A stretch of 42,694 bases of DNA from Pelagibacterales bacterium SAG-MED39 (GTDB lineage Bacteria; Pseudomonadota; Alphaproteobacteria; Pelagibacterales; Pelagibacteraceae). The notes beneath the pieces are model-generated. The model saw only the letters and a list, made by a program, of their open reading frames with translations. It made no database searches and had not been told where the DNA came from. The stretch covers positions 1 through 42,694 of the forward strand of contig JACWEI010000008.1 in assembly GCA_014653625.1 (NCBI GenBank), written 5' to 3'. Below are positions 1 through 42,694 of the stretch, in pieces (the first letter of the stretch is position 1; the number at the start of each line of letters is the position of its first letter). The position numbers and the translations under genes are program-made.

Positions 1-38
1 TTATTGATATAAGTGTTGGTAATTAATTATTATTTAAC

Positions 39-521
39 ATGATACTAAAAAATAACTTAATTAGGTTATCTGTCTTAATGATATTAACAATATCATTCTT
101 TTATATTATTAATTTTGCAACATATGAAAAAAATGCTTTGGCTAATATTAACAATAAACAGATTGTCGAAGTTTTTAAAACTCCCTCTTGTGGATGTTGT
201 AATGGATATGTTTTATTTTTAGAGAAAGAAAAATTCAAAGTAAAACAAACAAACATGGGAAGTCTTCATACAATTAAACAAAAATTTAATATTCCGTTAG
301 AAATGCAGTCTTGTCACACTACAATCATGGACAAATACTTTATTGAAGGTCATGTTCCGCTAGAAGCGATAAATAAATTATTAAAAGAGCAACCTGATAT
401 TGATGGAATAGCATTGCCCGGAATGCCAATTGGCACACCAGGTATGCCAGGTGATAAGGATGAGCCTTATGTTATTTATCAACTTATTGACGGAAAATTC
501 TCAGTATTCATGACAATATAA
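39..521 (+). CDS. DUF411 family periplasmic metal-binding protein
   Basis: A 160-residue protein with an N-terminal hydrophobic segment (about residues 8-27) that acts as a signal or anchor, so the rest is probably periplasmic. The mature part shows the DUF411 hallmarks: a CGCC cluster at residues 51-54 after KTPS, SCHT at 91-94, EGHVP at 103-107 and the Gly/Pro-rich ALPGMPIGTPGMPG stretch near the C-terminus. DUF411 proteins are often linked to copper or other soft-metal handling; the Cys cluster, Cys92, His93 and His105 are plausible ligands. It is followed 5 bases later by a cytochrome c' gene, so the two are probably co-transcribed. The family is clear; the metal and the exact role are inference. 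Confidence 0.85.
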   Translation: MILKNNLIRLSVLMILTISFFYIINFATYEKNALANINNKQIVEVFKTPSCGCCNGYVLFLEKEKFKVKQTNMGSLHTIKQKFNIPLEMQSCHTTIMDKYFIEGHVPLEAINKLLKEQPDIDGIALPGMPIGTPGMPGDKDEPYVIYQLIDGKFSVFMTI

Positions 522-526
522 AGTTT

Positions 527-976
527 ATGGTACAAAAAATAAAAATAATAAAAATATTTATAATTATTTTTTCCTTAATCTTTCCTTTTTCCACCAACGC
601 TCAAACTGTAGAAGAAATTATTAAAGGTAGAAAAGCATTATTTAGTAAAAACTACAGTACTGCTAAGAGAGTTCAAACTTTTGCCAGTAAAGGCGATTTT
701 GTTAAGGCTTCAAGCTTAATGAAAGAAATGAGTGAAAATTACTTAACTTTACTTGAATATTTTCCAGATAATACAAAAGAGGGTTTTAAAACGGGGGCTT
801 TACCAATTATATGGGAGAATAAAGATGAGTTTAACAGTTTGATGAAAAAATCCTCTACTGACATGATCGAGCTAGTTAAAGTTATAGATTCTAGTGACGA
901 TGTTAGAGCTACCTTACAAAATTTTATGTGGTCAAATTGTAAAGCCTGTCATAGTAAATTTAGAGCCCCTCATTAA
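527..976 (+). CDS. cytochrome c' (class II c-type cytochrome)
   Basis: 149 residues with a signal peptide (about 1-25, ending near STNAQ). A single haem-binding CKACH motif lies at residues 138-142, eleven residues before the C-terminal end, which is the class II (four-helix bundle) arrangement rather than the N-terminal haem site of class I cytochromes. The length and the predicted all-helical body fit cytochrome c'. Exported and haem-loaded in the periplasm. Members of this family bind NO or act as small redox carriers. It lies just downstream of the DUF411 gene and is probably in the same transcript, which hints at a role in metal or redox stress. Confidence 0.85.
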   Translation: MVQKIKIIKIFIIIFSLIFPFSTNAQTVEEIIKGRKALFSKNYSTAKRVQTFASKGDFVKASSLMKEMSENYLTLLEYFPDNTKEGFKTGALPIIWENKDEFNSLMKKSSTDMIELVKVIDSSDDVRATLQNFMWSNCKACHSKFRAPH

Positions 977-1018
977 ATTTTAAATTGATTTTGATTAAAA
1001 TATATATAGGTTAAATTT

Positions 1019-1198
1019 ATGAATTATATTACTGGTTTAATTAATTTAATCGTAAGTTTAGTTGTTTCTACAATTATAATTTATGCAATAAATTTTGTAG
1101 CTGGTTTTGCTGGGGCAGATTATTCTTTCACAAATGGTGAAGTTTTCGTGATGTGGATTTTAATGGCAATCCTAGTTAATAACTGTTTTAAAAAATAA
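1019..1198 (+). CDS. small two-helix membrane protein (59 aa)
   Basis: An ATG at 1019 opens a 59-codon frame ending TAA at 1196-1198. The product begins MNYITGLINLIVSL and has two hydrophobic segments (about residues 4-30 and 42-55) joined by a short polar loop with GADYSFTNGE, ending NNCFKK. It fills the gap between the cytochrome c' and the next small gene almost exactly, as real genes do in this compact genome, and its third-position AT bias fits its neighbours. No family recognised. Likely an inner-membrane small protein of unknown function. Confidence 0.6.
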   Translation: MNYITGLINLIVSLVVSTIIIYAINFVAGFAGADYSFTNGEVFVMWILMAILVNNCFKK

Positions 1199-1208
1199 CA
1201 TCTTTAAA

Positions 1209-1496
1209 ATGAGTAATTCAGTAAAGACAGATGATGTTATTTTCAATTTTTTTAAGCAAATTTGTGATGAAAAGAATGATCAAAAGTGTGTTGAGCTTGG
1301 AAATAGCTGGATAAAAGCTATGGAAACGAATTTATCAAATATGGAGTCTAATTTAGATGAAAAAGATAAAATCAAACATAAAGAGGACATTCAAAATAAT
1401 AGAAATCATTTAAATAGTCTTAAAAATAAAGACTCATCAGAGTGGAGAGAGTACGCAACTAAATGTATGGTTGAAATTATGGATAACAAAGTATAA
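1209..1496 (+). CDS. hypothetical 95-residue helical protein
   Basis: A small soluble protein rich in Lys, Asn, Asp and Glu, without signal peptide or membrane segment. Two Cys in the N-terminal part (QICDEKNDQKC) and one near the C-terminus (TKCMVE). The middle (about 35-75) is charged and probably helical. No family recognised. It starts 10 bases after the preceding small membrane protein and ends just before a TPP riboswitch, so it closes the first transcription unit of the window. Confidence 0.6.
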   Translation: MSNSVKTDDVIFNFFKQICDEKNDQKCVELGNSWIKAMETNLSNMESNLDEKDKIKHKEDIQNNRNHLNSLKNKDSSEWREYATKCMVEIMDNKV

Positions 1497-1501
1497 TTAT
1501 A

Positions 1502-1576
1502 ATTTTAAAGGGGTGTCTTAACAGACTGAGATCAAACCCTAAGAACCTGTCCGGTAATTCAGAAAGGGAGAATAAT
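1502..1576 (+). promoter_or_regulatory. TPP (thiamin pyrophosphate) riboswitch
   Basis: The segment matches the THI-box in order: GGGGTG, then CTGAGA (T-loop of the pyrimidine arm), ACCC, then GAACCTG, GGTAAT and a closing AGGGAG. GGGGT can pair with ACCC as P2; GTCT pairs with AGAC as a very short P3. A closing helix can form between 1502-1506 (ATTTT) and 1569-1573 (AGAAT). The Shine-Dalgarno-like AGGGAG lies at 1565-1570, inside the 3' side of the element and 4 bases from the ATG at 1575. This suggests control of translation by hiding the ribosome site when TPP is bound. Placement ahead of a sodium symporter matches the ThiV arrangement described in SAR11. Confidence 0.92.
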
Positions 1577-3019
1577 GGATAAAACATACTTTTTAAGTCA
1601 ATCTACATCATTAATATTAGTAATTGTTATAAGTTTAATATTTGTTTTTTTTAGGCTTATATAATTCAAAAAAATATCAAGGATTAAATAACTATTTAAC
1701 CGCAAACAGAAATATTGGATTATTTTCTTTAACAACAAGTTTAACTGCTTCAGCTTTAGGTGCATGGATATTGTTTGGCCCAGCCTCAGCGGCAACATGG
1801 GGCGGAATAGGGGCTATCATAGGATATTCACTAGGTACAGCCTTTCCAATGTTTTTTTTGATTTATTTAGGAAAAAAAATAAGAAAGGAGTTTTCTAAAG
1901 GATCTTCTTTAATTGAATTCATGAGAAAAAAATTTGGAAAAAGTTTATTCAAACTTATCTTATTAATGACAATTTTTTATATGTTTATTTTCTTGTGCGC
2001 TGAAGTTACTGCAATAGCAGTATTAATAAACTTTATTTCTGGCACCGAACTATGGATTACTGCTATAATTGTTTTGTTATCTACATTAACTTATACGTTA
2101 TATGGAGGATTAAGAGCTTCAATATTTACAGATAATATTCAGATGGCTGTTATTGGAGTACTTTTATTAATTTCCATATTCTATATTACTTCTTTTGCAG
2201 GATCTGAATTTTCTTTAGGATTTATAAAAGAAAAAAACCCTCATCTTTTAAGCTCTTCATATATACCTAATTATACCGCTGGTTTAACTTTTTTTATTGC
2301 AGTTGCGGCGACTAATTTATTCCACCAAGGAAATTGGCAACGAGTTTATGCTGCAAAAAATTTTCAAACATTAAAAAATAGTCTAATCATTTCATTCTTT
2401 ATAATAATACCAATAGTTTTTTATATGGGATTTACTGGAATGGTTGCCTTTTCAATAGACCCGACAACAAGACCTGATCTTGGATTCTTTACATTATTGC
2501 TCAAAGAACAAACAGAATTTTTATCATTATTAGTAATTGTCTTGGGTTTAGCCCTTACCATTTCAACTGTTGATACATTAGTAAATGCAATATCAAGTTT
2601 AATCGTAGTTGATGGTAAAGCTACACTCAATTTAAATAAAAAAAACAAATTATTTAAATTTTTCTAAATATGTAATTTTATTTTTATCTTTAATTTCTTT
2701 TATTGTTGCATCTAAAGGATTTGATATTTTATATTTATTCTTATTAGCAGATTTATTTTGTTGCGCTTTTGTCTTGACTGTTTTTTATAGTTTTTATAAT
2801 AAAAATATTAATGAAAAGACTGCTTATGTCTCAATAATTATTGGTTTAATTGGTGGTTTTTTATTATTTCCAGCACCTGATTTTTCAAAAAGCTTGTTAG
2901 TTGGAATATTGATACCACAAGATCTATTTGCACCCTTTGTGTCGCAATCTTTATTGTTTTTATCTTTTGTAGTAGCAACGTTTTTACCTGTAATTGTTTT
3001 TAAAGTTAAAAGATTTTAG
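1575..3019 (+). pseudogene. thiV: thiamin-precursor sodium:solute symporter (ThiV-like), two frameshifts
   Basis: An SSS-family symporter under the TPP riboswitch, expected to import a thiamin precursor (the pyrimidine HMP in SAR11). Reading starts at ATG 1575 (MDKTYFLSQSTS...) and runs to the T8 run at 1645-1652, where the frame is lost; removing one T joins it to ...FVFLGLYNSKKYQGLNNYL, the typical SSS N-terminus. The middle frame covers about 1652-2640 and ends at a stop at 2665-2667. Removing one A from the A8 run at 2638-2645 joins it to the last frame (NKKTNYLNFSKYVILF...), which ends at 3019. The repaired protein would be 480 residues with about 12-13 membrane segments, normal for the family. 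Both breaks are +1 in homopolymers: true decay, slippage-rescued, or sequence error. The pieces at 1642-2667 and 2774-3019 are not separate genes. Confidence 0.82.
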
Positions 3020-3066
3020 TATTACTCGATTGTATTAAAAAAATTAATAGTTATATATTTGACTTA

Positions 3067-4002
3067 ATGTCAGATAATCAAATTGTAATAAGTAACCTCT
3101 CCAAAAATTACGATAATGGTTTTACAGCCTTGAAGAATGTAAATCTAAATATCAAAAAAGGGGAAATTTTTGCAATGTTAGGTCCTAATGGTGCAGGCAA
3201 AACTACTTTGATAAATATTATTTGTGGAATAGTTACTCCAACGTCTGGTAAAGTTTCAGTAGATAATTTCAATATTATTGATGACTATAGGCAGACTCGT
3301 TCAAGAATTGGATTAGTTCCTCAAGAATTAACTTTAGAACAATTCGAGACAGTATTTAATAATGTATCTTTTTCAAGGGGACTTTATGGAAAAAAACCAA
3401 ATCCAGATTTTATAAAAAAAATTTTGAAAGATCTTAGTTTGTTGGATAAAAAAGATTTTAGACTTCGTCAATTGTCTGGAGGAATGAAAAGAAGAGTCTT
3501 GATTGCAAAAGCTCTATCTCATGAACCCAGCATATTATTTTTAGATGAACCTACTGCTGGTGTTGATGTTGAATTAAGACAAGAAATGTGGAAAGTGGTA
3601 GAATCTCTAAGAGACACAGGTGTAACGATTATTTTGACAACACATTATATTGAGGAAGCGGAAGCTATAGCAGATCGAGTAGGTGTTATAAATCAAGGTG
3701 AAATCGTAGTAGTAGATCAAACTAAAGAACTATTAAAAAAAATGGGTAATAAAAAATTAACAATAGAGCTACAAGACAAAATTATAGAAATACCCAGTAA
3801 ACTTCAAAAATATAATTTAACTTTAGGAGGTAACGAAAAATCTTTAAATTATAGTTACAATGTTAAAGCTAAACAAACTGGGATTACAAATTTACTGCAG
3901 GATATAAAAGATGCTGGATTAAAACTTGCTGATTTAAAGACAGAACAAAATTCATTAGAAAAAGTATTTGTAAGCTTGGTAAGAGAGGATAATGAAATTT
4001 AA
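3067..4002 (+). CDS. ABC transporter ATP-binding protein (ABC-2 exporter, YadG-like)
   Basis: 311 residues. Walker A GPNGAGKTT at 39-47, a signature LSGGMKRR in the middle, Walker B ILFLDEPTAGVD directly after, and the H-loop TTHYIEEAEA. After about residue 230 there is an extra C-terminal domain, usual in ATPases of the ABC-2 export type (YadG, drug or polysaccharide exporters). It overlaps the next gene, the matching membrane subunit, by 11 bases, which indicates translational coupling. The exported substrate cannot be read from the sequence. The gene follows the symporter remnant by 47 bases. Confidence 0.9.
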   Translation: MSDNQIVISNLSKNYDNGFTALKNVNLNIKKGEIFAMLGPNGAGKTTLINIICGIVTPTSGKVSVDNFNIIDDYRQTRSRIGLVPQELTLEQFETVFNNVSFSRGLYGKKPNPDFIKKILKDLSLLDKKDFRLRQLSGGMKRRVLIAKALSHEPSILFLDEPTAGVDVELRQEMWKVVESLRDTGVTIILTTHYIEEAEAIADRVGVINQGEIVVVDQTKELLKKMGNKKLTIELQDKIIEIPSKLQKYNLTLGGNEKSLNYSYNVKAKQTGITNLLQDIKDAGLKLADLKTEQNSLEKVFVSLVREDNEI

Positions 4003-4759
4003 TTATCAAGGTTTTAAAGCAATATATTTTCATGAAATGGATAGATTCAAGAGAACACTCGGACAATCTTTGTTGTCTCCAGTTTTGTCCACATCATTAT
4101 ATTTTATTGTATTTGGTTCGGTTATAGGTGGCTATGTAGAAAATATAGATGGTATTAGTTATGGATCTTATATCGTTCCTGGTTTATTAATGTTAACTCT
4201 TCTAACACAATCGATAAGTAATACATCTTTTGGAATATTTTTTCCTAAATTTAATGGAACAATTTACGAAATTTTAGCTGCACCGATTTCAACTTTTGAA
4301 ACAGTTTTAGCTTTTGTAGGCGCAGGAGCAACTAAAACTTTAATCGTTGGAGTAGTAATCTTTTTTACCTCAACTTTTTTTGTAGAAGTATATGTTGAAA
4401 AACCTTTTTTGATGATTTGTTTACTTATATTAGTTGCATTTACATTTGCTTTATTTGGTTTTTTGATTGGTTTAATGAGCTCTAATTTTGAACAGTTGTC
4501 TGTTATTCCAACTTTAGTTATTACTCCCATGGTTTTTTTAGGTGGAAGTTTATATTCTTTAGATATGCTACCTCCTTTTTGGCAGACTGTAACTTATTTT
4601 AATCCTGTGGTTTATTTAATAAACGGTTTAAGATTTGCATTCTATGGTGTTTCAGATTTTAATATTTGGATAAGTGTTAGTTCAATGATTCTGTTCTTGG
4701 TTATTTGTATAGTAATTGTAACCACTCTTTTAAGAAAAGGTTATAATATAAAATCTTAA
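3992..4759 (+). CDS. ABC-2 type transporter permease (YadH-like)
   Basis: 255 residues with six hydrophobic segments and the ABC-2 family pattern near the C-terminal third (TPMVFLGGSLYSLDMLPPFWQTVTYFNPVVYLINGLR, shown here only as FLGGSLYSLDMLPPFWQ). It pairs with the ATPase directly upstream (11-base overlap) to form a two-gene exporter of the YadG/YadH type; substrate unknown. The stop codon overlaps the stop of the convergent GcvT/DmdA-family gene in the tetranucleotide TTAA at 4756-4759, leaving no room for a terminator. Confidence 0.9.
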   Translation: MKFNYQGFKAIYFHEMDRFKRTLGQSLLSPVLSTSLYFIVFGSVIGGYVENIDGISYGSYIVPGLLMLTLLTQSISNTSFGIFFPKFNGTIYEILAAPISTFETVLAFVGAGATKTLIVGVVIFFTSTFFVEVYVEKPFLMICLLILVAFTFALFGFLIGLMSSNFEQLSVIPTLVITPMVFLGGSLYSLDMLPPFWQTVTYFNPVVYLINGLRFAFYGVSDFNIWISVSSMILFLVICIVIVTTLLRKGYNIKS

Positions 4760-5895
4760 GATGAGGCTATTTTTTTCTTAGGGTCGTAAAAAGGTTTTTC
4801 AATAATTTTAGAATTAATCTCTTGATTGGCGATAATAATTTTAAAATTATTTCCGATCTGTGAATGATTAATTTCTACTATTGCTAAAGCAATATTTTTT
4901 TTAAGTCTTGGAGAGTATACAGCTGAAGTGACTTTACCAACTTTTTTACTATTTTTATAAATTGGCCAGAAAGTTGTATTAGGCCCATCCAAAGGCTTGC
5001 AATCTAATTCTAAACCAACTTGTTTCCTTTTAATTCCATCTTTTTTAATTTTTTTTAAAGCTTCTTTTCCAATAAAATCAATTTCACTGTCCAAATTAAC
5101 CAATCTATCTAAACCTAATTCAAAAGGGTTTGTATCGATATCCGCATCTGCATGATAAGACAACATTCCACCTTCAATTCTTCTAATTGAAGATGTATGA
5201 CCTGGTTGAAGGCCGTGCTCTTTTCCTGCTTCCATTATTTTCTCATAAAGCTCATTACCTTTGGAACCATCTCTTAAAAACAACTCATATCCAAATTCAC
5301 TAGACCAGCCAGTTCTTGAAACAATTAATGGAATTCCATCCAAATTAAATTCTTTAAACCAATAATATTTAAGATCTTTAATATCTTCGCCAAATAATTT
5401 GGCCATTATTTTAGATGAAGTAGGCCCCTGTAATTGAAGTGGAGATACATCAGGTTCAGTAATATTGACATTTAATCCTGAATTTACAGCTACTCCTTGA
5501 GCCCATAATATAACATCACTATCAGCCAGAGATAACCAAAAATGATTTTCAGCTAGTCTTAAAAGCACTGGATCATTAATAATTCCACCTTTATCATTTA
5601 CAATTAATACATATTTGCATTGACCAACTGATAATTTAGAAAGATCTCTTGGTGTAAGTAGTTGTATAAATTTATAGGCATCTGGACCTGTAATTTCTAC
5701 TTGTCTTTCAACAGCAACGTCACAAAGAATAGATTTTTCTATAAGATTCCAAAAATTTTGTTCAGGACTTCCAAAATCTCTTGGAATATACATATGATTA
5801 TAAACGGAAAATCCCGTTGCCCCCCACTTAACAGTAGAGTCAAAATATGGAGATTTTCTTATCTGAGTACCAAAACCAAAATTTTTATTTACCAT
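4756..5895 (-). CDS. GcvT/DmdA-family tetrahydrofolate-dependent methyltransferase-like protein
   Basis: 379 residues, the length of GcvT (T protein of glycine cleavage) and of DMSP demethylase DmdA. The N-terminal two thirds form the folate-binding GcvT domain (VERQVEITGPDA, LLTPRDLSKLSVGQCKY, NDKGGIINDPVLLRL, RTGWSSEFGYELFL), followed by a C-terminal barrel (GKVTSAVYSPRLKKNIALAI). Several blocks (YNHM near residue 33, LTPRDLSK, NDPV) are closer to DmdA than to classical GcvT, but the RTGWSSEFGYEL block differs from what I recall of the characterised SAR11 DmdA. I therefore call a DmdA-related paralogue rather than DmdA itself. Substrate candidates are DMSP-like compounds or methylated amines. 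It lies downstream of aceA on the same strand with a 95-base gap. Confidence 0.75.
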   Translation of the reverse strand: MVNKNFGFGTQIRKSPYFDSTVKWGATGFSVYNHMYIPRDFGSPEQNFWNLIEKSILCDVAVERQVEITGPDAYKFIQLLTPRDLSKLSVGQCKYVLIVNDKGGIINDPVLLRLAENHFWLSLADSDVILWAQGVAVNSGLNVNITEPDVSPLQLQGPTSSKIMAKLFGEDIKDLKYYWFKEFNLDGIPLIVSRTGWSSEFGYELFLRDGSKGNELYEKIMEAGKEHGLQPGHTSSIRRIEGGMLSYHADADIDTNPFELGLDRLVNLDSEIDFIGKEALKKIKKDGIKRKQVGLELDCKPLDGPNTTFWPIYKNSKKVGKVTSAVYSPRLKKNIALAIVEINHSQIGNNFKIIIANQEINSKIIEKPFYDPKKKIASS

Positions 5896-5940
5896 ATGGG
5901 CTCATAACATACACAATAAAGATTACAAACAAATAAACTA

Positions 5941-5962
5941 ACTGACACATTTCTTGGTCAGT
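5941..5962. repeat. inverted repeat ACTGAC-N10-GTCAGT between aceA and the GcvT/DmdA-like gene
   Basis: ACTGAC at 5941-5946 and GTCAGT at 5957-5962 are perfect inverted copies around a 10-base spacer. It lies 28 bases after the aceA stop (minus strand) and 45 bases before the start of the next minus-strand gene. It could be a regulator-binding site for the downstream gene or a weak transcription-stopping hairpin; there is no T tract directly after it. The sequence shows the symmetry only. Confidence 0.4.
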
Positions 5963-5990
5963 CAATTAACTATATGTAAGAGGATTCTTT

Positions 5991-7265
5991 TTAAAATTGT
6001 TCAGACTCAGTTGAGCCATCCATTGCAGTTGTGGAACTTTTTCCGCTACTAATTGTATTGGATACAGCATCAAAATAAGAAGTGCCAACTTCCCTTTGGT
6101 GTTTTACACTTGTATAACCATCTTTTTCACGAGCAAATTCTTGTTCTTGAATTTTTGAGTAAGCAGACATACCTTCTTTTTTATATTTTTGTGCAAGTTC
6201 AAAAATTGCAATATTTTGTGTATGAAATCCTGCAAGTGTTATAAATTGGAACTTGTAACCCATTGCACTAATTTCTTTTTGGAAAGAGGCTATTTCAGTA
6301 TCAGACAAATGTTTTTTCCAATTAAAAGATGGTGAACAATTGTATGCTAAAAGTTTGCCAGGAAATTTTTCATGGATTGCATCAGCAAATTTTTTAGCTT
6401 CTTCTAGGTTAGGCGTTGCAGTCTCGCACCATATTAAATCTGAATATGGAGCATAAGCCAGACCTCTAGAGATTGCTTGTTCAATTCCCGCTTTAACATA
6501 ATAAAATCCTTCTGGGGATCTTTCGCCAGTCAAAAAAGGCTTATCATTTTCATCATGGTCGTTTGTAATTAGTTTTGCAGCATTGGCATCTGTTCTTGCT
6601 AATATAATTAAAGGTACATCAGCAATATCTGCGGCAAGTCTAGCTGCTTTTAAATTTTTAATCATTGTTCCTGTTGGTACAAGAACTTTACCACCCATAT
6701 GACCACATTTTTTTTCACTAGCTAATTGATCTTCAAAGTGAACACCTGCAGCACCTGCTTTAATAAATTTTTTTGCTAGTTCGAATACATTTAATGGTCC
6801 ACCAAAACCTGCTTCACCATCTGCAATAATTGGCAACATATAATCTACTCTTTTATCTTTTTTCATATCACCATCTTTTAATTCCATATGTTGAATTTGG
6901 TCTGCTCTAATTAAAGCATTATTCATAGACTCAACTAATTTTGGAGCACTGTCATAGGGGTATAAGGATTGGTCAGGATACATTTCTCCAGCACTATTTG
7001 CATCCGCAGCAACTTGCCAACCACTTAGATAAATTGCTTTTAAACCGGCTTTAGCATGCTGAACAGCATGGTTGCCTGATAATGAGCCTAAAGTATTTAC
7101 GTAGTTCTCTGTATTTAAGAGTTTCCATAATTTCGTAGATTGTTGTTTGCACAATGAATATTCTATTTTAATTGAACCTCTTAATCTCTCAACATCTTCA
7201 GGAGTATAATCCCTTTTTATTCCTGCAAATCTTTTTAGGTCGTAAGAGATATTTTCTGCACTCAT
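5991..7265 (-). CDS. aceA: isocitrate lyase
   Basis: 424 residues, in the short bacterial ICL class. The catalytic signature KKCGHMGG sits at residues 185-192 with the active-site Cys at 187. [32 protein letters not shown], and [12 protein letters not shown] are all present, as in active enzymes. It splits isocitrate into glyoxylate and succinate in the glyoxylate bypass and lets the cell grow on C2 units. The start at 7265 has AGGA about 9 bases upstream. A 53-residue gene lies upstream in the same orientation, and a RamB/ScfR-type regulator is divergent beyond it; that family controls isocitrate lyase in actinobacteria, so regulation by it here is a strong inference. Confidence 0.97.
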
Positions 7266-7331
7266 TGTATGTGTCCTGAGATTTTAAAATGGTTATTATT
7301 AAGAAATGAATTTAAGTTAAATGAAAGAGAT

Positions 7332-7493
7332 TTAGTTAGATTCGCTAGGAATCTCAACTAGATCATTCATTCCACTTGAACCCCAATCACAATGATCGTC
7401 TCTCATGTAGATCCCTCTGCTATTATGTCTAGCTAGATCCTCATGCTTTATGATTTGAGCTTCATTTTCTTTATTTTTTAATTTTTCGTCCAT
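7332..7493 (-). CDS. small 53-residue protein upstream of aceA
   Basis: An ATG read from 7493 opens a 53-codon frame (MDEKLKNKENEAQIIKHEDL...) ending TAA at 7332-7334. The C-terminal half has an unusual run of specific residues (RHNSRGIYMRDDHCDWGSSG) with His, Cys and Trp, quite unlike random AT-rich translation, which is why I take it as a real gene. It is soluble and charged. It lies 66 bases upstream of aceA on the same strand and shares its promoter region, so it is probably co-expressed with the glyoxylate bypass. No family recognised. Confidence 0.65.
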   Translation of the reverse strand: MDEKLKNKENEAQIIKHEDLARHNSRGIYMRDDHCDWGSSGMNDLVEIPSESN

Positions 7494-7597
7494 GTAAATT
7501 TTATAATTTACAAGATTTACAAAATCTACAAAAAAGTATAAAAAGCTTGTAAATCAAAGAAAAATTTTGTAAAAATAAATTTACAAAATTTACAAAT
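7493..7597. promoter_or_regulatory. operator array of TTTACAA repeats in the aceA / regulator divergent promoter
   Basis: The heptamer TTTACAA (or TTGTAAA) recurs through the divergent region. Direct copies at 7507-7513 and 7516-7522, with a one-mismatch copy TCTACAA at 7525-7531, follow each other every 9 bases. Inverted copies are at 7547-7553 and 7567-7573, and two more direct copies at 7580-7586 and 7589-7595, again 9 bases apart. TGTAAA is at 7493-7498. On the minus strand a -10-like TATACT (7535-7540 on plus) lies among them. RamB of Corynebacterium binds a TTTGCAAA-like motif, which resembles these repeats. I infer binding by the adjacent ScfR/RamB-type protein, controlling its own gene and aceA. 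Confidence 0.65.
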
Positions 7598-7604
7598 AGA
7601 AAAT

Positions 7605-9035
7605 ATGAGTCAATTAGACTTAAAAATTGGACCAAAAATCAAGGCTTTTAGAAGACAATTAGGTCTTCAAGCCAATAAACTAGCTGAAGATCTCAATATT
7701 TCGCCAAGTTATTTAAACTTAATTGAAGGTGGAAAAAGGAAAATAGATGGAGATTTACTACTTAAAATTTGCGAAAAACTGAATATTGAGCTTTCACAAT
7801 TAACATCGAAAACTGACATTAATTTAGAAAATACTTTATCAGAAATTTTAGATGATAAGTTATTTGAAGATTTAGATATTTTAGGTCCCGAAGTAAAAGA
7901 TCTTGTGGGCACTAATCCAAAAATTGGAAAAGCAATTGTCAGACTAGGAGATATCCTAAAAAAGAAAGACCATGAAATGATTAATAAAATCGAAACAATA
8001 TCTGGCAAGATAGTGGATAACAGAAAAAATTCATTTCCAGGTGAAGTTATTTCAGATTTTTTACAGGAAAATAAAAACTATTTTGCTAAATTAGAGGATT
8101 TTGCAAATAAAGTTTTTGAAAAAGTTCAAAAAAATAATCGTACCAGATATATTTCATTATGTGATTATCTAAAATCCGAATATGGGATAACTGTTAAAGA
8201 TGTTATTCCAGAGGAAGACAAACCTTTTTCAAAAATATTTTATAAAAATAAAAAAGAACTTTTACTAAGTGATTATAGTTCCCTAGAAACAAAAAAGCTT
8301 CATGCAGCTGCTCAAATAGCTCAAGAGGGCGCTTTAAAAGAAATTGAAGAATATCTTTCTAAATTTACATTTCCATCAGAGGAGTCTAAAAAACTAACTA
8401 AAGTTGCATTACTCAATTACTGTGGAGCAGCAATACTAATGCCGTATAAATTATTTCACACAGAATGTAAAAAACTAAAATATGATTTGGAATTACTACA
8501 AAATACTTTTGCAACATCATTTGAACAAGTTGCTCATAGAGTAACTTGTTTACAAGATCCTAAGTTACCTGGAATTCCATTTCATTTTTTAAGAGTTGAT
8601 ATGGCTGGAAATATATCAAAAAGATTTTCATTATCTGGAATTGAAATACCTAGATATGGTGGAGCTTGCCCAAGATGGAATGTTTATTCAGCGTTAACAA
8701 GGCCAGGAGTTATTCAGGCTGCAGTAAGTAAAATGACTAATGGAGAAAAATATGTTTGTATAGCGAGAACAGTTGAAAAAGGTATTGGAAGATTTGGTCA
8801 GTCAAAAAGTATTTTATCAATTGGATTAGGATGCGAAGCAAAATATGCTAAAGATTTTGTTTACACAGAAAATATAAATATTAATGATAAATCTACTGAA
8901 ATACCAATAGGAGTGTCTTGTAGAACATGCGATAGATTGGACTGTTCTCAAAGGGCATTTCCTCCTCTACATAAGAAATTTGATGTTGATATTAATTCAA
9001 GAGGAGTTTCAGTTTATGTTGGTGATAAAAAATAA
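7605..9035 (+). CDS. XRE-family transcriptional regulator of the RamB/ScfR type
   Basis: 476 residues. N-terminal helix-turn-helix (about 8-65: IKAFRRQLGLQANKLAEDL, SPSYLNLIEGGKRK). The middle (about 170-290) corresponds to the IrrE/DUF955-like region but lacks a HExxH zinc-protease motif (the matching part reads KLHAAAQIAQEG). The C-terminal part (about 320-476) is the short-chain fatty acyl regulator (ScfR) domain, with GIPFHFLRVDMAGNISKRF, GACPRWNVY and the Cys motif SCRTCDRLDCSQRAFPP. Family members sense acyl-CoA or acetate status and control acetate, glyoxylate and methylcitrate genes. Divergent from aceA with repeated TTTACAA sites between, so it probably regulates the glyoxylate bypass and itself. 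Confidence 0.9.
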   Translation: MSQLDLKIGPKIKAFRRQLGLQANKLAEDLNISPSYLNLIEGGKRKIDGDLLLKICEKLNIELSQLTSKTDINLENTLSEILDDKLFEDLDILGPEVKDLVGTNPKIGKAIVRLGDILKKKDHEMINKIETISGKIVDNRKNSFPGEVISDFLQENKNYFAKLEDFANKVFEKVQKNNRTRYISLCDYLKSEYGITVKDVIPEEDKPFSKIFYKNKKELLLSDYSSLETKKLHAAAQIAQEGALKEIEEYLSKFTFPSEESKKLTKVALLNYCGAAILMPYKLFHTECKKLKYDLELLQNTFATSFEQVAHRVTCLQDPKLPGIPFHFLRVDMAGNISKRFSLSGIEIPRYGGACPRWNVYSALTRPGVIQAAVSKMTNGEKYVCIARTVEKGIGRFGQSKSILSIGLGCEAKYAKDFVYTENININDKSTEIPIGVSCRTCDRLDCSQRAFPPLHKKFDVDINSRGVSVYVGDKK

Positions 9036-9048
9036 TAACTAAATACTA

Positions 9049-9213
9049 ATGCTTAAATTTATTCTACCTGCAATAGTTGTTTTTTTAATTGTTTTATTTT
9101 GGGAAAAAATATGTGAAAAAATTTATAAGAAATTTAATATTAAAGTAAATTATATAGTCTTAATTATATTTATTTTAATTTTGATAGCAATTTTTGCGTT
9201 ATTATATTTTTGA
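9049..9213 (+). CDS. small two-helix membrane protein (54 aa)
   Basis: ATG at 9049, TGA at 9211-9213. The 54-residue product (MLKFILPAIVVFLIVLFW... IYKKFNIKVNYIVL... ALLYF) has two strongly hydrophobic helices (about 3-17 and 35-53) joined by a basic loop. It sits 13 bases after the regulator gene and touches the next gene, with the TGA overlapping a possible TTG start. No family recognised; two-helix hydrophobic frames can arise by chance in AT-rich DNA, so confidence is moderate. Confidence 0.5.
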   Translation: MLKFILPAIVVFLIVLFWEKICEKIYKKFNIKVNYIVLIIFILILIAIFALLYF

Positions 9214-9218
9214 GATTT

Positions 9219-9488
9219 ATGAAAAATTTAGGCTATGATAAAATAGAGATTTTGGAAAATGATGGTGTTTTTACAGTAAAAAATATTAATACAACACTAG
9301 GTTTTGTGAGATTTAATGAGTTAGGTGAAGTTGAATATATTTTTGTTAATCCAATCTTCAGAAAAAGAGGTTTAGCAAAAAAGTTATTAAAGTTAGTAAA
9401 AGAAAAAACTGGAAAAAAAATAATATTTCAAAATCCAATTAGTCCACTGGGTGAAAAGTTACTTAAATCTATTGCAAAATGGTCATAA
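9219..9488 (+). CDS. small GNAT-family N-acetyltransferase-like protein
   Basis: 89 residues from ATG 9219 (a TTG at 9210 would add three residues and overlap the upstream stop). It contains the core GNAT acetyl-CoA-binding pattern: VEYIFVNPIFRKRGLAKKLL, where RKRGLA is the pyrophosphate-binding Q/R-x-x-G-x-A loop, followed by a helix and a strand KKIIFQNP. Much shorter than the usual 140-170 residues, so it is a minimal GNAT domain. Substrate unknown. It follows a small membrane protein gene and precedes another GNAT-fold protein. Confidence 0.7.
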   Translation: MKNLGYDKIEILENDGVFTVKNINTTLGFVRFNELGEVEYIFVNPIFRKRGLAKKLLKLVKEKTGKKIIFQNPISPLGEKLLKSIAKWS

Positions 9489-9553
9489 CTCAATTGAAAA
9501 AAAGTCATAAAGTTTCGCATTATTTAATAAAAATATTTTGATACAATAAAAAA

Positions 9554-10201
9554 ATGATAGAATTACTTAAAACAGTAAAAAAAAAACTAACATCTAAGTA
9601 TCTTAAAAATGATACCCCTAGAAAGCTTTCTAAAATAAATAAAAAATTTAAGCCTAGATTTAAAGCAAGGTTAAGAAAAAATAAACACTTACTATCAAAA
9701 AATATTGATAACTTCTTTGATTGGATTAAAGGTGCAGAACTAGTTGAGTTAAAAGAATGCAACATAAAAGAAGACCCTGTTAGACCAGAATTAGACAATA
9801 TTTTTAGAACTAGCCATGGAAGGAAAATTTTTGGAGTAAAATTTAAAAATGAAATTCATGCGGTAATGTGTTTTGCTTATACAAATGAAATACCAAAGTC
9901 AGTAGATGAACTCGATAGATTAAGTCAAGATGCGTATTTACAAAGTACATTGAGAGGTCAAAATGTAGGTAAAATTGCCATAGCATACACAGTGTGGTCA
10001 AAAAAAAAAGGCGGAGGTAAGTTAATTGTTAAAGAAGTCTTTAAAAAAATTAAAAAATCAAATCATCTTAACAGACTTGTAACATTGTCTCCACTTACAG
10101 ACATGGCTTATAAATTTCATAGTAAAAATGGTGCAAAACTTGTTCAAGTAAATGAAAATACTCAAAATTTTGAATACGAAGTTGAAAAAAATAATTATTA
10201 A
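9554..10201 (+). CDS. malonyl-CoA decarboxylase-like GNAT-fold protein, minimal form
   Basis: 215 residues. The first 50 are very basic. From about residue 90 the order of motifs resembles the catalytic half of malonyl-CoA decarboxylase (MCD): HAVMCFAYTNEIPKSVDEL, AIAYTVWSKKKGGGKLIVKE, RLVTLSPLTDM and KFHSKNGAKLVQVN. In MCD the Ser of TLSP and the His of FHxxNGA are catalytic, and both are kept here. The helical N-terminal domain of full MCD (about 400+ residues) is absent, and the stretch between TLSP and FH is shortened. It may be a GNAT acyltransferase or a minimal decarboxylase. The stop shares TTAA (10198-10201) with the convergent sugar gene. Similarity judged by eye. Confidence 0.6.
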   Translation: MIELLKTVKKKLTSKYLKNDTPRKLSKINKKFKPRFKARLRKNKHLLSKNIDNFFDWIKGAELVELKECNIKEDPVRPELDNIFRTSHGRKIFGVKFKNEIHAVMCFAYTNEIPKSVDELDRLSQDAYLQSTLRGQNVGKIAIAYTVWSKKKGGGKLIVKEVFKKIKKSNHLNRLVTLSPLTDMAYKFHSKNGAKLVQVNENTQNFEYEVEKNNY

Positions 10202-12741
10202 TTCTCTAAATCTTTAATATTTATAAATTTATCTGCAATAGATATATTGTTTTTTTTTATATCATCAAAAAAGTTCCAAGCCAAAACAAGTATACAAGAT
10301 GGTTTTTGTTTAATTTTATTTTTTAAAATAATTGGTATTTTAACTCCGGGTACATATTTGTTATCTTTTAACTTATTATCTTCAATTATATAATCAATTT
10401 GATTGGAAACTCCAAAAAAATTTAATGCTGTAGTTGCTTTTGCGGGTGCTCCATATCCTACCAATATTTTTTCTTTTTTTTTTATTAAATTAATATTTTT
10501 TAAAACATTTTCTCTTATTTTGTAAACTTTTTCAGCAAAATTTTTATAAGTCTTATAATCTTTAATTCCAAACTTTTCCTCTTCATCTAATACCGTTGAT
10601 ACACTTTTATCAACTTTGATTTTTTTATTTTTTGAAATATAAATTCTCAAAGAGCCACCGTGAGTATTAATTTTTTCTACTTTAAAAATTTTTGCCTCAT
10701 ATTTTTTAAAAAAGTTAATTAATGAAGTTAAAGACCAATAATTATAGTGTTCATGATAAATATTATCAAAAGTTAGATCTTTTAGGGTATTCATTAGATA
10801 CTGAACCTCTATGATAATAGTTCCTTTATTACTCAAAAGCTTTATCATGCATTTTGCCATTTCATTCAAATTATCTGAATGAGCAAAAACATTAGAAGCG
10901 AGAATTAAATCTGCATTTTTTTTAATTTTCTTAATATTTTTTTCTGTTAAAAAACCATTAAAAGTTTTTATTTTATTTTTGTTCGCTAATTTTGCTAGGT
11001 TTTTAGCTGGCTCTATTCCTAAAATCTTTTTAAATTTTAAATCTTTAAATGGTTTTAAAGCAATTCCATCGTTACTTCCAACATCTATAATGTAAGATTT
11101 TTTTGACTTTAATTTAAATTCTTTAATATATTTTTTTGATGCTTCAATAAAATGATCTCTAAACTTTTTAGAAGTAGAAGAAGTATAAAGATAATTTGAA
11201 AACATTTTTTTAGGATCTACTGCAACCGATAGTTGGCAGTTATGGCACTTATCACAGTAATTCATTTCTAAAGGATATAGTTCAGTTTTATCAGATTTTT
11301 TATTTAGCAAATTATTTGCTAGAGGTTGATAACCTAAGGAAATTACTCTTTTAAGTTTTGTATTACCACAGGATCTACAATCAAATTTATAACAATTTAA
11401 AAGTAAATCTCTTTCATCCTCATCTACAAAAGTATGTTTAATAGTATGTGTTACACCGTAATTTTCATGCTCTCTTTCACCTCTAACAAGATTTAAAAAT
11501 GTTGTGTCTTTAGTAAAGACCATTGTATGCGCCACGTTAGGTTTTATAATTGAAATTTGTCCCTCATTAACAACTTGAGTAATCTTTGGAGAGTTTGGAT
11601 TTAATATATCTTGAAAAATTTCAATTATTTGTCCTTTTGTAAAAAGACACTTTTGTTCTTGTTGAGGATGATAATGATTAGCTCTTATTGTTCCTTTTTT
11701 TGAGTCAATTAATCCAATCATATTTATAGGTTCAGTAAGCTCATGATTACTAATTTTTCCTCTTTCATCTATAAATTCGTGAGTTCCATCTCTTACGTGT
11801 TCCAAATCTTTTATTAAATCTTGTTTGGACCATTTAAAAATCATCTCTTTTATACTTTCATCTAAACCATATAAAAATTTGAAACCAGTTTTTAAAATTT
11901 TTTCATTTGATAATGAAAAACCTAGATTAGGTACTTCATCATTTGTTTCTTTTAATTCTATTTTTGGATTATGTTTTTTACAAATCTCGGCAACATCTTT
12001 TACAGTAACCGTATCTTTAGTTAAGTTGAATGTTTCTGAAGAAATATTATCCTTCTCCTCCATAAACTTAAAACATCTTGCAACATCTATTAACGGAACT
12101 AAGCTTTTGATTTGTCTACCTCCTGCATAAAGTTTTAACATTCCATTTTGTGAGGTAATTTTAGAAAAAAGATTAGTCATTATATCCAATCTAGTAGTAT
12201 CAGTCGAATACCCGTAAACAGATCCAAGTCTTAAAATTATAAAATTTTTTCCAGAATTTTTTAATTGTTTCTCATTGTATGCTTTAGATTTACCATACGC
12301 TAAAACTGGCAAAGTATCTTCATTTTCTAAGATATTTTTTTTTACATCTTGCATACCCTCATAAACAACATGAGTTGATGGTAGAATAATTTTACAATCA
12401 TCTTTTATCGAATCAATTATGTTCTGAGTGCCTTCAATAGCAACTTCCTCGATTTTTTTTTCATGTTCTGCATTAGCTTCACTCTTTACTCTTGGGACAG
12501 CAGTAATGCCTGCTAGATGATGAACTATATCGGCATCCTCACAATGTTTTTTTATTAAGTCTTTATCTAAAATATCTCCATGAACAAAATTCATATTCCA
12601 ATTTCTTATTTGATTAACTCTTTCTGAAATGAATCTATTATCTATAACTGTAATTTTATCATTCCAGCTGTACCCAGAATATATTTTACAAAGTTCGGTT
12701 CCAATATAACCAAGACCACCTGTTATAACTATTTTTTTCAT
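10198..12741 (-). CDS. three-domain sugar enzyme: SDR epimerase/reductase - cupin - C-methyltransferase
   Basis: 847 residues. Domain 1 (about 1-300) is an extended SDR: GGLGYIG at 8-14, catalytic Tyr149-x3-Lys153 (AYGKSK). Domain 2 (about 305-445) is a cupin like those in sugar 3,5- or 3,4-epimerases/isomerases: RANHYHPQQEQK with His356/His358 and VAHTMVF with His405. Domain 3 (about 450-847) is an NDP-hexose C-methyltransferase of the TylC3/NovU type: zinc Cys455, 458, 496, 499, 502; SAM motif IIDVGSNDGI at 551-560; HEHYNYWSL at 663-671; HGGSLRI at 694-700; GAPAKATTALNFFG near 764-777. All active motifs appear intact. It would make a C-methylated deoxysugar for the cell surface, fed by the nearby dTDP-glucose 4,6-dehydratase. 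The arrangement in one chain is unusual. Confidence 0.88.
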   Translation of the reverse strand: MKKIVITGGLGYIGTELCKIYSGYSWNDKITVIDNRFISERVNQIRNWNMNFVHGDILDKDLIKKHCEDADIVHHLAGITAVPRVKSEANAEHEKKIEEVAIEGTQNIIDSIKDDCKIILPSTHVVYEGMQDVKKNILENEDTLPVLAYGKSKAYNEKQLKNSGKNFIILRLGSVYGYSTDTTRLDIMTNLFSKITSQNGMLKLYAGGRQIKSLVPLIDVARCFKFMEEKDNISSETFNLTKDTVTVKDVAEICKKHNPKIELKETNDEVPNLGFSLSNEKILKTGFKFLYGLDESIKEMIFKWSKQDLIKDLEHVRDGTHEFIDERGKISNHELTEPINMIGLIDSKKGTIRANHYHPQQEQKCLFTKGQIIEIFQDILNPNSPKITQVVNEGQISIIKPNVAHTMVFTKDTTFLNLVRGEREHENYGVTHTIKHTFVDEDERDLLLNCYKFDCRSCGNTKLKRVISLGYQPLANNLLNKKSDKTELYPLEMNYCDKCHNCQLSVAVDPKKMFSNYLYTSSTSKKFRDHFIEASKKYIKEFKLKSKKSYIIDVGSNDGIALKPFKDLKFKKILGIEPAKNLAKLANKNKIKTFNGFLTEKNIKKIKKNADLILASNVFAHSDNLNEMAKCMIKLLSNKGTIIIEVQYLMNTLKDLTFDNIYHEHYNYWSLTSLINFFKKYEAKIFKVEKINTHGGSLRIYISKNKKIKVDKSVSTVLDEEEKFGIKDYKTYKNFAEKVYKIRENVLKNINLIKKKEKILVGYGAPAKATTALNFFGVSNQIDYIIEDNKLKDNKYVPGVKIPIILKNKIKQKPSCILVLAWNFFDDIKKNNISIADKFINIKDLEN

Positions 12742-12821
12742 TGTATACTTTAACCAATTTCCTAAACAATAACATCTTTTAAGTAAAGAAATATTTATTT
12801 TACTGAATTTAGTTTCTAAGA

Positions 12822-13829
12822 TTATTTTAAATAGAATTTTTCAGAAGTTTTAATTAAATAATCAGCAATATGTTCTGTAGTTAAATATTTTTTAGTATGC
12901 TCTAAAAGATCTTTTCTATAATCATTAATTTCTGGATATTCTTCTAATAATTCTTGGGAATTATATTTTTGCTTAAATATATAAGGCAATGATGAAAAAA
13001 TTCTTTGGAAATTAAGAAACTTTTTTTTATAAATTTTAAATGGATTTTCCTGACTTAGAATCCAAGAAAAATCTTCAAATATTTTAATTAACTTTTCTTT
13101 TGGAAGTTTTGTTAAAGTTTTCTCAGGACATTTTTTTAAATCTAATATCAATGGAATACATCCATTCATTAACATTTCATAGTATCTTACTGCTTCCCAC
13201 CAACCTCCATGTACATAAGTAATACCAAATAAACTATCTTTCCACATATTGTAATAGTCATTTTCTTTTTTATAAATGTAAGTCTTGTATCTATGCGGTA
13301 TTAACGGAGCTAAGATATTTTTTGGATTTAAATTTATATCATTTGTAATTTTCCTTTTTGGAATGGTGACATTTATTGGAAAAACATTTGGTTTTGTTTC
13401 GATTAATTCTCTTTTAAAAAAAATAATCTTTTCATTTTTATTAAAATGTAAATTTGTATTATCTTCACCATCAATTAATATTATCTTACTTTTCGACTTA
13501 ATAGATTGTTCAAAAAAAATGTTTGAACGCGTAAATGAACCATAAATGATATAATCAAAAAAGTTGTTTTCTATTTTTTGTTTAATATCAGTTCTATCAA
13601 TGGAATTGTAATTAGTTAAATTATCATAATAGGTAAATCCGCTACCCCATAATTTTGAAATATCGAAAGATCTTTTATTTATTTCATCTTTGTACATGTA
13701 CCATGCACCCGGGTAATCGACGACATCTACGCCATGATTTTCTCGTAAACCATGAAGTAAACTATCATTAATAATGTCATTTACTGCCTGTGCGTCATCT
13801 TTTAGATGTGTGAGAAAAAGAATTTTCAT
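12822..13829 (-). CDS. putative glycosyltransferase
   Basis: 335 residues, soluble. The N-terminus MKILFLTHLKDDAQAVND starts like a GT-B Rossmann domain. The C-terminal half has YVHGGWWEAVRYYEMLMNGCIPLILDLKKCPE, quoted in part as WWEAVRYYEMLMNGCIPLIL, a pattern seen in GT-B or exostosin-like transferases, where an E in R-x-Y-E-x-L-x-x-G-C-I-P contacts the donor sugar. It sits between the sugar-tailoring fusion and the dTDP-glucose dehydratase, in the same orientation, so a role in surface polysaccharide assembly is likely. Exact family and substrate are not known. Confidence 0.6.
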   Translation of the reverse strand: MKILFLTHLKDDAQAVNDIINDSLLHGLRENHGVDVVDYPGAWYMYKDEINKRSFDISKLWGSGFTYYDNLTNYNSIDRTDIKQKIENNFFDYIIYGSFTRSNIFFEQSIKSKSKIILIDGEDNTNLHFNKNEKIIFFKRELIETKPNVFPINVTIPKRKITNDINLNPKNILAPLIPHRYKTYIYKKENDYYNMWKDSLFGITYVHGGWWEAVRYYEMLMNGCIPLILDLKKCPEKTLTKLPKEKLIKIFEDFSWILSQENPFKIYKKKFLNFQRIFSSLPYIFKQKYNSQELLEEYPEINDYRKDLLEHTKKYLTTEHIADYLIKTSEKFYLK

Positions 13830-13859
13830 TAGGTTTAGCTATTATTAACACAATCTATC

Positions 13860-14012
13860 ATGAAAAAATATTTAGGATTACTTTTAATATTATTTATTTT
13901 CGTGTCTTGCCAATCAAATAAAGACTTTAATCAAAAGACTATCGAGTCAGATCCGAAAAAAAAAGGTGTTAAATACAAAATATCTTCACCTTCAATCAAG
14001 ATTATTGATTAA
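13860..14012 (+). CDS. small lipoprotein (50 aa)
   Basis: ATG 13860 to TAA 14010-14012. The product has a classic lipoprotein signal: MKKYLGLLLILFIFVSC, with the lipobox FVSC placing the acylated Cys at residue 17, then a short polar tail (QSNKDFNQKT... KYKISSPSIKIID). Small lipoproteins of this size are common in SAR11 genomes; function unknown. It is divergent from the glycosyltransferase with a 30-base gap and lies upstream of a tRNA gene. Confidence 0.7.
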   Translation: MKKYLGLLLILFIFVSCQSNKDFNQKTIESDPKKKGVKYKISSPSIKIID

Positions 14013-14060
14013 TTTGATATTGAATCACAAAGTATTTCTAATATAAATCAGTTATATTTT

Positions 14061-14137
14061 GGCGGGGTAGCTCAGTTGGTTAGAGCGCGGGACTCATAAG
14101 CCCGAGGTCAGTGGTTCGATCCCACTTCCCGCTACCA
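14061..14137 (+). tRNA. tRNA-Met (CAT), elongator type
   Basis: A full cloverleaf of 77 bases with encoded CCA. Acceptor GGCGGGG pairs with TCCCGCT (wobbles at both ends: G1-U72 and G7-U66), D arm GCTC/GAGC, anticodon loop CTCATAA with anticodon CAT, T arm AGTGG-TTCGATC-CCACT, discriminator A. The D-stem C11-G24 pair argues against the initiator. The anticodon stem CGGGA/GCCCG leaves an A31-G39 mismatch next to the loop. tRNA-Ile2 (CAT modified to lysidine) cannot be excluded from sequence alone, but the acceptor resembles alphaproteobacterial elongator tRNA-Met. Confidence 0.93.
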
Positions 14138-14144
14138 ATATTTA

Positions 14145-14753
14145 TTATTCGAGAATTTTCTTTTTGGCCTTATCAAACTCTTCAGCTGAAATTACACCTG
14201 ACTCTAACAAGCTATTTAATTCTTTTAATTGTTTAACAATATCACCATCTTCAACTTTTTTCTTTTTTGTAATTTTTGGTTTAGTTTCAGTGGTAGAAGA
14301 ATTTGTTGTTGAAGATTTTTTAGTTCCGGTAAATCCTAATTCTTCTAATATCTCTCTTATTTCAGATGAAGTAGCTTTTCTTGATATTTTATAATTTTTG
14401 TTTCCCCATACAATTTTTCTTTTTCTATCAAAAATGTAACATTTTTGTGAAGCATGATTTCTGCAAAGCTGTAATGCTAATGTTGGATCAAACCTACAAC
14501 TTTGACCTCTTGGACAATATGAAAAACCATAATTATTTCCTGATTTAGTAATTGCAAAAAAATCTGGATTTCCTTTTTTGTACTCGGCTGGACGATTTTT
14601 AGCGTCAGTACCAATAGAATTCATCATTAAATATTTTATATATCCGTTAATTACGCTATTTGACAATCTTACTTCACCAGTGCCTGTTGTTGAAAATGAA
14701 TTATTAGTTAAAAGAAAAAAAACAGTTAAAAATAATATAAATTTTTTTTTCAT
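14145..14753 (-). CDS. secreted protein with C-terminal SHOCT domain
   Basis: 202 residues. Signal peptide about 1-21 (MKKKFILFLTVFFLLTNNSF). A central domain (about 30-140) with four Cys at 80, 86, 97 and 105 that could form two disulfides in the periplasm. Then a low-complexity Ser/Thr/Lys linker (about 144-170) and a C-terminal SHOCT-like helix pair (DIVKQLKELNSLLESGVIS then AEEFDKAKKKILE). SHOCT domains are short oligomerisation modules. It follows rfbB on the same strand with the start and stop abutting, so it is probably in that transcript. The biological role is unknown. Confidence 0.7.
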   Translation of the reverse strand: MKKKFILFLTVFFLLTNNSFSTTGTGEVRLSNSVINGYIKYLMMNSIGTDAKNRPAEYKKGNPDFFAITKSGNNYGFSYCPRGQSCRFDPTLALQLCRNHASQKCYIFDRKRKIVWGNKNYKISRKATSSEIREILEELGFTGTKKSSTTNSSTTETKPKITKKKKVEDGDIVKQLKELNSLLESGVISAEEFDKAKKKILE

Positions 14754-15772
14754 TAAGTTTTAAGACCTAAGCGTCGGACTATATCATCTTTATTTACTGA
14801 TTTAAAATATTTTATATTATTTAAATACCACTCAAAAGTTTGTTTTAGACCGGAATTCAAATTTATTTTAGGTTTCCACTTAAGTTTTTTGATAATTTTT
14901 CTACTATTAAGCGCATACCTGACATCGTGACCAGGTCTATCTTTTACAAATTCAATTTTAACATTTTTACCTAATTTAATTTTTGATTTTGCAATTTTGA
15001 TTAATTTTTTCGATATATCTAAATTGATTACATTTTTATTGGATCCGATATTATAAAAATTACCAATTTTTCCTTTTTCAAAAACTTTTATTAAGGCTTC
15101 GCAATGATCTTTTACATATATCCATTCTCTAGAATTTAAACCTTTTCCATAAATAGGAAGTTTCTTATTAGTGATAATATTATAAATTAGTTTTGGAATT
15201 AATTTTTCAGGGTGTTGTTTAGGGCCATAATTATTTGAACAATTAGTTACAATTGCAGGTATTTTATAAGTTCTCACATAAGATGAAACTAAGTGATCAG
15301 AAGATGCTTTAGATGCAGCATAAGGTGAGCTTGGATTATAAGGATAATTTTCTTTTGTTCTTCCAGTTAATATATCACCATAAACTTCATCAGTTGAAAT
15401 ATGAACTAATCTTGATTTTTTATTTTTGACTGAAAATTTTCTAAAAATTTCTAAGATATTAAATACCCCAATTATATTACTTTGAATAAAACTTTCAGGA
15501 CCATCAATTGATCTATCCACATGAGTTTCTGCTGCTAAATTAAAGATACCGATTGGTCTATGTTTATTTATTATTTTAGCTAATTTTCTATTAGCAATGT
15601 CACATTTTATGAACGAATAGTTTTTATTCTTTTTGAATTCTTTTACATTGTAGAAATTTGAGGAATAGGTATTTTTATCTATATTAATTACTTTATATTT
15701 TTTTTCTAAAAGTAACTCTATTAAATTACTTCCAATAAAACCAAGGCCCCCTGTAACGATTACTTTTTTCAT
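14753..15772 (-). CDS. rfbB: dTDP-glucose 4,6-dehydratase
   Basis: 339 residues, the family's usual length. NAD-binding GGLGFIGSNL near the N-terminus, the dehydratase-specific HISTDEVYGD (catalytic Asp-Glu pair), SPYAASKASSDHLV with the Tyr-x3-Lys pair, and NNYGPKQHPEKLIP for nucleotide-sugar binding. It converts dTDP-glucose to dTDP-4-keto-6-deoxyglucose, the branch point for rhamnose and modified deoxysugars. No rmlA, rmlC or rmlD is in the window; the fused sugar-tailoring enzyme 2 kb away (same strand) is the obvious consumer here. Divergent from a GT2 gene with 48 bases between. Confidence 0.93.
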   Translation of the reverse strand: MKKVIVTGGLGFIGSNLIELLLEKKYKVINIDKNTYSSNFYNVKEFKKNKNYSFIKCDIANRKLAKIINKHRPIGIFNLAAETHVDRSIDGPESFIQSNIIGVFNILEIFRKFSVKNKKSRLVHISTDEVYGDILTGRTKENYPYNPSSPYAASKASSDHLVSSYVRTYKIPAIVTNCSNNYGPKQHPEKLIPKLIYNIITNKKLPIYGKGLNSREWIYVKDHCEALIKVFEKGKIGNFYNIGSNKNVINLDISKKLIKIAKSKIKLGKNVKIEFVKDRPGHDVRYALNSRKIIKKLKWKPKINLNSGLKQTFEWYLNNIKYFKSVNKDDIVRRLGLKT

Positions 15773-15820
15773 TTAAGTTTTTTACAATATTAAAAATTAA
15801 AGTATATATGTGTCTACAAT

Positions 15821-16729
15821 ATGTATAATTTTAATAATTTGACAATTGTAATAGTTACTTTTTTAACAGACAAAAAAACCCTTTTAAATTGTCTAAACTC
15901 AATTGATAACAAGGTAAAAGTAATTATAGTTGAAAATTCATCAAAATTTAAAGATCGACACTTTTTTATTAATAAATTTAGCAATTTACAAATTTTTTGT
16001 ACTGGAAAAAACTTAGGTTATGGAGGAGGAAATAATTATGGGTTGCAAAAAGTTAAAACTGATTATGGAATGATACTAAATCCTGATACAACCTTAGATA
16101 AATCTTTTTTTAGAAACATTAATCCTTTATTAAATAATAAAAGTTTTTCTCTTATAGGATGTGAGCTAATTGATAATAGCACTTATATGACTGGCGGTTT
16201 TTTTAATGAGAAAAAAAATGAAACTTTTAGAAGAGAATTTTTAACAAATGAGAGAAAAAATTTAACAAAGGTTGATTGGATAGTTGGATGCTCAATTTTA
16301 TTAAATTTAAGAAAGATTAAAAAGAAAAAAATATTTGATGAAAATTTCTTCCTTTATTTTGAAGAATTTGATTTTTGTCAGTTATTAAAAAAAGAAAATC
16401 ATCAAGTCTATATTTGTAAATCTTTAAAGATACACCACCTAGGATTTAAAAGCTCAACATTAAAAGTTAATGATTTTAAGGGAGAAGCAGAAAAACTAAG
16501 AAATTGGCATTGGATGTGGTCACAATTCTATTATTATAAAAAAAATTATGGCTTTATAAGTGCTTTTTTGAAACTAATAGGAAAATTATTTAAATCTTTA
16601 TCAAAAACTTTTATCTATCAAATTATTTTTGATCAAAGAAATAAAAATAAATATCTTTATCGTTCATTAGGATTAATGTCTTCGATGTTTGGATTTAAAT
16701 CTTCTTATAGGGGTAAATTTTTTAATTAG
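15821..16729 (+). CDS. GT2-family glycosyltransferase (rhamnosyltransferase-like)
   Basis: 302 residues. GT-A fold motifs: LTIVIVTFLTDKKTLLNCL at the start, VIIVENSS, GKNLGYGGGNNYG and the metal-site region LNPDTTLD. VDWIVGCSILLNLRKI and FLYFEEFDFCQLLKK match the acceptor half of WbbL-like rhamnosyltransferases. It probably transfers a deoxysugar during surface glycan assembly at the inner membrane. It is divergent from rfbB, which would help make such a donor. Its stop shares TTAG (16726-16729) with convergent apt. Confidence 0.85.
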   Translation: MYNFNNLTIVIVTFLTDKKTLLNCLNSIDNKVKVIIVENSSKFKDRHFFINKFSNLQIFCTGKNLGYGGGNNYGLQKVKTDYGMILNPDTTLDKSFFRNINPLLNNKSFSLIGCELIDNSTYMTGGFFNEKKNETFRREFLTNERKNLTKVDWIVGCSILLNLRKIKKKKIFDENFFLYFEEFDFCQLLKKENHQVYICKSLKIHHLGFKSSTLKVNDFKGEAEKLRNWHWMWSQFYYYKKNYGFISAFLKLIGKLFKSLSKTFIYQIIFDQRNKNKYLYRSLGLMSSMFGFKSSYRGKFFN

Positions 16730-17253
16730 TGTCCTGGAAATTCAATTAAATTTTCAACTTTATAACCTTTTTTAATTAAATTATCTGAACCTTTGAGATC
16801 AAAAAGGTTAATAACAAAAATAAAACAAGCAACATTTCCACCTGACATCTTGACCAATTTAGCGGCTGCTTCAGCTGTGCCGCCTGTAGCTATTAAATCA
16901 TCAATAATCAAAACTTTATCATCTTTATTAATAGAGTCTTTGTGAACTTCTATTGTTGCAGTACCATATTCAAGTTCAAAATCAATTGAGTGTACTTCAG
17001 CTGGTAATTTATTTTTTTTTCTTAACATTATAAAAGGCTTTTTAAGCAGATAAGACACTGCAGATGCAAAAACAAAACCTCTTGATTCTATTGCAGCAAT
17101 TTTATCAAATTCAAAATTTTCAGATTTATTTATAATTTGATCAATTGTTTCTTTAAAAGCTTTCTCATCTTTGATTAAGGTTGTTATATCTCTGAACAAA
17201 ATACCTTTTTTTGGGTAATCTTGAATTGATCTAATATGTTCTTTTAAATTCAT
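16726..17253 (-). CDS. apt: adenine phosphoribosyltransferase
   Basis: 175 residues, typical length. The PRPP-binding signature VLIIDDLIATGGTAEAAAKL is intact, preceded by AAIESRGFVFASAVSYLL and MLRKKNKLP. It makes AMP from adenine and PRPP. It is divergent from mtnP with only 41 bases between the starts; MtnP releases adenine from methylthioadenosine, so the two probably share a bidirectional promoter and a pathway. Confidence 0.96.
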   Translation of the reverse strand: MNLKEHIRSIQDYPKKGILFRDITTLIKDEKAFKETIDQIINKSENFEFDKIAAIESRGFVFASAVSYLLKKPFIMLRKKNKLPAEVHSIDFELEYGTATIEVHKDSINKDDKVLIIDDLIATGGTAEAAAKLVKMSGGNVACFIFVINLFDLKGSDNLIKKGYKVENLIEFPGH

Positions 17254-17294
17254 AATAGTTATTTATAAATATATTGATAAATTAATTTTTTAAC

Positions 17295-18167
17295 ATGACA
17301 ATAAATAAATTAGCTATAATTGGTGGGAGTGGTCTTTATGATGTGGAAGAATTTAAAGACCGTGAGTTATTGGATATCAACACTCCATGGGGAAAACCTT
17401 CTGATCAAATTCTAAAAACTAAATTTAATAATAAAGAAGTATTTTTTTTACCTAGGCATGGAAGAGGTCACTATATTTCACCAACAAATATAAATTTTAG
17501 AGCAAATATTGATGCTCTAAAACAATTGGGTGTCACAGATATTATTTCAGTTTCAGCTGTTGGTTCTTTAAAGGAAGATTTACCACCTGGTAAATTTGTA
17601 ATTGTAGATCAGTTTATTGACAGAACTTTTGCTAGAAAAAAAACATTTTTTGATGAAGAAATAGTAGCTCATGTTTCAATGGCCCATCCAACAACGGTAG
17701 GTTTAATGAATGCTTGTGAGGAGGCAATTAAAAAAGAAAAAATAGAATATCAAAGAGGAGGAACTTATGTTGTTATGGAAGGCCCTCAATTTTCTACATT
17801 AGCTGAGTCAAATTTATATAGATCTTGGAAAGCGGATGTAATTGGAATGACTAATATGCCAGAAGCAAAGTTAGCCAGAGAAGCTGAAATAAGATATGCA
17901 TCTGTTTCAATGGTAACAGATTATGATTGTTGGCACCCTGATCATGAAAATGTAGACGTTCAACAAGTTGTTAAAGTTCTTTTAGGAAATGCAGCTAAAG
18001 CAAAGAACATGATAAAAAATTTAATAGAAAATTTTGAAAGTCATATTGATCCAAAAGATCCAACTAATAATTGTTTAGATGTTGCAATAATAACTGCTCC
18101 AGAAAAAAGAACAAAAAAGACCATTGATAAACTTAAAACAGTTGCAGGTAGAGTTTTAAATAAATGA
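17295..18167 (+). CDS. mtnP: S-methyl-5'-thioadenosine phosphorylase
   Basis: 290 residues of the purine nucleoside phosphorylase/MTAP family: IIGGSGLYDVEEF at the start, FFLPRHGRGHYISP, VVMEGPQFSTLAESNLYRSW and IGMTNMPEAKLAREAEI with VTDYDCWH following. It splits methylthioadenosine, the by-product of spermidine synthesis, into adenine and methylthioribose-1-phosphate. The four-base ATGA overlap with mtnA (18164-18167) indicates coupled translation. First gene of an operon running to the SpeDE fusion at 20929. Confidence 0.95.
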   Translation: MTINKLAIIGGSGLYDVEEFKDRELLDINTPWGKPSDQILKTKFNNKEVFFLPRHGRGHYISPTNINFRANIDALKQLGVTDIISVSAVGSLKEDLPPGKFVIVDQFIDRTFARKKTFFDEEIVAHVSMAHPTTVGLMNACEEAIKKEKIEYQRGGTYVVMEGPQFSTLAESNLYRSWKADVIGMTNMPEAKLAREAEIRYASVSMVTDYDCWHPDHENVDVQQVVKVLLGNAAKAKNMIKNLIENFESHIDPKDPTNNCLDVAIITAPEKRTKKTIDKLKTVAGRVLNK

Positions 18168-19234
18168 AAATTAAAGGTAAAGAATATCGTACAATTTGGT
18201 TTGAAAACAATATTGTTAAAATAATCGATCAAACAAAACTTCCACATCAATTTATTATAAAGGATCTAAAAACTATAAATGATGCAATAAATGCAATTAA
18301 AACAATGGAAGTTAGAGGTGCGCCTTTGATAGGAGCTACAGCCGCTTACGGATTAGTCTTAGCAATTTTAGAAAATAATGATCAATCGTTTTTAAAGAAA
18401 TCTTCAGAAAATTTAATAAGTTCAAGACCAACAGCTATAAATTTAAAATGGGCAGTAGATAGGATGATGAAAAAATTATCAGGCGTTAATAGTGATAAAA
18501 TTTTAGAAATAGCTCTTAATGAAGCAAAAGAAATTTGTGAAGAAGATATAAAATTTTGTGAAAATATTGGATTAAATGGTCTTAAAATAATTGAGGATAT
18601 TTATAATAAAAAAAAAGATACAGTTAATATATTAACCCATTGTAATGCAGGTTGGCTTGCAACAATAAATTGGGGGACTGCAACTTCTCCAATTTATCAT
18701 GCACACAAAAAAGGTATTCCAGTTCATGTTTGGGCAGATGAAACAAGACCAAGAAATCAAGGAGCTAATTTAACTTCATATGAATTAAATGAAGAAGGAA
18801 TAAAAAATACAATCATAGCAGATAATACAGGTGGTATTTTAATGCAAAGATGTGAAGTTGATATGTGTATTGTTGGAACAGATAGAACTTTATCTAATGG
18901 AGATGTTTGTAATAAAGTTGGAACTTATTTAAAAGCACTTGCAGCTCATGATAATAAAGTTCCTTTCTATGTAGCCCTTCCAAGCTCAACAATTGACTGG
19001 AATACAAAAGATCATAAAGATATTCCTATTGAAGAAAGAAATTCAGAGGAATTATCTCAAGTTGAAGGTTTAGATGAAAAGGGAAATATTAAGAAAATAC
19101 AAATCTATCCAAAAAAAAGTAAATCTATGAATTTAGCGTTTGATGTTACACCTGCAAAATATGTCACCGGATTAATAACTGAAAAGGGTATTTGTGATGC
19201 ATCAACAGAGGGATTGAGAAATTTATTTAAATGA
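18164..19234 (+). CDS. mtnA: methylthioribose-1-phosphate isomerase
   Basis: 356 residues of the eIF2B-like isomerase family. MEVRGAPLIGATAAYG, ILTHCNAGWLATINWGTA (with the catalytic Cys), ADETRPRNQGANLTSYEL and VGTDRTLSNGDVCNKVGTY (catalytic Asp) are all present. It converts methylthioribose-1-phosphate to methylthioribulose-1-phosphate. Overlaps mtnP and the following aldolase gene by four bases each, so three enzymes of one route are translated as a coupled set. Confidence 0.95.
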   Translation: MKIKGKEYRTIWFENNIVKIIDQTKLPHQFIIKDLKTINDAINAIKTMEVRGAPLIGATAAYGLVLAILENNDQSFLKKSSENLISSRPTAINLKWAVDRMMKKLSGVNSDKILEIALNEAKEICEEDIKFCENIGLNGLKIIEDIYNKKKDTVNILTHCNAGWLATINWGTATSPIYHAHKKGIPVHVWADETRPRNQGANLTSYELNEEGIKNTIIADNTGGILMQRCEVDMCIVGTDRTLSNGDVCNKVGTYLKALAAHDNKVPFYVALPSSTIDWNTKDHKDIPIEERNSEELSQVEGLDEKGNIKKIQIYPKKSKSMNLAFDVTPAKYVTGLITEKGICDASTEGLRNLFK

Positions 19235-19887
19235 AAAATTTAGATCAAAGAAATAAGATTATTGAATATTCTTTAAAACTAAATACTACAAATCTTTCAC
19301 CACTTAGATCAGGCAACATATCTATGCGATCTAAAGAAGCTGAAAAGGATGGGTATTTAATTACTCCTTCAGGAAAAAAATATGAATCATTAAAACCTGA
19401 AGATATTGTTTTTATGGGTCTTAATGAGGAAGAAAAAAAAAATGGATTAGAAAACAAACCCTCATCTGAATGGAGATTCCATCGAGATATTTATATTAAT
19501 AAAAAGAATGCAGAAGCCATCGTTCACGCTCATTCTCCACACGCAACAGCTGTATCTTCACATGGAAAATCAATACCACCATTTCATTATATGATTGCAC
19601 TTGCAGGAGGTGAAGACATAAAATGTGCTGAATATGCCACCTTTGGAACAGATGAGCTTTCTAGGAATATAATTGAAGCTTTAGAAAATAGGAGTGCTTG
19701 TCTAATGTCTAATCACGGCCAGGTTGCTTTTGGAAAAAATTTAGACCAAGCTTTTGAACTCGCACAAGAGATAGAAAACATTTGTCATCAATACACTATT
19801 GCTCTAAAGTTAGGGAAACCTAAAATTCTTTCATTTGAAGAAATGAAAAAAGTTTTAAAGAAGGCTAAAGATTATAAAAAAGGGTAA
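19231..19887 (+). CDS. class II aldolase, probably for methylthioribulose-1-phosphate
   Basis: 218 residues of the class II aldolase/adducin family. Zinc ligands are visible in AIVHAHSPHATAVS (His-x-His) and SNHGQVAFG (His), and the catalytic Glu in SSEWRFHRDIY. Relatives include fuculose-phosphate aldolase, MtnB dehydratase and the Ald2 enzyme of the DHAP shunt, which splits methylthioribulose-1-phosphate to DHAP and methylthioacetaldehyde. Because it overlaps mtnA by 4 bases and no other methionine-salvage genes (mtnC, mtnD, mtnK) are present here, I favour the Ald2-type aldolase role; MtnB-type dehydration remains possible. Confidence 0.85.
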   Translation: MKNLDQRNKIIEYSLKLNTTNLSPLRSGNISMRSKEAEKDGYLITPSGKKYESLKPEDIVFMGLNEEEKKNGLENKPSSEWRFHRDIYINKKNAEAIVHAHSPHATAVSSHGKSIPPFHYMIALAGGEDIKCAEYATFGTDELSRNIIEALENRSACLMSNHGQVAFGKNLDQAFELAQEIENICHQYTIALKLGKPKILSFEEMKKVLKKAKDYKKG

Positions 19888-19888
19888 G

Positions 19889-20929
19889 ATGATAAAAGTT
19901 GGGGAGCATATTACTTTAGATATAATTGGGACTACCAAAGAGTATGACCCGTCTGTCTATGAAAGAGTTATTAATCAGATAGCTAAAGCAGCAAACGTAA
20001 CGATATTAAATATTTCAAAATATAAATTTGAACCCCAGGGTTTTACAATCTTAGCTCTTTTAGCTGAAAGTCATATAAGTTTTCATACATTTCCTGAGCA
20101 TGGAATAATTAGTTTTGACTTTTTTACATGTGGAAAAATAAGTCCATCAGTAGCAATTGATATAATCAAAAAAGAATTTAAGCACAAAAGAATTGTTAAA
20201 AAAGAATTCAATAGAGATACAAAATCTCTTTATCATGATATTTATAGTTCACCAGGTTTACAAAAATCATATGTAGTTAATGATGTTTTAGAAGATTTTA
20301 AATCAAAAGTTGGACAACATATTGAAATATTAGATTTAGAACAATTTGGTAAATCATTATTTATTGATGGTGAAATACAAGTGGCCTCATCTGATGAACA
20401 TTTGTATAGTTCAACCTTTGTTGGTGCAGGTTTGAAATTGAACAAAAACAATGACAGGGCTGCTATTATAGGAGGTGGTGATGGTGGGGTTGCCAGAGAA
20501 TGTATTTCAAAAAAATTTAGTTTTATAGATTGGTTTGAATTAGATCCAGAAGTTGTTGAAGTATGCAACAATCATTTAGGAGAGATTGGGAAAAAATCGA
20601 CAGAAAAAAATTCAGTAAAATGTGTTTGGGGAGATGCTTTTCAAAGTATTAAATCTGTTGAGGATGATGCTTATGATCATATTTTTGTGGATCTTAATGA
20701 TGACCAATTTTGTATTGATTTAGCTTCAAAAAATATGGACTCATTGGTAAGAATTTTAAAACCAAAAGGTGTAATAACTGCGCAAGTAGGAAGTCTAGAT
20801 AAAAAACCCCACCAAGTTGAAAACTGGCTTAACGTATTCAACCATCATTTTGGTAATACCAATTTATCTAGAGTTTATATACCAAGTTTTGATTGTTCTT
20901 GGAATTTCTCTTCTTCGATAAATCACTAA
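19889..20929 (+). CDS. speDE: fused S-adenosylmethionine decarboxylase - spermidine synthase
   Basis: 346 residues with two domains. Residues 1-120 are a prokaryotic AdoMet decarboxylase: AESHISFHTFPEHG with the autocleavage pair Glu60-Ser61 (Ser becoming the pyruvoyl group), His66 and Cys81 in FFTCG. Residues 125-346 are a spermidine-synthase domain with AAIIGGGDGGVARECI (194-200 SAM loop) and WFELDPEVVEVC. The catalytic Asp region reads IFVDLNDDQF rather than the common D-S/L-T-D-P, and the gate-keeping block reads QVASSDEHLYSSTF, so the synthase half is divergent. It makes decarboxylated AdoMet, uses it for polyamine transfer, and releases MTA for the genes directly upstream. Confidence 0.9.
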   Translation: MIKVGEHITLDIIGTTKEYDPSVYERVINQIAKAANVTILNISKYKFEPQGFTILALLAESHISFHTFPEHGIISFDFFTCGKISPSVAIDIIKKEFKHKRIVKKEFNRDTKSLYHDIYSSPGLQKSYVVNDVLEDFKSKVGQHIEILDLEQFGKSLFIDGEIQVASSDEHLYSSTFVGAGLKLNKNNDRAAIIGGGDGGVARECISKKFSFIDWFELDPEVVEVCNNHLGEIGKKSTEKNSVKCVWGDAFQSIKSVEDDAYDHIFVDLNDDQFCIDLASKNMDSLVRILKPKGVITAQVGSLDKKPHQVENWLNVFNHHFGNTNLSRVYIPSFDCSWNFSSSINH

Positions 20930-20976
20930 TTTTATCTTTTTTAAATCTCTAATTTATGAAATACTAATTTTTTATT

Positions 20977-20983
20977 AAAGGAG
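20977..20983 (+). promoter_or_regulatory. strong Shine-Dalgarno site of the amino-acid binding-protein gene
   Basis: AAAGGAG at 20977-20983 with a 6-base spacer to ATG 20990. Most genes in this window have weak or no recognisable ribosome sites, so this near-perfect one suggests the binding protein is made in large amounts, in keeping with what is known of periplasmic binding proteins in SAR11. Confidence 0.7.
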
Positions 20984-20989
20984 ATCATA

Positions 20990-21817
20990 ATGAATATATT
21001 TAAAAAAACTATTTTTTCAGTTTTGCTTTCTTTATTAGTTATGGGAAATGTTTATGCTGACAAAATAAGAATTGGAACAGAAGGCGCTTATCCTCCATGG
21101 AATTCAAAAGATGAGTCAGGTAAATTGATCGGATTTGAAGTGGAGCTAGCTTACACTCTTTGTAGATATATTGGAGAACAATGTACAATAGTTGAGCAAG
21201 ATTGGGATGGAATGATACCAGCATTAATCATGAGAAAATTTGATGCGATAATGGCAGGTATGTCAATTACAGCTGAAAGACAAAAAGCGATTAGCTTTTC
21301 TCAAGGTTATGCAGATGAAGTTGCATCTTTAGCTGTTATGAAAGGCTCAAGTCTTGAAGGTTTAGATACTCCAGCAGGAATTAATTTAACTAAACCTAAC
21401 GCATCTGCAAAAAAAGCATTAAAAACTCTCACAGCAGCATTAGCAGGTAAAACGGTTTGTGTACAAACTGCTACAATTCACCAAAACTTTTTAGACTCTG
21501 GTGACGTGGGTAAAGTGAATGTGAGAACATATAAAACGCAAGATGAAGTTAACTTAGATTTAGCTTCAGGAAGATGTGATGCTGCACTAGCTGCTGCAGT
21601 AGCATTTAGCGATTATGCAGAAAAATCTGGGAAACAAGTAATTTTAACTGGACCAACTTTTTCAGGAGGTGCATTTGGTAACGGTGTTGGAGTCGGTATT
21701 AGAAAAGATGATACTGAGCTTTTAAAAAAGTTTAACAACGCAATTAATCAAGCGAGAAAGAACGGAGATATTAGTAGAATAGCTACTAAATGGTTCGGTT
21801 TCGACGCTTCTATGTAA
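20990..21817 (+). CDS. polar amino-acid ABC transporter substrate-binding protein
   Basis: 275 residues with a signal peptide (cut near NVYA-DKIRIG). SBP family 3: IRIGTEGAYPPWNSKDESGK, LIGFEVELAYTLCRYIG, QDWDGMIPALIMRKFDAIMA and the basic/aromatic contacts typical of the lysine-arginine-ornithine and octopine/nopaline group. Two Cys in CRYIGEQC may form the conserved disulfide. It would capture a basic amino acid or opine-like compound in the periplasm. Two permease genes follow after a strong hairpin; no ATPase gene is attached. Confidence 0.92.
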   Translation: MNIFKKTIFSVLLSLLVMGNVYADKIRIGTEGAYPPWNSKDESGKLIGFEVELAYTLCRYIGEQCTIVEQDWDGMIPALIMRKFDAIMAGMSITAERQKAISFSQGYADEVASLAVMKGSSLEGLDTPAGINLTKPNASAKKALKTLTAALAGKTVCVQTATIHQNFLDSGDVGKVNVRTYKTQDEVNLDLASGRCDAALAAAVAFSDYAEKSGKQVILTGPTFSGGAFGNGVGVGIRKDDTELLKKFNNAINQARKNGDISRIATKWFGFDASM

Positions 21818-21825
21818 TTAATTTT

Positions 21826-21859
21826 AGATTTGGCGACTATAATGTATAGTCGCCAATCT
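21826..21859 (+). promoter_or_regulatory. intercistronic hairpin between binding protein and permease genes
   Basis: Arm 21826-21841 pairs with arm 21845-21859 (TGGCGACTATA against TATAGTCGCCA and flanking AGAT/ATCT) around a 3-base loop, with a single bulged T. The helix is about 15 pairs, the most stable structure in this intergenic region. It ends two bases before the permease ATG at 21862, so it covers the normal ribosome site. No T tract follows. I infer mRNA stabilisation of the upstream gene and damping of permease translation, like REP-type elements in other transport operons. Confidence 0.8.
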
Positions 21860-21861
21860 GT

Positions 21862-22554
21862 ATGGAACTTCTAGCATTTGGAGACACTGGTTGGGGTGAC
21901 GAGTTATTTTACGCAACCCTAATGACAATCGCTGTTGCAATAACAGCTATGATTATTGGTTTTTTTTTCGCAATAATTTTTACTCCACTTAAATTATCAA
22001 AAAACAAATTTTTAAATTTAATAGCAAACTCCTACACCACAGTTATTCGTGGTGTTCCAGAATTATTAGTTATTTATCTATTTTTTTTTGGTGGCAGTGC
22101 AGCAATAATGTTTGTCGCTTCTATATTTGGATATGGTGAATATATTGAAATAAATGCTTTTATGACTGGCGCATTCTCAATAGGAATTATTTCAGGTGCA
22201 TACTCTACAGAAGTATTTAGGGGGGCCATTCAATCTATTGATAAAGGTCAATTTGAAGCTGCAAATGTTTTAGGATTAAGTAAATTTGGTAAATTTTTTA
22301 AGATTATACTTCCTCAAACCTTAAGATTGGCACTTCCAAATTTGAGCAATGTCTGGCAAATCACATTAAAGGATACATCTTTAATTTCTGTAACTGGGCT
22401 AGTTGAAATTATGAGACAATCTTATGTTGCTGCAGGCTCCACAAGAGATCCATTATTTTTTTATTCTTTTGCAGCTGTCTTATACTTACTGCTTACTTTT
22501 TTAAGCATGAAGTTAATTAACAGGTTAGAAGCAAAATATAGTAGGGGATATTAA
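21862..22554 (+). CDS. polar amino-acid ABC transporter permease (HisQ-type)
   Basis: 230 residues, five membrane segments. The ABC permease EAA-like loop is ANVLGLSKFGKFFKIILPQT with the following LRLALPNLSN, and the family motif YTTVIRGVPELLVIYLFFF sits in the first third. It pairs with the next permease to form the heteromeric channel of a HisQM-type importer. The start codon lies two bases after the hairpin. It overlaps the next gene by one base (TAATG). Confidence 0.92.
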   Translation: MELLAFGDTGWGDELFYATLMTIAVAITAMIIGFFFAIIFTPLKLSKNKFLNLIANSYTTVIRGVPELLVIYLFFFGGSAAIMFVASIFGYGEYIEINAFMTGAFSIGIISGAYSTEVFRGAIQSIDKGQFEAANVLGLSKFGKFFKIILPQTLRLALPNLSNVWQITLKDTSLISVTGLVEIMRQSYVAAGSTRDPLFFYSFAAVLYLLLTFLSMKLINRLEAKYSRGY

Positions 22555-23231
22555 TGGATTTTGAATTAATGATTAGTAGCTTTCCCAAATTACTTAATGC
22601 AGCAATAGTAACTCTAAAACTTTTATCAGTTTCTTTAATTATTGGATTATTTATCGGACTATTGTTTGCAATTTTAAGACTCAATAAAAATGTTTTTGTA
22701 AATAAATTTGCATATGGATATTCTTATTTGTTCAGGGGAACTCCTTTATTAGTTCAAATATTCATTATCTATTTTGGCTTAGGGCAAATAGAATATTTAA
22801 GATCTACATTTTTATGGGTTATTTTAAAGGAACCATATTGGTGTGCAATAATTGCTTTTGCATTGAATACAGGAGCATATACTTCAGAAATTTTAAGATC
22901 AGCATTTCAAACAATTAAACCTGGAATTATTGAAGCTGGAAAAAGTTTAGGAATCTCCAACAAAATAATTTTTTATAAAATTCAAATACCAATAGCTATT
23001 AGGCAATCTCTTCCTGCTTATGGTAATGAAATTATTTTAATGATGAAAGGTACATCTTTAGCAAGTACGGTTACCTTAATGGACCTAACTGGTGTTGCAA
23101 AATATATTATTTCGACTACCTTTAGACCTGTTGAAGTATTTATTGTAGCAGGTGGAATTTATCTATTTATGACTTTTGTCATTCACAATTTGATTAAATT
23201 TTTAGAAAAAAAGTATAGTTTTAATAGCTAG
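22554..23231 (+). CDS. polar amino-acid ABC transporter permease (HisM-type)
   Basis: 225 residues with five membrane segments. YLFRGTPLLVQIFIIYFGLG and the cytoplasmic EAA loop EAGKSLGISNKIIFYKIQIP are both typical of HisM/GlnP permeases. Translationally coupled to the HisQ-type gene by TAATG. The operon ends here without a HisP-type ATPase, which must be supplied from elsewhere. Its 3' end overlaps the convergent DUF6165 gene by 11 bases. Confidence 0.92.
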   Translation: MDFELMISSFPKLLNAAIVTLKLLSVSLIIGLFIGLLFAILRLNKNVFVNKFAYGYSYLFRGTPLLVQIFIIYFGLGQIEYLRSTFLWVILKEPYWCAIIAFALNTGAYTSEILRSAFQTIKPGIIEAGKSLGISNKIIFYKIQIPIAIRQSLPAYGNEIILMMKGTSLASTVTLMDLTGVAKYIISTTFRPVEVFIVAGGIYLFMTFVIHNLIKFLEKKYSFNS

Positions 23232-23610
23232 TATATTCTTTAATTTCTTTAATAGTGGAACCAGTAAGATTATTAATTTCTAACTTAATTTTAGCTCTAT
23301 CGTCATTTAAAAAATGAACGTCACGTGAAAGTTTGATAAATTTTTCACCAAAATCTTTATCTTTTTCACATTGTCTTTTATCATCTTCAATTTTCCACAG
23401 CCTTGTATTAATTTCTTTTAATGATTGAAACAGTTCACTAAGTTTTTCATTAGACTCTACATTGTTATCTAATTGATTTTTTAAAATTGAATGTTCATTT
23501 GTGATAAATTTTAGTTTCTGAGGGTCTTTAATCTTTTCAAGCTTAATTTCTAAAATTGAAATTTTATCTAAAAGTTCACCTATTGATACTTCAACTATAA
23601 TTTTATTCAT
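23221..23610 (-). CDS. DUF6165 family protein
   Basis: 129 residues, soluble and mostly helical. The pattern VSIGELLDKISILEIKLEKI, LKEINTRLWKIEDDKRQCE and HFLNDDRAKIKLEIN matches what I know of DUF6165, a family found next to lipopolysaccharide glycosyltransferases. It is divergent (32 bases) from a GT9 gene, as in other genomes. Function unknown; a role in surface-glycan synthesis is inferred from context. Confidence 0.75.
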   Translation of the reverse strand: MNKIIVEVSIGELLDKISILEIKLEKIKDPQKLKFITNEHSILKNQLDNNVESNEKLSELFQSLKEINTRLWKIEDDKRQCEKDKDFGEKFIKLSRDVHFLNDDRAKIKLEINNLTGSTIKEIKEYTSY

Positions 23611-23642
23611 AAAATAAAATACTATGTTATCTTGTTATAAAT

Positions 23643-24584
23643 ATGTCTAATATTTTAATTATTAAACACGGTTCATTAGGAGATATAGCTCAAGCGAGTG
23701 GGGCAATTCAAGATATATCTGAAAATCACAAAAATGATCAAATATATTTACTTACAACAAAACCTTACTTTGATTTGTTTAAGAAAAATCCTTTTATTAA
23801 TGAAGTTATTTTAGACAAAAGATTACCAAGGTATAATTTAATTTATTTATATTTTTTAATGAGAGAAATCAAAAAATATAATTTTACCAAAGTTTATGAT
23901 CTTCAAAATTCATCTAGAACAACTTTTTATAAAAATATTTTATTTCCGAAAGCAAATAAAGAAATATGGTCGAGTTCAATAACGACTTTACCAGATGATG
24001 TTGATAAAGAAAAATTTGATAAACATTCTGTATTAGAAAGATTCGATCACCAATTAAAAAATTCAGGATTACAAACAAATAATACAACTAAACCTGATTT
24101 TAATTGGGCGTGTATTAATATTGATATGATTAAAGATAAATACGAACTAAAAAAGTATATTTTAATTTTTCCATTTTGCTCTCCACATTTAAGTATTAAA
24201 AAATGGCCATTTTACAATGAGCTAATTGAATTAGTTAAAAAAAATTATTCTGATAAATATAAGATTGTGATGACACCTGGTCCAAATGAAATTAAAGATA
24301 CAAAAAATTTTAATGCAGTTTCGATTTTAGATAAAGATAAAGCTTTGAATATATCTCAATTAGCTGGCTTAATAAGAGATAGTTCATTTATTATTGCAAA
24401 TGATACTGGACCAGCACATATGGCAGCTCATCTTGGAGTTAAAGGTTTAACTTTATTTGGTAAACACACAACAGCATATAAAGTAAGTATAGAAAGAGAA
24501 AATTTTAAACCAATACAAGTAAATGATCTTAATAATTTAAGTGCAGAAAAAGTTTTTGAGCATACCGAAAAATTTCTTAAATAA
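23643..24584 (+). CDS. GT9-family glycosyltransferase (heptosyltransferase-like)
   Basis: 313 residues. GT-B fold of the WaaC/WaaF family: ILIIKHGSLGDIAQASGAI at the start, IYLLTTKPYFDLFKKNPFI, and the C-terminal donor-site motif IIANDTGPAHMAAHLGVKG followed by LTLFGKHTT. It would add a heptose or related sugar to the lipid A core or another lipid-linked glycan at the inner membrane. Convergent with, and overlapping by 8 bases, a GT4 gene. Confidence 0.88.
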   Translation: MSNILIIKHGSLGDIAQASGAIQDISENHKNDQIYLLTTKPYFDLFKKNPFINEVILDKRLPRYNLIYLYFLMREIKKYNFTKVYDLQNSSRTTFYKNILFPKANKEIWSSSITTLPDDVDKEKFDKHSVLERFDHQLKNSGLQTNNTTKPDFNWACINIDMIKDKYELKKYILIFPFCSPHLSIKKWPFYNELIELVKKNYSDKYKIVMTPGPNEIKDTKNFNAVSILDKDKALNISQLAGLIRDSSFIIANDTGPAHMAAHLGVKGLTLFGKHTTAYKVSIERENFKPIQVNDLNNLSAEKVFEHTEKFLK

Positions 24585-25656
24585 TTTTCTTATATTTTTC
24601 TATTACTTTTGACCACTCAAAGTTTGAAACAAATTCTTTAGCATTTTTTCCTAAAACCGAAAATCGTTTATTTTCAATCATATAATTTAATGATGAATAA
24701 ACTTCATCCAAGTTATTACCATCACAAATTAAACCAGTGTGGTCATGTTTAATAGCGTCAGGAGCCCCTCCATCTTTTCCACCAAGAGACGGCACTCCAT
24801 ATTGAGCTGCCTCTAAATATACAATTCCAAAACCTTCAATTGATTTATTATGAATTATTGAAGGCATTACAAATATATCAGATTTAGCAAGTAATGCATT
24901 TTTCAAATTAAAACTAATTTCTTTAAAGAACATGACTTGAGACTCTAAGTTTAATTCTTTCACCAGTTTTTTAATATTTTCTTCTTCCTCACCTCCACCG
25001 ATACATATGTAAACTATATTGGGATAAACTTGTTTTAAATTTCTTAAAGCCATAATAACTTTTTCATGATTTTTTCTTTTATCTAACCTTGAAACTGTAA
25101 TTAATCTTGGAGATTTTATCTTAAGTAAACTTTCAACTTGTTGAATAGATTTTTTATCAAGATTTTCTACTGGATTTACACCTGGATTTATTACAGTTAT
25201 CTTATCCGCATTAACTCCACAATCTATGGCTAAATTTTTTGTAAATTCAGAATTAGAAATAACTTTTTCAACATTATTTAAAACTTTTAAGATTCTTTTA
25301 TTAATTAGACTACCTTTTTTGTGGTTAATTTCTTTAGAGTGAATTAAACAATATTTTTTTGTATTAGATTTAATTAGTTCAAGACTTTTCCAATGATCTG
25401 CGATAATTCCTTTAACTTTATTTTCTTTAATAAATTCATCTACTAAAGCTGCTTTTCTATATTTTCTTAAAAATTTGATTCCCCCAATTCTCTCAATCGA
25501 AAAAGATGAATTTCTATCAAATTCTTTATGAGTCTCATGAAAATCTGCAAAAACTTTAATTAATAAATTTTTAGAAAGCTCGTTAGTTAAACCCCACATT
25601 AAACTTTGCATTCCTCCTAGTTCAGGTGGAAAACTTCTAGTAACTATTAAATGCAT
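24577..25656 (-). CDS. GT4-family glycosyltransferase
   Basis: 359 residues. N-terminal acceptor domain beginning MHLIVTRSFPPELGGMQSL, with the GT4 donor domain after about residue 180: LITVSRLDKRKNHEKVI and the E-x7-E motif in SIEGFGIVYLEAAQYGVPSL with GAPDAI following. A retaining glycosyltransferase of the WaaG/PimB type, probably for surface polysaccharide or glycolipid. Its start codon touches the stop of the upstream thioredoxin-like gene on the same strand (position 25656). Confidence 0.9.
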   Translation of the reverse strand: MHLIVTRSFPPELGGMQSLMWGLTNELSKNLLIKVFADFHETHKEFDRNSSFSIERIGGIKFLRKYRKAALVDEFIKENKVKGIIADHWKSLELIKSNTKKYCLIHSKEINHKKGSLINKRILKVLNNVEKVISNSEFTKNLAIDCGVNADKITVINPGVNPVENLDKKSIQQVESLLKIKSPRLITVSRLDKRKNHEKVIMALRNLKQVYPNIVYICIGGGEEEENIKKLVKELNLESQVMFFKEISFNLKNALLAKSDIFVMPSIIHNKSIEGFGIVYLEAAQYGVPSLGGKDGGAPDAIKHDHTGLICDGNNLDEVYSSLNYMIENKRFSVLGKNAKEFVSNFEWSKVIEKYKKII

Positions 25657-26210
25657 TAATTATTTTTCCATTTAATACCACAGCCAGCACTTGGTATTTG
25701 ACTTTCTGGTCCTTTTCCAGTTTCAGCTATTTGTTTCATAGCTTTAAATAGATCACTTTCTCCACCTCTAATTGGAACTAAATTTTTAAGCTCTCTTAAT
25801 CTACCTCTGTATTGAAGTTCTAAATCTTTATTATAACCAAAAAAATCTGGTGTACATACTGCATCATATGTTTTTGCAATTTCTTGTGTTTCATCTACAA
25901 GATAAGGAAAACTAAATTGATTTTTTTTTGAAAATTGAATCATGTTTTCAAATGAGTCTTCAGGATAATTTTCTGCATCATTAGCACAAATAGCTACTGA
26001 ATTTATACCATTTTTTTTCAATTCATTACAATCTTCAACAATATCTTTTGTAACAGCTTTGACATAAGGACAATGATTACAGATAAACATAATTAGAGTT
26101 CCATTTTCACCTTTTACATCATTTAATGATAATATTTTATTGTCTGTTGATTTAAGCTTAAAGTCATGAGCCTTTTGGCCGAAATCACATATTGGAGTTT
26201 GAATTGGCAT
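25656..26210 (-). CDS. thioredoxin-fold protein (AhpC/TSA superfamily)
   Basis: 184 residues. A thioredoxin-like fold with the redox pair Cys44-x2-Cys47 (CNHCPYV), an insert DAENYPEDSFENM, VDETQEIAKTYDAVCTPDFF with the cis-Pro region, and a C-terminal SAGCGIKWK that is characteristic of this cytoplasmic family. No signal peptide. Probably a thiol-disulfide reductase or peroxidase-like protein. Twenty bases separate its start from the divergent gamma-carbonic-anhydrase-like gene. Confidence 0.85.
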   Translation of the reverse strand: MPIQTPICDFGQKAHDFKLKSTDNKILSLNDVKGENGTLIMFICNHCPYVKAVTKDIVEDCNELKKNGINSVAICANDAENYPEDSFENMIQFSKKNQFSFPYLVDETQEIAKTYDAVCTPDFFGYNKDLELQYRGRLRELKNLVPIRGGESDLFKAMKQIAETGKGPESQIPSAGCGIKWKNN

Positions 26211-26230
26211 AATGTAATATTATATAAATT

Positions 26231-26743
26231 ATGTTTTACGATTTAAAAGATAAAAAACCAAAAAACTCTGGCGAAAACTGGGTGGCACCAAATGCAACCA
26301 TAATAGGTGATGTAACTTTGGAGAAAAACTCAAGTATTTGGTTTAATGCCGTATTAAGAGGTGATGTAGAAAATATTTATGTTGGTGAAGGATCTAATGT
26401 TCAGGATGGAAGTGTTTTACACACAGATCCTGGTTATCCCTTAAAAATTGGTAAAGATGTAACTATAGGTCATATGGTTATGCTTCATGGGTGCACGATT
26501 GGAGATAATAGTCTAATTGGAATCGGTGCAGTTATACTTAATAACGCCAAGATTGGAAAAAATTGTATCATAGGAGCAAAAGCCTTAATTACAGAAAATA
26601 AAGTAATTCCAGATAATTCATTAGTGGTTGGTTCTCCAGGTAAAGTTGTAAGGGAAATCACAGAAGAGGAAAAGCAAGCAGTTTGGGAAAACACAAAACA
26701 CTATCAAGACAATTGGAAAAAATACTCTAAATCAATTTTTTAG
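26231..26743 (+). CDS. gamma-carbonic anhydrase family protein
   Basis: 170 residues of left-handed beta-helix hexapeptide repeats (for example VTLEKNSSIWFNAVLRGD, TIGDNSLIGIGAVILNNAKI). The three zinc-ligand His are in place: His64, His81 and His86 (VLHTD, GHMVMLHGC). Relatives YrdA, PaaY and CaiE show weak or no carbonic anhydrase activity or act as thioesterases, so the catalytic role is open. The stop shares TTAG with the convergent flavoprotein gene (26740-26743). Confidence 0.9.
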   Translation: MFYDLKDKKPKNSGENWVAPNATIIGDVTLEKNSSIWFNAVLRGDVENIYVGEGSNVQDGSVLHTDPGYPLKIGKDVTIGHMVMLHGCTIGDNSLIGIGAVILNNAKIGKNCIIGAKALITENKVIPDNSLVVGSPGKVVREITEEEKQAVWENTKHYQDNWKKYSKSIF

Positions 26744-27339
26744 GGAACTAACCAAGCATTTTTATTAGTATCAAAATCAAACTTTGCTCTTCGATGTCCT
26801 TTGGCTGCAAGATAAAGCCATTCAATAGATCTAATTTGACATTTAATAACAGTAAAGTTTTTATAGCCTTTCTCACTTTGTTCCATTGTGTAATCAAAAT
26901 CCTCTAATTTAGATATCATTCCAGAAGTTGGATTATCTGATGCAGTGCCTGGAGGGCTATCGGTTAAATAACAACGTCTGCTTATGTGTTGAGTTTTTTT
27001 CCAAGATTCTTCTGTTGTAGAATTTTGATTATTTACTTCGCACTCTACTTTTACTCTTAATTGTATCTTTTCTTCTTTGTCGTAGAAAACTAGTGAGGCA
27101 TTCTTATTTTTTTTTAAAATATCTACTTTTGGGGATCTCAAATCGGTATGAAATTGTAATAGATTATTTGCTCTATCTGATTTACGTAAAACAACTATTC
27201 TACCATCTACTTCATCTTGGTAGGCACAAATAAAAACAGGAATTCTAAATGATGAACCTCTATTAGTCACAGCATCATCCAGCATTGACCAATACTTATT
27301 TTGAATTTCTTCTAAGCTTTCATAGTATGCTGGCTGCAT
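26740..27339 (-). CDS. pyridoxamine 5'-phosphate oxidase-like FMN-binding protein
   Basis: 199 residues. The split-barrel flavin fold is suggested by RIPVFICAYQDEVDGRIVVL, SDRANNLLQFHTDLRSPKV (phosphate-binding Arg/Ser), NASLVFYDKEEKIQLRVK and a C-terminal IEWLYLAAKGHRRAKF. It resembles the Alr4036/PPOX subgroup rather than classical PdxH. It may oxidise pyridoxine phosphate or bind FMN/F420-like cofactors for another reaction. It lies 6 bases downstream of the beta-hydroxyacid dehydrogenase on the same strand, so they are probably co-transcribed. Confidence 0.75.
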   Translation of the reverse strand: MQPAYYESLEEIQNKYWSMLDDAVTNRGSSFRIPVFICAYQDEVDGRIVVLRKSDRANNLLQFHTDLRSPKVDILKKNKNASLVFYDKEEKIQLRVKVECEVNNQNSTTEESWKKTQHISRRCYLTDSPPGTASDNPTSGMISKLEDFDYTMEQSEKGYKNFTVIKCQIRSIEWLYLAAKGHRRAKFDFDTNKNAWLVP

Positions 27340-27345
27340 ACGAGT

Positions 27346-28215
27346 CTACTTTCTAAATCTTTTGATTAGGCTAGATGTATCCCAACGATTTCCACCCATA
27401 CCCTGAACTTCACCGTAATATTTATCGACTAATTCAGTTACAGGTAAAAGTGAACCGTTATTTTTAGCTTCTTCCATTGCGATCTTTAAATCTTTTCTCA
27501 TCCAATCTACTGCAAAACCAAAATCAAACTTATCATCAATCATAGTTTTGTATCTATTTTCCATCTGCCAGGATTGAGCAGCACCTTTTGAAATTACTTC
27601 AATAACATCTTCCATGTTTAATCCAGCTTTCATTCCAAAATTTATAGCTTCAGATAAACCTTGAACTAATCCTGCAATACAAATTTGGTTTACCATTTTG
27701 GCTAGCTGTCCATTACCTGGACCACCTAGTAATTTCATTTTTTTACTGTAACAATCTATTTTATCTTTTGCTTTGTCAAAGTCAGCTTGATCTCCACCAA
27801 TCATAACAGTAAGAGCACCATTTTCTGCACCAGCTTGTCCACCAGATACAGGGGCATCTAAAGAACCAAAACCATTTTTTTTTGCATACTCATAAATTTC
27901 TCTAGCTATTGTTGCAGAGGCAGTAGTATTATCTACATAAACAGATCCTTTTTTAATAGTTTTAAAAATACCATTGTCACCAAAAGTAACTTCTCTTAAA
28001 TCATTGTCGTTTCCAACACAGGTAAAAATATATTCAGCATCTTTTGCAGCTTCAGCAGGTGTTTCAGCTATTTTACCTTTATATTCACTCACCCATTTTT
28101 CAGCTTTAGATTTAGTTCTATTAAAAACAGTTACATTGTGTCCAGCTTTTGATATATAACCAGCCATTGGGTAGCCCATTACCCCAAGACCTATGAAAGC
28201 AACATTACAAGTCAT
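27346..28215 (-). CDS. beta-hydroxyacid dehydrogenase family NAD(P)-dependent oxidoreductase
   Basis: 289 residues, the size of 3-hydroxyisobutyrate dehydrogenase and tartronate semialdehyde reductase (GarR/GlxR). Dinucleotide site FIGLGVMGYPMAGYI at the start, substrate motif LDAPVSGGQAGAENGALTVM, and catalytic Lys in GNGQLAKMVNQI. Substrate not determinable: 3-hydroxyisobutyrate or tartronate semialdehyde are the leading options, the latter fitting glyoxylate metabolism. The start codon is only 11 bases from that of the divergent MFS gene. Confidence 0.88.
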   Translation of the reverse strand: MTCNVAFIGLGVMGYPMAGYISKAGHNVTVFNRTKSKAEKWVSEYKGKIAETPAEAAKDAEYIFTCVGNDNDLREVTFGDNGIFKTIKKGSVYVDNTTASATIAREIYEYAKKNGFGSLDAPVSGGQAGAENGALTVMIGGDQADFDKAKDKIDCYSKKMKLLGGPGNGQLAKMVNQICIAGLVQGLSEAINFGMKAGLNMEDVIEVISKGAAQSWQMENRYKTMIDDKFDFGFAVDWMRKDLKIAMEEAKNNGSLLPVTELVDKYYGEVQGMGGNRWDTSSLIKRFRK

Positions 28216-28226
28216 AAATTTTTTAT

Positions 28227-29435
28227 ATGTTTAAGAGTTTAAGTTTAAAAGTAATTATATTTGGTTTTATATTTACATTTTTTTCAAGTTTTGGACAGAG
28301 TTTTTTTCTTGGTCTATTTAATTCAAGTATACGTGACACACTTTCTATTACACAGGGACAATTTGGATCAATTTATGCAACTGCAACATTACTAAGTAGC
28401 TTTCTTTTAATATGGGTAGGAAAAAAAATTGATGATATCAATATTTTCAAGTTTGCATTTTTTGTAACATTACTTCTTTCTTTTTCATGTTTTTTCTTTT
28501 CTAAAATATCCTCTATTACATTTTTATTTGTAGCTATATTTCTAATGAGATTTTCAGGGCAGGGGATGATGTCTCATACTGCTACAACTACTATCTCAAG
28601 ATATTTTACAAGATCTAGAGGAAAGGCCTTAAGTACAGCTTGGTTTGGTCTTTCAACAGCAGAATTTGTTTTACCTGTTCTTATAATCTATTTATTAACT
28701 ATTTTAACTTGGCAAAGTATTTGGATTTCTATTTCTTTTTTAGTTATAATATTTCTACCAATAACTTCTTTTTTTTTAGCTAGAAATTTGAATTTTGACT
28801 CAAGAGAAGAAACAAAAGAGAATGAATTTAAAGAAAAAGATATTAAACAATGGAAAAGAATAGAAGTTATAAAAGATTATAGATTTTATATTGTTTGTTT
28901 AAATATGCTGGCTATGCCATGGATTGCCACTGGAGTATTTGTTTATCAATCTTTTATTACTGAAGCTAAAGATTGGGGCACATTTATTATTGCACAATCT
29001 TTTATGGTTTATTCAATATTGTCTGTAATAACTTTGTTAGTATCAGGTTTTTTAATTGATAAGTTTACAAGTAGAAAATTGTTAATTTTTATGAATATTC
29101 CTTTAATGTTTTCTACTTTAGTTTTGATTTTGTTTGATACAACTATAACTTCATTTATTTTTCTAGGACTAATCGGTGTATCTAATGGACTTGCGAATGT
29201 TTTAGGCTCTTCTACATGGGCTGAAATCTATGGTGTAAAACATATTGGATCTATTAAGGCTTTAACTGGAGCCCTGATGGTTTTTTCTACTGCTTTTGGG
29301 ACGGCTTTATTTGGCTTTTTGATTGATCAAGGGTATTCTATAGAACAAATTGCTTTAGTATCTTTTCTTTATATCTTAGCATCAACTATTTTACTCTTTT
29401 TCTCAAGAAATAAGCTTAATCCAGAATATATTTAA
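28227..29435 (+). CDS. major facilitator superfamily (MFS) transporter
   Basis: 402 residues with 12 predicted membrane segments. The segment 2-3 loop has the MFS motif-A-like LIWVGKKIDD, and the N-terminal half contains FLMRFSGQGMMSHTATTTIS and RGKALSTAWFGLS. Charged central loop around residues 190-210 (REETKENEFKEKDIKQWKR). Substrate unknown; the best-fitting relatives are monocarboxylate/oxalate-type carriers, but this is by eye. It starts 11 bases from the divergent dehydrogenase and could move that enzyme's substrate. Confidence 0.85.
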   Translation: MFKSLSLKVIIFGFIFTFFSSFGQSFFLGLFNSSIRDTLSITQGQFGSIYATATLLSSFLLIWVGKKIDDINIFKFAFFVTLLLSFSCFFFSKISSITFLFVAIFLMRFSGQGMMSHTATTTISRYFTRSRGKALSTAWFGLSTAEFVLPVLIIYLLTILTWQSIWISISFLVIIFLPITSFFLARNLNFDSREETKENEFKEKDIKQWKRIEVIKDYRFYIVCLNMLAMPWIATGVFVYQSFITEAKDWGTFIIAQSFMVYSILSVITLLVSGFLIDKFTSRKLLIFMNIPLMFSTLVLILFDTTITSFIFLGLIGVSNGLANVLGSSTWAEIYGVKHIGSIKALTGALMVFSTAFGTALFGFLIDQGYSIEQIALVSFLYILASTILLFFSRNKLNPEYI

Positions 29436-29479
29436 AAAATCTCCTTGATTTTTCAAACGTCACTCTATAGATACTGCGC

Positions 29480-30019
29480 ATGGCAAGAGTTACTGTAGAA
29501 GATTGTATAGATAAAGTAGATAGCCCTTATGAATTAGTTCTAGTTGCCAAAGAAAGAGCAACACAATTAAATTCTGGATTAGAGCCCACTTTAAATAGAG
29601 ACGATGATAAAAATACAGTTATCTCATTAAGAGAAATTGCCGAAGAAAATATTAAGGTACCAGATTTGACTGAGAGTGCTATTTATAAACTTAGGAAACA
29701 TGTTGAGCAAGTTGATGATAATGCTGAAGATGATGAAGATATTGGAGATGATTTTGAAAGTTTATATAAGGGTGAAATTTCAAAAAGTGGTGCACCTATT
29801 CTACCATCAAAAAGAGCAAGAAAAGCTCCTGAAAAAATTCAAGTTTCTAAAGAAGATTTAGCTGAGCTATCTGAAACTGCTAAACCAGATGTTGAAAACT
29901 CTGTAGGTGAAGAAACTGAAGCTGAGGAAGAAGGAGATCTTTCTTTAGACCAGGTAACAGAAGCTGAAGAACAAGCTACTGAAGCAGTTTCTAATGATAG
30001 CGAAACAAATAACAATTAA
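29480..30019 (+). CDS. rpoZ: RNA polymerase omega subunit with long acidic C-terminal tail
   Basis: 179 residues. The first about 65 are the omega domain: [48 protein letters not shown]. Omega helps assemble and stabilise RNA polymerase by holding beta-prime. The remaining about 110 residues are an Asp/Glu-rich, apparently disordered extension (for example [15 protein letters not shown] and [12 protein letters not shown]) with a small basic patch [10 protein letters not shown]. The usual alphaproteobacterial protein is about 110-135 residues, so this tail is long. The stop shares TTAA with the convergent CoA-transferase gene. No relA/spoT follows. Confidence 0.92.
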
Positions 30020-31158
30020 GTAAATTCTTTTATAATCTTTTCTCTGTGTTCATCTAAATCAGGAATATCACCTCTTGTTTTTTCATCTCTATAAGAAGAC
30101 ATTTTGATGGGATTACCAGCTAATTTAAAATCACCAATCACTTTATGATAGGCTTTTACAATCATATTTCTTGACTCAACTTGAGGATTTTCAACAGCCT
30201 CTTTGATATTAAATATTGGACCACAAGGTATCTTTTCTTTTTCCATATCATTGACCCACTCACTTGTGCTTTTTAAAGATAACTTATTTTCAAGAATTTT
30301 TTTTAGATCCTCCATATTCTTAGATCTTGATGAGTTATTAGAAAATTTAATATCTTTATTAATTTCAGGCATTTTTAAAAGATTACAAAGTTTTTCAAAT
30401 AATTTATCATTACCAGCAGCTATAATGATATGACTATCTTTTGTTTTAAAAGCTTCAAAAGGTGCAATCGATGGATGACGAGATCCCATAGGTTTTGGAA
30501 TTTCATTCTTGGCAAGATAACGGGCTATTGCATTTTCTAAAATAGCAATTTGACAGTCCAACATTGAAACATCAATATACATTCCTTTCCCAGTTTTTTG
30601 TCTATCGTATAAAGCTGCGTTAATTCCTATAGCTGTAAATAAACCTGCAGTAATATCTCCAATTGATGTCCCAACTCTTGTTGGTTCAGAATTGGGTTGA
30701 CCAGTTACACTCATCAGACCACCCATTCCTTGTACCACCATATCATATGCTGGCAATTCTTTTAATGGACCTGTTTGTCCAAAACCTGAAGCCGAAGCAT
30801 AAATTAGTTTTGGATATTTTTTACTTATATCTTTCCAGCCATAGCCCCATTTTTCTAATGTACCTGGTTTAAAATTTTCTACAAAAATATCAGCTTTAGA
30901 TAAAATTTTATCAAAAATTTTTTTGTCGTCATCATTTTTTAAATTAAGAGCAATACTTTCTTTTCCTCGATTTAAAGACATAAAGTAAGCTGAATAATCT
31001 TTGATAAAGGGACCAAATTTTCTAGAGTCATCTCCAATTTCAGGTGCCTCGACCTTGATAACTCTTGCCCCAAGATCTGAAAGTATCATAGTGCAGTACG
31101 GACCTACAAGTACCCTTGTTAAGTCAACAACTAAAAGGTTTTTTAAAGGTCCATCCAT
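30016..31158 (-). CDS. class III CoA-transferase (CaiB/BaiF family)
   Basis: 380 residues. [22 protein letters not shown] at the N-terminus, [50 protein letters not shown] and [13 protein letters not shown], where the Asp is the expected CoA-thioester catalytic residue (as in formyl-CoA transferase). It moves CoA between carboxylic acids; the partner acids cannot be deduced. It is divergent from the TRAP operon (96 bases between starts), so the TRAP solute, an organic acid, may be its substrate. Confidence 0.9.
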
Positions 31159-31190
31159 AGATATATTTTTAATTTAATTTTTTTGACGTC

Positions 31191-31219
31191 TTGACTCTTA
31201 TTAATAACTTCATTTTAAT
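31191..31219 (+). promoter_or_regulatory. predicted promoter of the TRAP transporter operon
   Basis: TTGACT (31191-31196), a 17-base spacer and TTTAAT (31214-31219) make a good sigma-70-type match, which would start RNA near 31226. A ribosome site AGAGGGA at 31241-31247 then lies 7 bases before ATG 31255. Position and spacing are convincing, but AT-rich DNA yields such matches by chance. Confidence 0.5.
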
Positions 31220-31254
31220 TGAATTATTATAAATAACAATAGAGGGAAATAATA

Positions 31255-32265
31255 ATGTTAAAAAAAATATCTTTATATTTAACTTCATTAGTTTTTGTTT
31301 TCACAACTGTTGGTTCGGCTTTTGCTGTTACATTAAAAGCTAGTCACCAATGGCCAGGAACTCCAAGGGCTGATGGATCATATGACCCACGTCACGAAAT
31401 GGTACAAATCATTGCTGACGAGGTTAAAAAAGCTAATGTCGATATTGATATTAGAATTTATCCAGCAAAATCTTTGTATAAACCAAAAGAACAGTGGAAA
31501 CCAATGACAACTGGTCAATTGGATATCTCTGCTTTTCCACTTGGATATGCATCTAAATTTCATCCTGAATTCAGTGCAACATTGATGCCAGGAACAGTGA
31601 AAAATCATGATCATGCTTTGAGATTTAATAAATCTCCTATGATGACAGAGATTAAAAAAATAATTAATGATGCTGGTGTCGTTGTTTTATCTGATGCTTG
31701 GTTAGGTGGAGGTTTTGCTTCTAAAACTAAGTGTATTAGAAATCCAAATGATGTTAAAGGACAAGTAATGAGAGCAGCCGGAAAAGCATTTAACCAAATG
31801 CTAGAAGCTGCAGGAGCTGGTATTCAAAGTATGCCATCATCTGAAATCTATACTGGTCTTCAAACTGGGGTATTAACAGGTGCCAATACAAGTTCAGGAA
31901 GTTTTGTAAGTTACAAAATTTATGAACAAGTTAAATGTGCTACACCTCCAGGAAAATTTGGATTATGGTTTATGTATGAGCCTATTCTTATGTCTAAAAA
32001 ATCATTTGATGCTTTAAGTTCGAAACAACAAAAAGCTCTTATGAAAGCAGGGAAAGTAGCTGAGAAATACATGACTGAACAAGTAGCTAATCTTGATAAG
32101 AAATTTGAAGATGCTTATAAAGCTGCTGGTGTTGAGTTAGTGTACATGACAGCCAAAGATCATGCAGCATGGATAGAAATTGCTAAAAAATCATCCCATA
32201 AAGCATTTGCTGAACAAGTTCCAGGTGGTGCTAAACTTATGGAAATGGCTTTAGCAGTTAAATAA
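31255..32265 (+). CDS. TRAP transporter substrate-binding protein (DctP family)
   Basis: 336 residues with a signal peptide (cut near SAFA-VTLKASHQW). DctP family features: IRIYPAKSLYKPKEQW, the conserved Arg in GQVMRAAGKAFNQML that binds the solute's carboxylate, and SEIYTGLQTGVLTGANTS. It binds an organic acid or similar anion in the periplasm; the exact ligand is unknown. It has a good ribosome site and is followed by a terminator-like hairpin, so it is likely expressed above its membrane partners. Confidence 0.93.
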   Translation: MLKKISLYLTSLVFVFTTVGSAFAVTLKASHQWPGTPRADGSYDPRHEMVQIIADEVKKANVDIDIRIYPAKSLYKPKEQWKPMTTGQLDISAFPLGYASKFHPEFSATLMPGTVKNHDHALRFNKSPMMTEIKKIINDAGVVVLSDAWLGGGFASKTKCIRNPNDVKGQVMRAAGKAFNQMLEAAGAGIQSMPSSEIYTGLQTGVLTGANTSSGSFVSYKIYEQVKCATPPGKFGLWFMYEPILMSKKSFDALSSKQQKALMKAGKVAEKYMTEQVANLDKKFEDAYKAAGVELVYMTAKDHAAWIEIAKKSSHKAFAEQVPGGAKLMEMALAVK

Positions 32266-32279
32266 ATTAATATATAAAG

Positions 32280-32314
32280 AACCCCTGTTTATTTTGTAAA
32301 CAGGGGTTTTTTTT
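32280..32314 (+). terminator. terminator-like hairpin between dctP- and dctQ-type genes
   Basis: AACCCCTGTTTA (32280-32291) pairs perfectly with TAAACAGGGGTT (32297-32308) around a 5-base loop, and eight T occupy 32307-32314. This is a textbook intrinsic terminator, the best one in the window. The permease ATG is the very next base (32315). Partial read-through would let the binding protein exceed the permease, as needed for a TRAP system. The permease gene has no separate ribosome site visible after it. Confidence 0.9.
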
Positions 32315-32809
32315 ATGAAAAAAAGATACTACAAATTTTGTGATCTAATAGCCCAATGGTGTGGAGCTTTTGCTGTGACAGCATTACTTCTATCAATTTT
32401 AATAATCGTTGAATTAGTTTTTGAGAGATATTTTTTTCAAAGAGCTATTACTTGGCAAACAGAATTAGTAACCATGTTACTTGTTGCCTCAACATTTATT
32501 GGAAGTGCTTATGTTTTAAGTGAAAAAGCTCATGTAAGTATGGAATGGATCTATGATTTTCTGTCTCAAAAAAACATTATTAGACTAAAAATTTTTACGT
32601 CTTTTTTAAGCTTATTGTTTTTTTTAATTTTATTTTATTTTGGTTTCTTAATGGTAGAGGAGGCTTTTACAAAGAGTTATACAACTGGAACTGTATGGGA
32701 TCCTCCATTGTGGGTACCATATTCTTCTATGATGATAGGTGCAGCCTTAATGATACTTCAGTATTTTGCTGAAATCATGAAATTAATTGATGAAAAGGAT
32801 CAAAACTAA
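32315..32809 (+). CDS. TRAP transporter small permease (DctQ family)
   Basis: 164 residues with four membrane segments and the DctQ pattern FFQRAITWQTELVTMLLVAS, followed by a polar C-terminus. It forms the small membrane subunit that supports DctM. The start ATG directly follows the T tract of the terminator-like hairpin, so its mRNA leader is unusual. It overlaps the next gene by one base (TAATG). Confidence 0.9.
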   Translation: MKKRYYKFCDLIAQWCGAFAVTALLLSILIIVELVFERYFFQRAITWQTELVTMLLVASTFIGSAYVLSEKAHVSMEWIYDFLSQKNIIRLKIFTSFLSLLFFLILFYFGFLMVEEAFTKSYTTGTVWDPPLWVPYSSMMIGAALMILQYFAEIMKLIDEKDQN

Positions 32810-34140
32810 TGGATCCATTAATAATAGCTTTAATTGTTGCAGTTTTTACTTTGATAGTTCTTTTTTCAGGAATTCCAATTGCATTTGGTTTAAGTTTTGT
32901 CTCAATAGTCCTTTTAGTGTCATTTGAAGGTTTTCAAATGTTAGATGTTTTTGCCGAAACATTTTATGCTGGGTTAAATTCATTCGTTTTACTTTCAATA
33001 CCAATGTTTATTTTAATGGGTATGGCTGTAGCGAATTCTCCAGCAGGTAAAGATTTATATACTGGATTAGATAAATGGCTTTGGAGGGTTCCAGGAGGAT
33101 TAGTGATTTCTAATATAGGTGCTTGTTCAATTTTTGCAGCATTAAGTGGATCAAGCCCTGCGACTTGCGCTGCAATTGGAACTATGGGAATCCCCGAAAT
33201 GAGAAAAAGAGGATATTCAGATCAAATTGCAACTGGTACCATAGCTGCCGGAGGAACATTAGGAGTTTTAATTCCTCCAAGTATTGTTTTAATAGTTTAT
33301 GGGATAGCTACTGGTACATCGATCGGTAGATTATTTTTATGTGGTCTAGTACCTGGTTTTATGCTGGCTGGTATGTTCGCAATATGGGCCCTAATACATA
33401 GTTATTTTATTGATAAAGACTCTGCAAAAGCTTTAAGGAACAGAACACCTCCAACTTTAAAAGAAAAACTTGAGGTGTTGCCAAGAATTTTACCTTTTTT
33501 AGCAATTATAGCTGGTGTCTTGTATGTTTTGTATGGAGGTGTTGCTACACCATCTGAAGCCTCGGGAGTTGGAGCATTCTTGGTTTTTGTATTGATCGCT
33601 ATTGTATACAAAATTTATCAACCTAAAAAAATATGGAATATTGTCAAAATATCAATGAAAGAAAGTGTAATGATAATGTTTATTATTGCAGCTTCTTATC
33701 TTTTTGCATTTACGCTTTCACAACTTTACGTGACTCAATCTTTAGCTCAGAGTATGGTGGAATTGAGCTCAAATAAATGGGTTGTATTTATTTTAATAAA
33801 CATATTTCTTCTAATAGCTGGTTTCTTTTTACCTCCAGTTGCTGTTATTGTAATGACTTCAGCAATATTATTACCTGTTATAACAACTTTAGGGTTTGAC
33901 CCGTACTGGTTTGCAATTGTATTTACTATTAATATGGAAATAGGATTAATAACCCCACCTGTTGGATTAAATCTTTATATAATTAAAGGAATTACCCCAG
34001 ATGTTAGTTTGTCTGAAATTTTAAAAGGATCCATACCATTTATGATTATAATGGCTTTAGCTATATTAATTTTATGTATTTTTCCTGAGATAGTGACGTG
34101 GCTGCCAGATAAAATAATGGGTAAACCACTTGGATACTAA
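32809..34140 (+). CDS. TRAP transporter large permease (DctM family)
   Basis: 443 residues with about 12 membrane segments. SIPMFILMGMAVANSPAG, SIFAALSGSSPATCAAIGTM, PEMRKRGYSDQIATG, GTLGVLIPPSIVLIVYGIAT and the C-terminal NMEIGLITPPVGLNLYIIKG are the DctM landmarks. It carries out sodium-coupled uptake of the ligand delivered by the binding protein. The stop overlaps the TTG start of dusA by eleven bases. Confidence 0.95.
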   Translation: MDPLIIALIVAVFTLIVLFSGIPIAFGLSFVSIVLLVSFEGFQMLDVFAETFYAGLNSFVLLSIPMFILMGMAVANSPAGKDLYTGLDKWLWRVPGGLVISNIGACSIFAALSGSSPATCAAIGTMGIPEMRKRGYSDQIATGTIAAGGTLGVLIPPSIVLIVYGIATGTSIGRLFLCGLVPGFMLAGMFAIWALIHSYFIDKDSAKALRNRTPPTLKEKLEVLPRILPFLAIIAGVLYVLYGGVATPSEASGVGAFLVFVLIAIVYKIYQPKKIWNIVKISMKESVMIMFIIAASYLFAFTLSQLYVTQSLAQSMVELSSNKWVVFILINIFLLIAGFFLPPVAVIVMTSAILLPVITTLGFDPYWFAIVFTINMEIGLITPPVGLNLYIIKGITPDVSLSEILKGSIPFMIIMALAILILCIFPEIVTWLPDKIMGKPLGY

Positions 34141-35134
34141 TAAAAAAATTAACAGAAAAGTTTCAGTTGCCCCAATGATGGACTGCACTGATAGACATGA
34201 CCGTTTTTTTTTAAGATTAATGAGCAAGAATGCAATGCTTTATACTGAAATGGTTGCAACAAAATCAGCAATACATGGCGATAGAAAAAAAATCTTATCT
34301 TACAGTCCAGAAGAAAAACCTTTAGCTTTACAAGTGGGAGGCTCTGACAAAAAAGAATTAGCCGAAGTAGCCAAAATTGCTGAGGACATGGGGTATGATG
34401 AAATAAATATAAATTTAGGTTGTCCGAGTAAAAAAGTTCAAAAAAATATGTTTGGCGCATGCCTAATGAAGGAACCTGATTTAGTAGCTGAGTGTATTAA
34501 TTCTATGGTAAATGCTTGCAAAATTCCTGTTACAGCTAAGACCAGAATTGGCTTTGATGATACAGAGGAATTTGATTATTTGAATGATTTTATTCTCAAA
34601 ATGAAAGGTGGTGGGGCAAAAACTTTTATTTTACATGCTAGAAAGGCTATGCTCACTGGCTTGTCTCCAAAACAAAATCTAAATATTCCTAAATTAAATT
34701 ACAATATGGTTTATGAAATAAAGAAAGAAAACTCCGATCTAGAGATCATTATAAATGGAGGTATAACAAAAATAGATGAGATAAATAATCATTTAAATTT
34801 TTGTGATGGTGTTATGATAGGAAGATCAATATATCAAAATCCATATTCTTTAGTTGAAATAGAGAGAGAAATTTTTAAAACAAAATCTCATCCTTCCAGA
34901 GAACAAGTGGCAAAACAACTTTTAGAATATTTAGATAGAGAAGTTAAGTTAGGAACAAAGGTAAATCATATAATGAGACATACAGTTGGATTATATCATG
35001 GTCAGATAGGGTCAAAGGATTGGAAAAGATATTTGAGTGATAACATGATGGCTAGAGATTCAGATTTTCAAAAAGCAAAACATATAATGACAATTGTCCA
35101 AAATAATGAGAAGGCCAATCAAGTAAGTTCATAA
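34130..35134 (+). CDS. dusA: tRNA-dihydrouridine synthase A
   Basis: 334 residues. VSVAPMMDCTDRHDRFFLRL, INLGCPSKKVQKNMFGACLM (catalytic Cys in FGAC), TAKTRIGFDD and IINGGITKIDEI are all DusA features; FMN-binding TIM barrel plus a helical C-terminal domain. It reduces uridines in the D loop of tRNA. The start is TTG at 34130, inside the dctM stop region; the next in-frame ATG falls within the conserved APMMD and is too late. It is therefore coupled to the TRAP operon. Confidence 0.93.
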   Translation: MDTNKKINRKVSVAPMMDCTDRHDRFFLRLMSKNAMLYTEMVATKSAIHGDRKKILSYSPEEKPLALQVGGSDKKELAEVAKIAEDMGYDEININLGCPSKKVQKNMFGACLMKEPDLVAECINSMVNACKIPVTAKTRIGFDDTEEFDYLNDFILKMKGGGAKTFILHARKAMLTGLSPKQNLNIPKLNYNMVYEIKKENSDLEIIINGGITKIDEINNHLNFCDGVMIGRSIYQNPYSLVEIEREIFKTKSHPSREQVAKQLLEYLDREVKLGTKVNHIMRHTVGLYHGQIGSKDWKRYLSDNMMARDSDFQKAKHIMTIVQNNEKANQVSS

Positions 35135-35970
35135 TGGAAATTCTAGATTTAAATGAATTGATTAACTTATTGGCAGTTTTAGCTGTTGCAGCTGCAATCG
35201 CAGGCTTTATGGCAGGATTATTAGGAGTTGGGGGTGGAATAATAATGGTTCCAGCTTTGTATTATGCTTTTACAGTTTTAGATTTTGATATTGTTACTAG
35301 AATGCATTTATCTGTTGGAACTTCTTTGGCTATCATTATCCCAACTTCAATCATATCTACAAAAACTCACATGGAGTATGATGCAGTAGATTTTAAGATG
35401 GTTAAATCATTTGGAATTTTTATTTTAATAGGAGTTATTGCTGGAACTTTTTTAGCAGTTAATTTAAAAACACCAACACTTGTTTTATTTTTTTCAATAT
35501 TTGCTTTTATGGTTGGACTTTTTTTTATTTTTTTAAGAGAAAAACTTGTAGATAATCCAAAAAAGATATCCAATTTTATCAAGAATTCATCTGGAGTTTT
35601 AATAGGATTTATTTCTGTTCCATTAGGCATTGGTGGTGGTTCCCTCATGGTCCCTTTTATGAGAACTTTTGGTTATGATATAAGAAAATCAATTGGAACT
35701 GCAGCAGCTGTGGGATTCTTAATTGCTGTATCAGGTACAATTATGATGATAATGGGTGGTAAAATAATTGATAACGTTACAACACCTTTTAGCATAGGTT
35801 ATATTAACCTTTTAGGTTTTATAGTTTTTGTACCTGTCACAATGGTTATGGCAAGGTTGGGTGCGAAAGCTGTTTATAAAATAGAAAAAAAATTATTAAG
35901 TAAAATATTTGGAACATTTTTGATTTTAGTTTCAATAAGATCATTTATTGAATACCTTTCTATTAACTAG
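35134..35970 (+). CDS. TauE/SafE family sulfite or anion carrier
   Basis: 278 residues with about eight membrane segments. The repeated glycine-rich motif appears twice: AGLLGVGGGIIMVPALYY in the N-terminal half and PLGIGGGSLMVPFMRTFG in the C-terminal half, as in TauE/SafE/YfcA proteins. Relatives export sulfite, sulfoacetate or carboxylates. Coupled to dusA by TAATG. Given the TRAP genes upstream it may dispose of a by-product of the imported solute; the substrate is not visible in the sequence. Confidence 0.88.
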   Translation: MEILDLNELINLLAVLAVAAAIAGFMAGLLGVGGGIIMVPALYYAFTVLDFDIVTRMHLSVGTSLAIIIPTSIISTKTHMEYDAVDFKMVKSFGIFILIGVIAGTFLAVNLKTPTLVLFFSIFAFMVGLFFIFLREKLVDNPKKISNFIKNSSGVLIGFISVPLGIGGGSLMVPFMRTFGYDIRKSIGTAAAVGFLIAVSGTIMMIMGGKIIDNVTTPFSIGYINLLGFIVFVPVTMVMARLGAKAVYKIEKKLLSKIFGTFLILVSIRSFIEYLSIN

Positions 35971-36003
35971 AAAATAATTTTTTATCATTTAATTAAAGGA
36001 AGT

Positions 36004-36035
36004 AGGGGTGGTTTCAGTCTCCCTCTACCACCCTT
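36004..36035. terminator. possible bidirectional terminator hairpin
   Basis: AGGGGTGGT (36004-36012) can pair with ACCACCCTT (36027-36035), seven Watson-Crick GC-rich pairs plus flanking G-U and A-U, around a 14-base loop. It lies between the TauE-like gene and a convergent small lipoprotein gene. The GC content is far above the surroundings. The following T stretch is interrupted (TTAAATATTTT), so termination is plausible but it might instead be a small RNA element. Confidence 0.5.
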
Positions 36036-36088
36036 AAATATTTTATATGTGATTCTGTATAAAATTTAAAACGCGTAATAATTGAAAA

Positions 36089-36379
36089 CTATGGTAAAGG
36101 TTCTGGCTCAAGTATTTCAGATATTTCAATTTTATCCACTACCAAAGCTAATAGAATCTTATTGTTGGATTCTTTGTTCGAAGCTTTTTCTAAAAATTTT
36201 TTTTTATCGTTCATATTTTCTGTAATCTTTTTAATAAATTGTCCAGAACCATAAGAAAGTGAAGTATGATAAGCACTTCCAGTTGTTATACCAGTATAAG
36301 TTGGCCCCAAAAATGCAGTTCCAGACAAACCACAATTATTTAAAAGTAATAGTAAAAGTAAAATTAAAAATTTGTTCAT
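36089..36379 (-). CDS. small lipoprotein (96 aa)
   Basis: A lipoprotein signal MNKFLILLLLLLLNNC with the lipid-anchored Cys at residue 16, then a Gly/Ser/Thr-rich segment (GPTYTGITTGSAYHTSLSYG) resembling short glycine-zipper-like outer-membrane lipoproteins, then a charged helix and a Glu/Pro-rich tail. No family recognised; similar small envelope lipoproteins occur across SAR11. Its strand is opposite to both flanking protein genes. Confidence 0.65.
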   Translation of the reverse strand: MNKFLILLLLLLLNNCGLSGTAFLGPTYTGITTGSAYHTSLSYGSGQFIKKITENMNDKKKFLEKASNKESNNKILLALVVDKIEISEILEPEPLP

Positions 36380-36567
36380 TATAATAGTGGTAGTTACATG
36401 ATTCTCTAAAAAATCTTCTATACATAATTAAACTAAATTAATTATTTAACACGTATAAATTGTATTTTAAAAAATAGATTTGATTCTCTTTAATTCTGAG
36501 TTAATTTTAACTCATTTTAAACACTAATAATGTTTGTAAAACCAACTAATATTGCTAGCTTTTTAAT

Positions 36568-37716
36568 GTGAATAGAAAAAAATTAATTAAAAAAAAAAAA
36601 TTTTTAAAATCATTAGAAATTAAATCATTTAATATTAGTAAATTAGTAGAAATTCCTTCCCAAACTATCCTTGATTCAAAAAAAACATTTTCAAGTTTTT
36701 ATGAAAATTATAAAAAATCAAAGGAAAGAGAAAAGATAAAAAAAGAAAAACAAAAAAAATTAGATGAAAAAAGGGAAAAAGAAAGAGAAAAACAACAAAT
36801 TAAAAAAGAACAAATATCTAAATTAAAAGACGAAAAACGTCAAATTTTAGCTCAAAAAAAACTTGTTATCGATAATGAAAAGCAAATTAGAAAAAATGAA
36901 GAAAAGAGAAAAAAAATTGAGGCTAAAAGACTTAAAATCGAACAACAAAAAATTAAAGATGAAGAGGCTAAGAAATTAAGAGAGGATACTTCAAGACTTA
37001 AAGAAGAAGATCTTAAAATGAAAATGTTAGAAAGACAAAGAATTCGAGATCAAAAAATAAAAGCTAAAGAAGAGGCGATTCAAGCAAAAGAAATGTTTGC
37101 ACAGAAATTAAGAGAAGAAAAAGAACAAGAAAGAAAAGAAAAAATTAGATTAAAAGAAATAGAAAGACAGAAAAGATTAGATGAAGAGCAAAGAATAAGA
37201 GAAGCAGCTAGAAAATTAAAATACGAACAAGAAAAATTAGAGGAAACAGAAAATAGATTGAGACAACTGGAGGATGATAGAAGGCAAGAATTGGCAAGGC
37301 AACTTCTTAAAGAACAGGCCGAACAAAGAGAAAAAGAAGAAGATCTTAGAATTAAAGAGGAAGAAATAAAAGCTGAAGAAAACGAGAGATTGCTTAAACA
37401 AAAAGAAAAACGCGAATACGAAGAAGAATTAAGAAAAGAAAAAGAACAACAAAAAAGGTTAGAGGAAGAAAACCAACTAGCATTAAAACAAAAGATAGAA
37501 CAAGAAGAAAGAATTCGAGAAGAAAATAGAAGAATTAAAGAGTGGGAAGACAAATTTGATCAAGACCAGAAAAAAAAAGAAGATGAATTAATAAAAAAGT
37601 TTTATAAAGAGGGTATAGAAGGTCAATCAAATAAGAAACAATCTAGTGAAATGTTGGATCCACAAAATAATGAAATAACAAATTCTAATAGTAATGGAGA
37701 AAATAAATCTAATTAA
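36568..37716 (+). CDS. long charged single-helix / coiled-coil protein
   Basis: 382 residues starting at GTG 36568. Residues 1-50 are basic (MNRKKLIKKKKFLKSLEIKS). From about 51 to 345 the sequence is an almost uninterrupted run of Lys, Glu, Arg and Gln with few hydrophobic residues and no Pro or Gly, ending in a polar Asn/Ser tail. Charge pairs i/i+4 suggest a single stable alpha-helix about 40 nm long, or a coiled coil. There is no signal peptide or membrane segment. No function can be assigned; possible roles are a scaffold or nucleoid/envelope spacer. The stop region overlaps a convergent gene by 8 bases. Confidence 0.8.
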   Translation: MNRKKLIKKKKFLKSLEIKSFNISKLVEIPSQTILDSKKTFSSFYENYKKSKEREKIKKEKQKKLDEKREKEREKQQIKKEQISKLKDEKRQILAQKKLVIDNEKQIRKNEEKRKKIEAKRLKIEQQKIKDEEAKKLREDTSRLKEEDLKMKMLERQRIRDQKIKAKEEAIQAKEMFAQKLREEKEQERKEKIRLKEIERQKRLDEEQRIREAARKLKYEQEKLEETENRLRQLEDDRRQELARQLLKEQAEQREKEEDLRIKEEEIKAEENERLLKQKEKREYEEELRKEKEQQKRLEEENQLALKQKIEQEERIREENRRIKEWEDKFDQDQKKKEDELIKKFYKEGIEGQSNKKQSSEMLDPQNNEITNSNSNGENKSN

Positions 37717-38485
37717 TAATTGTTTTAACTGAGCCTAGTTTTTCAATTTTACCGATATAAGTCCCTTTACCTTTAATAGGAACAACACCTACAGTGGAAC
37801 CTGTAAAGATCCAAAAATCTCTATTTAGGTTAATTTTATCTTTTTTAACTTTATTCAAAACAAACCTTAAAGAATTTAATGGATTAATAAAAACAGTTTT
37901 GGTATTTCCATTTACATACTGATTTATTCTTTTATTAAATATAACTGTTTTTAAATTACCAATATTAACTTTTTTAAATTTTTTCTTTTTACCGATCAAA
38001 AACTTAACATTTCCCCCAAAATCACTACATAAATCTCCAAAAGACTTAATACCTTTTTTTCTTTGCCTATACCCAACAACTTCAATGCAGGGAGCCATAT
38101 AGGATATAAATCTGGTAATATTTTTTTTGGTAATTATTTTTTTGTTCTTAAAAAATTTTTTTTTAATACAATAGCAAACTTCAAGTTCAATACCTAAAGT
38201 TGATTTATTGATTTTAACCTTTTTACCACTTTTTAAAAATCTTTTTTTAAACACTGATGCATAAAAAGGTTCCTTTTCTTTTAGTTTTTTAATTAATGGA
38301 ATACCAGTTCCACCAGCTTTGAAACCAATGATTGGATCATTTATTTTAGACTCGCAAAGTTTTCTAAACTTATTAGCTGAAACAATTTTCTTAGTTAAAG
38401 TGGTGGGAAGTGCTTTAATTATTCTATCTTTTAAAAAAGCTTTTACTAATTGATTTGCAAGTTTGTCGTAAGATCTAATATTCAT
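37709..38485 (-). CDS. 2-keto-4-pentenoate hydratase / FAH family protein
   Basis: 258 residues. The MhpD-like arrangement of the FAH superfamily is visible: GFKAGGTG, STLGIELEVCYCIKKKF (metal-ligand Glu region), MAPCIEVVGYRQ, FGDLCSDFGGN, NPLNSLRFVLNKV and IFTGSTVGVVPIKGKGTY. Unusually Lys-rich for the family (many KK/KKK runs). It would hydrate or cleave a C-C bond in a small keto acid, but substrate is unknown. It is divergent from a methyltransferase-like gene with 42 bases between. Confidence 0.75.
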   Translation of the reverse strand: MNIRSYDKLANQLVKAFLKDRIIKALPTTLTKKIVSANKFRKLCESKINDPIIGFKAGGTGIPLIKKLKEKEPFYASVFKKRFLKSGKKVKINKSTLGIELEVCYCIKKKFFKNKKIITKKNITRFISYMAPCIEVVGYRQRKKGIKSFGDLCSDFGGNVKFLIGKKKKFKKVNIGNLKTVIFNKRINQYVNGNTKTVFINPLNSLRFVLNKVKKDKINLNRDFWIFTGSTVGVVPIKGKGTYIGKIEKLGSVKTIIN

Positions 38486-38527
38486 TATAAGATATTTATA
38501 TTACATATTATATTATAAACAATAAAA

Positions 38528-39091
38528 ATGGACTTTTTACAATATTACAAAAACCCAAAAAATTTTAGATTTCAATCATTTGAATTTGCTTTGTTAGAAG
38601 CAAAAAAAAGAAACCTTAAGATCTTTGTTGAAACAGGGGTTGCGAGAGGTAAAAGTAAATTCTTATTTTTTTCAAAGATTAACTGGAAGGATGGAATGAG
38701 TACATTAATTTTTTCTGATTATGTGAAACATGTGAATGGCTCTCTTACTACTTGTGATATAGATCAAAAAAATATTAACAATGCAAAAAAGTTTACTAAA
38801 AAAAATAAGGAATTTGTCAATTATGTAGTAAATGATAGTATAAAATTTTTATCTGAGTTTAATAAAATGATTGATTTTTTATATTTAGACTCTTTAGATG
38901 GACAATTTGAAGGAGCATCAAAACATCAATTAGAGGAAATTAAAGTCGCAATAAAGTATCTTCACAAAAATTCTTTAGTATTATTGGATGATAAGGGCGC
39001 TAAAACTAATTTATCAATTGATTTTATGCTTAAAAATGGTCTTAAGATCTTAAATGAAACAAATGAACAAGTTCTATTGTGTTATGAGTAG
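38528..39091 (+). CDS. putative class I methyltransferase-like protein
   Basis: 187 residues. A Rossmann-like pattern: KIFVETGVARGKSKFLFF (a VETG-x-x-x-G version of the SAM loop), LTTCDIDQKNINNAKKF (acidic ribose-binding residue after strand 2), and DFLYLDSLDG (strand 4), matching Methyltransf_24-type enzymes. The protein is a short one. Five bases separate it from the FkbM-like gene, so they probably form a pair working on a surface sugar or other small molecule. Confidence 0.65.
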   Translation: MDFLQYYKNPKNFRFQSFEFALLEAKKRNLKIFVETGVARGKSKFLFFSKINWKDGMSTLIFSDYVKHVNGSLTTCDIDQKNINNAKKFTKKNKEFVNYVVNDSIKFLSEFNKMIDFLYLDSLDGQFEGASKHQLEEIKVAIKYLHKNSLVLLDDKGAKTNLSIDFMLKNGLKILNETNEQVLLCYE

Positions 39092-39096
39092 ATAAA

Positions 39097-39984
39097 ATGA
39101 ACCAAAAAGACTCACTGAATAATTATAGCAAGAAAATCAATTCACAGTTTGGTGAAGATGGTATTTTATTAGAAGTTCTAAAGCGATTAGGAACAGAAAA
39201 TTTAGATAGGTGGTGTGTAGAATTTGGTGCGAGAGATGGTATTTCGGACTCGAATACCTATAATTTAATAAAAAATCATAATTATAAAGCAGTTTTGATT
39301 GAAGGTGATACAGATTATTACAATAAACTTCTTAAAAATTTTCAAGATGAGACTATCGTTAAAATCAATAATTTTGTAAATTTTTCTGGTAAAAACAAGT
39401 TAGATAATATCTTATTAAATACAAATTTAAAAAAAAATTTTGATTTTCTTTCAATAGATATTGATGGATGTGATTATTATATCTTTGAAAGTTTAAATTT
39501 ATACCGACCAAAGATTATATGTATAGAATTTAATCATTTAATTCCAAATGATGTAGAATTTGTTCAAGAAAAAAACTTTAATATAAAACAAGGATCAAGT
39601 GCAAAATCTTTAGTTAGGTTAGCAAAAACAAAAAATTATCATTTAATTGCATCCACTTTTTCCAATCTTTTTTTTATTGAAAGTTCATATTCTAATTTTG
39701 TAATAAAAGACGAAATTTTAATTGATGATCTGATCGATGATAGAAAAATAAAGAATTTTATATTCCCTGGGTATGATGGAACTTTACACACAACAAATGA
39801 GGTAAAATTAGGATGGCATAAATTGGATATTAAAAACGAGAAAATTCAGATCTTACCAAAATATCTAAGAAAATTTCCTGATGATTATAATTTTTTTCAA
39901 AAAATATTATTTTTAATCTTTAGGGAATTTTTTATCCCTGGCAGATTTTTAAAAAAATTATTTAAAAAAAAAAATAATAATTAG
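39097..39984 (+). CDS. FkbM-like methyltransferase family protein
   Basis: 295 residues. CVEFGARDGISDSNTYNLI is the SAM-loop block, with KAVLIEGDTDYYNKLLKNF (ribose-binding Glu) and FDFLSIDIDGCDYYIFESL, as in FkbM-type O-methyltransferases. A basic C-terminal tail (FLKKLFKKKNNN) may touch the membrane. Likely modifies a sugar or lipid-linked intermediate. It forms a pair with the preceding methyltransferase-like gene and shares TTAG with the convergent M23-type gene (39981-39984). Confidence 0.7.
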   Translation: MNQKDSLNNYSKKINSQFGEDGILLEVLKRLGTENLDRWCVEFGARDGISDSNTYNLIKNHNYKAVLIEGDTDYYNKLLKNFQDETIVKINNFVNFSGKNKLDNILLNTNLKKNFDFLSIDIDGCDYYIFESLNLYRPKIICIEFNHLIPNDVEFVQEKNFNIKQGSSAKSLVRLAKTKNYHLIASTFSNLFFIESSYSNFVIKDEILIDDLIDDRKIKNFIFPGYDGTLHTTNEVKLGWHKLDIKNEKIQILPKYLRKFPDDYNFFQKILFLIFREFFIPGRFLKKLFKKKNNN

Positions 39985-40784
39985 TTTAATACTGACATTG
40001 GATCTAATCTTGTTTGAAACCAGTTGAGTCTGAAATCTAAATGTGGACCAGTAGATCTCCCTGTAGAACCTACTGTACCAATTATATCTCCTTGATTAAT
40101 TTGATCTCCAACTGAAACTAAAACATTTTCTAGGTGTGAATAAATTGTTGATACTCCATGTCCATGATCCATAATGATAGTTCCCCCAGTGTAATATAAA
40201 TCATCCTCTGCCATTGTTACTATTCCTGAGCCTGATGATTTAATCATCGTTCCTTTATTTGCAGCAATGTCTATTCCATAATGTGGCCATCTGGGTTTAC
40301 CATTTAGTATCCTTTGACTTCCATAAACTCCGCTTATAATACCATCAACAGGCATTATAAATTTTTTTTTAAAAAAAGATAAATTAGAATTAATCGCTCT
40401 AGCTTCTCCTATCTTAATATTTTCCTCCTTAATCCTTTTGTAGACTGACTCAGGTGGTGTTACTTTATTTTTGGGTAGACCATCTATTCTTTGAATCTTA
40501 TATTTTCTTTTCAAGACCTTTTTTGTAAAAACTTCTTTTTTTCCATTTAAAGTCTTTATAATAGTGACGTCAAATTTTCTATCTCGATCTAATCCAAAAA
40601 CAAAATATCCATCTTTTGATACTTTAATTTTCTTTTTATCAATCATTACTTCTGCTTTAGGTTCGGTAAAACCTATAATATAATGTCCTTGTAAAAATTT
40701 TCCTTTAAATTCAATAGCATTTGCAGTTGAAGTTAAAAAGAATATAAAAAATAAAAAAATTTTTAAAATTATTTTGCTGTCCAT
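39981..40784 (-). CDS. M23-type (LytM) envelope protein
   Basis: 267 residues with a signal peptide (about 1-23). Residues 24-110 form a beta-rich domain; the M23 domain spans about 140-260. Metal-site His168 and Asp172 (PHYGIDIA) and catalytic-region His217 (IYSHLE) are present. The last motif reads GPHLDF, giving His248-Leu-Asp250 where classical enzymes have His-x-His; the zinc ligand His is thus Asp. Such HLD forms occur in alphaproteobacterial relatives, so it may still be active. It would cut or bind peptidoglycan peptides in the periplasm. The start overlaps the upstream SDR gene by 16 bases. Confidence 0.88.
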   Translation of the reverse strand: MDSKIILKIFLFFIFFLTSTANAIEFKGKFLQGHYIIGFTEPKAEVMIDKKKIKVSKDGYFVFGLDRDRKFDVTIIKTLNGKKEVFTKKVLKRKYKIQRIDGLPKNKVTPPESVYKRIKEENIKIGEARAINSNLSFFKKKFIMPVDGIISGVYGSQRILNGKPRWPHYGIDIAANKGTMIKSSGSGIVTMAEDDLYYTGGTIIMDHGHGVSTIYSHLENVLVSVGDQINQGDIIGTVGSTGRSTGPHLDFRLNWFQTRLDPMSVLN

Positions 40785-41536
40785 CCACCATCTACCAATA
40801 ACGAAGTTCCGGTAATCATTGATGCAGCATCTGATGCAAGAAAAACAGCAGCAGAAGCAACATCTGAAAGTTCTGCAAATCTTCCAAGAGGGATATTTCC
40901 CAAAACTTCTTTTTTGAATTTTTTACTTTTTAAAAACTTTTTAGTCATTGGAGTTACTACAAATGTAGGGCAAACGGTGTTTACTCTAATATTATATTTT
41001 GCAAGATCAATAGACATTCCTTTGGTAAGACCTTCTAACCCAAATTTTGTCATATTATAAACACTTCTAATTGGCCCACCCACATGACCCATTTGTGAGG
41101 ACATATTAATTATCGCACCACCAATTTTTTTTCTGTTTCTTAATTTTATCATTTTAAGTGCACATAATTGAGCAAGATTAAAAGTCGCTATGGTATTAAT
41201 CTTGACTAAATATTCCATATTCTTAGTTTTTACTTTTGTAAAATGTTCTGGAATATTATTTCCTGCGTTATTTACTAAAATATCTATTTGGTTTTGGTTA
41301 TTTATAATCTCCTTAATTTGATTATAATTAGTTATATCACAGACATAAAACTTACATTTAGATTTGAATTTTTTTATTTTTCCAGAAACTTCATTTAAAT
41401 CTTTTTGGGTTCTACTAATTATAACAAGATTAGCTCCCGCTTCAGCAAAAGCTATTGCACAAGCTCTACCAAGCCCTTTTCCAGCCCCAGTTACAACTGC
41501 TGTTTTATTTTTAAGGTTATAATTTTTTAAAAACAT
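40769..41536 (-). CDS. short-chain dehydrogenase/reductase (SDR)
   Basis: 255 residues of the classical SDR type: TGAGKGLGRACAIAFAEAG, DILVNNAGNN, INMSSQMGHVGGPIRSVYNMTKFGL with Ser and Tyr-x3-Lys, and the C-terminal GTSLLVDGGW. Closest in look to gluconate 5-dehydrogenase or FabG-like proteins; the substrate is unknown. It lies between TerC and M23 genes on the same strand, with overlapping ends on both sides, and next to a GMC dehydrogenase, so it may process the same alcohol or sugar. Confidence 0.88.
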   Translation of the reverse strand: MFLKNYNLKNKTAVVTGAGKGLGRACAIAFAEAGANLVIISRTQKDLNEVSGKIKKFKSKCKFYVCDITNYNQIKEIINNQNQIDILVNNAGNNIPEHFTKVKTKNMEYLVKINTIATFNLAQLCALKMIKLRNRKKIGGAIINMSSQMGHVGGPIRSVYNMTKFGLEGLTKGMSIDLAKYNIRVNTVCPTFVVTPMTKKFLKSKKFKKEVLGNIPLGRFAELSDVASAAVFLASDAASMITGTSLLVDGGWTAK

Positions 41537-42129
41537 TATAAAAATATAATTTTAATATCAGTATAAATTAATTCAATAGCTACAATCAAGATAGCTATTA
41601 AACCAGCCCATGCAATCCATTTATATTTTTTAATCCAATTTGATATTAAAGTAGCTGCTGTAGCCATTAACAAAATTGATAAAACTAGACCAAAAATCAA
41701 TAATGCGTAGTGATCTCCTGCAGCGCCAGCAACTCCTAAAACATTATCTAAACTCATTGTGAAATCTGCCAATAGGATTGTCCAAATAGCTTTAAGGAAG
41801 TTTGAGTTGTCTACCTTAATATTTTCTTCATGATTAGATCCTTTAATCACATCAATGTAAAGTTTGTAGACTATATATAAAAGTAATAATCCACCGATTA
41901 ATCTCAAACCAGTAATTTGTAATAAATAAGCTGTTAATAAAGTAAGAATTATTCTTAATATTACTGCTCCACTAATACCCCAAAAAATAATCTTTTTTCT
42001 TTGGTCTAAAGGAAATTTAGATGCAACCATTCCAATTATTATTGCATTATCACCAGCCAAAACTAAATCGATCAGAATTATTTGACCCAATATTGTTAAT
42101 TGTTCTGGAGAGAATATATCTACAAACAT
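41536..42129 (-). CDS. TerC family integral membrane protein (YjbE-like)
   Basis: 197 residues with about six membrane segments. The TerC acidic motifs DLVLAGDNAIIIGMVA and ADFTMSLDNVLGVAGAAGDH each carry Asp-Asn pairs in the membrane. The group is tied to metal homeostasis, chiefly manganese export, and to exported-protein metalation. It joins the GMC gene (42129) and the SDR gene (41536) by single-base overlaps, so it belongs to their operon. Confidence 0.9.
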   Translation of the reverse strand: MFVDIFSPEQLTILGQIILIDLVLAGDNAIIIGMVASKFPLDQRKKIIFWGISGAVILRIILTLLTAYLLQITGLRLIGGLLLLYIVYKLYIDVIKGSNHEENIKVDNSNFLKAIWTILLADFTMSLDNVLGVAGAAGDHYALLIFGLVLSILLMATAATLISNWIKKYKWIAWAGLIAILIVAIELIYTDIKIIFL

Positions 42130-42694
42130 TAGTTCCCCAATATCATATCTGCACCTTTTTCTGCAATCATTATCGTTGGTGCATTAGTATTACCTGATGT
42201 GATGTTGGGCATTATAGATGCATCTATAACTCTTAAATTTTGTAAACCCTGAACTTTAAGTTCATCATTAACTACAGAATTTTCGTCATTTCCCATTTTA
42301 CATGTGCCAACAGGATGAAAAATAGTTTGAGTAAATTTACTACCTTCTTGAACAAGTTCTTCGTCTGATTGAAATTGAGATCCAGGTCTTAATTCCTCTG
42401 GTTTATATTTTTTAAAAGTATCAGTTTGAAAAACAATATCTCTTACTAATCTAAGTCCATCTGCTGCAACTTTTCTATCATCATCTGTTGATAAATAATT
42501 CATTTTAATTTTTGGTTTTTCTCTACTATCACTACTGATAATATTTATTTCTCCTCTACTAGTTGGTCTAACATTTGCAACTGTTGGGGTAAAAGCATGA
42601 AAGTCATGAAGTGCTGCACCTCCGAGTTTATCAGTGCTTATTGGCTGAACATGAAATTGTAAATTAGGAGTTTCTCTTGAAGAGTCACTTTTTG
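42129..42694 (-). CDS. choline dehydrogenase-like GMC oxidoreductase, C-terminal part (cut by window end)
   Basis: The open frame runs off the right edge, so only the last about 188 residues are visible. PNLQFHVQPISTDKLGG, PTSRGEINIISSDSR, NYLSTDDDRKVAADGLR, FHPVGTCKMGNDEN with the catalytic His, and SGNTNAPTIMIAEKGADMI (Asn of the His-Asn pair) are all typical of the choline dehydrogenase (BetA) branch of GMC enzymes. It oxidises an alcohol using FAD. The internal Met at 42503 is not the start, since the conserved GMC sequence continues upstream of it. Substrate not certain: choline or another alcohol. Confidence 0.88.
   Translation of the reverse strand, partial: KSDSSRETPNLQFHVQPISTDKLGGAALHDFHAFTPTVANVRPTSRGEINIISSDSREKPKIKMNYLSTDDDRKVAADGLRLVRDIVFQTDTFKKYKPEELRPGSQFQSDEELVQEGSKFTQTIFHPVGTCKMGNDENSVVNDELKVQGLQNLRVIDASIMPNITSGNTNAPTIMIAEKGADMILGN

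Follow-up and report, generated by a model that had tools for sequence, protein, structure and literature searches.

An SDR–cupin–C-methyltransferase fusion of SAR11 and of phages, a candidate enzyme for C-methyl-branched sugars

Of all bacterial groups in the surface ocean, SAR11 is the most abundant. Little is known of the glycans on its surface, although they probably set recognition by phages and grazers. The window analysed here, a stretch of 42,694 nucleotides from Pelagibacterales bacterium SAG-MED39, carries on its minus strand a single reading frame, open from ATG to stop (10198..12741), for a protein of 847 residues in which an SDR, a cupin and a sugar C-methyltransferase domain are joined in this order. 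This fusion probably oxidises, reshapes and methylates a surface sugar, and perhaps does so without the usual helper enzyme. The reading that we favour, at a probability of roughly 0.48, is that of a predicted trifunctional nucleotide-sugar enzyme that would provide a surface glycan with a C-methyl-branched sugar by a self-contained cycle of C4 oxidation and re-reduction; as part of the same reading, it is proposed that the phage copies provide a C-methyl sugar for a phage- or host-directed glycan.

Three domains in one chain

The SDR domain spans approximately residues 1–305 (11827..12741, minus strand) and matches PF01370 (Epimerase) over residues 4–240, with 79.3 bits against a Pfam cut-off of 20.9. 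Residue conservation was counted over 52 aligned fusions: the GxxGxxG glycines G8, G11 and G14, together with Asp34, Ser122, Tyr149 and Lys153, are kept in all of them and Thr123 in 51. By sequence, profile and structure, this extended SDR is nearest to Cj1427. When its profile was compared with the PDB, Cj1427 (6vo6) came first (4.7e-30, 108 bits; runner-up, 66.7 bits), and Cj1427 likewise led in Foldseek, with an E of 1.5e-24 against 2.6e-20 for GalE and 8e-19 for RmlB. A 27-row tree groups the fusion SDRs with Cj1427, three SDRs of a viral cluster (cluster 24) and the SDR of a Leisingera fusion, and leaves RmlB, Gmd, GalE and Fcl outside; the group has a support of 91/91, below the starred level, and long branches, and within it the fusion SDRs form a clade of their own on a long branch. 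The preliminary description had seen a ketoreductase/epimerase in this domain, which profile, Foldseek and tree instead bring closer to the C4-dehydrogenase Cj1427 than to the other SDRs compared. However, the two share just 26–27% identity in structural alignment, and a stand-alone Cj1427 orthologue (48% identity) coexists with the fusion in one SAR11 genome (locus L228, genome G042), which argues that the fusion SDR belongs to another subfamily.

As outlined in PMC10680097, Cj1427 works by a ping-pong mechanism in which 2-oxoglutarate resets the enzyme; it oxidises C4 of the fully hydroxylated GDP-manno-heptose and is followed by a C3/C5-epimerising cupin and by a reductase. The SDR–cupin pair of CapF works as epimerase and reductase (PMC3699295), so that the direction of the SDR reaction is not readable from sequence; CapF is absent from the SDR matches listed, both by sequence (E up to 0.01) and by PDB profile (E up to 1e-10).

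The cupin domain (residues 310–445; 11407..11814, minus strand) alone reaches no Pfam cut-off. Its best family is PF14667, that of the CapF cupin (19.1 bits versus 28.7), to which all 34 members have a match at an E of 0.5 or lower, the window member staying below cut-off; CapF is also its best sequence-profile match, a weak one (E 0.0074). An RmlC-type cupin is not supported by sequence: PF00908 is matched by two of the 34 members (best E 0.02) and by the window member at 15.0 bits versus 27. The predicted structure is confident (pLDDT 87.1) and is clearly that of a nucleotide-sugar cupin, with Z values up to 13.5 and a lowest Foldseek E of 1.2e-7. The 3,4-ketoisomerases 7n67 (Z 13.5) and 5tpu (Z 13.1) are among its best structural matches, with CapF (Z 11.8) and Cj1430/MlghB (Z 11.6–11.7) close behind; all of these and RmlC lie within about 2 Z units, a range in which fold comparison cannot separate epimerase from ketoisomerase. 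H356, H358 and H405 are present in all 52 fusions and E362 in 50, and the HxH is comparable to histidines 49 and 51 of the 3,4-ketoisomerase catalytic site named in PDB titles. The domain is CapF/FdtA-like and resembles CapF and the 3,4-ketoisomerases more than RmlC.

Judged by its sequence, the C-terminal part (residues 454–836; 10234..11382, minus strand) is a sugar C-methyltransferase of the TylC3/MtmC type. Methyltransf_13 (residues 455–514, 59.9 bits versus 31.3), the SAM domain Methyltransf_23 (540–682, 51.2 versus 27) and Methyltransf_14 (693–836, 138.4 versus 23.5) all exceed their Pfam cut-offs, and the best profile match is MtmC (1.3e-57), followed by KijD1 and TcaB9. Tyr517, His621, Tyr662, Glu664 and His665, which correspond to Y76, H181, Y222, E224 and H225 of TcaB9, mutated according to PDB titles, occur in 52 of 52 fusions, and the four cysteines (Cys455/458/496/499) in 44 to 50 of them. 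These results agree with the three fused sugar-tailoring domains and the C3-type C-methyltransferase of the preliminary description. Its statement that all key motifs are intact holds for the SDR and the methyltransferase, where they are near-invariant; the cupin, described there as an epimerase/isomerase, shows an HxH...E...H pattern and no recognisable RmlC signature.

Distribution and surroundings of the fusion

Of 397 Pelagibacteraceae genomes, at least 150 hold a match that covers all three domains at 67% identity or more. The three domains lie in one reading frame, in the same order, at all 80 genome loci retained as the best 80 of 326 relatives, and 76 of these 80 orthologues are labelled Pelagibacteraceae, Pelagibacter or Pelagibacterales, as expected for a SAR11 host. 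The fusion is also intact at 44 of the 62 distinct viral loci (53 of 71 before nine repeat contigs were merged), one of them on a 642-kb phage, and these counts rule out an assembly chimera or a chance fusion. By its own account, the preliminary description would have been refuted by orthologues split into separate genes for unrelated substrates. This applies in part, as split versions do occur among viral contigs, but most of the pieces have stayed adjacent and kept their order, and this favours a common pathway. At viral locus L201 the domains are separate; the split at another (L193) may be a frameshift, the gene being whole in its relative L192. In a sample of the class (385 genomes, E up to 1e-30, at most two candidates per genome), more than one of the domains in one place was seen only in the window's own genome, and the same was true of a phylum sample searched with the SDR–cupin part (398 genomes, E up to 1e-15, at most four candidates per genome). 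A midpoint-rooted FastTree phylogeny of 91 sequences, the one of the window and 90 others below 88% identity drawn from 129, separates 55 genome sequences (Pelagibacterales, including the window, and one Proteobacteria MAG) from 33 viral and three MAG sequences (L075, L076 and L107); from this separation, no sign of a recent host–phage exchange into SAR11 is seen.

Next to the fusion in the window lies a gene for a protein of 335 residues that matches no Pfam or NCBIfam family (12822..13829, minus strand) and adjoins the fusion in a second genome as well (G160, locus L056); to call it a glycosyltransferase would be a guess. A tRNA-Met gene (14061..14137, plus strand) stands beside the small glycan island, and at genome loci the fusion often adjoins tRNA genes. 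The island further contains rfbB, for a dTDP-glucose 4,6-dehydratase (14753..15772, minus strand; 410.7 bits versus a cut-off of 365.1), 2 kb from the fusion, and a family 2 glycosyltransferase gene (PF00535; 15821..16729, plus strand). The glycan context is supported; the supposed link to rfbB, however, is not conserved, as no RmlB-like gene occurs in the fetched flanks of the same 80 loci (best 80 of 326; up to 6 kb per side) and a gene of the rfbB cluster is present in three of 20 wider regions. The recurrent direct upstream neighbour in SAR11 is a GT17 glycosyltransferase gene (42 of these 80 loci). Fcl-type reductase genes are found in none of the 80 genome flanks and in 11 of 43 viral ones. 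Gmd-like genes flank 14 of the 43 viral fusions; of the RmlB and Gmd labels, Gmd alone was counted for the viral flanks, the RmlB label there also taking in GalE-like epimerases (as in L172).

Sugar supply and competing routes

The 24 fusion-bearing draft genomes have no 4,6-dehydratase in common. RmlB exceeds its cut-off in 14 of them, RfbG in 14, and Gmd in nine, with six more just below; RmlA was found in 12. At least one 4,6-dehydratase is present in 20 of the 24 if the six near-cut-off Gmd proteins are counted, and four have neither RmlB, Gmd nor RfbG above cut-off, although hypervariable glycan islands may be missing from draft assemblies and the lack in these four, G228 and three others, is no proof. 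Ten further SDRs from three genomes (G232, G290 and G042) reach none of the 4,6-dehydratase cut-offs. G228, which is 92% complete, encodes two PF01370 proteins, one being the fusion and the other presumably NDUFA9-like, and an SDR of 236 residues, classical by its look; no other sugar SDR is recognisable. In the genome of the window, a stand-alone C-methyltransferase of its own serves the CDP cluster, and another, which lies on a different contig beside RmlA and RmlC, serves the dTDP cluster. These counts reject, as a general and sole supply, both the dTDP route (RmlB in 14 and RmlA in 12 of 24 genomes, RmlB-like genes near none of the best 80 of 326 loci) and the CDP route. At two viral loci, L169 and L172, the fusion is accompanied by heptose-supply genes that resemble gmhA, hddA and transaldolase genes; GDP-heptose is nevertheless rejected as the general substrate because hddA homologues were found in just six of 25 fusion genomes, one of them weak. 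Heptose genes lie near two of the 43 viral fusions.

In the cycle that we favour, the Cj1427-like SDR would use NAD to oxidise C4 of an ordinary, non-dehydrated NDP-sugar. The cupin would then deprotonate the carbon beside the 4-keto group and reset C3, either by C3 epimerisation, as in CapF, or by a 3,4-keto shift. The MtmC/TcaB9-type domain would transfer a methyl group from SAM to C3, and the SDR would finally return the hydride to C4, so that the chain would need neither a 4,6-dehydratase nor a separate ketoreductase. This cycle is suggested by the proximity of the SDR to Cj1427, whose chemical order, as far as PMC10680097 outlines it, is the same, and by the pairing of Cj1427-group SDRs with C-methyltransferases, seen in the Leisingera fusion and in eight viral loci where cluster-24 SDRs precede stand-alone C-methyltransferases. 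The invariant active site of the MtmC-like methyltransferase, the lack of a fixed 4,6-dehydratase, the absence of another recognisable sugar SDR from G228, the separate methyltransferases serving the dTDP and CDP clusters and the heptose-supply genes of the two viral loci point the same way. Against it stand the 20 genomes with some 4,6-dehydratase, the Gmd-like genes beside viral fusions, the ambiguous direction of the SDR reaction and the modest support and long branches of the SDR group. The characterised relatives of the methyltransferase (MtmC, KijD1 and TcaB9) also count against it, as they act on dTDP 4-keto-deoxysugars.

These last relatives, the rfbB gene in the window, the Gmd-like genes of viral flanks and the dehydratases of the 20 genomes would all suit a classic branched-deoxysugar enzyme, in which the 4-keto-6-deoxy sugar made by RmlB, Gmd or RfbG is epimerised by the cupin and methylated at C3 before the SDR acts as the final 4-ketoreductase; CapF, too, epimerises and then reduces (PMC3699295). 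This is the pathway of the preliminary description, of which the fused domains and their order, the methyltransferase type, the glycan context and the SAR11 host stand; the rfbB link is not supported, and the cupin is not RmlC-like by sequence. We consider this pathway rather unlikely, as no dehydratase family is common to all genomes and four have none of the three above cut-off, the ten further SDRs fall short of every cut-off, RmlB linkage is nil at the best 80 of 326 loci, the SDR is nearer to a C4-dehydrogenase, and in the window's genome both the dTDP and the CDP cluster already have separate methyltransferases. An open C4-dehydrogenase, reset by an outside acceptor such as 2-oxoglutarate and releasing a C-methyl 4-keto sugar to a separate reductase or to transfer, would follow the ping-pong precedent of Cj1427 (as outlined in PMC10680097), which is of the same structural class; it is improbable given the GT17 glycosyltransferase as recurrent neighbour, the scarcity of Fcl-type genes in the flanks and the lack of another recognisable sugar SDR in G228. 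That the cupin is a 3,4-ketoisomerase or a mere binding domain, and that a different carbon or a 3-keto sugar receives the methyl group, would agree with its ketoisomerase matches, its HxH and the want of an RmlC-type family match, but is more doubtful still, since CapF is the best sequence-profile match and CapF and Cj1430/MlghB are close in fold.

Related systems and significance

Among the matches listed in a literature search, with subscription journals mostly outside it, no title or abstract opening describes an SDR–cupin–C-methyltransferase fusion. CapF (Cap5F) of the Staphylococcus aureus capsule has the same SDR–cupin order but no methyltransferase. MtmC, TcaB9 and KijD1 share the zinc-binding N-terminal part, the SAM domain, the C-methyltransferase domain at the C-terminus and the five active-site residues named for TcaB9, although they are stand-alone proteins of 416–426 residues from antibiotic pathways. 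The RmlC/D fusion of the microalga Prymnesium parvum is a nucleotide-sugar protein that combines an SDR with an epimerase of the cupin type; as outlined in PMC6556577, it belongs to the dTDP/UDP-rhamnose pathway and has no methyltransferase. An rfbF-rfbG-cupin-C-methyltransferase-SDR cluster on a Desulfolutivibrio plasmid (L052) holds the same set of activities, but in separate genes, on a CDP route with a 4,6-dehydratase, and its annotated RmlC-type cupin is not detectably like that of the fusion (hhalign probability 0.5%).

More tentatively, we propose a class of self-contained sugar C-methylating synthases with this fusion as its founder, shared by SAR11 and large phages for surface or virion glycans, which would oxidise, epimerise, C-methylate and re-reduce a common NDP-sugar (heptose in some phages) with recycled NAD and no 4,6-dehydratase. 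If the favoured reading is right, the 4,6-dehydratase with which known C-methyl sugar pathways begin is bypassed, and a branched-sugar route that takes one gene, common in Pelagibacteraceae and recurrent in viral contigs, becomes a testable piece of SAR11 surface chemistry; the fusion would also be a candidate for the one-pot biocatalysis of C-methyl sugars. More generally, it is predicted that pairs of a Cj1427-like SDR and a C-methyltransferase, fused or adjacent, will be met in glycan clusters that have no assignment yet. The Leisingera protein (L053), with 780 residues and no cupin, is one such fused pair. A Klosneuvirus protein of 743 residues aligns with the fusion over 871 columns at 22% identity.

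Domain composition of the fusion protein

The fusion is the 847-residue product of an ORF on the minus strand (10198–12741) of contig C62, which makes up the window and belongs to a 927-kb draft genome that is 78% complete; its orthologues point to Pelagibacteraceae (SAR11) as the group. Pfam recognizes an Epimerase-type SDR, then a middle part without a Pfam family, and finally Methyltransf_13, 23 and 14. An AlphaFold model with 52 fusion sequences as input was confident (pLDDT 88.8, pTM 0.71), as was the middle part modelled alone with 33 sequences (pLDDT 87.1), which as modelled is a nucleotide-sugar cupin. Each domain belongs to a known kind; what is new is the conserved three-domain chain and its spread across SAR11 and viral contigs, as well as a recurring pairing of Cj1427-like SDRs with C-methyltransferases. 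Among the papers listed in a literature search (titles and the beginnings of abstracts), none described the three-domain fusion; the RmlC/D fusion known from a microalga has two domains (PMC6556577). In related work, an in silico study of virenose assumed a 4,6-dehydratase step ahead of C3 methylation (PMC3539893), and Sinorhizobium has a ddhA-ddhB-3-C-methyltransferase cluster (PMC4053727).

Among solved relatives of the SDR, Cj1427 ranks first in a phmmer search (1.4e-23, against 3.3e-14 for the runner-up), in a profile search (4.7e-30, 108 bits; runner-up, 66.7 bits) and in structure comparison (1.5e-24, followed by GalE, 2.6e-20, and RmlB, 8e-19). An SDR whose second strand ends in an Asp tends to prefer NAD over NADP; Asp34 occupies this position in the fusion and suggests that NAD would be the cofactor. 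Cj1427, isolated with tightly bound NADH, oxidizes C4 of GDP-manno-heptose and is followed in its pathway by a cupin that epimerizes C3/C5 and by a reductase acting at C4 (PMC10680097). In a tree of 27 rows, one group (91/91) took in the fusion SDRs, three SDRs of protein cluster 24, Cj1427 with its SAR11 orthologue (48% identical) and the SDR part of an SDR-methyltransferase fusion from Leisingera, while RmlB, Gmd, GalE and Fcl fell outside it; the group is under the starred level and several branches are long.

Most cupin members carry the motif RANHxH...E/Q...H. All 34 members gave a PF14667 match with an E of 0.5 or less, the member in the window falling under the cut-off, and PF00908 (the RmlC family) matched just two of the 34. 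CapF was the best match of the cupin profile in the PDB (E 0.0074), yet by fold the 3,4-ketoisomerases, RmlC, CapF and Cj1430 all lie near one another; the cupin may therefore be an epimerase or a 3,4-ketoisomerase. CapF, too, consists of an SDR followed by a cupin; it epimerizes C3 and reduces C4 (PMC3699295).

The closest relative of the methyltransferase section, METHYLTRANSFERASE, is MtmC (1.3e-57; Foldseek, 5.5e-38). Tyr517, His621, Tyr662, Glu664 and His665 do not vary among the 52 fusions and align with Y76, H181, Y222, E224 and H225 of TcaB9, as numbered in PDB titles (the printed chain numbering runs two residues ahead).

Distribution and rearrangement of the domains

Some match (E up to 1e-10) was obtained in 297 of 397 family genomes, many to the methyltransferase only. 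The fusion itself is present in at least 150 of them, including the genome of the window, with each match at least 67% identical and reaching all three domains, some being cut by contig ends. Among samples of 385 class and 398 phylum genomes, more than one domain was matched in one place in this same genome only. The preliminary description had placed SDR, cupin and C-methyltransferase in one chain, and the search for this domain order bears it out: a GTDB contig scan gave 326 relatives, and the best 80, which were kept, all have the full fusion with the same three domains, as do 43 of 61 IMG/VR loci (18 do not). Of these best 80, 76 are labelled Pelagibacteraceae, Pelagibacter or Pelagibacterales, the rest being MAGs labelled SAR86, Patescibacteria, Proteobacteria and Nanoarchaeota. 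The fusions of the MAGs labelled Nanoarchaeota and Patescibacteria (L107 and L075) group with viral sequences in a tree, and are possibly mis-binned phage DNA. On the 642-kb record of an uncultured phage, LR756502.1, the fusion is matched from end to end with 54% identity (locus L054, 14992–17595).

Split orthologues, which the preliminary description had named as evidence against its pathway if they worked on unrelated substrates, do exist in viral loci. In L201 an SDR-cupin protein is directly followed by a separate methyltransferase; in L196, L199 and L208 the SDR-cupin precedes a remote methyltransferase (27–28% identity; gap of ~0.7 kb in L199), and in L193 and L212 the SDR is separate from a fused cupin-methyltransferase (~1 kb between them in L212). 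L200, L203, L210, L211 and L215 hold only a piece of the fusion, mostly at a contig end. Although the parts recombine, they mostly remain neighbours in unchanged order, which argues for service in one pathway. The methyltransferase stands alone in seven loci (L202, L204–L207, L209 and L213, of which L205 and L206 are seemingly one virus), in each case with a cluster 24 SDR in front of it. This cupin-free pairing of a C-methyltransferase with an SDR of the Cj1427 group thus recurs in viral contigs. Leisingera (L053) and, it appears, Klosneuvirus have SDR and methyltransferase fused.

Proposed reaction course and source of the 4-keto sugar

The simplest scheme that fits the domains and residues of the fusion is a redox cycle, whose operation, direction and substrate we infer: the SDR would oxidize C4 in an NAD-linked step, C3 chemistry would follow within the cupin, a methyl group would pass from SAM onto C3, and the SDR would give the hydride back. 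In line with the preliminary description, an unstable 4-keto intermediate would be kept on one protein. A precedent is offered by an enzyme that we take to be GDP-mannose 3,5-epimerase. There, a closed cycle of oxidation, two epimerizations and reduction takes place in one active site (PMC7949155).

In a less likely but quite plausible alternative, the SDR would act simply as a reductase on a substrate supplied by a 4,6-dehydratase. Of 24 genomes that carry the fusion, all but one of them 90% complete or better, 14 had RmlB above cut-off, 14 CDP-glucose 4,6-dehydratase, and nine Gmd (cut-off 415; six more at 369–399 bits). All three were absent above cut-off from four drafts (G228, G232, G290 and G042), absences that rest on draft genomes, in which glycan islands assemble badly. 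None of ten further SDRs of G232, G290 and G042 reached any 4,6-dehydratase cut-off; for six other PF01370 places of G232 and G290, the coverage comes from the three dehydratase family searches. The two PF01370 proteins of G228 are the fusion and a 324-residue protein, with near-copies in G232 and G290, for which Pfam yields general SDR families only and which is presumably NDUFA9-like. PF02719 matches coincide with PF01370 places except for one in G228, apparently a classical SDR of 236 residues.

The partnership proposed with rfbB (14753–15772, minus strand) is not conserved, being found in none of 80 genome flanks (best 80 of 326) and in three of 20 wider regions. Elsewhere in the same genome, contig C23 has a stand-alone methyltransferase beside RmlA, an SDR and RmlC, so that RmlA, RmlB and RmlC are spread over this contig and that of the fusion; on contig C12 another lies beside RfbF-like and RfbG proteins. 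Since the dTDP and CDP clusters each have their own methyltransferase, the fusion, by elimination, probably serves a third sugar.

Gene neighbourhood and heptose genes

A divergent glycosyltransferase, assigned to GT17 by Pfam, is the next upstream gene in 42 of 80 genome loci (best 80 of 326; 78 have an upstream ORF), and in five of 43 viral loci a GT17 gene lies directly ahead of the fusion on the same strand. Within 1.5 kb of the fusion, tRNA-Val and tRNA-Asp occur in 51 of these 80 genome loci and no tRNA in 25. In the window, the fusion adjoins a 335-residue protein (12822–13829, minus strand; also next to the fusion in genome G160) that has no Pfam or NCBIfam match and may be an unrecognized glycosyltransferase. 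Between tRNA-Met (14061–14137) and rfbB lies a 202-residue protein with a SHOCT tail (14145–14753). The fusion, the 335-residue gene, rfbB and a GT2 gene have a GC content of 23–26%, versus 28.7% for the window.

The flanks fetched for the 43 viral fusion loci contain a Gmd-like gene in 14, an Fcl-like gene in 11 and a DegT-like gene in 10. In two viral loci (L169, 2419–11086; L172, 2420–11086) gmhA-like, transaldolase (above cut-off), hddA-like and rfaE-II-like genes accompany the fusion; in L205 and L206 (7100–13527) and L213 (7109–14185) gmhA-like, transaldolase and hddA-like genes accompany the SDR-methyltransferase pair. A phage-made C-methyl heptose is possible for these cassettes, and the linked genes suggest a heptose substrate in these cases; the link is not general, with hddA in just six of 25 fusion genomes. 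The SAR11 genome G042, which has an hddA homologue, carries a stand-alone Cj1427 orthologue (locus L228, 1267–2202; 48% identity), which suggests that SAR11 may include makers of GDP-heptose-derived sugars. A transaldolase-cluster gene directly precedes the fusion in the SAR11 locus L128.
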